From: Butyrivibrio hungatei NK4A153
GTDB lineage: Bacteria; Bacillota; Clostridia; Lachnospirales; Lachnospiraceae
DNA length: 40,497 nt
Assembly: GCF_000424465.1 (NCBI RefSeq)
Contig: NZ_AUJY01000023.1
Location: 1-40,497, forward strand
Reading direction: 5' to 3'
Position numbers and translations under genes: made by a program. Below the pieces are notes generated by a model. The model saw nothing but the letters and a program-made list of their open reading frames with translations. It ran no database searches and was not told the DNA's origin. Numbering within the stretch: the stretch's first letter is position 1; every line of letters begins with the position of its first letter. Shown in pieces: positions 1 through 40,497 of this stretch.

Positions 1-2
1 TT

Positions 3-242
3 CGTTTTAGATTGCGTATGTGTATTTGGAAGCATTGGAAAACTCCACAGAATAGAGCTAAGAATTTGATGAAGCTGGACGTACCAAGATGGGCGGCGTA
101 TAATATCGCCTACTGCGGAGACAGATATGCAAGACTCGCTCACAATGGATGGGTACAAAAGGCTATAAGTACAAAGAGACTAACCTCATTTGGATTAGTC
201 TCAATGTTAGATTACTACACCGAAAAGTGTGTTACTTGTTAA
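3..242 (+). CDS. ltrA: Group II intron reverse transcriptase/maturase, C-terminal fragment
   Basis: Partial protein entering from the left edge in frame 3 and ending TAA at 240-242. The visible 79 or so residues are the maturase-specific domain X (GIIM): the RLRMCIWKHWKTP segment, the basic RAKNLMKL, and the closing LVSMLDYYTEK are typical of LtrA-type proteins, which bind the intron RNA, help it splice and copy it by reverse transcription. The protein stops a few residues after domain X, so it appears to lack the H-N-H endonuclease that some LtrA proteins carry; such introns rely on other priming at the target. The catalytic YADD region is outside the window. A TTG or ATG inside this stretch should not be taken as the start. 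Confidence 0.88.
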   Translation, partial: RFRLRMCIWKHWKTPQNRAKNLMKLDVPRWAAYNIAYCGDRYARLAHNGWVQKAISTKRLTSFGLVSMLDYYTEKCVTC

Positions 243-249
243 GTTGATT

Positions 250-330
250 GAACCGCCGTGTACCGAACGGTACGCACGGTGGTGTGAGAGGTCGGAATTT
301 CTCATTTATGAGAAATTCCTCCTACTCGAT
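250..330 (+). ncRNA. Group II intron domains V and VI
   Basis: Domain V: ACCGCCGTG pairs with CACGGTGGT around a CG bulge and a short TACC/GGTA stem capped by GAAC (about 250-285). Domain VI: GGAATTTCTC pairs with GAGAAATTCC (about 295-320), followed by TCCTACTCGAT, which would hold the branch-point adenosine and the 3' splice site. Pairing and terminal sequence agree with bacterial group II introns. Confidence 0.88.
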
Positions 331-387
331 TTAATTAGAAAATCTTGCATATTTTAGTTGAAAAACACTTTTTTTAATAAAAGAAAC

Positions 388-416
388 ACACATATGTGTA
401 CAAGATGATGTATAAT
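388..416 (+). promoter_or_regulatory. Candidate promoter with 12-bp palindrome
   Basis: TATAAT at 411-416 lies about 60 bases before the start of the next gene. There is no good -35 box; instead a perfect palindrome, ACACATATGTGT (388-399), covers the place where it should be. This suggests an activator- or repressor-controlled promoter, but the operator role is inference. Confidence 0.4.
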
Positions 417-474
417 GTATCTGTAATTTGGTATATTTTGTGTGAAAAAGTATTGCGAAAGGGGATAAGAAAAT

Positions 475-1509
475 ATGAAAAAAAGCATATCGGCTATCTT
501 GGGTGTTGCGTTGACGATTGTTGTCATAGTGGCCGGAGCGCTTGTTTTTCCTGTGGATTCAAAGGCATCTGAGATGACTTTTACAGGTAAGATTGACGAC
601 AGAACGACGGCTGAGAAGATGTATCTTTCTACCTCCGGCGGAACAGTAGAGATTAAGATCGATGATTCGACAGATAACAGTGAGGCAAAGTTTTTCTTCC
701 CCGGAACAAAGGTTACGGTTACTTGTTCTACGGGAAGCGACGGGTACTGGCACGCAACTTCAATCAAAAGCGAGGTAAAGCCCGGAAAAGCTGAAGTAGA
801 TTCTGCCAAGTCCACTACTGTAAAGGGTAAGATAGCAAAGGGAACAACAAGAGAGAAGATATTACTTAAGACCGGTGACGGAACAATGGAGATCAAGCTT
901 GATAACGAAACCGATTTAAGCGGAGTTAAGTGCATTTTGGTCGGTAGAGAAATCGAGGTAAACTGTGCAAGAGGATCTGATGCATATATGCATGCTTTGT
1001 CTGTAAAAGATAAGCAGACAAGCGCTTTATCCACTGCAAATGTTGAAAAGTATGGAACAGGAGTCAGAGGAACAATATCGGGGCAGACTACTTCAAGTAA
1101 GCTTGTACTCAAGACTTCCGAAGGCAGGATGGAGTTTGTGATCGACAGTAATACAGATGCTTCGGAAGGAAGAGTTGTTTTCCCCGGACAGAAGTATACG
1201 GTATATTTCTACAGAGGTAATGATTCCTGGAACCATGCTTCAAAGATTGTAAATGAGAGCGATACGTCATCACCTACAGTTTCTGTTGATGAAAGATCAA
1301 AAGCTACCGTAAACGGTAAGATCAAGAGTAAGACCAATGAGAGCACTCTTTTCCTTCAGACAAAAGACGGAACAATGGAGATAAGACTTGACGCAAACAC
1401 GGTATATAACAACTGTCTGTTCCTTATGGAAGATAAGAGAATAGTTGTTACCCTTGCAACCGGTTCTGACGGATATAACCACGCGGTGTCCATATCACCT
1501 GAGTGGTAA
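475..1509 (+). CDS. Secreted protein with four tandem beta-rich repeats
   Basis: 344 residues. Start ATG at 475 follows GAAAGGGG. The N-terminus (MKKS, then a hydrophobic stretch to about residue 28, then SKASE) is a signal peptide or single membrane anchor, so the rest should be outside the cell. The mature part consists of four repeats of about 65-70 residues (about 34-98, 113-178, 195-260, 277-342). Each follows the plan T-x-x-G-K-I ... TT-x-x-K-x-x-L-x-T ... GTMEIK-I/L-D-x-x-TD ... PG-x-x-V-x-V ... GSDGYxHA-x-S-I. The repeats look like small beta-barrel units of the OB-fold kind, but no family was recognised. The gene is flanked by the intron and a terminator and stands alone. A cell-surface or extracellular binding role is inferred from architecture only. 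Confidence 0.75.
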   Translation: MKKSISAILGVALTIVVIVAGALVFPVDSKASEMTFTGKIDDRTTAEKMYLSTSGGTVEIKIDDSTDNSEAKFFFPGTKVTVTCSTGSDGYWHATSIKSEVKPGKAEVDSAKSTTVKGKIAKGTTREKILLKTGDGTMEIKLDNETDLSGVKCILVGREIEVNCARGSDAYMHALSVKDKQTSALSTANVEKYGTGVRGTISGQTTSSKLVLKTSEGRMEFVIDSNTDASEGRVVFPGQKYTVYFYRGNDSWNHASKIVNESDTSSPTVSVDERSKATVNGKIKSKTNESTLFLQTKDGTMEIRLDANTVYNNCLFLMEDKRIVVTLATGSDGYNHAVSISPEW

Positions 1510-1546
1510 GATATCAGAAATACAGATATTTAAAAAATGGAATAAT

Positions 1547-1591
1547 AAAAGCCTTGATCATGGAAGATTCTTCACATAGTCAAGGCTTTTT
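1547..1591. terminator. Bidirectional terminator
   Basis: AAAAGCCTTGA pairs with TCAAGGCTTTTT across an 18-base or so loop. U-runs follow in both directions, so it can end both the repeat-protein gene on the plus strand and the cyclophilin gene on the minus strand. Confidence 0.85.
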
Positions 1592-1602
1592 CATTTAAGA
1601 TG

Positions 1603-2124
1603 TCATGCTTTTTCTGGTTCGGGATAATCTACTCCGAAAGTCTCTACTGTAACTGTCTTCATAACCTGAGGTGTTGTGGGACGGTCGTTCCAGTCTGTCT
1701 CAGTCTCGGCAATCTTGTTTACAACCTCGAGGCCTTCCGTAACCTTACCGAATGCAGCGTAGTCTCCGTCAAGGTGAGGAGATGTCTTGTGCATGATAAA
1801 GAACTGTGAGCCTGCTGAGTTGGGCATCATAGATCTTGCCATTGATAAAACACCCTCTGTATGCTTTAAGTCATTTTTAAATCCGTTTGATGAAAACTCA
1901 CCCTTTATTCCGTATCCGGGGCCGCCCATTCCGCTTCCTTCCGGGTCTCCGCCCTGAAGCATGAAGCCTTTTATTACGCGGTGGAAAATAAGTCCGTCGT
2001 AGAAATTCTTTTTGATAAGTGAAATAAAGTTATTTACTGTGTTGGGGGCAATCTCCGGATAGAGTTCAGCCTTTATGACATCACCGTTTTCCATTGTGAT
2101 TGTAACAATAGGATTCTGTGCCAT
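1603..2124 (-). CDS. Peptidyl-prolyl cis-trans isomerase, cyclophilin type
   Basis: 173 residues, starting MAQNPIVTITMENGDVIKAEL. The start at 2124 is chosen because AGGAGG (CCTCCT at 2131-2136 on the plus strand) sits at the right distance; the longer frame to 2208 adds 28 residues with no ribosome binding site and runs into the promoter. Cyclophilin hallmarks are present in order: FHRVIKGFMLQGGDP with the catalytic Arg, GPGY, LSMAR, NSAGSQFFI, and LDGDYAAFGKV. There is no signal peptide, so it acts in the cytoplasm, catalysing proline isomerisation during protein folding. Length is normal for bacterial PpiB-type enzymes. Monocistronic between a promoter at 2174-2201 and a shared terminator. 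Confidence 0.95.
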   Translation of the reverse strand: MAQNPIVTITMENGDVIKAELYPEIAPNTVNNFISLIKKNFYDGLIFHRVIKGFMLQGGDPEGSGMGGPGYGIKGEFSSNGFKNDLKHTEGVLSMARSMMPNSAGSQFFIMHKTSPHLDGDYAAFGKVTEGLEVVNKIAETETDWNDRPTTPQVMKTVTVETFGVDYPEPEKA

Positions 2125-2173
2125 TTTTTTCCTCCTGATAAATGTTATTGTGTTAGAAACAAACACTTCTGCA

Positions 2174-2201
2174 AGTATAACATAAAGAAAAGCAAAGTGA
2201 A
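2174..2201 (-). promoter_or_regulatory. Promoter of the cyclophilin gene
   Basis: On the minus strand TTCACT (plus 2196-2201) and TATACT (plus 2174-2179) are 16 bases apart, about 50 bases before the start codon. Confidence 0.6.
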
Positions 2202-2280
2202 AATACATAGAGAATGCAGATGAAATTTAGTGAATTTATGGCTATAATTATATTATAATCCGTTAAAAGGAGATGAGTGA

Positions 2281-3591
2281 GTGGAACTTAAATATTTGAT
2301 CACCGATGCGGAATTGTGGGGCGCATTGTTCTGTATACTGGCATCTGTATATTTGTTTTTGGGCCGCACGATCATAAAGAAAGAGTATAGGGCGCTTGCA
2401 ATACTGGAACTGACTGTAGGACTGGTTCTGGTGTTTGACGGTCTGGCCTGGTGCTACAGAGGCGTTCCGGGGGAATTTGCGTATGGAATGGTCACTGCGT
2501 CTAATTTTGTGACGTTCTTGATAAATCCCGTGATCCCTGTTTTTGTTTCAATCTATGTGATCTTTTCTGTTTATGAAGAAAAAAGTGATTTCACGATTTT
2601 CTACGCAGTAGCCGCTATCGCGATATGTGCTGAGATTATGCTTATGTTTTCGCAGGGGAGCGGATATATCTATAGAATTAATCCCGATACGAATCTATAT
2701 GAGAGAGGTCCCGGATTTCCTTTGTGGACTCTGGTCAATATGTCTGAAGCCATAATCTGCATCTTGTATCTTACGTATATGCGCAAGAAAGTGACAAAAC
2801 GCAGGTTTATTGCGGTGTTCTGCTTTATCTTTGTTCCGATTCTTGCGGCGGGGCTGCAGGTGTTTGTTTACGGCTATTCTCTTTATAATCTCGCCTGCCT
2901 TATGAGCGCGCTACTTATGCTTGCTCAGGCAATAGAAGATAATTCCAAGAATTTATTGAATCAGCGGGTGATGATAAGTACAAAAGAAAGCGAACTGTCC
3001 AATTTGAGAAATAAGATAGCGCTGTCTCAGATCAGGCCGCAGTTTATTTATACAACGCTTGATTATACAAAGGAGCTGTGCGAACGTGATCCCAAGAGGG
3101 CAAAAGATCTTGTCTCATGGCTGTCTGAATATATTAAAGGTAATAAGGGTTTTTCTGAAAAAGATGAGATGATCTTGTTTTCGGACGAGCTCGATCATAC
3201 GATGACTTTTCTTGAGATTGAAAAGGTTGTGCTTGAGGATGCTTTTGAAGTAGAGTATGACATACGGGAAAAAGACTTTGAGCTTCCTGCACTTACCCTG
3301 CAGCCCGTCGTTGAAAATGCTGTAAGGCACGGCATAAGAAAACTTGCGCCGGGAACCAAGGGTATCATAAAGATAAGCACTCATCGCGGAAACGGATATA
3401 TCAAGATTGAGGTAAAAGACAACGGAATAGGCTTTGATACAGATGAGATCACAGATAATCCCGATTATGAAGCAGAAATGCATGGCTTAAAGAATGTGGA
3501 AGAACGGCTTCGCATAATGGAAAACGCAGAGATGCATGTTAAGTCGTATCCGGGAAGAGGAACTACGGTGGAGATTATTATTCCGGTGTGA
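2281..3591 (+). CDS. LytS/YehU-type sensor histidine kinase lacking the phospho-acceptor histidine
   Basis: 436 residues, GTG start after AAAGGAG. Residues 1-220 form about seven membrane helices (visible around 12-28, 38-55, 75-97, 105-124, 149-166, 176-197, 200-217), a 7TM sensor. A coiled-coil-like stretch (221-248) leads to the His_kinase domain, where the family motif 'QIxPHFLFNTL' reads QIRPQFIYTTL: the phosphorylated His is Gln254 and the conserved Asn is Thr259. The ATPase domain keeps its N box (VVENAVRHG, 343-351), G1 box (DNGIGFD, 380-386) and a later glycine-rich end. ATP binding may therefore be intact while autophosphorylation on the usual His is impossible. No response regulator is adjacent; a 47-residue ORF follows at once. 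It could be a pseudokinase sensor or heterodimer partner. Confidence 0.88.
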   Translation: MELKYLITDAELWGALFCILASVYLFLGRTIIKKEYRALAILELTVGLVLVFDGLAWCYRGVPGEFAYGMVTASNFVTFLINPVIPVFVSIYVIFSVYEEKSDFTIFYAVAAIAICAEIMLMFSQGSGYIYRINPDTNLYERGPGFPLWTLVNMSEAIICILYLTYMRKKVTKRRFIAVFCFIFVPILAAGLQVFVYGYSLYNLACLMSALLMLAQAIEDNSKNLLNQRVMISTKESELSNLRNKIALSQIRPQFIYTTLDYTKELCERDPKRAKDLVSWLSEYIKGNKGFSEKDEMILFSDELDHTMTFLEIEKVVLEDAFEVEYDIREKDFELPALTLQPVVENAVRHGIRKLAPGTKGIIKISTHRGNGYIKIEVKDNGIGFDTDEITDNPDYEAEMHGLKNVEERLRIMENAEMHVKSYPGRGTTVEIIIPV

Positions 3592-3605
3592 AAGGAGGAA
3601 GAATA

Positions 3606-3749
3606 TTGTTTAAAACTATAAATAAACCAGATATGGATGAATATAATAATCTTATGGAGAAAACTCAGAAATGGGCTGAAAAAGTCGGAATGACGGAAAG
3701 CGATATTAGTGAAGCAATTTCTGAAGTTAGAAAAATAAAACCCGATTAA
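3606..3749 (+). CDS. Small acidic-basic helical protein, 47 residues
   Basis: TTG start at 3606, six bases after a perfect AAAGGAGGA that begins within the kinase stop codon, so translation is likely coupled to the kinase. Product MFKTINKPDMDE... ending VRKIKPD is predicted mostly helical. The C-terminal half (EKVGMTESDISEAISEVRK) resembles the short helical tails seen in small antitoxin-like proteins ('GlteeDi..ai.evR'), but there is no partner toxin and no DNA-binding half, so this is only a resemblance. The stop codon lies inside the left arm of the transcription terminator. The tight spacing suggests a product working with the kinase. Confidence 0.6.
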   Translation: MFKTINKPDMDEYNNLMEKTQKWAEKVGMTESDISEAISEVRKIKPD

Positions 3750-3771
3750 CTCAATGAGTTAATCGGATTTT
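3742..3771 (+). terminator. Rho-independent terminator
   Basis: CCGATTAAC pairs with GTTAATCGG around TCAATGA, followed by ATTTTTAG. The central TTAACTCA/TGAGTTAA core is the same as in the terminator after tRNA-Trp at 7259-7289. Confidence 0.85.
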
Positions 3772-3808
3772 TAGTGGCATGATAATAGGAATCTGAGCCA
3801 AATTATCC

Positions 3809-3967
3809 TTACATCTTAGCACCCTTTATAGATTGGAACTTCTCACCTCTAAAATAAAAGAAAGAATATATCAGCAATGCTATAGCCAATATAGCTGCTA
3901 TAGGGAATACTATAGGAGCGTAAGTGATTAAGAGTAACAAAACGATAATTATGATGACTTTTGCCAT
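3809..3967 (-). CDS. Small membrane protein, 52 residues
   Basis: Start MAKVIIII at 3967, chosen because GGAGG (CCTCC at 3974-3978) precedes it; an upstream ATG at 4051 has none. Residues 3-40 are almost wholly hydrophobic, enough for two short helices or one long one, followed by a basic tail (FRGEKFQSIKGAKM). No family was recognised. It stands alone between the terminator at 3742-3771 and the par-like locus. Confidence 0.6.
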   Translation of the reverse strand: MAKVIIIIVLLLLITYAPIVFPIAAILAIALLIYSFFYFRGEKFQSIKGAKM

Positions 3968-4097
3968 TGTGGACCTCCGTACGTTGTTTTTTGTAATGAA
4001 ATAAACGGTTAATAAAGGATATAACCGTTTGTTTGTATATCTATTTATCATATATAAAATAACGAAGAAATGAATGCTTGGATTTTAGTACAAGTGT

Positions 4098-4124
4098 TTG
4101 TATTGTGATTCGAATTGTGATAAT
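4098..4124 (+). promoter_or_regulatory. Candidate promoter of the type I toxin transcript
   Basis: TTGTAT (4098-4103) and GATAAT (4119-4124) are 15 bases apart; an alternative -10, TAATGT at 4121, gives 17. Neither is strong, so the position is tentative. Confidence 0.35.
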
Positions 4125-4140
4125 GTAAATAAGCCGTGTC

Positions 4141-4158
4141 CCTCCAGCAGAAAGGAGG
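4141..4158 (+). promoter_or_regulatory. Hairpin hiding the toxin ribosome binding site
   Basis: CCTCC (4141-4145) is complementary to the GGAGG Shine-Dalgarno (4154-4158) across AGCAGAAA. In the Fst mRNA of the pAD1 par system a 5' helix likewise hides the ribosome binding site. Here the pairing is visible; the regulatory role is inferred. Confidence 0.6.
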
Positions 4159-4164
4159 TGAGGC

Positions 4165-4189
4165 GCCGTTGGAATATATAATTGCTTTT
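4165..4189. repeat. Direct repeat A, over the toxin start codon
   Basis: GCCGTTGG followed by AATATATAATTGCTTTT covers the TTG start. It recurs at 4333-4356 with a single base missing. A transcript of the second copy's minus strand would pair with the toxin mRNA at its start. Confidence 0.9.
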
Positions 4190-4252
4190 AGCATCTCTGT
4201 GTTGGCGAGTGTAGTTGCCTACTATATTTGCAAATGGTTAGACAGAGAGTAA
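4169..4252 (+). CDS. Fst/Ldr-like type I toxin, 27 residues
   Basis: TTG start 4169, with AAAGGAGGTG about nine bases upstream. The product, MEYIIAFSISVLASVVAYYI then CKWLDRE, is one transmembrane helix followed by a short charged tail with the 'K/R-W-L-D-R' ending common to Fst/Ldr-type peptide toxins, which damage the membrane when overproduced. What makes this more than a chance ORF is its setting: ribosome binding site in a hairpin, a 13-bp bidirectional terminator behind it, and a copy of its start region beyond the terminator with an outward-reading minus-strand promoter. That is the arrangement of the par locus of pAD1. The gene is too short for usual gene callers. Toxicity is inferred. 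Confidence 0.7.
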   Translation: MEYIIAFSISVLASVVAYYICKWLDRE

Positions 4253-4292
4253 TAACACGGTACTAACCTAAGAATAGCTCACTTTGACGAGC

Positions 4293-4332
4293 AAAACCCC
4301 CTAGGTGTTGCAGCACCTAGGGGGTTGTTTTT
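4293..4332. terminator. Bidirectional terminator shared by toxin mRNA and antisense RNA
   Basis: AACCCCCTAGGTG (4295-4307) pairs perfectly with CACCTAGGGGGTT (4314-4326) around a six-base loop. TTGTTTTT follows on the plus strand and TTTTGC on the minus strand, so both convergent transcripts would end here and share the stem-loop. Confidence 0.88.
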
Positions 4333-4356
4333 GCCGTTGAATATATAATTGCTTTT
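4333..4356. repeat. Direct repeat B, in the antisense gene
   Basis: Copy of 4165-4189 lacking one G: GCCGTTG then AATATATAATTGCTTTT. It encodes nothing here and lies between the antisense promoter and the shared terminator, as DRa/DRb do in par. Confidence 0.9.
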
Positions 4357-4376
4357 TAATGCGTTTCCGCAATAAC

Positions 4377-4405
4377 ATCTTATAATAGCATATTGATTAA
4401 GTCAA
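4377..4405 (-). promoter_or_regulatory. Promoter of the antisense RNA
   Basis: Minus strand: TTGACT (plus 4400-4405), 17 bases, then TAAGAT (plus 4377-4382). An overlapping TATAAG gives a 15-base spacer. It reads directly into repeat B and is the better promoter of the locus, as expected if the antitoxin RNA is made in excess. Confidence 0.65.
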
Positions 4406-4414
4406 TATATATAC

Positions 4415-5137
4415 TTACATAGCGTTCCAGTTGATTCTAAAATGTTCATCCATGATAAATGCTATTACCATTCCAATGCAAAAAACCGAGAATGAAACAA
4501 ATGTGTATAATGCAACATGCTGGACATTCTTTTTCTTCGCATCCCTAAGTATGACGATCATGCAGAGTAGTGTGATTGCCTCAGATACCAACGCCGGAAT
4601 ATATAATAAAAAGTTATTACCGGTCATTTGGCAAAGAAACTGTCCTGTTTCATATTCATCTTCTACATGAGTTTTGCCTGTAAAGACAGGTGTGAGTAAT
4701 ACACATGTGCAAGGGACAAATCGTAATAGGCTGTTTACTGTCGCAAGTGCTGCTCCTATGTATTGAATGAGCTTGTTCTTATTCTTTTTAAAAAGCAATG
4801 TACCAAGAACACATAAAAGCAACGTACACGGAACACCGAAATCTAACAAGACTGCCTGTGTAGTGGAATAGTATGCTCTGAAATCACTATCCGACGGATA
4901 TTTGTATATATCGCCCACCTTATTGAAACCTGTACTACAAGGTATTCCTGCTATACTGTTAGCAATTCCATGACCGCATTCATGCAGGAAAATACTTACC
5001 AAGAAAACTAATAAACTTAAGCCAAACCATTTGATGTACTTCTTCGTAATAATCCCTTCTTTCTGTAAAATTTTTATCCGTTTCAGATTTTCAATAAGAA
5101 AAGCAGCTATCATCATTGATAACTGCTTTATTGCCAT
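4415..5137 (-). CDS. Membrane protein with HECGH zinc-protease motif
   Basis: Up to 240 residues with about five or six hydrophobic segments. The first major helix ends in FLHECGHGIANSIAG, an HExxH motif within a membrane segment, as in M50-type intramembrane metalloproteases (Site-2 protease relatives). A second metal-binding acidic motif was not identified with confidence; candidates are the LLDFGVPC and EDEYETG regions. A role in regulated membrane proteolysis is possible, or the protein may be a non-peptidase relative. The start is uncertain: ATG 5137 has no ribosome binding site, and a hairpin (AAGCAGTTATC / GATAGCTGCTTT, about 5091-5127) with a partial T-run lies in its first codons, which may be the terminator of the lipoprotein gene upstream. 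True translation may begin later. Confidence 0.6.
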   Translation of the reverse strand: MAIKQLSMMIAAFLIENLKRIKILQKEGIITKKYIKWFGLSLLVFLVSIFLHECGHGIANSIAGIPCSTGFNKVGDIYKYPSDSDFRAYYSTTQAVLLDFGVPCTLLLCVLGTLLFKKNKNKLIQYIGAALATVNSLLRFVPCTCVLLTPVFTGKTHVEDEYETGQFLCQMTGNNFLLYIPALVSEAITLLCMIVILRDAKKKNVQHVALYTFVSFSVFCIGMVIAFIMDEHFRINWNAM

Positions 5138-5175
5138 TTTAACTATTCAAAGATTTATTTGCAATCCGTTTTTTA

Positions 5176-5682
5176 TCAGTAAGTAGCGCCTTTAGCTTCG
5201 TTGCTCCACTCACTGAAAGTTCTGTTTGCTCCTTCGCCCTTATAAGCTCTTACCTTAATAAGGAAATCGAAATCATCCTGTGCTCCCACAGTATAGAAGT
5301 TATCTGTGGTCTCATAGGTTGAAGCATCCTCAGTATATTCCTGTTCTTCACAGTACTTTGACTTTACAGAGATTTCATATCCATCGGCTCCGTCAACGGA
5401 ATTCCACTCAAAGTATACATCCTGTCCTTCAGGTCCCTGCTTCTTTACACCATCTTTTACTGTGGGTGCGGCAAGAGCTGAATCTTTTGCCTCATCCTTT
5501 GTTGACTCTTCCGCCGTATCGGCAGCTGTATCCGTATCATCTACCGGATCGGTATTTTCGGCACTTTCCACTTCCTCTACCGTTTCTGTCTCAGGCTGCT
5601 CCGGCTGTTCAGCCTCCTGTCCGCATGCCATAATTGAAGCTGCCATAATAGATGCAGCCATGATTGTATGAAATCTTTTCAT
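5176..5682 (-). CDS. Lipoprotein with acidic linker and fibronectin-III-like domain
   Basis: 168 residues from MKRFHT at 5682, preceded by GGAAGGAG; a more upstream ATG at 5709 lacks a site. A short signal peptide ends in ASIMAC, a lipobox, so Cys would be lipidated and the protein held on the outer face of the membrane. Then comes a 60-residue Glu/Asp/Thr/Pro-rich low-complexity linker, and from about residue 78 a domain with FN3-like features (VYFEWNSVDGADGYEISV, ... FLIKVRAYKG, ... SEWSNEAKG). A surface adhesion or substrate-presenting role is typical for such proteins but not shown. The gene lies upstream of the HECGH protein in the same direction, separated by 38 bases. Confidence 0.75.
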   Translation of the reverse strand: MKRFHTIMAASIMAASIMACGQEAEQPEQPETETVEEVESAENTDPVDDTDTAADTAEESTKDEAKDSALAAPTVKDGVKKQGPEGQDVYFEWNSVDGADGYEISVKSKYCEEQEYTEDASTYETTDNFYTVGAQDDFDFLIKVRAYKGEGANRTFSEWSNEAKGATY

Positions 5683-5938
5683 ATTCTTTCTCCTTCCATT
5701 CATTTTCACCCTGTTATTTGTTTATTTTTATTTAGCATTCCAAATGCCCTTTTCATTATACCAGCATGTATTGGCGTTTCAATGGCAATAGTTGCTAAAT
5801 ATATTGTTAACAAAAGATATTTTTCTGTCTTCTTTCACCTTTTTCAGATATATTGGCATGATTCCTCATACATTTGTCACTTAATGCCGCTGATGTGGTA
5901 TACTTTTAAAATATATTTAAGATAATGAGGTAGATTCA

Positions 5939-6535
5939 TTGGAAAATAAAAACGGAAAAGAATTATGGAAACCGGGGAACATGCTGTATCCCATACCTGC
6001 AGTTATGGTAAGTTGCCAAAGAGAAGGCGAGAAGCCCAATATCATTACCGTAGCCTGGGCAGGGAATGTTTGCAGTTCACCTGCGATGTTATCCATATCT
6101 GTTCGTAAGGAGCGCTACTCCTATGATATCTTGAAGGAGACGGGCGAGTTTGTGGTTAATCTCACGAACAGAAAGCTTGCTTACGCAACCGATTGGTGCG
6201 GAGTAAGATCGGGAAAAGACTATGACAAGTTCAAAGAAATGCATCTGACGCCGTTAGAATCAAGATTCGTGTCAGCTCCCGGAATCGCAGAGAGCCCCGT
6301 AAATATTGAATGTAAGGTAAGAAACGTTCTGGAACTTGGAAGCCATGATATGTTTGTGGCTGAAGTGATGGGCGTTACCGTTGATGAGAAACTATTAGAC
6401 AACAAAGGAAAATTTGACCTGCGCGCCGCAGATCTGATCTCTTATTCACACGGAGAGTATTTTACTCTTGGTGAAAAGATCGGAAAATTCGGATACAGCG
6501 TAGTGAAAAAGAAGACATCGAAAAGGAAAAAATGA
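5939..6535 (+). CDS. Flavin reductase-like FMN-binding protein
   Basis: 198 residues, TTG start after GAGG. It begins with WKPGNMLYPIPAVMVSC, then NIITVAWAGNVCSSPAMLSISVRKERYSYD, matching the split-barrel flavin reductase domain family (flavoredoxin-like), in which this stretch binds FMN; HDMFVAEVMGV and the DLISYSHGEYFTLGEKIGKFG end are also typical. Expected to be a cytoplasmic FMN protein passing electrons from reduced pyridine nucleotide or another carrier; the true partner is unknown. The ribosome binding site leads directly to TTG, and no better ATG exists upstream. The stop overlaps the next start (ATGA), so both genes form an operon. Confidence 0.88.
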   Translation: MENKNGKELWKPGNMLYPIPAVMVSCQREGEKPNIITVAWAGNVCSSPAMLSISVRKERYSYDILKETGEFVVNLTNRKLAYATDWCGVRSGKDYDKFKEMHLTPLESRFVSAPGIAESPVNIECKVRNVLELGSHDMFVAEVMGVTVDEKLLDNKGKFDLRAADLISYSHGEYFTLGEKIGKFGYSVVKKKTSKRKK

Positions 6536-7089
6536 AATATTTTTTATTATACATAAAAGAAACACTTAGATTCGTATTAAAACCAATGTCCTTTCTGCCT
6601 GCAATAATGATGATGTGCATTATCTTTATGCTTTCATCGCAGGAAGGTACGACCAGCAGCCAGTTAAGTTACAAAGTGGGGGTAAAGATCTTTACTGTTA
6701 CAAACAAGGTGCTCGATAAAGGCTGGAGCGAAGAACGTATCGATCAGCTTTCCACAAAATATCAGTATTATGTAAGAAAGACAGCACACTTTACGGAATA
6801 CTTCCTTTTGGGAGTATCTGTAGCTTTTCCGCTGTATGTATATGGCGTAAGAGGAATGAAGCTGATCTTTTTTGCAGGACTATTCTGTGTCGGATACGCA
6901 AGTCTTGATGAATTCCATCAGTCTTTTGTCCACGGTAGAGGGCCTTCGCCAAAAGATGTAATGATAGACTCCAGCGGAGCGATTACGGGAATAATACTTA
7001 CAAGAATTGTAGGATGGACGGGAAGAATGACTATTTTCAAACCATTGTCCAATCATAAAGATGAAGATCGCGGCAAAAAACGGAGATAA
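6532..7089 (+). CDS. VanZ-like membrane protein
   Basis: 185 residues, overlapping the preceding gene by four bases. The family signature is clear: YYVRKTAHFTEYFLLG and later SLDEFHQSFVHGRGPSPKDVMIDSSGA, with four or so membrane helices (about 20-37, 85-105, 108-126, 143-160). VanZ-like proteins are small integral membrane proteins; VanZ itself gives low teicoplanin resistance by an unknown mechanism, and most relatives have no known role. No van cluster is nearby, so a resistance call is not justified. Ends in a basic tail (DRGKKRR). Confidence 0.88.
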   Translation: MKYFLLYIKETLRFVLKPMSFLPAIMMMCIIFMLSSQEGTTSSQLSYKVGVKIFTVTNKVLDKGWSEERIDQLSTKYQYYVRKTAHFTEYFLLGVSVAFPLYVYGVRGMKLIFFAGLFCVGYASLDEFHQSFVHGRGPSPKDVMIDSSGAITGIILTRIVGWTGRMTIFKPLSNHKDEDRGKKRR

Positions 7090-7107
7090 ACTCTTTTATT
7101 TTTATTC

Positions 7108-7136
7108 TTTACAAGCCTAAATTGCTATGATATAAT
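7108..7136 (+). promoter_or_regulatory. Promoter of tRNA-Trp
   Basis: TTTACA (7108-7113), 17 bases, TATAAT (7131-7136); the tRNA begins about 35 bases downstream of the expected start point. Confidence 0.85.
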
Positions 7137-7177
7137 TTCATTCGTTGGTGCGACATGTGCCGACAAACCGTATAAAT

Positions 7178-7249
7178 AGGGGAATCATACAATGGCTAGT
7201 ATGCCGGTCTCCAAAACCGCTCATGGGGGTTCGAATCCCTCTTCCCCTG
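7178..7249 (+). tRNA. tRNA-Trp (CCA)
   Basis: Full cloverleaf: acceptor AGGGGAA with TTCCCCT, D stem ATAC/GTAT, anticodon loop CTCCAAA with CCA at 7211-7213, T arm GGGGG-TTCGAAT-CCCTC, discriminator G. The first anticodon-stem pair (7204 with 7220) is a C-C mismatch. The 3' CCA is not encoded. Confidence 0.93.
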
Positions 7250-7258
7250 TTGCTAAAA

Positions 7259-7289
7259 GCGCTTAACTCATTGAGTTAAGCGTTTTTTG
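7259..7289. terminator. Terminator after tRNA-Trp
   Basis: CGCTTAACTCA pairs with TGAGTTAAGCG, followed by TTTTTTG on the plus strand. On the minus strand CTTTT follows, so it may also serve the converging VTT-domain gene. Confidence 0.88.
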
Positions 7290-7325
7290 TTGAATAGGAA
7301 ATTTCTCTGAAATTCCCTATTCAAC
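7289..7325. repeat. 17-bp inverted repeat (hairpin)
   Basis: GTTGAATAGGAAATTTC and GAAATTCCCTATTCAAC form a 17-bp stem with one mismatch and a three-base loop, directly behind the tRNA terminator and followed by AAAAAA. Origin unknown; with the next hairpin it fills the 200-base gap between tRNA-Trp and the converging gene. Confidence 0.8.
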
Positions 7326-7393
7326 AAAAAAGCTCCGCAGGGATGCGCAGCTCGCGGTAAGGAATATATTGCTTACGCAATCCGCTCGCGCGC

Positions 7394-7422
7394 TAGCATT
7401 TCGCGAGCGAAATGCTTTTTTA
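7394..7422 (+). terminator. Second hairpin with T-run
   Basis: AGCATTTCGC pairs with GCGAAATGCT, followed by TTTTTT. It reads as a plus-strand terminator although tRNA-Trp already has one; it is preceded by a GC-rich segment (7326-7393) with partial self-complementarity (GCGGTAAG/CTTACGC). Confidence 0.65.
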
Positions 7423-7451
7423 TTGATTAGGGAATTCCATGATATATGAAA

Positions 7452-8105
7452 CTAATTCTTTTTCTTAAGTAACATCAAAACAACGGCGTATACAAGTGTT
7501 GCGAAGGCTCCACCCAAGATAAGCACCATATACTTATTGGACATAAGCTGCTCGCCGCCGTAAGTATACAGGAAAATATGCGGGAATCTTGCAATAAATG
7601 TGAGCGGAATCCACATAATAAGCGGTTCTTCCGAGTAATAGCCAAGCCAGGCATATGTATCTTTGGGAAGGGGCAGTAGCATGAATAAAATATGAATGAT
7701 CTTTGGCTTTCCTTTTTTTATTATGTTTTCAACATGCACAAGCTTATCTTCAGGGAAAAGATATAGTAAAAAATTTCTTCCGAATTTCTTACCGATAAGA
7801 AAAGCGGCTGTGTTTCCGAGCGTTGCAAACGTATCGCACAGAAGAGCTCCTTTAAAGCCGCCGAGAAGATAGCCTGAAGCCAGATAAAAAGGCAGTCCGG
7901 GAATGCAACTTGACATTGTCTGTATCAGGACAAAAAAGCCAAAAACTAACAGACCTGCGGTTCCTTTGCTTTGCACAAAAGCATCCAGAGCCTCGGGATC
8001 TTTGACAAAACCAATCATGGGTCTGCCGACGAATACATATAAAAGCAGCATGAATATCGCTATTAGGAATAAAGTAACAGTTGTCCTTACAGTTCCCTTT
8101 TTCAT
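7452..8105 (-). CDS. TVP38/TMEM64 (VTT-domain) membrane protein
   Basis: 217 residues with about five membrane segments. The core QTMSSCIPGLPFYLASGYLLGGFKGALLCDTFATLGNTAAFLIGKKFGR has the two glycine-rich segments of the VTT/DedA fold (short re-entrant helix, then GNTAAFLIGKKFG). LPKDTYAWLGYYS matches the second re-entrant motif, with Lys-Asp in place of the commoner Phe-Asp. VTT proteins act in the cytoplasmic membrane and relatives move phospholipid carriers or lipids across it; the substrate here is unknown. Its ATG at 8105 has only a weak purine-rich site upstream. Monocistronic. Confidence 0.88.
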   Translation of the reverse strand: MKKGTVRTTVTLFLIAIFMLLLYVFVGRPMIGFVKDPEALDAFVQSKGTAGLLVFGFFVLIQTMSSCIPGLPFYLASGYLLGGFKGALLCDTFATLGNTAAFLIGKKFGRNFLLYLFPEDKLVHVENIIKKGKPKIIHILFMLLPLPKDTYAWLGYYSEEPLIMWIPLTFIARFPHIFLYTYGGEQLMSNKYMVLILGGAFATLVYAVVLMLLKKKN

Positions 8106-8240
8106 AAATACATTATACTATTTGTGAGCAGCGACAATAATTGTTTATATTGTTTTTATTTTTATTCCACAAATTAGAAACATTCCTTCTGTAACATTAA
8201 ATACATCTACTAAAAAATACAGAGGGGAGGTATAGGAATC

Positions 8241-8459
8241 ATGCGTGGATTTGAAGCAGAGATCGCAGAATATGTCGGAAATTACACGAGGCGTCGTGGT
8301 TATCCGCCTACAGTTGAAGACCTTATAGCTACTTTTGGTCTGATAACGGTATTTTGTGCGATGTTCTACATATTAAATCTTTATAGGATTGGTATGATAA
8401 GAAACAGCTTGTTCTTTGGAACAAACGATCTGTTGCTTATCCCTGTAAAGACTAAATAA
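8241..8459 (+). CDS. Stand-alone LexA-type winged-helix protein, 72 residues
   Basis: Strong site AGGGGAGG before ATG 8241. Residues 6-36 (AEIAEYVGNYTRRRGYPPTVEDLIATFGL) match the start of the LexA DNA-binding domain: helix 1, then RGYPPTV, then the first part of the helix-turn-helix. The spacing continues: GL, thirteen residues, then YILNLYRIGMIRN in the place of LexA's recognition helix end and HLKKLEEKGLI turn, then a short strand pair. The serine-lysine autoprotease domain (usually about 120 more residues) is absent, and the stop is followed by the infC promoter, so this is not a simple frameshift of a full LexA. The recognition-helix residues (ITVFCAMF) are unusually hydrophobic, so DNA binding is doubtful. 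It may be a small regulator or a decaying gene. Confidence 0.55.
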   Translation: MRGFEAEIAEYVGNYTRRRGYPPTVEDLIATFGLITVFCAMFYILNLYRIGMIRNSLFFGTNDLLLIPVKTK

Positions 8460-8478
8460 TAATTTAAAACAAAAAAAG

Positions 8479-8507
8479 TTGACAGAGACTTTTTACTGTG
8501 ATATATT
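8479..8507 (+). promoter_or_regulatory. Promoter of the infC-rpmI-rplT operon
   Basis: TTGACA (8479-8484), 17 bases, TATATT (8502-8507). Transcription should start near 8514, giving a leader of about 155 bases. Confidence 0.88.
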
Positions 8508-8513
8508 ATTTCA

Positions 8514-8650
8514 GTATTTGATAACAAAGCAGAGTATCCACTCTCACCCTGCGGCACAGCCAGCAGGCGTTAATATCTTTTCAAGAATAATACCGTCAGG
8601 TTTTTTATTATGAATAGAAAAGTGGATACGTTGCGTATTCACTTTTTTTT
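8514..8650 (+). promoter_or_regulatory. L20-type leader with transcription attenuator
   Basis: Near the 3' end AGTGGATACG (8621-8630) pairs with CGTATTCACT (8634-8643), followed by T8: a terminator in front of infC. The segment GTATCCACT (8534-8542) early in the leader is an exact complement of AGTGGATAC and can open that terminator. This is the layout of the Firmicute infC leader, where ribosomal protein L20 favours the terminator and so represses its own operon. The competing pairings are seen directly; L20 control is inferred from the family. Confidence 0.85.
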
Positions 8651-8670
8651 ATTTTGCGGAGGATAAAGCC

Positions 8671-9180
8671 ATTAGCGAGTTATTTATCAATGAACAGATT
8701 AGAGCTAAGGAAGTTCGTGTAATCGGAGTTGAGGGCGAACAGCTCGGTGTTATGTCAATTCAGGATGCCAGAAAGACAGCCGATGATGCAGGTGTTGATC
8801 TTGTTATGATCGCTCCAAACGCCAAACCACCTGTTTGCAGAGTTGTTGATTATGGTAAGTTTAAGTATGAACAGCTTCGCAAAGAAAAAGAGGCAAGAAA
8901 GAAGCAGAAGACAGTTGAGATCAAGGAGATCAGACTTTCTCCCAATATCGACAAGAACGATCTTAACACAAAGGTCAATGCGGCTAAGAAATTCCTTGAA
9001 AAAGGAAATCGTGTAAAGGTAACACTTCGTTTCCGTGGTCGTGAGATGGCTCATATGGGCGCAAGCGTACACATTCTTACAGATTTTGCCGAGGCGCTCA
9101 GCGATATTGCTGTTATCGAGAAGCAGCCTAAGGTTGAGGGACGTAGCATGGCAATGTTCCTTACAGAGAAGAAAAACTAA
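8671..9180 (+). CDS. infC: Translation initiation factor IF-3, ATT start codon
   Basis: 169 residues beginning ATT AGC GAG at 8671, eight bases after GCGGAGG. The next in-frame ATG (8752) would remove the first 27 residues, including ISELFINEQIRAKEVRVI, which is the conserved IF-3 N-terminus; no other start codon lies in frame between the stop at 8611 and 8671. ATT starts are a known trait of infC, used for feedback because IF-3 discriminates against non-standard start codons. The N-domain (AKPPVCRVVDYGKFKYE), basic linker (KEKEARKKQK) and C-domain (KEIRLSPNIDKND ... LRFRGREMAH) are complete. IF-3 binds the 30S subunit and checks start codon and initiator tRNA. First gene of the operon with rpmI and rplT. 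Confidence 0.96.
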   Translation: MSELFINEQIRAKEVRVIGVEGEQLGVMSIQDARKTADDAGVDLVMIAPNAKPPVCRVVDYGKFKYEQLRKEKEARKKQKTVEIKEIRLSPNIDKNDLNTKVNAAKKFLEKGNRVKVTLRFRGREMAHMGASVHILTDFAEALSDIAVIEKQPKVEGRSMAMFLTEKKN

Positions 9181-9246
9181 GGTTTTTACCATTATTTTTG
9201 GTTGAACACTATAGAATAAACTTAAGATTCACAGGAGGATTTAGTT

Positions 9247-9447
9247 ATGCAGCAAAAGATGAAAACAAAGAGAGCTGCTGCCAAGAGATTTAAGGTTACT
9301 GGCACAGGCAAGCTTATGAGAAACAAAGCGTATAAGCGCCACATCTTGACAAAGAAGTCCACAAAGAGAAAGAGAAACTTGAGACATGCAGGACTTGTTG
9401 ATGCTACAAATGTAAAGGCAATGAAGAGCATTCTTCCTTACGCTTAA
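9247..9447 (+). CDS. rpmI: Ribosomal protein L35
   Basis: 66 residues, starting [22 protein letters not shown], the standard bL35 opening, and ending [22 protein letters not shown]. Ribosome binding site AGGAGG lies eight bases upstream. Normal length; a small, very basic protein of the large subunit. It follows infC by 66 bases and belongs to the same transcript. Its stop codon is the first part of a direct repeat that starts the hairpin array at 9445-9578. Confidence 0.96.
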
Positions 9448-9578
9448 GCAGAGCACTTAGCGAGGTTTTATCGAGCTTAGTGCGAGCTATGGGGATATAC
9501 TTACATGAGGTTTTGTCGAATTTAGTATATATCCCATAAGCAGAGCACTTAGCAAGGTTTTATCGGGTTTAGTGTAAG
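9445..9578 (+). repeat. Three tandem hairpins sharing one loop motif, between rpmI and rplT
   Basis: Three stem-loops at 9453-9483, 9489-9537 and 9545-9575. All contain (G/A)AGGTTTT(A/G)TCG flanked by CTTA on the left and TTAG on the right, while the outer stems differ but keep pairing: GCACTTAG with TTAGTGC, a long ATGGGGATATACT with AGTATATATCCCAT, and GCACTTAG with TTAGTGT. The first and third copies are direct repeats beginning TAAGCAGAGCACTTAGC (9445 and 9537), the first including the rpmI stop codon. No coding potential. Role unknown. Confidence 0.8.
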
Positions 9579-9629
9579 AGCACTAACAGTTTTAAAATGT
9601 TTTTGAAAAATTTTAGGAGGATATTTTAA

Positions 9630-9986
9630 ATGGCAAGAGTTAAAGGCGCATTGAATGCCAAGAAAAAGCACAATAGAGTATTAAAACTTGCAAAAGGATA
9701 CAGAGGAGCAAGATCAAAGCAGTATAGAGTTGCAAAGCAGTCAGTTATGAGAGCACTTACTTCTGCATTCGCCGGACGTAAGCAGAAGAAGAGAGATATG
9801 AGATCTCTTTGGATTACACGTATCAATGCTGCAGCTAGAATCAACGGTCTTTCATACAGCAACATGATGCACGGTCTTAAGCTTGCAGGCGTTGACATCA
9901 ACAGAAAGATGCTTGCAGACCTCGCAGTTAACGATCCTGAAGGATTCAAGACACTTGCAGAGCTTGCAAAGACAAAGATTGCATAA
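9630..9986 (+). CDS. rplT: Ribosomal protein L20
   Basis: 118 residues with the conserved opening [26 protein letters not shown] and [20 protein letters not shown], as in all bL20 proteins; length is normal. Site TAGGAGG precedes the ATG. L20 is an early assembly protein of the large subunit that binds 23S rRNA and, in Firmicutes, represses its own operon through the infC leader seen at 8514-8650. It lies 182 bases after rpmI, unusually far, because of the hairpin array; this could uncouple L20 output from L35. Confidence 0.97.
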
Positions 9987-10025
9987 ATTAAAACATGCGT
10001 TGATAAAACGATATTGTTGCGATAG

Positions 10026-10062
10026 AATAAAGAAGTCTCGAAAGAGGCTTCTTTATTTTTTT
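10026..10062 (+). terminator. Terminator of the infC-rpmI-rplT operon
   Basis: AATAAAGAAG pairs with CTTCTTTATT, with a small TCTC-GAAA-GAGG top, then seven T. It ends within one base or so of the ribosome binding site of the next gene. Confidence 0.92.
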
Positions 10063-10075
10063 GGAGGTAACACAA

Positions 10076-11515
10076 ATGTCAGTATTAGAGAACTTAGAAC
10101 CCAAAGAGGTTTTTCATTTTTTTGAGGAGATATGTAAGATTCCGCACGGCTCCAGAAATTTGGAGCAGATAAGTGCTTTTCTTGTTAATTTTGCAAAGGA
10201 GAGGAATCTGGAAGTAATATCTGACGATGAGCTTAATGTCATCATCAAGGCACCTGCTTCTAAGGGATATGAAGATAGGGAACCTATTATTCTTCAGGGC
10301 CACATGGATATGGTTGCAGTAAAAGAAGATGACTGTGATATAGATATGGCAAAAGACAGCCTTAGGGTGAAGACTGACGGAGAATATATCTGGGCAGACG
10401 GTACAAGCCTTGGAGGAGACGACGGAATAGCGGTTGCGTATATTCTTGCACTCCTTGATTCTAAGGATATACCGCATCCTCCGCTTGAAGTTATCATCAC
10501 TACCAACGAGGAGATTGGAATGATCGGTGCATCGGCGCTTGATCTGTCTTCACTCAAAGGCAAGAAGATGATCAATATAGACAACGAGATTGAAGGCGAA
10601 TTTATTACAAGTTGCGCAGGGGGGGCAACATTTATTTCTGAACTTACGGTAAAGAGAGAGAGCATTTCCGGTGTTGAATGTAAGATAGAAGTACTTGGTC
10701 TTAAGGGCGGACACTCGGGAGAGATGATCAAGTATGAGAGAGGAAATGCCAATATCATATGTGCTAGGACTATGCTTGAGGCAATGGATGTTGCGGAGCT
10801 TCATGTAAAGAACTTTGGCGGCGGAATGGCCGATAATGCGATTCCATTTGCGTCAGCTGCAAATATTGTTGTTCCTGAAGGTGATGTTGCCAAGATAAAA
10901 GAAAGTGTTGAAAAGACGCTTACAGATGTCAAAGGCGAGCTTGATCTTAAGGATCCAAACGTTGAGATAACATTTAACGAGATTGGTAAGACAACAGCAG
11001 AATGTATTGATAAAAAGGATGCTGAGAGATTTCTTAAGATGATCATTGCAATGCCAAACGGCCCTCTTGCGATGAGTGCCGCTGTAGAAGGACTTGTTGA
11101 GACTTCTGTTAACCTTGGTATTGTGGAAACAAGCAGTGACAAGGCAAAGACTGTTCAGTCACTTAGAAGCAGTGTTGAATCATCCAAGGCAGTTCTTGTA
11201 AAGAAACTTGAAGTTGTAGCGGAGTCTTTTGGCGGCAAGACAACTATGGAAGGCATCTATCCCGGATGGAAGTACAGATGTGATTCTCAGCTCAGAGACC
11301 ATATGGTTGACGTTTATAAGAAACTGTATGGAAAAGAGCCTGTTCTTCATGCAATTCACGCAGGACTTGAGTGTGGTATCATCAGCAATAAGATAAAAGA
11401 TCTTGATTGCATATCAATCGGACCCGATATGGCAGATATTCATTCCACAAAGGAAAAACTGTCTGTTAAGTCTGCAAAGAATGTATGGGAGTACTTAAAG
11501 GCTGTACTCGCATGA
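10076..11515 (+). CDS. pepD: Xaa-His dipeptidase (aminoacyl-histidine dipeptidase), M20C family
   Basis: 479 residues. Start ATG 10076, eight bases after GGAGGT; the TTG further upstream overlaps that site and is not used. Zinc and catalytic motifs of the M20 peptidases appear in order: ILQGHMDMVA (metal His and catalytic Asp), LGGDDGIAVA (bridging Asp), TTNEEIGMIGA (catalytic Glu and metal Glu), IGPDMADIHS (metal Asp) and HAGLECGI (second domain). The family cleaves dipeptides and some tripeptides with many N-terminal residues, carnosine included, in the cytoplasm; it serves peptide nutrition. Length matches PepD. It has a terminator just in front and precedes a TetR gene, with no sign of co-regulation. 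Confidence 0.93.
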   Translation: MSVLENLEPKEVFHFFEEICKIPHGSRNLEQISAFLVNFAKERNLEVISDDELNVIIKAPASKGYEDREPIILQGHMDMVAVKEDDCDIDMAKDSLRVKTDGEYIWADGTSLGGDDGIAVAYILALLDSKDIPHPPLEVIITTNEEIGMIGASALDLSSLKGKKMINIDNEIEGEFITSCAGGATFISELTVKRESISGVECKIEVLGLKGGHSGEMIKYERGNANIICARTMLEAMDVAELHVKNFGGGMADNAIPFASAANIVVPEGDVAKIKESVEKTLTDVKGELDLKDPNVEITFNEIGKTTAECIDKKDAERFLKMIIAMPNGPLAMSAAVEGLVETSVNLGIVETSSDKAKTVQSLRSSVESSKAVLVKKLEVVAESFGGKTTMEGIYPGWKYRCDSQLRDHMVDVYKKLYGKEPVLHAIHAGLECGIISNKIKDLDCISIGPDMADIHSTKEKLSVKSAKNVWEYLKAVLA

Positions 11516-11579
11516 TCAAGTAAGATGCAGAGCTATCGCATGTTTGCCATATAATGTGAAAAACTCGGGGGACTGTCGC

Positions 11580-12140
11580 ATGGATGATATAAAGGAAAGA
11601 ATCATTGACGAGACTATAATGCGCTTTAGCAGAGAAGGACTTAAGTTTACGCTGGATGAACTTGTAGACGGAATGCATATAAGCAAGAAGACGGTTTATA
11701 AGCAGTTTGGCAAAAAGGCCGATCTTTTAAAGGCTGTTATCGATTACGTGTTTGAAGGAATCAGGGAAAAAGAGATTGAGATAATCGATGATGATTCCAT
11801 CGATCTTGTGCAAAAGATAAAGCTTGCTATAGTATGTCTTCCTGATAAGTACAAAGATATCGATTTCAGAAAAGTTTATCAGCTTAAGACCAAATATCCT
11901 GACGTTTACGAGTATTTGATCTATAGGATAGAGAATAGCTGGGATAACGTCGACAGGCTTCTTATCAAGGCTATGGAAAAGAAATTGATCAAGGATATGC
12001 CCCTTACTTTCGTCAGACTTATATTTATAGGATCTATTAAACAGCTTATTGCATCCAGGGAGATGCTTAAGGTGGGACTTAGCTTCAGCGAGATCATGGA
12101 AACATCGATAGACGTTATAATGGCCGGAATTCTTATATAA
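11580..12140 (+). CDS. TetR family transcriptional regulator
   Basis: 186 residues from ATG 11580 after CGGGGGA. The N-terminal helix-turn-helix is standard: RIIDETIMRFSREGLKFTLDELVDGMHISKKTVYKQFGKKADLLKAV (about residues 6-52). The remaining helical part would bind an unknown ligand. No exporter or enzyme is divergently placed; it follows pepD by 64 bases in the same direction and may be read from the same transcript. The target is unknown. Confidence 0.9.
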   Translation: MDDIKERIIDETIMRFSREGLKFTLDELVDGMHISKKTVYKQFGKKADLLKAVIDYVFEGIREKEIEIIDDDSIDLVQKIKLAIVCLPDKYKDIDFRKVYQLKTKYPDVYEYLIYRIENSWDNVDRLLIKAMEKKLIKDMPLTFVRLIFIGSIKQLIASREMLKVGLSFSEIMETSIDVIMAGILI

Positions 12141-12274
12141 GTATAAAGAGTTCAAAATGATACTTGCTATAAATGAATGTGTGCGCTAAAATGATTTTGC
12201 ACAATTTATTGAATTATAATCAGCTTTATTGAGTAGAGCGTTTAACGAGATATTGTGTTTGGAACGGAGAATAT

Positions 12275-12592
12275 ATGAGTAAGTTAAAAGATCTGTTCTT
12301 TGGTAGCGATGAAGAACGTAGCAATAGTGAAAGTGAGGAGATTAAATTGGCAAACGAAGAAGTAAAGAACGAGTCAGGTGCAGAGGCACTTGTTACAGCA
12401 GATATGCTTGTCGGAGACCTTTTGGTTAAGCATCCGCTCGCGTCACAGTTTTTGATGGAGTGCGGAATGGGATGTATCTATTGTCCCGCTTCACAGATGG
12501 AGACACTTGCTGAGGCTTGTGCAGTACATGGTATTGACGGTGAAGAGATTGTAGATGCGCTTAACGACTATCTTATTGAGCATAACGCATAA
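12275..12592 (+). CDS. DUF1858 domain protein
   Basis: 105 residues. Residues about 1-38 are a charged, low-complexity extension; from 39 onward the DUF1858 domain is complete: VTADMLVGDLLVKHPLASQFLMECGMGCIYCPASQMETLAEACAVHGID, with the CxxC pair (CIYC) in the GMxCxxCP motif. DUF1858 is often found next to or fused with hybrid-cluster and redox proteins, so a metal- or redox-linked role is possible. Soluble, cytoplasmic. Site ACGGAG lies before the ATG. Stands alone and ends at the bidirectional terminator shared with the chemoreceptor gene. Confidence 0.85.
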   Translation: MSKLKDLFFGSDEERSNSESEEIKLANEEVKNESGAEALVTADMLVGDLLVKHPLASQFLMECGMGCIYCPASQMETLAEACAVHGIDGEEIVDALNDYLIEHNA

Positions 12593-12630
12593 GATATCAG
12601 CGTAACGTCCGTGTGAGCAGAATATGTAAA

Positions 12631-12687
12631 AAAATAAGGATAAAAACTTTCGGCGTATCACCGATAAGTTTTTATCCTTTTATTTTT
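12631..12687. terminator. Bidirectional terminator
   Basis: AATAAGGATAAAAACTT pairs with AAGTTTTTATCCTTTTA, top TCGG...CCGA, with T-runs on both strands. It separates the converging DUF1858 and chemoreceptor genes. Confidence 0.9.
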
Positions 12688-12688
12688 C

Positions 12689-14485
12689 TTAGTTTTCTTT
12701 TTTGGCAGGAACCTGAATCTTGAAGTACTTAACATTGGCTGTAAGCTCTTCGGCAATCTGCTGGAGGTCTTTTGCCTGATTTACAACAGATTCCATATTG
12801 GTATCAAGTTCCATGAGAGATGCGCTTGTTTCCTGAGTGGAAGCGGCGTTCTCTTCGGAGATACTTGAAAGGGACTCGATGGAGTTAAGGATGTTCTCCT
12901 TATCGGAGTTCATTGTCTCTACGAGAGTAGCAATCTGCTTGTTTCCTTCCTCGGTTTCCTGAAGGAGTCTTAGCATTTCATCGAAGGAAATACTCATCTC
13001 TTCAAGGGCTGTAGCTTCATTTGTTGTAGCGGCCTTGATGCTCTCTGTAAGTTCTTTGTTAGTGTTTGAGTAGTCGGTGATTGTTGAGAGCATGTTGGTG
13101 ATCTCGCCTGCAAGAGCGTTTGTATCGCCTGCAAGGTTCTTGATGTTATCGGCAACGACTGCAAATCCTTTTCCTGCTTCGCCGGCTCTTGCGGCCTCAA
13201 TTGAAGCATTGAGCGCAAGGAGGTTTGTCTGGCTTGCGATTGAAATGATGGATTCTGCGGCTGTCGAGATCTGTTCAACTACATTTGCGGTCTCGTTAAC
13301 TGACTCTGCAACACGTCCGGCCATTTCGTCTGTCTTCTGGTCCTGAATCTTGATCTGCTCAAGCTGTTCTTTTACTTTGACAGATTCATTGTAAACAAGG
13401 CGGCCTTTTTCAAGGTTGGAGTTTGCTGAATCAAGCACGCTGTCAACAGAAGAGCCGATGTTGATCGTGATGGTAGAAGTGCTCTGAACATCTTCAGCCA
13501 TAGCTGTTGCTCCCGATGCAAGATCGTTTACTGCGGAGCTGATATCGGTTGTGGTTTTCTGCGAGCTTGTGATTGAATCTTTTGCAATCTCAGCTTTGCT
13601 GTTTACGCTATCGGCATGAGTAATGACTTTAAGGAGTGCGTGTCTGAGTTCGTGTCTCATTCCCTCAAGAGAAGCAGCGATATTATTAAAGTCTTTTATA
13701 ATGCTGTTGGGTCTTATCTTGGTAACAAAGTCTCCCGTAGCAACGTTCTTAACCGCAAGAGAGATACTCTTAAGGTTGTGTACGATGTTAAGGAGCATGA
13801 TGATAGTAAAGATAAAGAGTGCAGCTGCGATCGCGCCGAATATTGTTGAGCTTACGATGATACTTCTGTTTATTGAAGCGTTGTTCATCTCTTTCTCATC
13901 ATTGGCCCATTTCTCGGCAATCTGAGTCATCTCTGAGAGATAACCTCTGGCAATCGCGTAGTCATCCGTGAGCTTCTTGATCTCGCCGGATCCTGCATTG
14001 TACTCATCTGAGCCGGATCCGATTGTCTGTTTGTAATCTTCCTGCCATTCTGCGAGAGCGGCAACAAATGAATCATGAGTTGCTGTAAAAGTTGCTCCGG
14101 AATCTGAAGTTATAGTGTTATACAAATATGAATTGGTCTGGGCGAGCCCGTTTGCGTTTTCAACTCTGCTTGATGTCTGGTCGATGCAATTCTGAGTGTT
14201 TTCCATATATCCTGTAAGGACACTCATATTTGCATACTTAAATTCTGAAAGGTAGCGACTGATTGAAAGCATTGCCTCGTTCAAGTCTTTGTCTGCATTT
14301 ACAAGCTCAAAATTTATTGTATATAGCATGTCATAATAAATCTTCTCGTCGGTCTTCTCAATGTTCTTCATCTGCACATTACTGAAAATGATGCTACCGA
14401 TCAACGCTATTATAAGCGGGATAGTGACCATTAACAGCACAGCAGCCATGCTGGCGTGGAACTTAGGTGTTCGTTTTTCCTTCAT
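12689..14485 (-). CDS. Methyl-accepting chemotaxis protein
   Basis: 598 residues; GGAGGTAA precedes the ATG at 14485. Membrane helix 1 at about 12-35, extracellular helical sensor about 36-205, helix 2 about 207-233, HAMP about 234-288, then the long signalling coiled coil. The conserved tip that contacts CheA and CheW is intact ([20 protein letters not shown], about 414-433, then [18 protein letters not shown]). Ala/Glu/Gln-rich segments at either side are the likely methylation zones. The ligand cannot be predicted; the sensor looks like a four-helix bundle. Ends AKKEN without a CheR-binding pentapeptide. Together with the rest of the genome this implies a motile or chemotactic organism. 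It follows the GTPase-nuclease gene by 75 bases. Confidence 0.95.
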
Positions 14486-14560
14486 AGAAACAATTACCTC
14501 CGTGTCAGTCTATTATACAAATATATCGGCAATTTCGTTAAAAAAGTTTATACTTTTTTC

Positions 14561-17275
14561 CTAATCTTTATGCTTTTTTTCCAAAATCTTATCCAGTATA
14601 GATCGCCGTGTCACCTCAATTTCTTCCCAGAATTCCGATGCAGACATCCTTATCGCACCGGCACTGAATACTATGACTTGCTCGATTGCGTCTGAAGTGG
14701 CAACAGTCACCCTGTATTTCTTACTGAATTCGTGAGCAGCCTTTTCAATGTACTGATCGGCTGTCTCAGCTTCTTTTGTGTATATCACTGTAAGGTTATT
14801 TAGTTTTTCAATGTGCTCTTTTCCGCCGGGTACCTTATAGGCGTCAAATATAAGCAGGACTTCTTCACGCCTGTATCCTTGGAAGTTGGACAGCGTATCT
14901 ATGAGTGAGTCTCTCGCGGCCTTGAGATCGTGTTTGGCAAGATCTTTTAATTCCTTTGATGCGTGGATCACGTTGTAGCCATCGACCAGAAGATAGTGCT
15001 TTGATGCTTCGATTGCTGCTTTTTCTGCTGCGGTGGCGTTTCTGTGCTTATCGCGTTTTTCTTGTTCGATATCAAGGTCTCTGTTTTTTTCGGCCGCAAT
15101 GCTGTCTGCTGAAGCAAGTACGGATCGGTCCTCAGTGTAGCGAGGCTTTATGGTTCCGTAGGTTCTTTCAAATATGGACTTTAGTTCGTCTTCGGCGGCG
15201 AAATAGTCTTTTTGTTTTTCTGCAAAAGAGCGTGTATCTTCAGCGCTTCTGCGCGTATTTATCTTCTTTAGGGCTTCGAGGTCGAGGCCGTTTGTAAGAT
15301 CTGTTACTGCATCGCTTTTTGCTAAATCGGGCTTTCTTGCGTCCAGATGCATATGATCCGGAACTTCATCCCATGAGATCAAGGTTGCCGCACCGTGCAT
15401 ACAAAATACGGAAGAAGAGGGATTGTCCGGATCAAGGTCGGGATCGTAACCTGATGAAGCAATAACTTCTTCTGCGTTGTGGCAAGGGCCGTAGCCGCTG
15501 AGCGTGGTGTAGATATGGCCTTCGCCTTTGGTATATGCGGATAGTTCCTGCGCGTAATTACCGAGACATGCTGCGGGGACAGTTCCCGTAAGAATTGATT
15601 TGCCGCCTTCAATATCGGGCAGTCCCACGGTTCCGTTCATCATTTGTATGTCCGTGAGAGCCCTTCCTACAGTTTCTTGCGGAAGTTCCATTCTGTAATC
15701 GAGTATCGGTTCTAAAAGAACTGAATCTGCCTGCATCAGTCCCTGCCTTATTGCGCGATAGGTGGCCTGCCTGAAATCACCGCCCTCTGTGTGCTTTTCG
15801 TGAGCCTTTCCTGCTATGAGCGTGATTTTCATGTCGGTTATCTCAGAGCCTGTAAGGACTCCGCGATGCTTCTTTTCACCAAGGTGCGTAAGGACCAGCC
15901 TCTGCCAGTTAAGTGCAAGGTCATCGGTCGGACAGTCTGACGAAAAGACAAGACCGCTTCCCGGTTCTCCGGGTTCAAGGAGAAGATGCACTTCGGCGTA
16001 GTGGCGGAGCGGTTCAAAATGACCGACGCCTTCAACGGTATTTGCTATCGTTTCCTTATATACGGTGTGTCCGGGGCCAAACTCCGCGTCGATGTTAAAT
16101 CGGGTCTTTAGCATGTGACGAAGGATCTCTTTTTGCACTTCACCCATTATCTGAATCTCAATCTGGCCGGTTTCTTCAAGAGAAGTCACCTGAAGCATAG
16201 GTTCTTCCTCTTCGAGAACTTTAAGCTGCTTAAAGACGGGAACGGGATTCACATCTTCGGGAAGAAGGAGAGTGCAGGATAAAATGGGTTGCAGGATTTC
16301 TGAGACATTACTGCCTTCCAAAATGCCGAGTCCTTCGCCGGCTCTTGTCCCTGTAAGGCCTGTTACGACGCATATCATTCCGGCATAGGCACTTCTTGCA
16401 GGCTCGAACTTTTCGCCCGAATAAAGTCGTATCTGATCGACTTTTTCGCCGCGAATACTGTCTCTGACGTTCAGGACGCCGCTTGTGATCTTGATGTGAG
16501 TCAAACGGTTTCCTGAATTATCTCTGCTTATCTTATATATCCTGGCTCCGAATTCTTTTGGCGTACCGTCAGGGTTTTCAGCTTCGCAGGTCATACTCGG
16601 AGCTGCCTTGCAGATAAGGTCAAGGAGCTGTTGTACGCCGTCCGCTTTAAGGGCTGAGCCAAAGAGAATCGGGAAGCACTTCCTTTTATGAATGAGATTG
16701 CTAATGTTTTCCTGAGTTATCTTTTTACCATCAAGGAAACTTGATAAAAGCTCTTCGTCACACATGGCGAGTTCTTCAAAGAATTCATCTTCAGGCACAC
16801 TCTCATCAAAAGAGATGCATGAGGATGAAAGTGTTTCCCTGATCTCAGATGTCACCGCACCTACATCGGTTCCGGGTTGGTCCATTTTGTTTACGAAGAT
16901 CACAGTCGGGACACGGTAATGCTCAAGGAGCTTAAAAAGCATCCTGGCCTGTGAAGTTACGCCGTCCGGTGCGCTTATTATGAGCGTAGCAATGTCAAGA
17001 ACCTGAAGAGTTCTTTCCATTTCCGGAGAAAAATCTGCGTGTCCCGGAGTGTCAAGCAGATTAAAGCGTATGTCGTTGTAATCAAAAATGGCTTGTTTGG
17101 AAAAGATTGTAATTCCGCGTGATCTTTCGAGTTCGTATGTATCAAGAAAAGTATCTTTATGATCGACTCTTCCCGGCTTTTTAATACGGCCGGCAAGATA
17201 CAAGAGACTCTCAGAAAGGGTAGTCTTACCCGCGTCAACATGGGCAAGTATGCCAAGGGTCACATTTCTTTTCAT
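14561..17275 (-). CDS. TetM/EF-G-like translational GTPase fused to a C-terminal NYN (YacP/Rae1-like) nuclease domain
   Basis: 904 residues; AAGGATG precedes the ATG at 17275. G domain: AHVDAGKTT (11-19), RGITI (53-57), DTPGHADF (75-82), NKMD (129-132), GSA (206-208). Domains II to V follow, of the ribosomal-protection type, to about 645. A charged linker (about 665-755, likely coiled coil) leads to residues 759-890, an NYN/YacP domain with YLLVDGYNVIHA (Asp765), LLIFDAYKV (Asp811), ETADQYIEK (Asp840) and VATSDAIEQ (Asp862), the acidic set expected for a PIN-like nuclease. Rae1 (YacP) of Bacillus subtilis cuts mRNA in the ribosomal A site, and TetM-type GTPases bind beside that site. A factor that enters stalled ribosomes and cuts the mRNA is therefore a reasonable inference. 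True TetM proteins are about 640 residues and lack the tail, so tetracycline resistance should not be assumed. Confidence 0.9.
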   Translation of the reverse strand: MKRNVTLGILAHVDAGKTTLSESLLYLAGRIKKPGRVDHKDTFLDTYELERSRGITIFSKQAIFDYNDIRFNLLDTPGHADFSPEMERTLQVLDIATLIISAPDGVTSQARMLFKLLEHYRVPTVIFVNKMDQPGTDVGAVTSEIRETLSSSCISFDESVPEDEFFEELAMCDEELLSSFLDGKKITQENISNLIHKRKCFPILFGSALKADGVQQLLDLICKAAPSMTCEAENPDGTPKEFGARIYKISRDNSGNRLTHIKITSGVLNVRDSIRGEKVDQIRLYSGEKFEPARSAYAGMICVVTGLTGTRAGEGLGILEGSNVSEILQPILSCTLLLPEDVNPVPVFKQLKVLEEEEPMLQVTSLEETGQIEIQIMGEVQKEILRHMLKTRFNIDAEFGPGHTVYKETIANTVEGVGHFEPLRHYAEVHLLLEPGEPGSGLVFSSDCPTDDLALNWQRLVLTHLGEKKHRGVLTGSEITDMKITLIAGKAHEKHTEGGDFRQATYRAIRQGLMQADSVLLEPILDYRMELPQETVGRALTDIQMMNGTVGLPDIEGGKSILTGTVPAACLGNYAQELSAYTKGEGHIYTTLSGYGPCHNAEEVIASSGYDPDLDPDNPSSSVFCMHGAATLISWDEVPDHMHLDARKPDLAKSDAVTDLTNGLDLEALKKINTRRSAEDTRSFAEKQKDYFAAEDELKSIFERTYGTIKPRYTEDRSVLASADSIAAEKNRDLDIEQEKRDKHRNATAAEKAAIEASKHYLLVDGYNVIHASKELKDLAKHDLKAARDSLIDTLSNFQGYRREEVLLIFDAYKVPGGKEHIEKLNNLTVIYTKEAETADQYIEKAAHEFSKKYRVTVATSDAIEQVIVFSAGAIRMSASEFWEEIEVTRRSILDKILEKKHKD

Positions 17276-17363
17276 ATATCACATCCTTAATTGTTTCATA
17301 TAGTAATGTTACTATTTTTTGTTCAAAATAAGCAATGGATTACATTATTAAATTGTGTGCAAC

Positions 17364-17392
17364 TTGCAAATGTTTTTCACAGAATGTACAAT
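17364..17392 (+). promoter_or_regulatory. Candidate promoter of the zinc-ribbon gene
   Basis: TTGCAA (17364-17369), 17 bases, TACAAT (17387-17392), some 44 bases before the start codon. Confidence 0.55.
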
Positions 17393-17435
17393 AATTTGAA
17401 AGTAAATAGCAGTTTTGGGGTAGGAGGTAATTGCA

Positions 17436-17972
17436 ATGAAAATTTGTCCAAATTGTGGGAAAGAGTTAGCAGATGACGTAAAATTCTGCGAGAAATGTGG
17501 CTGCTCTTTAGAGCCATATAACCAGAATCAGGGAGTCGATCCGAATGCTTTTCAGGATGGTGTTGCACCACAGATGCAGCCCGGATTTAATCCGAACGGG
17601 CAGAGCTTTAACCAGTTTGCTCCTCAGTATACAGCATTTGATCCAAAGGATCACACTTCTGACTATGATAAAAGGGATATTGCAGATAATAAGATATTTG
17701 CAACCCTTGCATATATAGGATTTATGGGCATGATCATAGCTCTTTTGGTAAATAATTCACCGTTTGCAAGATTCCATGCAAGAAACGCAGCTATGATCGA
17801 AGTTGCAAATATTATTGCAGCAGTTGTCTTCATCGTTCCGTTTATCGGATGGATTGCATCACCCATCATGCTGATCGTACTTTTTATAGTAAGGATCGTA
17901 GCATTTGTGAGAGCGCTCAAAGGAAAAGCTATAGAACTTCCGATAGTTTCCGATATAGGTTTCCTTGCATAA
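17436..17972 (+). CDS. Zinc-ribbon membrane protein
   Basis: 178 residues, GTAGGAGGT before the ATG. The N-terminus MKICPNCGKELADDVKFCEKCG is a double CxxC zinc ribbon. A Pro/Gln/Asn-rich flexible linker (about 28-72) follows, then three hydrophobic segments (about 85-103, 116-136, 138-158), of the DUF4870/Tic20-like type with FARFHARNAAMIEVANI resembling the FxxxH(A)xQ(A) core. Function unknown; such ribbon-membrane proteins may sense or scaffold. Monocistronic, with a hairpin downstream. Confidence 0.75.
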   Translation: MKICPNCGKELADDVKFCEKCGCSLEPYNQNQGVDPNAFQDGVAPQMQPGFNPNGQSFNQFAPQYTAFDPKDHTSDYDKRDIADNKIFATLAYIGFMGMIIALLVNNSPFARFHARNAAMIEVANIIAAVVFIVPFIGWIASPIMLIVLFIVRIVAFVRALKGKAIELPIVSDIGFLA

Positions 17973-17994
17973 TTTGAAACGGTAAAAAATCAGG

Positions 17995-18027
17995 CGAGCA
18001 GGTGTTTTTTGATAAGGCACCTGCTCG
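17995..18027 (+). other. 10-bp hairpin between zinc-ribbon and C_GCAxxG_C_C genes
   Basis: CGAGCAGGTG pairs perfectly with CACCTGCTCG around GTTTTTT-like loop bases. There is no T-run behind it, so it is a poor terminator; it may instead shape the leader of the next gene, 18 bases downstream, or protect the end of the upstream mRNA. Confidence 0.6.
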
Positions 18028-18044
18028 TAGTGGTAGGAGAAAAA

Positions 18045-18431
18045 ATGGATAAAAGAGAATTGGCAGTTCAGTACAAACACAGTGGATGCAATTGTTGTCA
18101 GGCTGTTCTGAAAGCGTATAAGGATGAGCTTAAGGTTCCGGAGGAACTTCTTATGAAGATGGGCTCGGGATTCGGAACGGGAATGGGATGCCTTGAAGCC
18201 ACATGCGGTGCTCTTTGTGCGGCAACAATGGTTGCGGGGCTAAAAAACGATACGACTACCCCGACTGTAATGACGGCAAAAAAGATGCTTGCAAGCTTTA
18301 AGGAAAAGTCCGGAGCCACTATCTGCAAGGAACTCAAGGGAGTGGAGACCGGAAAGGTACTGTGCGACTGCGATGATTGTGTAAGACACGCGGTTGAGTG
18401 CATAGAGGAAACAAAGGAGCAGATGTGCTGA
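18045..18431 (+). CDS. C_GCAxxG_C_C family redox protein
   Basis: 128 residues, start ATG 18045 after TAGGAG. The family pattern is clear: CNCCQAVLKAY, GFGTGMGCLEATCGALCAATMVAG, a Cys in ATICKELKG, and a C-terminal cysteine cluster VLCDCDDCVRHAVECIEE. In this widespread anaerobe family the cysteines are thought to bind a metal cluster or act in redox chemistry; the substrate is unknown. No signal peptide. The stop is three bases from the start of the radical SAM gene, whose ribosome binding site lies inside this gene, so the two are translated together. Confidence 0.88.
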   Translation: MDKRELAVQYKHSGCNCCQAVLKAYKDELKVPEELLMKMGSGFGTGMGCLEATCGALCAATMVAGLKNDTTTPTVMTAKKMLASFKEKSGATICKELKGVETGKVLCDCDDCVRHAVECIEETKEQMC

Positions 18432-18434
18432 GCC

Positions 18435-19340
18435 ATGCCTCGAAAGCTTTCAACATATTTAAAAGAAACATACGGTGAAAAGATATACAGACTTTCTCTT
18501 TCATCAGGTTGTACGTGCCCTAACAGGGACGGCTCAATAATCACTCCGGACGGAAAAAAGCTGACAAAGGGATGTACTTTTTGTTCTGAGCAGGGCTCTG
18601 GTGAGTTTGCGGCAAAGATCGCACCGATCGCTGTCCAGATAGAAGATGCAAAGGCAAGGATAAGGCAAAAGACTGATGCAAAGAGCTTTATCGCGTATTT
18701 TCAGTCTTATACGAATACCTACGGAGATGTCGGGCGTCTTTCCAAGCTCTATAACGAGACTGCTGACAGGGATGATATTAAGATTCTTTCCCTGGGAACA
18801 AGACCCGACTGCCTGGGAGATGACGTAATGGAGATGCTTGTAGCTCTTAACCGCAAGAAGCCTGTGTGGGTGGAACTTGGACTTCAGACGATACATGAAG
18901 AGACCGCCCGAAAGGTTGACAGGGGTTATGAACTTAAAGTCTTTGAAGATGCGTACAAGAGGCTTAAAGAAGCCGGCATAACGGTCATAGTGCATGTTAT
19001 TCTGGGACTTCCGGGTGAAACAAAAGACGATATGCTTTCGTCGGTTAAGTATCTTGCGGAGCTTGACCCCGTACTTGACGGCATCAAGATTCAGAATCTT
19101 CAGATATTGAAGGGGACTTCGGTGTATGATGATTATATGCGCGAGCCGTTTCCTGTGATGTCAATGGAGGAGTATACGGATCTTGTGCGTGATTGTATAG
19201 CTCTTTTGCCCAAAGAAACCGTAGTACACAGGATGACGGGAGACGGGCCGAGGCGCCTTCTTGAGGCACCGTTGTGGAGCCTTGATAAAAAGAGAGTTCT
19301 CAATATGCTGAACAAAAAGTGTAATGAGATTATTTCTTAA
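18435..19340 (+). CDS. Radical SAM protein, TIGR01212/YtqA family
   Basis: 301 residues. The cluster-binding cysteines are in SSGCTCPNRDG ... GCTFCS (residues about 17-50), the spacing typical of TIGR01212. IAYFQSYTNTY, LSLGTRPDCL, VELGLQTIHEET and VHVILGLPGET follow, the usual barrel motifs. The protein uses a [4Fe-4S] cluster and S-adenosylmethionine; the family has been linked to tRNA modification, but the substrate cannot be read from sequence. Tight coupling to the C_GCAxxG_C_C gene suggests a joint redox or maturation role. Confidence 0.92.
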   Translation: MPRKLSTYLKETYGEKIYRLSLSSGCTCPNRDGSIITPDGKKLTKGCTFCSEQGSGEFAAKIAPIAVQIEDAKARIRQKTDAKSFIAYFQSYTNTYGDVGRLSKLYNETADRDDIKILSLGTRPDCLGDDVMEMLVALNRKKPVWVELGLQTIHEETARKVDRGYELKVFEDAYKRLKEAGITVIVHVILGLPGETKDDMLSSVKYLAELDPVLDGIKIQNLQILKGTSVYDDYMREPFPVMSMEEYTDLVRDCIALLPKETVVHRMTGDGPRRLLEAPLWSLDKKRVLNMLNKKCNEIIS

Positions 19341-19437
19341 GCATGATGAAATTTAGGTTTATTTAAGGTACGGGATATAAACTTTAAAATGGCTTTTTTT
19401 GTGGACAATATAAATGTGAAAGGTTAAAGGGGGACAT

Positions 19438-20343
19438 ATGAAAAAAAGACTGGTAGCGGCTTTAACTTTGATGGCAACAATTTTTGCAACTTCTTCCTGC
19501 AATAATAATTCCAAGGTTTTTCAGCCTGGCGATGATACGGCTGAGGAAGTTTATTCGGACGAAGCGAGCAAAAATCTTACACCCGATCCCGATTCAGAGA
19601 TCACTATCACTGCGTTTAAGTGCGGAAAGGCCGATGCTTTTCTTTTAAGAACGGCGAATCACACTGTTGTAATAGACACGGCGACAGATAAAAAGGGCGA
19701 CAATTTCCTTGAACTTATCGATGAGCAGGGGATAGATACCATAGATGAGATGATAATCACTCACTTTGATCAAGATCATGTCGGCGGAGCAGATCAGATA
19801 ATAAGGGCCAAAAATGTAGGAAAGATCTACACAACATATCTATCAAAGGATTCCGATGATATAACGGAATATTACAGTGCCCTCAAGGAAAAAGGCTATA
19901 AAGACCTTATTGTAAAGGATGTTTTTTCTTTTAAAGAAGACGGAGTTGTATATACAATCTATCCGCCGGAAGCAACAGTGTATAAGAGCAGTATCAGCAA
20001 CAATTCATCACTTGCGATCAAGGTGCAGTGTGCTGATAAGACAATGCTCTTTACGGGAGATGCGGAAGAAGAGCGTATCAACGAACTCATCTCGACAGAC
20101 GGACTTGAATGTGATGTTCTCAAAATGCCACATCACGGACGATTCAAAAAGAACCTTGATGAATTTATAAAAAGTGTCGCCCCTAAGTATGCGATCATTA
20201 CAGCAAGTAAGAAGGAACATGAGGATGCGGAGACGATTAATGTTTTGGAAGCTGAAGGTGTGGAAACCTATATCACCAGAGGCGGAGACATAACCATTAA
20301 GATGAACGCCGACGGCGTAACGATAGAGCAGAGCAGTAAGTGA
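19438..20343 (+). CDS. Extracytoplasmic MBL-fold lipoprotein (ComEC-like hydrolase domain)
   Basis: 301 residues; AAAGGGGGAC precedes the ATG. The signal peptide ends in ATSSC, a lipobox. After an acidic linker the metallo-beta-lactamase fold begins at about residue 56: TITAFKCGKADAFLL, VIDTA, ITHFDQDHVGGAD (HxxxDH metal site), LFTGDAEEE, and LKMPHHGRF (metal His), in the order of the C-terminal nuclease-like domain of ComEC. Metal ligands are complete. Anchored outside the cell, it may hydrolyse phosphodiesters or act on nucleic acid at the surface; substrate unknown. The last codon is followed at once by the long palindrome. Confidence 0.88.
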   Translation: MKKRLVAALTLMATIFATSSCNNNSKVFQPGDDTAEEVYSDEASKNLTPDPDSEITITAFKCGKADAFLLRTANHTVVIDTATDKKGDNFLELIDEQGIDTIDEMIITHFDQDHVGGADQIIRAKNVGKIYTTYLSKDSDDITEYYSALKEKGYKDLIVKDVFSFKEDGVVYTIYPPEATVYKSSISNNSSLAIKVQCADKTMLFTGDAEEERINELISTDGLECDVLKMPHHGRFKKNLDEFIKSVAPKYAIITASKKEHEDAETINVLEAEGVETYITRGGDITIKMNADGVTIEQSSK

Positions 20344-20568
20344 GGGCCTTATATAGCGCTTGGGGCGTGCGGGCATAGGCTCTGTAGTGCGTAGTTTTCG
20401 GACGAGCAAGATGATTATCAATATTTATAAAAACAGGAACCGCTGACTTTTCTGAACAACGTGAAAGGAAGCGATTCCTGTTTATATAAATTCATGATAA
20501 TCACTGCGCAGCCGAACACAAGCATTACAGAGCCTATGCCCGCACGCCCCAAGCGCTATATAAGGCCC
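20344..20568. repeat. 225-bp near-perfect palindrome between converging genes
   Basis: The outer arms 20344-20386 and 20526-20568 (starting GGGCCTTATATAGCGCTTGG) match over 43 bp without error and continue over a G-U pair and TGC. Inside, the arms stay complementary with small loops: TTCGG, GATTATCA, TTTATAAAAACAGGAA against TTCCTGTTTATATAAA, and CCGCT against AGCG, up to a loop of about 24 bases (20444-20468). The element fills the gap exactly between the MBL stop codon and the YbjQ stop codon (two to four bases each side). There is no T-run, no ORF and no tRNA-like sequence. Could be a non-autonomous mobile element, a long double-stranded RNA, or an overgrown bidirectional terminator. Confidence 0.9.
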
Positions 20569-20572
20569 GGAT

Positions 20573-20884
20573 TTACTTTATTTTCACGGCAGTTCCGTAT
20601 GCAACGATCTCTGCTGCACCCTGCATGACTGCGGATGAGCCGTAGCGAACACCTACGATCGCATCGGCGCCAAGACTCATAGCCTCATCAACCATACGCT
20701 TTGTGGCAATTTGCCTTGCTTCCGTGAGCATCTCAGTGTATCCCTTGATCTCACCTCCGACAAGTGTCTTCATGCCGGCCATAAAATCTCTTCCCAAATT
20801 CTTGGACTGCACAACAGTTCCTTTTACAAGGCCGAGAGCCTCAATCTCTGCTCCGGGAATGGTATCAATACTTACTAGCTTCAT
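20573..20884 (-). CDS. YbjQ/UPF0145 (DUF74) family protein
   Basis: 103 residues. TIPGAEIEALGLVKGTVVQSKNLGRDFMAGMKTLVGGEIKGYTEML and ADAIVGVRYGSSAVMQGAAEIVAYGTAV are diagnostic of YbjQ-type proteins, which form pentamers; their function is not known, although heavy-metal binding has been suggested. The full length is standard. The start overlaps the end of the membrane-MerR gene by 20 bases, so the two are co-translated, and the pair probably acts together. Confidence 0.92.
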   Translation of the reverse strand: MKLVSIDTIPGAEIEALGLVKGTVVQSKNLGRDFMAGMKTLVGGEIKGYTEMLTEARQIATKRMVDEAMSLGADAIVGVRYGSSAVMQGAAEIVAYGTAVKIK

Positions 20885-21506
20885 CTTCTTCTCCTCCTTC
20901 GATTTCCTTAAGTCTTTGCCTTAAAGCAAGAATACAACCAACTATTACAGCAATGCCTACAAACATGATCACAATGAACAGAGGCATCGGAGTTCCGTCA
21001 CTTACGCTTACTGTAAGGAAGAAGATTATGTAAGCGACCATCATAGCTAAGAATACTGCAGCTGCCAATAAAGCTCCCATTTTCTTTTTCTTGACATCTG
21101 TTTTGGAAACGTTCATGAACTTTCCACCCCTTTCTTCGATCTTATGTATTTCTTCGAGATATTCTTCTGCTTTGAAATCAGAATAATCAGGATTCTTGTC
21201 TTTTACGGAATCACACAGTTCAATCGCGCTTTCTAAGGATGTAATCTCGCATTTTAAGTTACTGCTCTGTTTTTCAAGACACATGCTAAGTGATAGTTCT
21301 TTTTCCTGAACTCTGCGAATGTCCTCCAGAGGAACGGAGAGCTTTCTTAGGAATTTGATCTTCATAAGCTCATCAACATCCTTAAGAGAATATTCTCTGT
21401 ATCCGTTTTCGGGATCCCTCTCCGGAGAAAGAAGACCTTGGTCTTCATAAAAACGGATATTCTTTTTGGTGATACCAACAAGTTCTTCTACCTGACTAAT
21501 CTTCAT
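20865..21506 (-). CDS. MerR-type regulator with C-terminal membrane anchor
   Basis: 213 residues from MKISQVEELVG at 21506; GGAGA lies eight bases upstream, whereas the longer frame to 21557 lies inside the promoter. The DNA-binding domain is typical (ISQVEELVGITKKNIRFYEDQGLLSPERDPENGYREYSLKDVDEL, residues 3-48), followed by the dimerisation helix (about 75-118) with a single Cys in LSMCLEKQ and another in ELCDSV. After a basic KKKK two membrane helices follow (about 143-168 and 174-195), then an acidic tail. Soluble MerR proteins lack these, so this one should act from the membrane. It is read from a MerR-style promoter at 21549-21579, so autoregulation is likely, with ybjQ in the same operon. 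Confidence 0.88.
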   Translation of the reverse strand: MKISQVEELVGITKKNIRFYEDQGLLSPERDPENGYREYSLKDVDELMKIKFLRKLSVPLEDIRRVQEKELSLSMCLEKQSSNLKCEITSLESAIELCDSVKDKNPDYSDFKAEEYLEEIHKIEERGGKFMNVSKTDVKKKKMGALLAAAVFLAMMVAYIIFFLTVSVSDGTPMPLFIVIMFVGIAVIVGCILALRQRLKEIEGGEEDEASKY

Positions 21507-21548
21507 TGATGTTTCTCCAATCGCATTGAATTCTCTGCTGATATAAGG

Positions 21549-21579
21549 AAAATACACCTTCCATAAGGTGGAAGGTCAA
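21549..21579 (-). promoter_or_regulatory. MerR-type promoter with 19-bp spacer and operator
   Basis: Minus strand: TTGACC (plus 21574-21579), exactly 19 bases, TATTTT (plus 21549-21554). The spacer region holds a perfect inverted repeat, ACCTTCC-7-GGAAGGT (21556-21576). A 19-bp spacer and this operator, close to the CueR-type sequence, are hallmarks of promoters twisted into activity by MerR proteins. Confidence 0.85.
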
Positions 21580-21671
21580 TACTTTTTGTGATTTTTTATA
21601 AAATCTATTATACAATGCAGCGAAAGCGTACCTTTATTTTTTTTATCAAAAATAGTAAAATCTAAAATGTT

Positions 21672-23006
21672 ATGGATTTGTTTGACTATATGCGTGAAAA
21701 CAATATGGATAAAGAATCTCCGCTTGCCGCAAGAATGCGCCCGAGAACCTTGGATGAGGTGGTGGGACAGCAGCATATCATTGCAAAAGACAAGCTTCTT
21801 TATCGTGCAATTCAGGCAGATAAGCTAAGTTCCATAATACTGTACGGGCCACCCGGAACAGGAAAGACCACGCTTGCTAAGGTTATAGCGGGTACTACGA
21901 AGGCTGAGTTTACTCAGATAAATGCTACCATAGCGGGCAAAAAAGATATGGAAGAGGTCGTTAACAAGGCTAAGGATAACCTTGGGATGTACGGCAAGAA
22001 GACCATTCTTTTTATAGACGAGATTCACAGGTTTAATAAGGGGCAGCAGGACTACCTACTTCCGTTTGTTGAGGACGGGACTGTGATACTTATCGGTGCA
22101 ACGACGGAGAATCCCTATTTTGAGGTGAACGGGGCTCTTATATCAAGATCGGTCGTTTTCGAACTTAAACCGCTTACGGCTGATGATATAAAAGTGCTTC
22201 TAAACCGCGCCGTTACCGATAAAGAGAGAGGAATGGGCGGTTATAACGCTGTTCTTGAAGATGATGCTGCAGATTTTCTTGCAGATCTTTCTGATGGAGA
22301 TGCAAGGCATGCGTTAAATGCCATTGAACTTGGCGTTATGACAACAGAGCGCAGCAGCGACGGCCTGATACATATAACCAAAGAAGTGGCAGAGGAGTGC
22401 ATTCAGCGTAAAGTTGCCAGATATGACAAGGACGGCGACAATCACTACGACACTATATCTGCTTTTATAAAGAGTATGCGAGGTTCGGATCCGGACGCTG
22501 CGGTCTACTATCTTGCAAGAATGCTGGATGCCGGAGAAGACCCTAAATTCATAGTAAGGCGAATGATGGTATGTGCTTCCGAAGATGTAGGAAACGCCGA
22601 TCCGCAAGCTTTACAGGTGGCGGTTGCAGCTTCACTTGCAGTTGAGAGACTCGGCATGCCGGAAGCGCGTATAACGCTGGCTCAGGCGGCAAGCTACATC
22701 GCTACGGCGCCTAAGAGCAATGCGGCATATCTTGCTATTGAGAATGCACAGCATGCAATCAGGGAAACGGGAAATCTTCCGATTCCGCCGCATCTTCAGG
22801 ATGCACACTACAAATCGGCCGCAAAGCTTGGGCACGGCCTTGGATACAAATATGCCCACGATTATCCGGACCATTATGTTGAACAGCAGTATCTGCCGTA
22901 TGAGCTTAATGGAAAGGAATTTTACAACCCGACGGGAAATGGCTACGAACTTAAGATAAAGGATCATATGAAGAAACTAAAAAACAGAAATAAAAAGGGA
23001 GACTGA
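21672..23006 (+). CDS. rarA: Replication-associated recombination protein A (AAA ATPase)
   Basis: 444 residues. PLAARMRPRTLDEVVGQQHI opens the clamp-loader-like AAA domain; Walker A GPPGTGKTT, Walker B LFIDEIHRF, sensor 1 GATTENPYFEVN and the Arg finger segment SRS follow. The C-terminal part (AAVYYLARMLDAGEDPKFIVRRM, YIATAPKSNAAYLAI, and the tail LPYELNGKEFYNP) is the RarA/MgsA tetramerisation region. The protein acts at stalled replication forks with SSB and helicase. Length is normal. No clear ribosome binding site stands before ATG 21672. The stop overlaps the next start (TGATG), an odd partner for a fork-repair gene. Confidence 0.95.
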   Translation: MDLFDYMRENNMDKESPLAARMRPRTLDEVVGQQHIIAKDKLLYRAIQADKLSSIILYGPPGTGKTTLAKVIAGTTKAEFTQINATIAGKKDMEEVVNKAKDNLGMYGKKTILFIDEIHRFNKGQQDYLLPFVEDGTVILIGATTENPYFEVNGALISRSVVFELKPLTADDIKVLLNRAVTDKERGMGGYNAVLEDDAADFLADLSDGDARHALNAIELGVMTTERSSDGLIHITKEVAEECIQRKVARYDKDGDNHYDTISAFIKSMRGSDPDAAVYYLARMLDAGEDPKFIVRRMMVCASEDVGNADPQALQVAVAASLAVERLGMPEARITLAQAASYIATAPKSNAAYLAIENAQHAIRETGNLPIPPHLQDAHYKSAAKLGHGLGYKYAHDYPDHYVEQQYLPYELNGKEFYNPTGNGYELKIKDHMKKLKNRNKKGD

Positions 23007-24832
23007 TGAAAAAAAGAAAGCGCAGGATGCGAACCGGTAAAGGAAGTACAAGAAATCAAAGAATCCGGCGAAACAGAAGACTGCTTGCCTTAACAGGAAT
23101 AGTTACAGCCTTTGCGCTTGTTTTTGTTACTGTATTAGTTGTAACTTTGCTAAAAAATGTATATAACGGAGACGATTCTGAGCCGGAATCTTTTCTTGAG
23201 ACTATTGAAGTAGCACATGATACTACCAATAACGGAAAGCATGAGTATTTAAATCAGGATATTATAAATTTCATAACGGGATCGGGGATGACGGTTACGG
23301 AAGCCCTTATGCAGAGACCGGAAACAATTGAACTTACGCCCGAGAACACTGCCGAATTTGCCAGCATCAACAACTGCGCTATCGTGGATGATGACAAAAT
23401 CCAGATAGAAGCGACTTCTGCGGGAATACCGGCAAGTGATGACAAATACTATTATATTTTTGAACAGGCAACATATGAGGACGGTCTTGCAGAAGGTGCA
23501 GAGCCTCTTGACAGGATATATAAGGGTGAAGAGGCACAGTTTAAGCTTAATCTGAAAAAAGATTCTGCGGATTCAAGGCTTTTTTCCAAGTTTACACTTG
23601 CTGTCAGAAAAGACGGAGGTTTTGTCGGCATAAGCCATCCCAAGTACATTACAAATCCCGGAGCGTGCGCAAGGCACAGCTATGGCGGGATGGAGCACAA
23701 GTCGATAAAGGGAATTCTTCCACATCCGCTGAAGCTTTCCGAACTTCCGGATCTCGGAGTGAATTATTGTTCTTACAATATTCCTCTTTCGCATATACTT
23801 ACGACTTCCGGCGGAATTGAGTATGATTATGGCGGTAAGGTTTATCATTTTAACTCGCAGATAATGAATGATTATGATAATCTGTTCCAGAAGCTCAATG
23901 GAATGGGGATAGACATAGCTGCTATCATATTAAATGATGCCAGCCCTTCAACATATCCCGAGATTACTCATCCGGATGCCCGAAGCGGCTCAACTGCACC
24001 GTATTACATGTTTAACGCTGCAGATGAAGGCGGTGTAAAAGCACTTGCCGCTATCGGAAGCTTTTTGGCGGGAAGATATTCGGGAACCGGCCATGGCAAT
24101 GTAAGTATGTGGATTATTGCCAATGAGGTCAACGCCAGAAAAGAATATAATTATATGGCAAAGACCGATGTAAATACATATACAGCGGCATTTACAAGAG
24201 CATTCAGAGTCTTTTACAATGCCATAATGAGCGAAAATTCAAGCGCTAAGGTATACATTCCGATTGACCAGCGCTGGACATATAATACGGAAAAGACAGG
24301 TGATTATGACGCAAAAGACGTTATAGATATATTTGCGTCGTCCATATCAAATTACGGAAATATAGACTGGGGACTTGCGGCTCATCCGTATTCTTTCCCA
24401 AACGGAAATACGGCGTTCTGGAATGCATCCAGGTACGTAAATCACACGGAAACAACACCTACGATAACAATGGATAACATCGAGGTGCTTACTAATTATA
24501 TGCAAAAAGATTCCATGAGGGATACTTCGGGAAATGTTCGCTCAATAATTCTGAGTGAGCTGGGATATTCATCTACATCCGGAGAAGATGTTCAGGCAGC
24601 GGCATTTGCCTATGCTTATACCAAAATGGAAAAAAATGGCCATATCGACGCGCTCATGCTGTCCAGGCAGGTTGATGCGCAGGAGGAGATATCGGCACTG
24701 GGGCTTGCGCTCGGCCTTGAAAACACGGGCGGAGGACACAAGAAGCTATATGATGTCTTCAAATACATTGATACGGACAAACGAAACGAAGTCGTGTCGT
24801 TTGCTTACAGTATAGTTGGAAAAGAGTTTTGA
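23006..24832 (+). CDS. DUF5722 protein, membrane-anchored glycoside-hydrolase-like
   Basis: 608 residues. A very basic N-terminus (about half of the first 27 residues are Lys or Arg) precedes one membrane helix (about 29-50), so the bulk lies outside. Residues about 225-600 match DUF5722: YCSYNIPLSHIL, YYMFNAADEGGVKALAAIGSFLAGRY, WIIANEVNARKEYNYM, YIPIDQRW, IDWGLAAHPYSFPN and ILSELGYSS. The two segments ending in Asn-Glu (Glu374) and Ser-Glu (Glu518) occupy the places of the acid/base and nucleophile in clan-A TIM-barrel glycosidases, so polysaccharide cleavage is a fair inference; no substrate is known. The start codon shares bases with the rarA stop. Confidence 0.85.
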   Translation: MKKRKRRMRTGKGSTRNQRIRRNRRLLALTGIVTAFALVFVTVLVVTLLKNVYNGDDSEPESFLETIEVAHDTTNNGKHEYLNQDIINFITGSGMTVTEALMQRPETIELTPENTAEFASINNCAIVDDDKIQIEATSAGIPASDDKYYYIFEQATYEDGLAEGAEPLDRIYKGEEAQFKLNLKKDSADSRLFSKFTLAVRKDGGFVGISHPKYITNPGACARHSYGGMEHKSIKGILPHPLKLSELPDLGVNYCSYNIPLSHILTTSGGIEYDYGGKVYHFNSQIMNDYDNLFQKLNGMGIDIAAIILNDASPSTYPEITHPDARSGSTAPYYMFNAADEGGVKALAAIGSFLAGRYSGTGHGNVSMWIIANEVNARKEYNYMAKTDVNTYTAAFTRAFRVFYNAIMSENSSAKVYIPIDQRWTYNTEKTGDYDAKDVIDIFASSISNYGNIDWGLAAHPYSFPNGNTAFWNASRYVNHTETTPTITMDNIEVLTNYMQKDSMRDTSGNVRSIILSELGYSSTSGEDVQAAAFAYAYTKMEKNGHIDALMLSRQVDAQEEISALGLALGLENTGGGHKKLYDVFKYIDTDKRNEVVSFAYSIVGKEF

Positions 24833-24853
24833 CAAGAGAGGAGTAGTACTATT

Positions 24854-26002
24854 ATGACTAACGCTGAGAAGGCACTTAAAATGCACGAGGAATGGCAGGG
24901 AAAGCTTGAGACACTTTCAAAAGCTGAGGTGAAATCAAAAGAGGACCTTGCTATTGCATATACACCCGGAGTTGCAGAACCATGTAAGCTTATAGCTGAA
25001 GATAAAGAGCTTGCTTATAAGTATACTATCAAGTCCAATACCATCGCCGTAGTTTCTGACGGTAGCGCGGTTCTTGGACTTGGAAACATCGGACCCTATG
25101 CAGCAATGCCGGTTATGGAGGGAAAAGCAGTTCTTTTCAAGGAGTTTGGAGGCGTGAACGCAGTGCCTATCTGCCTTGATACTCAGGATACAGAAGAGAT
25201 AATCAAAGCTGTTACATATCTTGCACCGGGATTTGGCGGAATCAACCTTGAGGACATTTCTGCTCCCAGATGCTTTGAGATAGAAGAGAGATTAAAAGAG
25301 ACACTTGATATCCCCGTATTCCATGACGATCAGCACGGAACAGCCATCGTTGTTCTTGCAGGTGTTATCAACGGACTTAAGGTTGTCGGAAAGAAAAAGG
25401 AAGACTGCAAGGTAGTTGTAAACGGTGCGGGAAGTGCCGGAATAGCTATCACAAAGCTTCTTCTCCGTTATGGATTTAAGAAGGTTATCATGTGCGATAA
25501 GTCCGGAATCCTCAGCAAGACATCACCCGATCTTAACTGGATGCAGGAGAAGATGATGGATGTGACCAACCCCGATCAGGAGAACGGAACACTTGCCGAT
25601 GCTCTTAAGGGTGCAGACGTATTTGTCGGTGTTTCGGCTCCCGGAATCGTTACAAAAGAGATGGCTCAGGGAATGAACAAAGATGCGATCATGTTCGCTA
25701 TGGCAAATCCTGTTCCCGAGATCATGCCCGATGTTGCAAAGGAAGCAGGAGTAAGGGTTATCGGAACGGGAAGAAGTGATTTCCCCAACCAGGTAAACAA
25801 CGTTCTTGTTTTCCCCGGAATCTTCCGCGGTGCGCTTGAAGGAAGAGCAAAGCAGATCACAGAGGAGATGAAACTTGCGGCTGCAACTGCACTTGCAGGA
25901 CTTATCCCTGATGATGAGCTTAATGATGAGAATATCCTTCCTGCAGCTTTTGATGAGAGAGTAGCAGATGTTATTTCAGCAGCTGTAAAAGCTCACATTT
26001 GA
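24854..26002 (+). CDS. NAD(P)-dependent malic enzyme
   Basis: 382 residues, GAGAGGAG upstream. Motifs in order: AYTPGVAEPC, SDGSAVLGLGNIGPYAAMPVMEGKAVLFK (catalytic Lys), GGINLEDISAPRCFEIE (metal site), FHDDQHGTAIV, and the Rossmann motif NGAGSAGIAI, followed by GRSDFPNQVNNVLVFPGIF. The enzyme converts malate to pyruvate and CO2 with a divalent metal. It is the short bacterial form without a phosphotransacetylase tail. Coenzyme preference cannot be settled: the residues after the second beta strand (MCDKSGIL) have an Asp, which favours NAD. A hairpin region (26003-26070) separates it from the next gene. Confidence 0.94.
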   Translation: MTNAEKALKMHEEWQGKLETLSKAEVKSKEDLAIAYTPGVAEPCKLIAEDKELAYKYTIKSNTIAVVSDGSAVLGLGNIGPYAAMPVMEGKAVLFKEFGGVNAVPICLDTQDTEEIIKAVTYLAPGFGGINLEDISAPRCFEIEERLKETLDIPVFHDDQHGTAIVVLAGVINGLKVVGKKKEDCKVVVNGAGSAGIAITKLLLRYGFKKVIMCDKSGILSKTSPDLNWMQEKMMDVTNPDQENGTLADALKGADVFVGVSAPGIVTKEMAQGMNKDAIMFAMANPVPEIMPDVAKEAGVRVIGTGRSDFPNQVNNVLVFPGIFRGALEGRAKQITEEMKLAAATALAGLIPDDELNDENILPAAFDERVADVISAAVKAHI

Positions 26003-26081
26003 GTAGTGTAGTGCTTTGCCGGCAACTGCCGGAGAGGCACGCCGGCTCGTTTACTATAGTACTTAAGATGGAGGCATCACT

Positions 26082-26600
26082 GTGAGCTCACGGTATCTTA
26101 CTTTATACAAAATGATCGTTCTGTACATGCTAAAGCGCTGCGAGGTACCTCTTAGCAAGTCGCAGATCTATGACTTTATATTGGAAAAAGAATATACGAC
26201 GTTCCTGACGCTTCAGGAAGTATTTGCGGAGCTTGTTTCATCGGAGCTTATCGTAGAAAAAACTATGGCAAACAGGACATTTCTGGAGATAACTGCCGAA
26301 GGCGAAGAGACGCTCAAGTTTTTTGGCAATAGAATTAATCCGTCCATCAGGCAGCAGGCTGATGAATTCCTCACAGCGAACAGCCTGAAACTCAGAAACG
26401 AAGCCTCCATACTTAGTGACTACAGAAAAACAGGCGACAAGGAGTACACTGCTCAGCTTGTGGCAATGGAGAACGGAAAGTGTATCCTTAATATCTCGAT
26501 TCCGGTACCGACTGAAGAGATTGCACAGTCGATTTGCGACAAGTGGCAGAAGAAGAACGAAGAAATCTACCACTACCTCATCGAAGAACTGATGATGTGA
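26082..26600 (+). CDS. DUF4364 family regulator-like protein
   Basis: 172 residues, GTG start at 26082 after GGAGG. YKMIVLYMLKRCEVPLSKSQIYDFILEKEYTTFLTLQEVFAELVSSELI is a winged-helix domain of the PadR/DUF4364 kind (residues about 8-58), followed by a second part rich in beta strands and ending with a long helix. DUF4364 proteins are found throughout Clostridia; a DNA-binding role is likely but targets are unknown. Preceded by an imperfect hairpin (CCGGC-AACT-GCCGG at about 26020-26033). Confidence 0.85.
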   Translation: MSSRYLTLYKMIVLYMLKRCEVPLSKSQIYDFILEKEYTTFLTLQEVFAELVSSELIVEKTMANRTFLEITAEGEETLKFFGNRINPSIRQQADEFLTANSLKLRNEASILSDYRKTGDKEYTAQLVAMENGKCILNISIPVPTEEIAQSICDKWQKKNEEIYHYLIEELMM

Positions 26601-26640
26601 ATACTGCAGGTAGCACCATATGGTGAAACAGGCAGTATTC
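26599..26640. other. Stem-loop with internal perfect palindrome
   Basis: GAATACTGC (26599-26607) pairs with GCAGTATTC (26632-26640), and a perfect 12-base palindrome, CACCATATGGTG, sits in the middle between symmetric six-base loops. It starts inside the DUF4364 stop codon. It could be an RNA hairpin or a dimeric protein's operator. Confidence 0.65.
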
Positions 26641-26654
26641 TCAGGCCATTGTTG

Positions 26655-26686
26655 CTGCGATTGAAAAATGCGAATCGCTGTTTTTT
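26655..26686 (+). terminator. Terminator after the DUF4364 gene
   Basis: GCGATT pairs with AATCGC around GAAAAATGCG, followed by TGTTTTTT. A short stem but a clear T-run. Confidence 0.65.
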
Positions 26687-27035
26687 CTGCTCATATCTTC
26701 GGGAATAAAGAAAAGAGCAGATGTCAAAAAGCTATTTTTACTGACTATATTGTAAGATATAGTAATATGGGCATATGTCAGAAGGAAGAGTGCACTGACT
26801 AAAACTAAAAAAGCAGTATATGGTCAGTTGATTTGGAAGAAGTGTAGAGAAAAATAAGAGGAATCAATGGTTTTCTTACTGACTATAATGAGAAAAGTAT
26901 AAATATGAGCAGATACGGGTAGGAAAATCACACTGCTCATAATTAAGATGAAATGTAAAAGAGCAGATGTGTGCAAGATAAATGTACTGCCTATCTTCGA
27001 GATATTTCATGCATGAGCAGGAGATATGCTCTTTC
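26687..27035. other. Non-coding stretch with an array of hairpins
   Basis: No protein gene with a ribosome binding site was found in these 350 bases. Two kinds of inverted repeat recur: GAGCAG/CTGCTC (CTGCTC 26688 with GAGCAG about 26715; ATGAGCAG 26906 with CTGCTCAT 26933; AAAGAGCA 26959 with TGCTCTTT 27028) and CTGAC/GTCAG (26741 with 26777; ACTGAC 26795 with GTCAGT 26823). ACTGACTA is seen three times (about 26740, 26795, 26879). AT-rich between. Function unknown. Confidence 0.55.
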
Positions 27036-27047
27036 ACTATATTCTGA

Positions 27048-27076
27048 TTGACACCGTTATTTAGGATTGTTATAAT
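27048..27076 (+). promoter_or_regulatory. Consensus promoter of tRNA-Thr
   Basis: TTGACA (27048-27053), exactly 17 bases, TATAAT (27071-27076): a full consensus match. The tRNA starts 24 bases further on. Confidence 0.93.
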
Positions 27077-27099
27077 AAACATCGTGCTTTAGGGCATGC

Positions 27100-27172
27100 G
27101 CTGTTGTAGCACAGTCGGTAGTGCGTCGCATTGGTAGTGCGGAGGTCACGGGTTCGATTCCCGTCAGCAGCT
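27100..27172 (+). tRNA. tRNA-Thr (GGT)
   Basis: Cloverleaf with acceptor GCTGTTG and CAGCAGC, D loop containing GTCGGTA, anticodon stem TCGCA/TGCGG, loop TTGGTAG with GGT at 27133-27135, T arm with GGTTCGATTCC, discriminator T. The 3' CCA is not encoded. Confidence 0.93.
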
Positions 27173-27177
27173 TAGAG

Positions 27178-27205
27178 AAAGTCGCTTTTGGCGGCTTTTT
27201 TGTTT
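27178..27205 (+). terminator. Terminator after tRNA-Thr
   Basis: AAGTCGC pairs with GCGGCTT (one G-U) around TTTTG, followed by TTTTTTG. Confidence 0.8.
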
Positions 27206-27226
27206 GAGTAGATTCATTCATAGACA

Positions 27227-27535
27227 GCCCGGCCCCCAAGGGAATTAGGTCTGAAAGTCGATAACTTTTGGCTTCACAGTAAGGGTATAAGGCGGATTTT
27301 TGCTGTATTTACAGATGTTGCAATATTCAAGAGCAATAAAAAGACTTAAGATTTCATTCTGTTCTCGCTCCAATTGTTTGAGCCCATTTATGGGCGAGTT
27401 TTGGAGCGAAGAATGAAAGCTTAAGTCTTTTTATGCCTTGAATATCAACATATGTAACAACAAGAAAATTCGCCTTATACCCTTACTGTGAAAACAAACA
27501 GCTACAATTTCAGACCTGATGCCATTGGGGCGGGC
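27227..27535. repeat. 309-bp imperfect palindrome
   Basis: The left half (27227-27379) and the reverse complement of the right half (27390-27535) align along their whole length. Long exact segments are AGGTCTGAAA, TTCACAGTAAGGGTATAAGGCG (22 bases, 27273-27294), ATATTCAAG, ATAAAAAGACTTAAG, TTCATTCT and CGCTCCAA, with small loops between. The ends are GC-rich (GCCCGGCCCCCAAG ... TTGGGGCGGGC). It lies between the tRNA-Thr terminator and the terminator of a converging gene; no ORF is inside. It has the same plan as the palindrome at 20344-20568 but a different sequence; only the ends look alike (GCCCG..CCCCAAG in both). Confidence 0.88.
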
Positions 27536-27548
27536 GTTAATTGGGGAC

Positions 27549-27583
27549 AAAAAGGGCTGCCACACAAAAGTGCGACAGCCTTA
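27549..27583 (-). terminator. Terminator of the SH3b-SGNH gene
   Basis: Minus strand: GGCTGTCGCAC pairs with TGTGGCAGCC around TTTTG, followed by CTTTTTG. Confidence 0.9.
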
Positions 27584-27586
27584 AAA

Positions 27587-28537
27587 TTAAGCGTCAATTA
27601 CTGACATATAGTAAGAGTAAAGACTCTTGTATGTTGAGTTGTTGTAATGAAGCCCGTCACCGGTTGAGAAACCGTTCTGCTTTAAGTAAGAGTAACCGTC
27701 TATCCAAGTGACTCTCGGATCAAGCTGTGACTTGAGCTTTGCGTTGAATTTTTCTATCTGCTCGTTAGAAACTGTCTTGCAGTTCTTTACGGGAGTTACT
27801 GCTGCGTAGTAAACCTTGATTCCGGCAGCTTCCCATGAATCGATGTTGCTATTTACAAGTCTGATGTACTTCGATGCGTTTGCAAGATCGTTTACGCCAA
27901 AGTTGATTACCATTACGGTTCCGTTTCCGGCGTAATTGGGAATCTGGGGAAGAGCAGTGTTCTTGAACCAGCTGTAACCTTCACCGACCTTGGCAACATA
28001 TGCCTTATCGGTTGAACCTACGGCAGTTTTAAGCTGAACTGTTCTTGAGTCTCCTACAAAAAGAAAAGGCACGCCGGGGATTCCGGTAGATACATAATCC
28101 TTGCTGACATATCCTATTCCGTCTTTGTATGCTATCTCATACCAACCGCTGCCTGTTTCGCCTGTTACTGTGATCTGTGCGCCCCATGAGAGCTTACCGA
28201 TCTTATCACACTGAATCCCCGCTCCGTTTCTTACATTAACGGTAGCTGATGCGAACATGTTCGCAGGAACTTCATAGTGTACAACCACGTTAGGGTCGAT
28301 AGGTTCTACTGAGGAAGATGCTGCAGCTGAACTTTCGTCTGCTATAGCTGAGCTTCCTTCGATAGAAGCTATTTCAGGCTGAACCGAAACGCCTTCTGTT
28401 GAAGCGATAATCGCTTCCGTTGCCGAAACCTTGATCTCGTCCGTTGCAAATGCTGCGCCGCATACGGCTAATGATGCGACCATAAGTGCACCGGATACCA
28501 GTATTAAGTTTTTGTTTTTTAGATTTTTTAATTTCAT
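27587..28537 (-). CDS. Secreted SH3b plus SGNH-type esterase/hydrolase
   Basis: 316 residues from MKLKNLKNKN at 28537; GGTGAAG is its ribosome binding site, and an ATG 15 bases upstream would overlap it. Signal peptide to AAFA (about 33). A Ser/Ala/Glu-rich linker is followed by a bacterial SH3 domain (about 98-150: FASATVNVRNGAGIQCDKIGKL ... GWYEIAYKDGIGYVSKDYV), which usually binds cell-wall peptide. The C-terminal SGNH fold has FLFVGDSRT (nucleophile Ser), INFGVNDL (block III Asn) and the DGLHYNN Asp-x-x-His pair. Such enzymes deacylate polysaccharides or peptidoglycan at the surface. Monocistronic; it diverges from glmS, a cell-wall precursor gene. Confidence 0.9.
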   Translation of the reverse strand: MKLKNLKNKNLILVSGALMVASLAVCGAAFATDEIKVSATEAIIASTEGVSVQPEIASIEGSSAIADESSAAASSSVEPIDPNVVVHYEVPANMFASATVNVRNGAGIQCDKIGKLSWGAQITVTGETGSGWYEIAYKDGIGYVSKDYVSTGIPGVPFLFVGDSRTVQLKTAVGSTDKAYVAKVGEGYSWFKNTALPQIPNYAGNGTVMVINFGVNDLANASKYIRLVNSNIDSWEAAGIKVYYAAVTPVKNCKTVSNEQIEKFNAKLKSQLDPRVTWIDGYSYLKQNGFSTGDGLHYNNSTYKSLYSYYMSVIDA

Positions 28538-28594
28538 ATCTTCACCACTCATAATTCTATGAAATTTTACATGAGGTTTAACAAGATGTCAAAT

Positions 28595-28623
28595 TTGACT
28601 AAAAAGCAACAAACTTTTATAAT
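28595..28623 (+). promoter_or_regulatory. Promoter of glmS
   Basis: TTGACT (28595-28600), 17 bases, TATAAT (28618-28623). The leader of about 93 bases holds only two weak hairpins (CGCTT-GAATT-AAGCG and TAGG-TAATTT-CCTA); it is too short for a glmS ribozyme and lacks its core. Confidence 0.8.
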
Positions 28624-28722
28624 ATAGCATTGACTATACTAGCGCTTGAATTAAGCGTATCAATTTAATAGGTAATTTCCTATATTTATAAAAAATAGAT
28701 GAAATAGTTGATTGGAGAGGTT

Positions 28723-30546
28723 ATGTGCGGAATTATTGGATACATTGGAAAAAAGAGCACAAAAGATATTTTGCTGGATTCACTGGAACTTTTAGAATAT
28801 AGAGGATATGACAGTGCGGGAATAGCTCTTTTTCCTGATGGAGCAAATGGACCTGTAGTAAATAAGGTTGCGGGAAGAGTTTCTAAATTAAGAGAAGTAT
28901 GTGTAGGTCTTACAGATGAAGCTTGTGCAGGAATCGGACATACACGTTGGGCTACACACGGTGGCGTCAGCGATGAGAATGCCCATCCTCATCAGAACGG
29001 AAGAGTAACACTTGTACATAATGGAATTATTGAGAATTATAAGGAACTTGTAAAAGAGTACGATCTTAAAGGGAAGCTTATCTCAGAGACAGATACTGAG
29101 GTTGCTGCCGCAGTTTTGAATTGCCTGTATGACGGAGATCCTGAAAAAGCTTTAAGAGATCTTGTTTCTCAGCTTAAAGGAACATTTGCTTTTGCGGTGC
29201 TTTTTGCTGATCAGCCTGGGAAGATATATGCTATAAGAAATGTAAGTCCCATCGTTGTTGCAATGACTGAGCATGGTGCAATGCTTGCTTCAGATGTTGC
29301 GGCTCTAGGCGTACATGCAAAGGAATACGCATTCCTTCCCGAGTATCAGGTTGCATGTCTTTCAACTACTGGAATTGTAGTTCATGATGAGAAGAGACAT
29401 GAAGTTCCTCTTCAGCTCATGACTATCGACTGGGATACAAGCCGCGGTGGTAAGGGCGGCTATGCTTTCTATATGGAAAAAGAGATTCATGAACAGCCCG
29501 ACGCCGTAAAAGACACTTATGCACCTCATATTGTAAATGGCATTACTTCATTTGAAGCAGAAGGCATTCCGAATTCTCTTTTCAGAGATAATCAGAATAT
29601 CGTGGTTATTGCCTGCGGAACAGCTATGCATGCGGGACTTATAGGCCAGCAGCTCTTCCATACACTTGCCAATATCCACACTGATGTAGCGGTGGCTTCT
29701 GAGTTTACATACACTAATCCCGTTATCAAGCCCGGAACTCTTGTTATCGCGGTTTCACAGTCGGGTGAGACGGTTGATACTATCGAGGCTATTAAGTATG
29801 CAAGAAAGAAAGGTGCAAAGGTACTGTCAATTGTAAACGTAAAAGGTTCAACGATTTCAGATATCAGTGATTACTGCATCTATACACATGCAGGCCCTGA
29901 GATCGCTGTTGCAAGTACCAAGGCTTTCACCAGCCAGCTTACTGTTTTCTATCTTCTTGCAATCCATGCGGCAAGACTTAACGGACTTGTTTCAGAGGAA
30001 GAGAGCAGCAAGTTTTTGAAGGAACTTCAGAGAGTACCTGAAGTTATCGGTCAGATTTTGGAGAAAAAAGAATTCGTAAAGAAGATGACAAGTAAGTTCC
30101 TCCTTTCAGAGAACGCATTCATGATCGGAAGAGGACTTGATTACTCACTTCTTCTTGAAGGTTCGCTGAAACTTAAAGAAATATCATATGTTCATTCGGA
30201 AGCATACGCATCCGGTGAGCTTAAACACGGAACAATTGCTCTTATTACGGACGGAATACCTGTAGTTGCGCTTGTTACACAGAGTGCGATCGCATCTAAG
30301 GAATACTCCAATATCAGAGAGGTTCAGTCTCGTGGAGCCAGCATGATCCTTATTACCAGAGAATCTCTTTATAAGGACATGAATATCCCTGAGGATGATA
30401 CATTTATACTTCCTGAGATGGATGATATGTTCATGCCGTTCCCTGCAGCCGTTGTTATGCAGCTCATAGCTTATTACACATCATATACAAAGGGATTTGA
30501 TGTTGATAAGCCAAGGAACCTTGCTAAGGTTGTTACGGTTGAGTAA
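28723..30546 (+). CDS. glmS: Glutamine-fructose-6-phosphate aminotransferase
   Basis: 607 residues from ATG 28723 after GGAGAGG; MCGIIGYIGK places the catalytic Cys directly after the start Met, which fixes the start (the initiator Met is removed). GATase domain: ELLEYRGYDSAGIA, GHTRWATHGGVSDENAHPH, VHNGIIENY. Two SIS domains follow, with ACGTAMHAG, VSQSGETVDT, AVASTKAFTSQL and the tail PRNLAKVVTVE. The enzyme makes glucosamine-6-phosphate, the entry to peptidoglycan and amino-sugar synthesis. No frameshift; normal length. Single gene with own promoter and terminator; no glmS ribozyme was found upstream although many Firmicutes have one, so regulation must differ. Confidence 0.97.
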   Translation: MCGIIGYIGKKSTKDILLDSLELLEYRGYDSAGIALFPDGANGPVVNKVAGRVSKLREVCVGLTDEACAGIGHTRWATHGGVSDENAHPHQNGRVTLVHNGIIENYKELVKEYDLKGKLISETDTEVAAAVLNCLYDGDPEKALRDLVSQLKGTFAFAVLFADQPGKIYAIRNVSPIVVAMTEHGAMLASDVAALGVHAKEYAFLPEYQVACLSTTGIVVHDEKRHEVPLQLMTIDWDTSRGGKGGYAFYMEKEIHEQPDAVKDTYAPHIVNGITSFEAEGIPNSLFRDNQNIVVIACGTAMHAGLIGQQLFHTLANIHTDVAVASEFTYTNPVIKPGTLVIAVSQSGETVDTIEAIKYARKKGAKVLSIVNVKGSTISDISDYCIYTHAGPEIAVASTKAFTSQLTVFYLLAIHAARLNGLVSEEESSKFLKELQRVPEVIGQILEKKEFVKKMTSKFLLSENAFMIGRGLDYSLLLEGSLKLKEISYVHSEAYASGELKHGTIALITDGIPVVALVTQSAIASKEYSNIREVQSRGASMILITRESLYKDMNIPEDDTFILPEMDDMFMPFPAAVVMQLIAYYTSYTKGFDVDKPRNLAKVVTVE

Positions 30547-30576
30547 TTGATATATACCATGTTTTTTGAATCTAGA

Positions 30577-30643
30577 GAGTTTTGGCGATTTATACACAAA
30601 CTTGTATTATAATTGCCAAAACTCTTTGTTTTGTTTTTTTGTT
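30577..30643 (+). terminator. Terminator of glmS
   Basis: GAGTTTTGGC pairs with GCCAAAACTC with a long AT-rich paired top, followed by TTTGTTTTGTTTTTTT. Its left arm contains TTTGGCGATTTATA (30581-30594), which recurs at 33860 and 33922. Confidence 0.88.
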
Positions 30644-30671
30644 CTTATTGAGTGGACGAGGTTGAATTATT

Positions 30672-32072
30672 ATGAACGGAATAATACAGGAGAAAAGAAG
30701 CTTATTCGGAGAAGCTTCTTTTTATAGAAATGCATTAAAGATTGCGGTACCCATCATGCTCCAGCAGCTTATACAGAACATGGTATCGCTTATCGACAAT
30801 TTCATGGTATCGGGACTTGGAGACGTGTCCATGTCCGGAGTTAACGTCGCAGGCCAGATACTGTTTATTTTTATGGTGTTTCTTAATACCATCTGCATGT
30901 CGGGAGGAATATTCCTCACACAGTTCTTCGGGGCAAAAGACAAGGCAGGAATGCAGCAGGCATTCATCTTTAAAGTGTTTATGGGACTTTCTGCGTTTAT
31001 ACCTTATTTTCTGGTGTGCAGAGTCTTCCCAAGGCAGTTCCTGTCGCTCATGCTCTTAGGAAATACGCAGGCGCCTTTTATTCTTGATGAGGCGGTAAAG
31101 TACATCCATATCATGTTCTGGATGGGACTTCCGATGACTTTTTCTGTCTGTATAGCGACATCTTTGAGAGACATGGGAAGAGTAAAGGCACCGCTTATTG
31201 TAACTATAATCGCTACGCTGACCAATACTACGTTTAACTACCTTCTTATCTACGGAAACTTTGGTTTCCCGGCACTTGGCGTAAGAGGAGCGGCTGTTGC
31301 GACCGTTATAGCAAGAACACTGGAATTTGTTATCTTCACAGGCATATATATTAAGGTGAAACCTGATTTTGCTATCGCATTAAAGAGCGGTATTAAAGTT
31401 GATTTCCGTCTCTTTGGCGAGATATTGAGAAAAGGAGCGCTTATGCTCTTCTGTGAGATGACATGGGTGCTTTCTGAGACTGTAAATACCGCTATTTTTA
31501 ACAGCAGAGGCGGAGCGGAAGTAGTATCCGGAATGGCAGCGGGCTTTGCTATCGCAAATCTCTTCTTTGTGGCATTTGGCGGAATTTATTCTGCTACAAG
31601 TGTCATTATGGGCAAGACACTTGGAGAAGGTAAGCTTGAAGAAGCGCGCAAGCAAAAGAATTGGCTTTTGTCGGGAGCATTCGCTTTTGGATGTGTAATG
31701 ACGATTGTTGGTTTCGTGACTACACTTATCGTGCCGGTTGTATACGGAAGATTGAGCGGCGGCGCTATAGACATATGCAGAAGAATGGTTATTGTTCTGT
31801 CGATATTTATGCCTATATGGGTATATATCAATGCTCAGCAGGCGGTTGCAAGATCCGGAGGCGATACCAAGATGGGCGCGTACGGAGATGCGGTAATAAC
31901 TTTGGTCGTACTTCTTCCTATGATACTTATCCTTGGTAAATACACCGATATAGGCCCTATAGAGCTCTTTATATGTGTAAAGCTTGTTGATTTTATCAAG
32001 ATCACTATTTTCCATTTCTGGTTAAAGAAAGAGAACTGGCTCAACAACCTTGCAATAGGGCATGCTGAGTAA
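30672..32072 (+). CDS. MATE family efflux transporter
   Basis: 466 residues with twelve membrane segments in two halves. ALKIAVPIMLQQLIQNMVSLIDNFMVSGLGDVSMSGVNVAGQI is the MATE opening; the second half begins near KSGIKVDFRLFGEILRKGALMLFCEMTW. Family members exchange Na+ or H+ for drugs or metabolites across the cytoplasmic membrane; the substrate is unknown. Its start is preceded by GAGG. It is followed 24 bases later by an ABC exporter in the same direction, so both exporters probably share a transcript. Confidence 0.95.
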   Translation: MNGIIQEKRSLFGEASFYRNALKIAVPIMLQQLIQNMVSLIDNFMVSGLGDVSMSGVNVAGQILFIFMVFLNTICMSGGIFLTQFFGAKDKAGMQQAFIFKVFMGLSAFIPYFLVCRVFPRQFLSLMLLGNTQAPFILDEAVKYIHIMFWMGLPMTFSVCIATSLRDMGRVKAPLIVTIIATLTNTTFNYLLIYGNFGFPALGVRGAAVATVIARTLEFVIFTGIYIKVKPDFAIALKSGIKVDFRLFGEILRKGALMLFCEMTWVLSETVNTAIFNSRGGAEVVSGMAAGFAIANLFFVAFGGIYSATSVIMGKTLGEGKLEEARKQKNWLLSGAFAFGCVMTIVGFVTTLIVPVVYGRLSGGAIDICRRMVIVLSIFMPIWVYINAQQAVARSGGDTKMGAYGDAVITLVVLLPMILILGKYTDIGPIELFICVKLVDFIKITIFHFWLKKENWLNNLAIGHAE

Positions 32073-32096
32073 ATTACAAAAAAGGAAATATACACA

Positions 32097-33824
32097 ATGG
32101 ATCTTATCAAGAAATTTATACCTTATTACAAACCCTATATCGGAGTGTTCTTGTTCGACCTGCTCTGCGCAACGGTGCTGTCTGTGATAGACCTCGTTTT
32201 CCCGCAGTTCATAAGAATACTCAGAGAGACACTGTTTCTTGAAGAACCTGAGATCATAATGAAAAGAATTTGGATCATAGGACTTTTGTTGCTTGTTCTG
32301 TATTTCATCAGATTCCTGTGCAGGTGGTACGTGACCTACTGGGGACATATGATGGGCGCCAAGATGGAGTCCGGCATGCGAAAAGAGCTCTTTGAAAGGT
32401 TTGAAGCATTCTCTTTTTCATATTATGACACACACAATACGGGCGAGATGATGAGTAAGCTGGTATCGGACCTCTTTGATATATCCGAGCTTGCGCACCA
32501 CGGCCCCGAGAATATATTTATCTCTTTTGTGAAAATAGTCGGTTCCTTCATACTTCTGATGCGTATAAACGTGCCAATGACGCTGTGCCTTGTGTCTGTT
32601 GTGCTTGTCATGGCGGTATTCTCTGTAAGCCGTAACAGGAAGATGAGAGCGACGTTTTCCGATAACAGGAAGAAGGTTGCGGGAATTAACTCATCCCTTC
32701 AGGATACGCTCGGCGGTATCAAGGTCGTGAAGTCCTTTACGGGAGAGGAGATTGAGGAAAAGAAATTTGATAAAAGTAACCTCGCTTTCCTTGAGTCAAA
32801 GAAGGACAATTACAAGCAGATGGCGCTTTTTCATTCGGGAAACAACTTCTTCGAGGGACTATTGTTTGTGACTGTTATTGTGGCCGGAGGTGTGTTTATT
32901 GCCAAAGGACAGATGACGGTTGAAGATATGGCTATTTACGCGCTCTACATCAACATATTTATCAATCCGGTCAATGTACTTGTTGAATTTACGGAACAGC
33001 TTCAGAAAGGTCTTGCGGGCTTTGGAAGATTCTGCGAGGTCATGGAGACGGAACCTGAGATTGTTGATAAGAATGGGGCAAAAGAGCTTACACACGTTGA
33101 GGGCGTTATCGATTATGAGGACGTTTCTTTTGCTTACGGCGAGGAAGAAAGCGTCCTTGACCACATCAGTCTACATGTTGAAAAAGGCAAGAATATAGCT
33201 ATTGTAGGTCCGTCAGGCGGCGGAAAGACAACGCTTTGTTCACTTCTTCCAAGATTCTATGATGTTACGGGCGGAAGTGTTAAAATAGACGGAGTTGACA
33301 TTCGTGACGTAACTCAGAGATCTCTTAGATCATTTATCGGAATTGTGCAACAGGACGTGTATCTCTTTAACGGTACGGTTCGCGAGAATATTGCCTACGG
33401 AAAGCCTGATGCCACGATGGATGAGATACGAGAGGCAGCTGAAAAAGCAGACCTGACGGGCTTTATAAACACCCTGTCAGATGGATTTGACACACTTGTC
33501 GGTGAAAGAGGAGCAAGACTGTCAGGTGGCCAGAAACAGCGAATTGCCATCGCAAGAGTGTTCCTTAAGAACCCTCCGATCCTTATTCTCGATGAGGCGA
33601 CGAGCGCACTCGACAACGAGAGTGAGAGATACGTTCAGGACAGCCTTGAAAAGCTCTCAGTCGGAAGAACAACGATAACGATTGCCCACAGACTTTCCAC
33701 AATCCTTGGCGCCGATGAGATCATCGTCCTTGGAAGCAACGGCATAGAAGAACGCGGAACCCACAAGGAACTTCTAAAGACCGGCGGATTGTATGAGAAG
33801 TACTACAGGATGCAGTTTGAGTGA
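32097..33824 (+). CDS. ABC exporter, fused permease and ATPase
   Basis: 575 residues, AAAAAGGAA upstream. Six membrane helices (about 15-300) form an ABC type-1 exporter domain (HNTGEMMSKLVSDL is a typical coupling segment). The ATPase has Walker A GPSGGGKTT, Q loop VQQDVYLFNGTVRENI, signature LSGGQKQRIAIAR, Walker B PILILDEATSALD and the switch His in TIAHRLS. As a half-transporter it must pair with itself or another; no second half-transporter is next to it, so a homodimer is likely. Substrate unknown (lipid- or drug-type). Confidence 0.95.
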   Translation: MDLIKKFIPYYKPYIGVFLFDLLCATVLSVIDLVFPQFIRILRETLFLEEPEIIMKRIWIIGLLLLVLYFIRFLCRWYVTYWGHMMGAKMESGMRKELFERFEAFSFSYYDTHNTGEMMSKLVSDLFDISELAHHGPENIFISFVKIVGSFILLMRINVPMTLCLVSVVLVMAVFSVSRNRKMRATFSDNRKKVAGINSSLQDTLGGIKVVKSFTGEEIEEKKFDKSNLAFLESKKDNYKQMALFHSGNNFFEGLLFVTVIVAGGVFIAKGQMTVEDMAIYALYINIFINPVNVLVEFTEQLQKGLAGFGRFCEVMETEPEIVDKNGAKELTHVEGVIDYEDVSFAYGEEESVLDHISLHVEKGKNIAIVGPSGGGKTTLCSLLPRFYDVTGGSVKIDGVDIRDVTQRSLRSFIGIVQQDVYLFNGTVRENIAYGKPDATMDEIREAAEKADLTGFINTLSDGFDTLVGERGARLSGGQKQRIAIARVFLKNPPILILDEATSALDNESERYVQDSLEKLSVGRTTITIAHRLSTILGADEIIVLGSNGIEERGTHKELLKTGGLYEKYYRMQFE

Positions 33825-33855
33825 ATTGAATAGAGGTTAAGGTTACTTGAAAAAT

Positions 33856-33913
33856 AAACTTTGGCGATTTATAATGCTTTTAGAACGTATAAAACGCCAA
33901 AGTTTTATTTTTA
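33856..33913 (+). terminator. Terminator of the MATE-ABC operon
   Basis: AAACTTTGGCG (33856-33866) pairs with CGCCAAAGTTT (33895-33905), followed by TATTTTTA. The left arm continues as CTTTGGCGATTTATA, which is repeated at 33921-33935 without its partner arm. Confidence 0.85.
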
Positions 33914-33949
33914 TAATCGACTTTGGCGATTTATAGAGAGGAAATGCTT

Positions 33950-35365
33950 ATGAAGATTGTTGGAAGAAAACGTGAAAAAGATATATTGATGCAATGTCTT
34001 AAGTCGAAAAGACCTGAGTTTGCGGTTGTTTACGGAAGACGAAGAGTAGGTAAGACATATCTTATAAGAGAATATTTCAACAAACAGTTTTCCTTTTATT
34101 CTACGGGACTTACTGATGAGAAAACCAAAGGTCAGCTCAGAGCTTTTAATGAAAGCTTGCTTTTATACGGAAGCACTGATAAAGAAGTTCCAAAGGATTG
34201 GTTTGATGCTTTTTCACGCCTTCGTGTACTTTTGTGTAGTGAGAAAGTATATAGGGAACCTATAGGCGGAAAAAGAGTTATTTTTCTAGATGAGCTTCCG
34301 TGGATGGATACAGCCAGATCAGACTTTAAGAGCGCGCTTGATTATTTTTGGAACAGCTGGGCTTCGGCACAGGAAGATATAGTGCTTATTGTGTGCGGAT
34401 CTGCGACATCATGGATTATCAATAACCTTCTTACGAGCAGAAAAGGTTTTCATAACAGGGTGACCAGAAGGATTCAGTTGTTGCCTTTTTCTTTGTCGGA
34501 ATGTGAAGAACTGTTTGAATTAAATGATGTAGTAATGACAAAAAATCAGATGATAGAAAGCTACATGGTTTTTGGCGGCATACCGCTTTATATGAACCTT
34601 TTTGATTCCAGACTCAGTTTAATGCAGAATATAAATGAATTGTGTTTTAAGGAATATGGGGAACTTCATAACGAATATGACAATCTTTTTTATTCCCTTT
34701 TTGATAAGCCGGAAAAGCATATGGCAATAATAGAAACTCTTTCAAAAAAGAAGGAGGGACTTACAAGAACAGATCTTTCTAAAGAGAAAAAAATCGGAGG
34801 AGGATCGGTTCTTACCAAAAATCTTCGGGAATTGGAAGAGTGTGGTTTTATTCGCAAATTTAATAATTTTACAAAAGAAACGGATGCTTTATATCAGCTT
34901 ATAGATCCTTTTACTCTTTTTAGTATCAGGTTTATCAAGAACAAGAAATTTGATTCGTGGAATGAGTACATCAATTCACCGGGGTATAATTCATGGAGAG
35001 GAAATTCTTTTGAAATAGTATGTTTGAACCATGTGGAAAAGATAAAAGCATGTCTGGGAATAAGCGGAATTGAAACAAATGTATTTGCATGGAGGAGCAA
35101 CAAAGTCGAGAACGGTGCTCAGATTGATCTTATCATTGACAGAAAAGACGGCGTGATTGATTTATGTGAGATGAAATATACAAATGAAGAGTATGCCATC
35201 GATTCTGATGAGCATGCTAAGATTTCTAACAGATTGGAAGTTTTTCGAAAAGAATCCGGAACAAACAAAGCTATTCATATCATAATGATAGCCGGAAGCG
35301 GATTTAAGGCAAATAAATATTCTGGAGTGGTTCAGAATGTGATTGTTGGGGAAGAGCTATTTTGA
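33950..35365 (+). CDS. AAA-type ATPase with C-terminal DUF234/PD-(D/E)XK-like domain
   Basis: 471 residues from ATG 33950, eight bases after AGAGAGG (an ATG six bases earlier is too close). Residues 1-215 form the ATPase_2 domain: Walker A GRRRVGKT (29-36), Walker B VIFLDELPW (110-118), sensor VCGSATSW (148-155) and the FGGIPLYM segment. A winged-helix part (about 260-330: LTRTDLSKEKKIGGGSVLTKNLRELEECGFI) leads to a C-terminal domain with QIDLIID ... LCEMKY (Asp393, Glu407, Lys409), the motif of restriction-like nucleases. The family is scattered in bacteria and archaea, sometimes in defence or mobile regions; its role is unsettled. Codon use is AT-richer than in the preceding genes, which fits recent acquisition. 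Confidence 0.88.
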   Translation: MKIVGRKREKDILMQCLKSKRPEFAVVYGRRRVGKTYLIREYFNKQFSFYSTGLTDEKTKGQLRAFNESLLLYGSTDKEVPKDWFDAFSRLRVLLCSEKVYREPIGGKRVIFLDELPWMDTARSDFKSALDYFWNSWASAQEDIVLIVCGSATSWIINNLLTSRKGFHNRVTRRIQLLPFSLSECEELFELNDVVMTKNQMIESYMVFGGIPLYMNLFDSRLSLMQNINELCFKEYGELHNEYDNLFYSLFDKPEKHMAIIETLSKKKEGLTRTDLSKEKKIGGGSVLTKNLRELEECGFIRKFNNFTKETDALYQLIDPFTLFSIRFIKNKKFDSWNEYINSPGYNSWRGNSFEIVCLNHVEKIKACLGISGIETNVFAWRSNKVENGAQIDLIIDRKDGVIDLCEMKYTNEEYAIDSDEHAKISNRLEVFRKESGTNKAIHIIMIAGSGFKANKYSGVVQNVIVGEELF

Positions 35366-35370
35366 TTTTG

Positions 35371-35401
35371 GCTATAGGATTCACAAATGGAATCCTATAG
35401 C
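35371..35401. terminator. 12-bp hairpin after the ATPase gene
   Basis: GCTATAGGATTC pairs perfectly with GAATCCTATAGC around seven bases. The run behind is GTGTATATATA rather than T-rich, so it is a weak terminator. A related hairpin (GCTATGGAGTTC ... GGATTCTATAGC) occurs at 39099-39132. Confidence 0.6.
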
Positions 35402-35608
35402 GTGTATATATAATTAATAACTTGTATTTCCGACAATTACATCCCATATATTAAATTGATGCATGCTCCTACACCTCCTGCCTGAATAATATTTTGCCGA
35501 AAAATATTGTAATACAAGTGGATTGAAAGAGGGGGTGTCATTGAGCAAACTATGGATATCTTGAGTAAACGAACCAATAAAGGAGTTAAAACAGTTATTG
35601 GGGAACAA
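35402..35608. other. Intergenic stretch without a supported gene
   Basis: The 315 bases between the ATPase gene and the response-regulator fragment hold a hairpin (35371), a promoter (35609) and no clear gene. One minus-strand reading with a strong site, AGGAGGTG, would give a 16-residue peptide (MHQFNIWDVIVGNTSY, about 35417-35467); nothing else supports it. Confidence 0.4.
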
Positions 35609-35637
35609 TTGTTATGTGAAAACAGATATGGTATAAT
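35609..35637 (+). promoter_or_regulatory. Promoter of the response-regulator/ABC region
   Basis: TTGTTA (35609-35614), 17 bases, TATAAT (35632-35637), 45 bases ahead of the truncated regulator gene. Confidence 0.75.
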
Positions 35638-35681
35638 TTTCATTAATGTAGCTATTTACTTGACTATTGGGGGCTTGCGTG

Positions 35682-35849
35682 ATGGATATAGATACATTCA
35701 ATATTGCAATATGTGATGATGATAAAGAGTTGCACAACGAAATAATCGGTTTATGCAACTCATTTTTTATTGGAAAAAAAGTAAATTACAAGATTTATTC
35801 GTATTTTTCGGGAGAAGAGATCATAAAGGAAACAGAAAGACATTACTAA
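35682..35849 (+). pseudogene. Truncated response regulator (LytTR/AgrA-like receiver fragment)
   Basis: 55 residues from ATG 35682, behind a GGGGG site. FNIAICDDDKELHNEIIGLCNSFF ... YKIYSYFSGEEI is the start of a receiver domain: first strand and acidic Asp pair, helix 1, second strand. The text stops at ERHY before the phospho-acceptor Asp, the rest of the receiver and any output domain. About 60 bases later the ABC gene starts; the short segment between (35851-35943, another frame) encodes 30 charged residues and may be the end of the lost regulator or kinase. A deletion that joined regulator start to transporter is the simplest explanation. The promoter and ribosome binding site are intact, so it now serves as a leader ORF for the transporter. 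Confidence 0.75.
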
Positions 35850-35911
35850 AATGGTAGCTGATCTTTATTTGAGTGAGAAAACAAAAATTGATGAAGTGAT
35901 GAGGGAGAGAA

Positions 35912-36589
35912 ATGAATACAAGAAATATAGTTATGGTAGATAATCTTCATAAAATATATGGGAGTGGTGAAGCTAAAACAAATGCTCTTAACGGAATTTC
36001 AATGTCGGTAAAAGAAGGAGAATTTGTGGCAATTGTAGGAACATCGGGCTCAGGAAAATCGACTCTTTTACATATTATTGGTGGAATAGACAACTCCAGT
36101 GAGGGTAAAGTTCTAATAGATGGCGTGGATATTAGCGAGTTATCCGAGAATGAGATGATTAAATTTCGCAGGGATAAAATTGGATATATTTATCAGGATT
36201 ATAATCTGATCCCTATACTAACTGTTAAAGAGAATATATATCTTCCTGCAAGTCTTTCCGGTGGGGATGTTGAAACTGATTACTATGATCAAATTGTTGA
36301 GGAATTGGAATTATCGGAAAAGGAAAACGTTTTCCCAAATGAATTGTCGGGCGGTCAACAGCAGAGGGTAGCAATTGCCAGGGCGCTTATCAATAAACCG
36401 GACATTATTTTGGCAGACGAACCTACTGGGAACTTAGATAAAGAAAATAGTGAAAAGGTCGTAAATTTATTAAAGAGAATAAAAGCAAATCACAAGCAAA
36501 CAATTATTTTGATAACACATGATTATAATGTTGCGAAGGAAGCAGACAGAATCATACGTATTGAGGACGGGAAACTGGAAAATGAATAA
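35912..36589 (+). CDS. ABC transporter ATPase, MacB/LolD/BceA type
   Basis: 225 residues, GAGGGAGAG upstream. Complete ATPase: Walker A GTSGSGKST, Q loop YIYQDYNLIP, signature LSGGQQQRVAIARAL, Walker B DIILADEPTGNLD, switch His ITHDYN. The LIP after the Q loop and ADEPTGNLD mark the MacB/LolD/BceA group that works with FtsX-like permeases. The last codons overlap the permease start, so subunits are coupled. In Firmicutes such pairs often expel or sense antimicrobial peptides under a two-component system; here the system seems to be lost (fragment upstream). Confidence 0.93.
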   Translation: MNTRNIVMVDNLHKIYGSGEAKTNALNGISMSVKEGEFVAIVGTSGSGKSTLLHIIGGIDNSSEGKVLIDGVDISELSENEMIKFRRDKIGYIYQDYNLIPILTVKENIYLPASLSGGDVETDYYDQIVEELELSEKENVFPNELSGGQQQRVAIARALINKPDIILADEPTGNLDKENSEKVVNLLKRIKANHKQTIILITHDYNVAKEADRIIRIEDGKLENE

Positions 36590-38333
36590 TACACAGATTG
36601 AAAAATTGATTGCTAAGCGAAGAGTTGAAAAGTATAAAAATAAGAAAAATCTGTTGGGAATTATCATATTTGCAGCAGTGTTTTTTTTTACGTCTATTGC
36701 AATTTTCTGTGTTGAATCAGAAATTGAATTAGCCAAACTTGGAACTGCGTCTCTATCGGATGTTGCATACGTATTGTTAGTTTTTTTGCTGGTAGTCATA
36801 TTGACCGCGGGTGTTTCTGTAAAGAGCATTTATGAAGTTATTTTAATTAATGATATGGCAGAGTTTAGAAAACTAAAGTTGATAGGAACAACCTCTGCAC
36901 AACTAAAAAGAATATTGAAATATGAACGTAAACTTATTTTTTGGAGATATGCAATTGGGGGAGCAATTTTAGGGGCGGTTGTTGGTGTGATGATTCCTGT
37001 TCAACCATACTTATCTGCGATTATTGGGAGTATGATAGCATCAATTGGTGTTATATACTTTGTTATTTCATGTAGTACAGCTAAATTAGTAAAAAGAATA
37101 ATTAGTCTAAAGGTCTCTGATGACTTGGATAATTATCGTATTCCGAAGCATAAAAGAAAGAGCAATATACATGGCCTTAAAAGAAATACCGAGAGTTTTC
37201 TCGGGCTTCGATATCTTTATGTTAGAGGAGGTAGGTCGGTGATAACCGGACTATCTTTGACATTGAGTTTTTTATTATCTTTTGTAATTCTTTCTGTAGT
37301 TTCTTCGTTTGACATAGAAAAAATAGTGAAAAGAGATTACGAACATGATAGTCAATTTATAATTTCTATGGAAAGAGGACCTGAAGAAGAGTATACAGAT
37401 TTGATAATCAATTCACCTTACAGTGATGAATTGGAAAGGAAAATACTTGATATTAAAGGAATTGATAAGATTGTAAAGTACAGATTACTAAAGATGAACT
37501 TTGAATGTTCAGATGAAAATTTTAACCTTTGTAATGGAGATGTGAATGTTGAAAATGCAAAAGATGATTCGGTGGTTCCTATTGTAATTAATAAAGGAGC
37601 TTATTGGTATCAAAATGGGTCAGTATCTTTTCAAACGGGTGATGTTATTGAATCAATTGTGCATTGTGGAAATGTTGATAAAAAAGTGTCTTTAGTTGTG
37701 AACGGATTTATTGATGATCCATATGATTTGAATATTTATTACACAAGTGATAATAATCTGGATACGTTGACTGATATCTGCTGTGATTGTAAGTGGTATG
37801 TATGCGTCAATGATGCTACATTTACAAAAGATACAGAAAGAATGATGAAATCAATAGTAGATGGAAATGATCGATTGAGGATAGAGGTGTTCAGTGAGTA
37901 TTATGAACAACTTAAGGGAGTATTTGAAAATGTAAAAATAGCAATTTACGTTATTTGTGTAATAGTTTGCTTATTTACCTTCATAAATCTGTTCGATCTT
38001 TCGGTAAATAATATAGATAGTAGAAAAAAGGACATAGGTATTTATCGAACTCTTGGCATGTCTGTGAAACAAGTAGTGGCTCTGAACTATATAGAAATTG
38101 GGATTTTAATTATTCTTTCCGGTTTTTGCGGGATTGTTTTGGGAACACCCATTGGAAAAATTTTATGTAAAACACTGGCTGATCTGACTAGAAGCAACTA
38201 CATTAAATATGTATTTCCGACTAAATACTGTTTTATTTATATTTCTGCGATAATTATTATTGCGTATATAATGAAAAGCTATATAAAAGAGTACATTAAT
38301 AAGGTTAGTATAGTTGATAATATCTATAGATAA
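36582..38333 (+). CDS. FtsX-like ABC permease
   Basis: 583 residues from ATG 36582, overlapping the ATPase stop by eight bases. N-terminal membrane helix (about 22-45), helices about 64-85 and 125-165 forming a first FtsX-like unit (VKSIYEVILINDMAEFRKLKLIGTTSAQLKRI), a helix at about 215-240, a large extracellular domain (about 245-445), then the final FtsX domain (DSRKKDIGIYRTLGMSVKQVVALNYIEI and three helices). This 'helices-extracellular domain-helices' form fits the BceB/MacB-like permeases, although BceB has ten helices. Strong A+T bias in codons. Partner of the preceding ATPase. Confidence 0.88.
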   Translation: MNNTQIEKLIAKRRVEKYKNKKNLLGIIIFAAVFFFTSIAIFCVESEIELAKLGTASLSDVAYVLLVFLLVVILTAGVSVKSIYEVILINDMAEFRKLKLIGTTSAQLKRILKYERKLIFWRYAIGGAILGAVVGVMIPVQPYLSAIIGSMIASIGVIYFVISCSTAKLVKRIISLKVSDDLDNYRIPKHKRKSNIHGLKRNTESFLGLRYLYVRGGRSVITGLSLTLSFLLSFVILSVVSSFDIEKIVKRDYEHDSQFIISMERGPEEEYTDLIINSPYSDELERKILDIKGIDKIVKYRLLKMNFECSDENFNLCNGDVNVENAKDDSVVPIVINKGAYWYQNGSVSFQTGDVIESIVHCGNVDKKVSLVVNGFIDDPYDLNIYYTSDNNLDTLTDICCDCKWYVCVNDATFTKDTERMMKSIVDGNDRLRIEVFSEYYEQLKGVFENVKIAIYVICVIVCLFTFINLFDLSVNNIDSRKKDIGIYRTLGMSVKQVVALNYIEIGILIILSGFCGIVLGTPIGKILCKTLADLTRSNYIKYVFPTKYCFIYISAIIIIAYIMKSYIKEYINKVSIVDNIYR

Positions 38334-38385
38334 CGTTATCAATGCGAGTTTGGGAATTATAAATTGAAAATATTGAGGAAAAACG

Positions 38386-39084
38386 ATGTTTGAACTATTT
38401 GTCGTAGGTGAGTTTTTATTTGATCTGTCCATTTTGGCGATGGAAATAGCTGCACATGCAAATATTTCAGATTACCGAGTGGCTATGATATTTATAGTAC
38501 TGGTTGTGGGAATTGGTATTTCCTTTATTCCGAGTTTACTAAGGGAAGCAGGGATAATAAAAAGTACAGTAAAATATATAGATTTTGAGATGATACTTAA
38601 GTTTATTATGTGGGCGCAGACGCTGTATTTTGCATACAATTTCTTTCTGCTTACAGTGATCATTAATGTCATCTGTCTCTCTTTTTCTATATTGTGCAAA
38701 GTGAAAATATGCAATGAAGTAAGATCGTTAAATATAAATGTCCTTGATGCGATTAATGGAATGAAAAAGATAGATTCATCATACATGGAACCGCATTATC
38801 CGTTTATTATCGGGGATTTCCTTGCGATAGCATTTCTGATGTCTTTTCATGAGAATATGACGGAATTGGCTATATCGGGATCAATCTGTATTGCAGTCTT
38901 TGGAATAGGTATAATTCGCTTGTGGAAAGACGCTTATTTAAACAAAAGAGATATTATTTGCCTGATTCTCATTGAAGTATTGATGATTGTTTTAGGTGCA
39001 ATGAACATGCGACTAATTACATGTATATTGTACGCGGAGTTTTGCTCGAGATTTAGGGATGTTCTAAAAAGGATGGCAAATTAA
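38386..39084 (+). CDS. Polytopic membrane protein of unknown function
   Basis: 232 residues, TGAGGAAAA upstream of ATG 38386. Six or seven hydrophobic segments (about 5-20, 30-49, 70-95, 96-108, 142-155, 162-180, 190-205). No recognised family. It lies 52 bases after the permease in the same direction and before the terminator at 39135-39168, so it is the last gene of the transporter operon and may be an accessory or immunity-type membrane protein, which is inference from position only. Confidence 0.6.
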   Translation: MFELFVVGEFLFDLSILAMEIAAHANISDYRVAMIFIVLVVGIGISFIPSLLREAGIIKSTVKYIDFEMILKFIMWAQTLYFAYNFFLLTVIINVICLSFSILCKVKICNEVRSLNINVLDAINGMKKIDSSYMEPHYPFIIGDFLAIAFLMSFHENMTELAISGSICIAVFGIGIIRLWKDAYLNKRDIICLILIEVLMIVLGAMNMRLITCILYAEFCSRFRDVLKRMAN

Positions 39085-39098
39085 AAATATGATAAGAT

Positions 39099-39132
39099 CG
39101 CTATGGAGTTCAAAATTTAAGGATTCTATAGC
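39099..39132. other. Hairpin related to that at 35371-35401
   Basis: CGCTATGGAGTTC and GGATTCTATAGCG can pair with two mismatches. The arms resemble GCTATAGGATTC / GAATCCTATAGC at 35371-35401, so similar hairpins bracket the transporter operon. Confidence 0.5.
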
Positions 39133-39134
39133 GC

Positions 39135-39168
39135 AATAAAAGGGCCTTTTTAGCCCTTTTATTTTTTA
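39135..39168. terminator. Bidirectional terminator
   Basis: AATAAAAGGGC (39135-39145) pairs with GCCCTTTTATT (39153-39163), with T-run on the plus strand and TTTTTATT-like bases on the minus strand. It divides the transporter operon from the converging permease fragment. Confidence 0.88.
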
Positions 39169-39177
39169 TCAATCACT

Positions 39178-40158
39178 TTACGCGTCCGCCAGCCGCAGTC
39201 TTTCAATTATCGTTTCCTTCATTGCGCGCTTGTACACGATGTATGGGATGAGGATCATGACAAGTATCAGGAACGGAAGGACAACAACAATCGGAAGGAG
39301 CGTGAACTTATAGGAAAAGAAAAACAGGCCACTCTCCAGGGGCTTTATCATTAGTATAGATATGATGCTGCTTAGTATCGCGCCAAAGAGCAGTGATAAA
39401 GCACCGTAGATTACTCCTTCGATACATAGACTCTTTTTCTGAATGCTCTTGGTCATTCCGACTGCTTCGAGCATGGCAAGTTCAAGTCTTCTTGAGATCA
39501 CGGAAGTGACTATGGTGTTGATGAAGTTAAGGATTCCTATAAGCGCAAGGATTGTTGTAAGAAGTCCGCCGACCATCTTGAACATTTCTGTCATGGATGA
39601 AAACTCTTTTCTAAATACAGATCTTGAGGTATAGGTGAGCGATGGCTCTACTTTCTTGGTATAATCCGCAAACCAACTCTCTATTGCTGGTTCGGCATCA
39701 TCTGTAGCATCTATCAAAGTTCTCATGGGAGCTCTTTCTCCAAAGAAATCATGGAATTCATCCGTAGGTAGAACGTAATTTACGTCCATATCGGTATAAG
39801 CTTGAATTCTTACCGCGAAAGGAATGTCTATTGTTGCCATTACCTCATACTCTCTGATGTCTCCGTTTGCATTGTTTACGGCAATTGTTTCACCCGGGAG
39901 AAAATAGCTTACGAAATTACTCTCATTACCATCGTAATCATATTCGTTTACCAAAATATATTTGCCTGTCTTAAATTTCTCGGCATCAAAATTTCCGTGA
40001 AGTATCTTAAGAGTGCTTAATGCATAATCGTCCATTCCATATATGTTGGCTATAGTATAAGTATCATCGTTTGTTTGCTCTCCGGATTCATCATAATATA
40101 TAGCAGAAAGATGCCGTGCAGAATTTTCATATGCTTTTTTATTATCAAGTAGTCTTTC
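39178..40158 (-). pseudogene. FtsX-like ABC permease, 5' end removed by an insertion sequence
   Basis: About 326 residues remain. They hold the end of an extracellular domain (NIYGMDDYALSTLKILHGNFDAEKF ... GKYILVNEY), then a complete C-terminal FtsX domain: MVGGLLTTILALIGILNFINTIVTSVISRRLELAMLEAVGMTKSIQKK and three more helices to the basic end ETIIERLRLADA. Such permeases usually have 650-850 residues with an N-terminal helix and first FtsX unit, which are missing. The reading frame runs straight into the insertion-sequence end near 40159; a TTG there could start a short product but there is no ribosome binding site. G+C and codon use resemble the core genes more than the AT-rich operon next to it. 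The other half may lie beyond the element. Confidence 0.8.
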
Positions 40159-40172
40159 TGTAAACGTCAATG

Positions 40173-40318
40173 AAAAAGTTTACCACTCGCTACCGAATTA
40201 GTTTACCACTTCGCTAGCGAAAAACTTTACCATTTGACCATTTTTCGCTGGTGAATAAGTTTACCAGTAGCGATACTGAAAAAGTTTACCACTAACGCTA
40301 CCGAAAAAGTTTACCACC
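40173..40318. repeat. Six short repeats AAAAAGTTTACCAC
   Basis: Copies at about 40173-40186, 40197-40209, 40220-40233, 40254-40267, 40279-40292 and 40304-40317, with one to three changes each, separated by unequal spacers containing CGCTA/TAGCG. Unequal spacing and repeat length rule out CRISPR. Confidence 0.85.
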
Positions 40319-40372
40319 AAGTTTCTTGTTATGGGGAACACCGCAATAGCAGCATTCCCCGAGTTACTTTAG

Positions 40373-40497
40373 TTATAATACATAGTTTTCGAATGGCAGG
40401 TCCTCATCAAGATGAACCTTATGGGCATGAGCTTTGAAGTATTCAAAATCCTCTGTAAGCCCCTTCCATTTGATATAATCGCTCAAGTATTGATTCT
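40373..40497 (-). CDS. C-terminal fragment of the insertion-sequence gene
   Basis: The last 41 codons of a minus-strand frame entering from the right edge, ending TAA at 40373-40375. The residues (NQYLSDYIKWKGLTEDFEYF ... LPFENYVL) were not recognised as a named transposase end. The position, just inside the terminal repeats and reading toward them, fits the distal gene of the element (istB in IS21-type elements), but that is inference. Confidence 0.55.
   Translation of the reverse strand, partial: NQYLSDYIKWKGLTEDFEYFKAHAHKVHLDEDLPFENYVL

Follow-up and report, generated by a model that had tools for sequence, protein, structure and literature searches.

A TetM/EF-G-type GTPase joined to a Rae1-type nuclease, encoded in Butyrivibrio hungatei NK4A153, is best interpreted as the form that Rae1 takes in the greater part of its family. 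The fusion is real and recurrent; it is a core, usually single-copy chromosomal gene and not an acquired resistance gene, and sequence comparison suggests that it likely stands in for stand-alone rae1 in these bacteria, the last two points being new here, together with the invariance of four acidic nuclease residues and the substitution of TetM's drug-site proline loop by another conserved loop. The architecture is not the novelty that the preliminary description took it for, having been in print since 2015: Atkinson 2015 (PMC4342817) describes how a YacP-like NYN RNase domain was gained by Tet proteins in ten clostridial species and puts forward RNase-based resistance, and our protein, with the same architecture, is of that kind. 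What differs is the reading, ten species and a resistance idea there (PMC4342817) and a core gene replacing rae1 here. No later treatment of the fusion was found in the literature searched, whose coverage left most subscription papers outside. If our reading is right, a clostridial core gene sometimes listed as tetracycline resistance would be an mRNA quality-control factor, resistance-gene counts resting on the tetracycline label would be inflated, and Rae1's choice of ribosomes would become testable, with a GTPase wired to the nuclease and each half separately switchable.

Domain layout of the fusion gene

The stretch analysed (the window; 40,497 nucleotides) carries the gene on its minus strand, with an ATG start, AAGGATG located 5' of the start codon and 904 codons' worth of protein in the translated open reading frame. 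Its features are as follows.

14561..17275, minus: complete fusion gene, 904 aa, TetM/EF-G-type GTPase, tether and Rae1-type NYN nuclease (ORF, Pfam)
16598..17269, minus: G domain, residues 3-226, G1-G5 motifs (Pfam GTP_EFTU, E 1.2e-52; motif conservation in 70 fused proteins)
16331..16549, minus: domain II, residues 243-315 (Pfam EF-G_D2)
16076..16288, minus: domain III, residues 330-400 (Pfam EFG_III)
15728..16066, minus: domain IV, residues 404-516, whose counterpart enters the A site in TetM/EF-G (Pfam EFG_IV)
15989..16027, minus: domain IV loop I region, residues 417-429, conserved VGHFEPLRHYAEV (alignment of fused, sister, Tet and EF-G proteins)
15770..15814, minus: domain IV loop III region, residues 488-502, HxKHTEGGDFR versus SPVSTPADFR in TetM (alignment)
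15476..15721, minus: domain V, residues 519-600 (Pfam EFG_C)
15341..15475, minus: C-terminal extension, residues 601-645, at the place of TetM's own C-terminus
14996..15340, minus: charged tether, residues 646-760, 41% D/E/K/R (block pLDDT about 37-67; composition)
14570..14992, minus: NYN_YacP (Rae1-type) nuclease domain, residues 762-902 (Pfam, E 2.8e-47)
14981..14983, minus: Asp765, conserved acidic residue (100/100 fused, 51/51 stand-alone rows)
14843..14845, minus: Asp811, conserved acidic residue (100/100 fused, 51/51 stand-alone rows)
14756..14758, minus: Asp840, conserved acidic residue (100/100 fused, 51/51 stand-alone rows)
14690..14692, minus: Asp862, conserved acidic residue (100/100 fused, 51/51 stand-alone rows)

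The Pfam matches bear out the original proposal of a full EF-G/TetM-type GTPase followed by a C-terminal NYN_YacP domain. The GTPase portion (residues 1-645) is intact, and the claim that its nucleotide-binding motifs are complete agrees with the conservation seen in 70 full-length fused proteins (the set used for all motif and loop counts, from which the truncated L067 was left out): the G1-G4 residues checked are kept in 69-70 of the 70, and two G5 residues in 65 and 69. The tether, 61-198 residues long in fused relatives (median 75), is probably flexible, judging from the model. Checked against NYN profiles, the C-terminal domain gave a clear match to Pfam PF05991 (161.2 bits versus a cut-off of 24.6), so that its presence stood, while the coordinates first given for it, 14606-15001, gave way to the 14570-14992 of Pfam. 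All 120 homologues listed, the best 120 of 7982 found, contain the NYN_YacP domain, and the architecture is not a chance event, as it recurs in the majority of the family's genera.

The fusion is a core gene of the family

In a family sample of one genome per genus (n = 200), PF05991 is found in 180 genomes and the fusion, intact or broken, in 169 of the 200 genera. It lies in an open frame of at least 780 aa in 162 genomes and is broken or contig-cut, as judged by frame length or place, in 7 (G140, G006, G135, G151, G098, G095 and G042); 11 genomes have a stand-alone NYN gene and 20 have none. Two PF05991 matches occur in 5 of the 180 (G039, G076, G130, G154 and G173); in most of these the two matches resemble pieces of a single gene split at contig ends, or a duplicate, and the second NYN fragment of G039, at a contig end, may be a real separate copy. 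Within Butyrivibrio, the window's genus, 53 of 61 genomes and 33 of the 35 good ones carry the fusion, in frames of 619-991 aa. The nearest named relatives among the homologues listed are likewise Butyrivibrio, and other named carriers are Intestinimonas butyriciproducens and Anaerovorax odorimutans. At one locus (L034, in G042) the fusion is split or frameshifted, its GTPase and NYN parts lying in two frames (720-1292 and 1270-3405, minus strand) that overlap by 23 nt.

The fusion likely replaces a separate rae1

The window's own genome has a single PF05991 match, the fusion. In a class sample (n = 138; fused defined as a frame of at least 700 aa), 50 genomes have the fused gene and 40 a stand-alone-sized one (of which one is the split fusion of G250), and in a phylum sample (n = 139) the numbers are 9 and 73, with both forms together in no genome of either sample; the two samples overlap by a few genomes, and matches below the cut-off in G334 and G370 were left uncounted. 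It should be noted that these co-occurrence counts come from samples that lack phylogenetic independence. Because the fused gene and a separate rae1 almost never occur together in the sampled relatives, the fusion is likely their version of Rae1, and the choice of Rae1 as the functional comparison proved apt, in that fused and stand-alone genes replace each other.

The vacated locus points the same way. In the annotated loci of B. subtilis and C. difficile the order is rlmB-rae1-sigH, and among stand-alone genomes rae1 lies at rlmB and/or sigH in 17 of 18 (the exception being G059). An intact rae1 beside rlmB is found in 0 of 21 fused genomes, with sigH downstream within the fetched stretch in 18 of these; in the window's genome sigH begins 3 nt past the rlmB stop, and 20 of the 21 fused loci have no trace of rae1 at E ≤ 0.01. 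Three genomes with the genus code g228 display different arrangements: G258 has an intact rlmB-rae1-sigH and lacks the fusion, G224 has the fusion together with a decayed rae1 between rlmB and sigH (L116, 2218-2843; spread over two frames, with 15-20 stops in each frame and no more than 49 codons open in a row), and G334 carries the fusion but shows no remnant of rae1. Loss of rae1 after gain of the fusion is what one would expect if the fusion does the job of rae1. Since the families f1, f22, f23 and f27 each contain both fused and stand-alone states, the exchange probably happened several times.

The nuclease half compared with stand-alone Rae1

The matches listed for the full-length model were all EF-G-type and related GTPase chains, over residues 1-641, and the NYN domain was therefore folded and searched separately; on its own, its model was recognized as having the Rae1 fold. 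Asp765, Asp811, Asp840 and Asp862, singled out in the preliminary description, are all present, and the four are invariant in 151 of 151 NYN rows (148 distinct sequences, 98 fused and 50 stand-alone). An NYN row had to span at least 110 residues and each locus contributed a single row, and repeats identical over the first 120 residues were retained (three fused pairs and one stand-alone pair, L029/L134, both from G024).

B. subtilis Rae1/YacP (5mq8, 5mq9) is a stand-alone protein of 170 aa encoded beside rlmB and sigH, whereas the NYN domain in the window is fused to a GTPase, has moved and lacks the tail. Asn768 is conserved in 100 of 100 fused rows; Arg876 is conserved in 51 of 51 stand-alone rows but in only 58 of 100 fused ones. 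The fusion chain stops at about Rae1 residue 146 and lacks the stand-alone tail; what follows is at most 27 residues long in 28 of 70 fused proteins, that of the window included, versus 44-52 residues in 51 of 51 stand-alone rows. In B. subtilis, the R166P change in the Rae1 tail is reported to have been recovered among mutations behaving as loss of function (PMC6613710). The divergence at Arg876 and the shortened tail suggest that substrate or docking of the fused NYN may differ; the GTPase may have taken over a docking role of Rae1's tail, and a relaxed or altered function would look alike. On the free IQ-TREE tree, computed with 40 of the 100 fused NYN sequences, the fused domains need two changes, and a single clade is not rejected (p-AU 0.395).

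The GTPase half compared with Tet proteins, EF-G and unfused sisters

The fusion resembles TetM, TetO and OtrA in having a five-domain EF-G-like GTPase with a C-terminal extension, and the solved structures closest to it in sequence are those of TetO and TetM. It differs from them in lacking the drug-site proline loop, in forming a separate clade, in being rarely on plasmids and in its extra nuclease. The loop III sequence HxKHTEGGDFR is conserved among fused proteins, replacing the TetM loop, and Lys494 aligns with TetM Pro509 (Lys in 67 of 70 fused proteins), a residue that sits in the drug site according to PMC8161019; Tet(O), Tet(M) and one Streptomyces OtrA keep the P-V-S motif in the alignment. 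Against the NCBIfam models the fusion scores below cut-off for tet_protect (439.3 versus 775), Otr(A) (319 versus 900) and EF-G (TIGR00484; 292.3 versus 659.4). An OtrA control reached 902.5 versus 900 on Otr(A), yet only 713.9 versus 775 on tet_protect. Without the Pro509 motif and with such a tet_protect score, a tetracycline-resistance label is not supported and is probably wrong, as the preliminary description had suspected. EF-G-like matches lie elsewhere in the same genome (contig C11, frame 709, and contig C4, frame 697, of G000).

By FastTree, the fused GTPases group with their sisters (support 0.99), separately from a set of 15 Tet-like proteins (0.92). The unfused sisters (L037-L042, L209, L212 and L214) occur in Clostridia and in MAGs labelled Bifidobacterium or Collinsella, with or without NYN. 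At 43-46% identity to the fusion they lack the NYN domain; loop III is the same or nearly so in the 8 aligned, and loop I similar in the 4 compared. Two of 8 sister rows, the NYN-less L209 and L212 of the Bifidobacterium- and Collinsella-labelled MAGs, fall within the fused clade (branch support 0.97); the GTPase can thus persist alone, which argues against strict coupling of GTPase and NYN.

In the class sample, GTPases of the fused type (at least 47% identity) are fused in 48 of 50 cases, split in one (G250) and cut by a contig end in one (G329, a 65%-complete genome). The fused-type GTPase is absent from 20 of 20 NYN-less family genomes, so that 20 of 200 have neither part. Of the 11 family genomes with a separate NYN, 4 (G007, G016, G020 and G128) have it without the GTPase.

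A proposed hand-off in the ribosomal A site and its alternatives

The explanation that we favour, at a confidence slightly above even, is that the fusion is the Rae1 of these bacteria, a tethered GTPase-nuclease that is predicted to associate with ribosomes when the A site is free and, by way of a hand-off between its halves, to cut the mRNA there. The comparisons behind it are the intact GTPase motifs, the intact acidic residues of the nuclease, the core-gene distribution and the lack of an intact separate rae1 at the customary site in the 21 fused genomes compared. The fused nuclease would keep Rae1's job, cutting mRNA while ribosomes translate it and handing the truncated message over to rescue by tmRNA.

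Domain IV of EF-G occupies the ribosomal A site. The same is reported for domain IV of TetM (PMC8161019), and three papers describe Rae1 as an endonuclease that acts on mRNA in the A site, with entry into stalled ribosomes as the proposed route (PMC10100781, PMC6613710, PMC12320835). As domain IV and Rae1 are both expected in one A site, simultaneous docking seems sterically unlikely, and we therefore propose a hand-off: the GTP form would sample ribosomes with an empty A site, domain IV would use its conserved HxKHTEGGDFR loop to probe the decoding centre and be withdrawn once GTP is hydrolysed, and the nuclease, leashed where the chain of TetM ends, would enter the vacated A site and cut the codon. 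This order of events is the weakest part of the explanation. A bolder form, which we regard as possible though rather doubtful, is a GTP-gated ribosome nuclease that, when GTP is hydrolysed, swaps domain IV for a tethered Rae1 to cut the codon thus exposed, many Clostridia having replaced free Rae1 with a self-delivering form that takes over the ribosome docking of the tail. Several points count against the favoured explanation: domain IV and Rae1, at its proposed position, would be rivals for a single A site; NYN lacks the GTPase in the four family genomes above, and B. subtilis Rae1 is a separate protein; L209 and L212 are GTPases lacking NYN; Arg876 and the tail differ from stand-alone Rae1; 20 of 200 family genomes manage with neither part; the fused NYN domains do not form one clade on the free tree; and G039 may hold a separate NYN copy.

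One alternative is that the halves are independent, the GTPase being a translation factor with its own task, such as the movement or recycling of special ribosomes, to which the nuclease is joined only for co-expression. Sister GTPases with a matching loop III exist with and without NYN, L209 and L212 nest in the fused clade, NYN occurs without the GTPase, and the tether is long and variable; however, a fused-type GTPase is almost never found without NYN in the class sample, and the two parts are jointly absent in all NYN-less family genomes, and we consider independence unlikely. We give less credence still to ribosome protection of the tetracycline type, a role that one of NCBI's names for the protein also implies; here the GTPase would displace the drug, and the target of the added RNase would be RNA in the drug-bound ribosome. 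The closeness to TetO and TetM and the TetM-like C-terminal extension would fit, as would the TetM/TetW/TetO/TetS names on 4 of 19 named homologues among those listed (the rest have translation-factor, GTP-binding or NYN names), the Tet-type annotation of the Agathobacter fusion gene, and the RNase-based resistance proposed in Atkinson 2015 (PMC4342817). Against it stand the missing Pro509 loop, of a kind common to Tet(O) and OtrA, the low tet_protect score, the core chromosomal status with few plasmid records (see below), and a separate Tet-like gene (below 40% identity) in 4 of 50 fused class-sample genomes, with one in the window's genus; one of these four, at only 27% identity, is perhaps not a Tet gene.

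The favoured reading also takes mRNA to be the substrate. That the fused nuclease instead targets rRNA or tRNA, in the maturation or breakdown of ribosomes that are stalled or damaged, seems to us the least probable of the alternatives: the divergence at Arg876 and the shortened tail would permit a different substrate, and such a target is suggested for the NYN domain, citing Anantharaman and Aravind, in PMC4342817, but according to published work (PMC6613710, PMC12320835) Rae1, whose place the fusion takes, cleaves mRNA in the A site.

Genomic context and mobility

The 161-nt gap upstream of the fusion contains neither a terminator-like site nor a convincing leader peptide, on which grounds a TetM-like attenuation leader was rejected and the earlier suggestion of induction by antibiotics is left without support; a promoter scan was at chance (5 found versus a mean of 4.8 in shuffles). 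Downstream lies, as originally described, a chemoreceptor gene (12689-14485, MCPsignal match). The commonest neighbour cluster occurs in 5 of 31 loci, so that context is silent on function.

Acquired resistance on mobile DNA was rejected: plasmid records matching the fusion number 1376, and in only 2 of them does one place cover at least 80% of it. One record with such cover is from Agathobacter rectalis, and a Monoglobus record was matched by the NYN query; the neighbours in both are mixed and largely chromosome-like, with a BrnT-type toxin-antitoxin pair adjoining the fusion in the former and a recombinase 1 kb from it in the latter. Two phage records cover the fusion. In the one examined, MT835514.1 (L105, labelled Bacteriophage sp.), the fusion is accompanied by FeoB, MraW, RelA/SpoT and a protein of the Glu/Gln-tRNA synthetase family, and the record looks like bacterial chromosome.

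Elsewhere in the window, Rfam gives a borderline match to the Streptococcus sRNA SpF66 at 4130-4342 on the plus strand (42.4 bits versus a cut-off of 42) and two tRNA genes, at 7178-7249 and 27100-27172, also on the plus strand.
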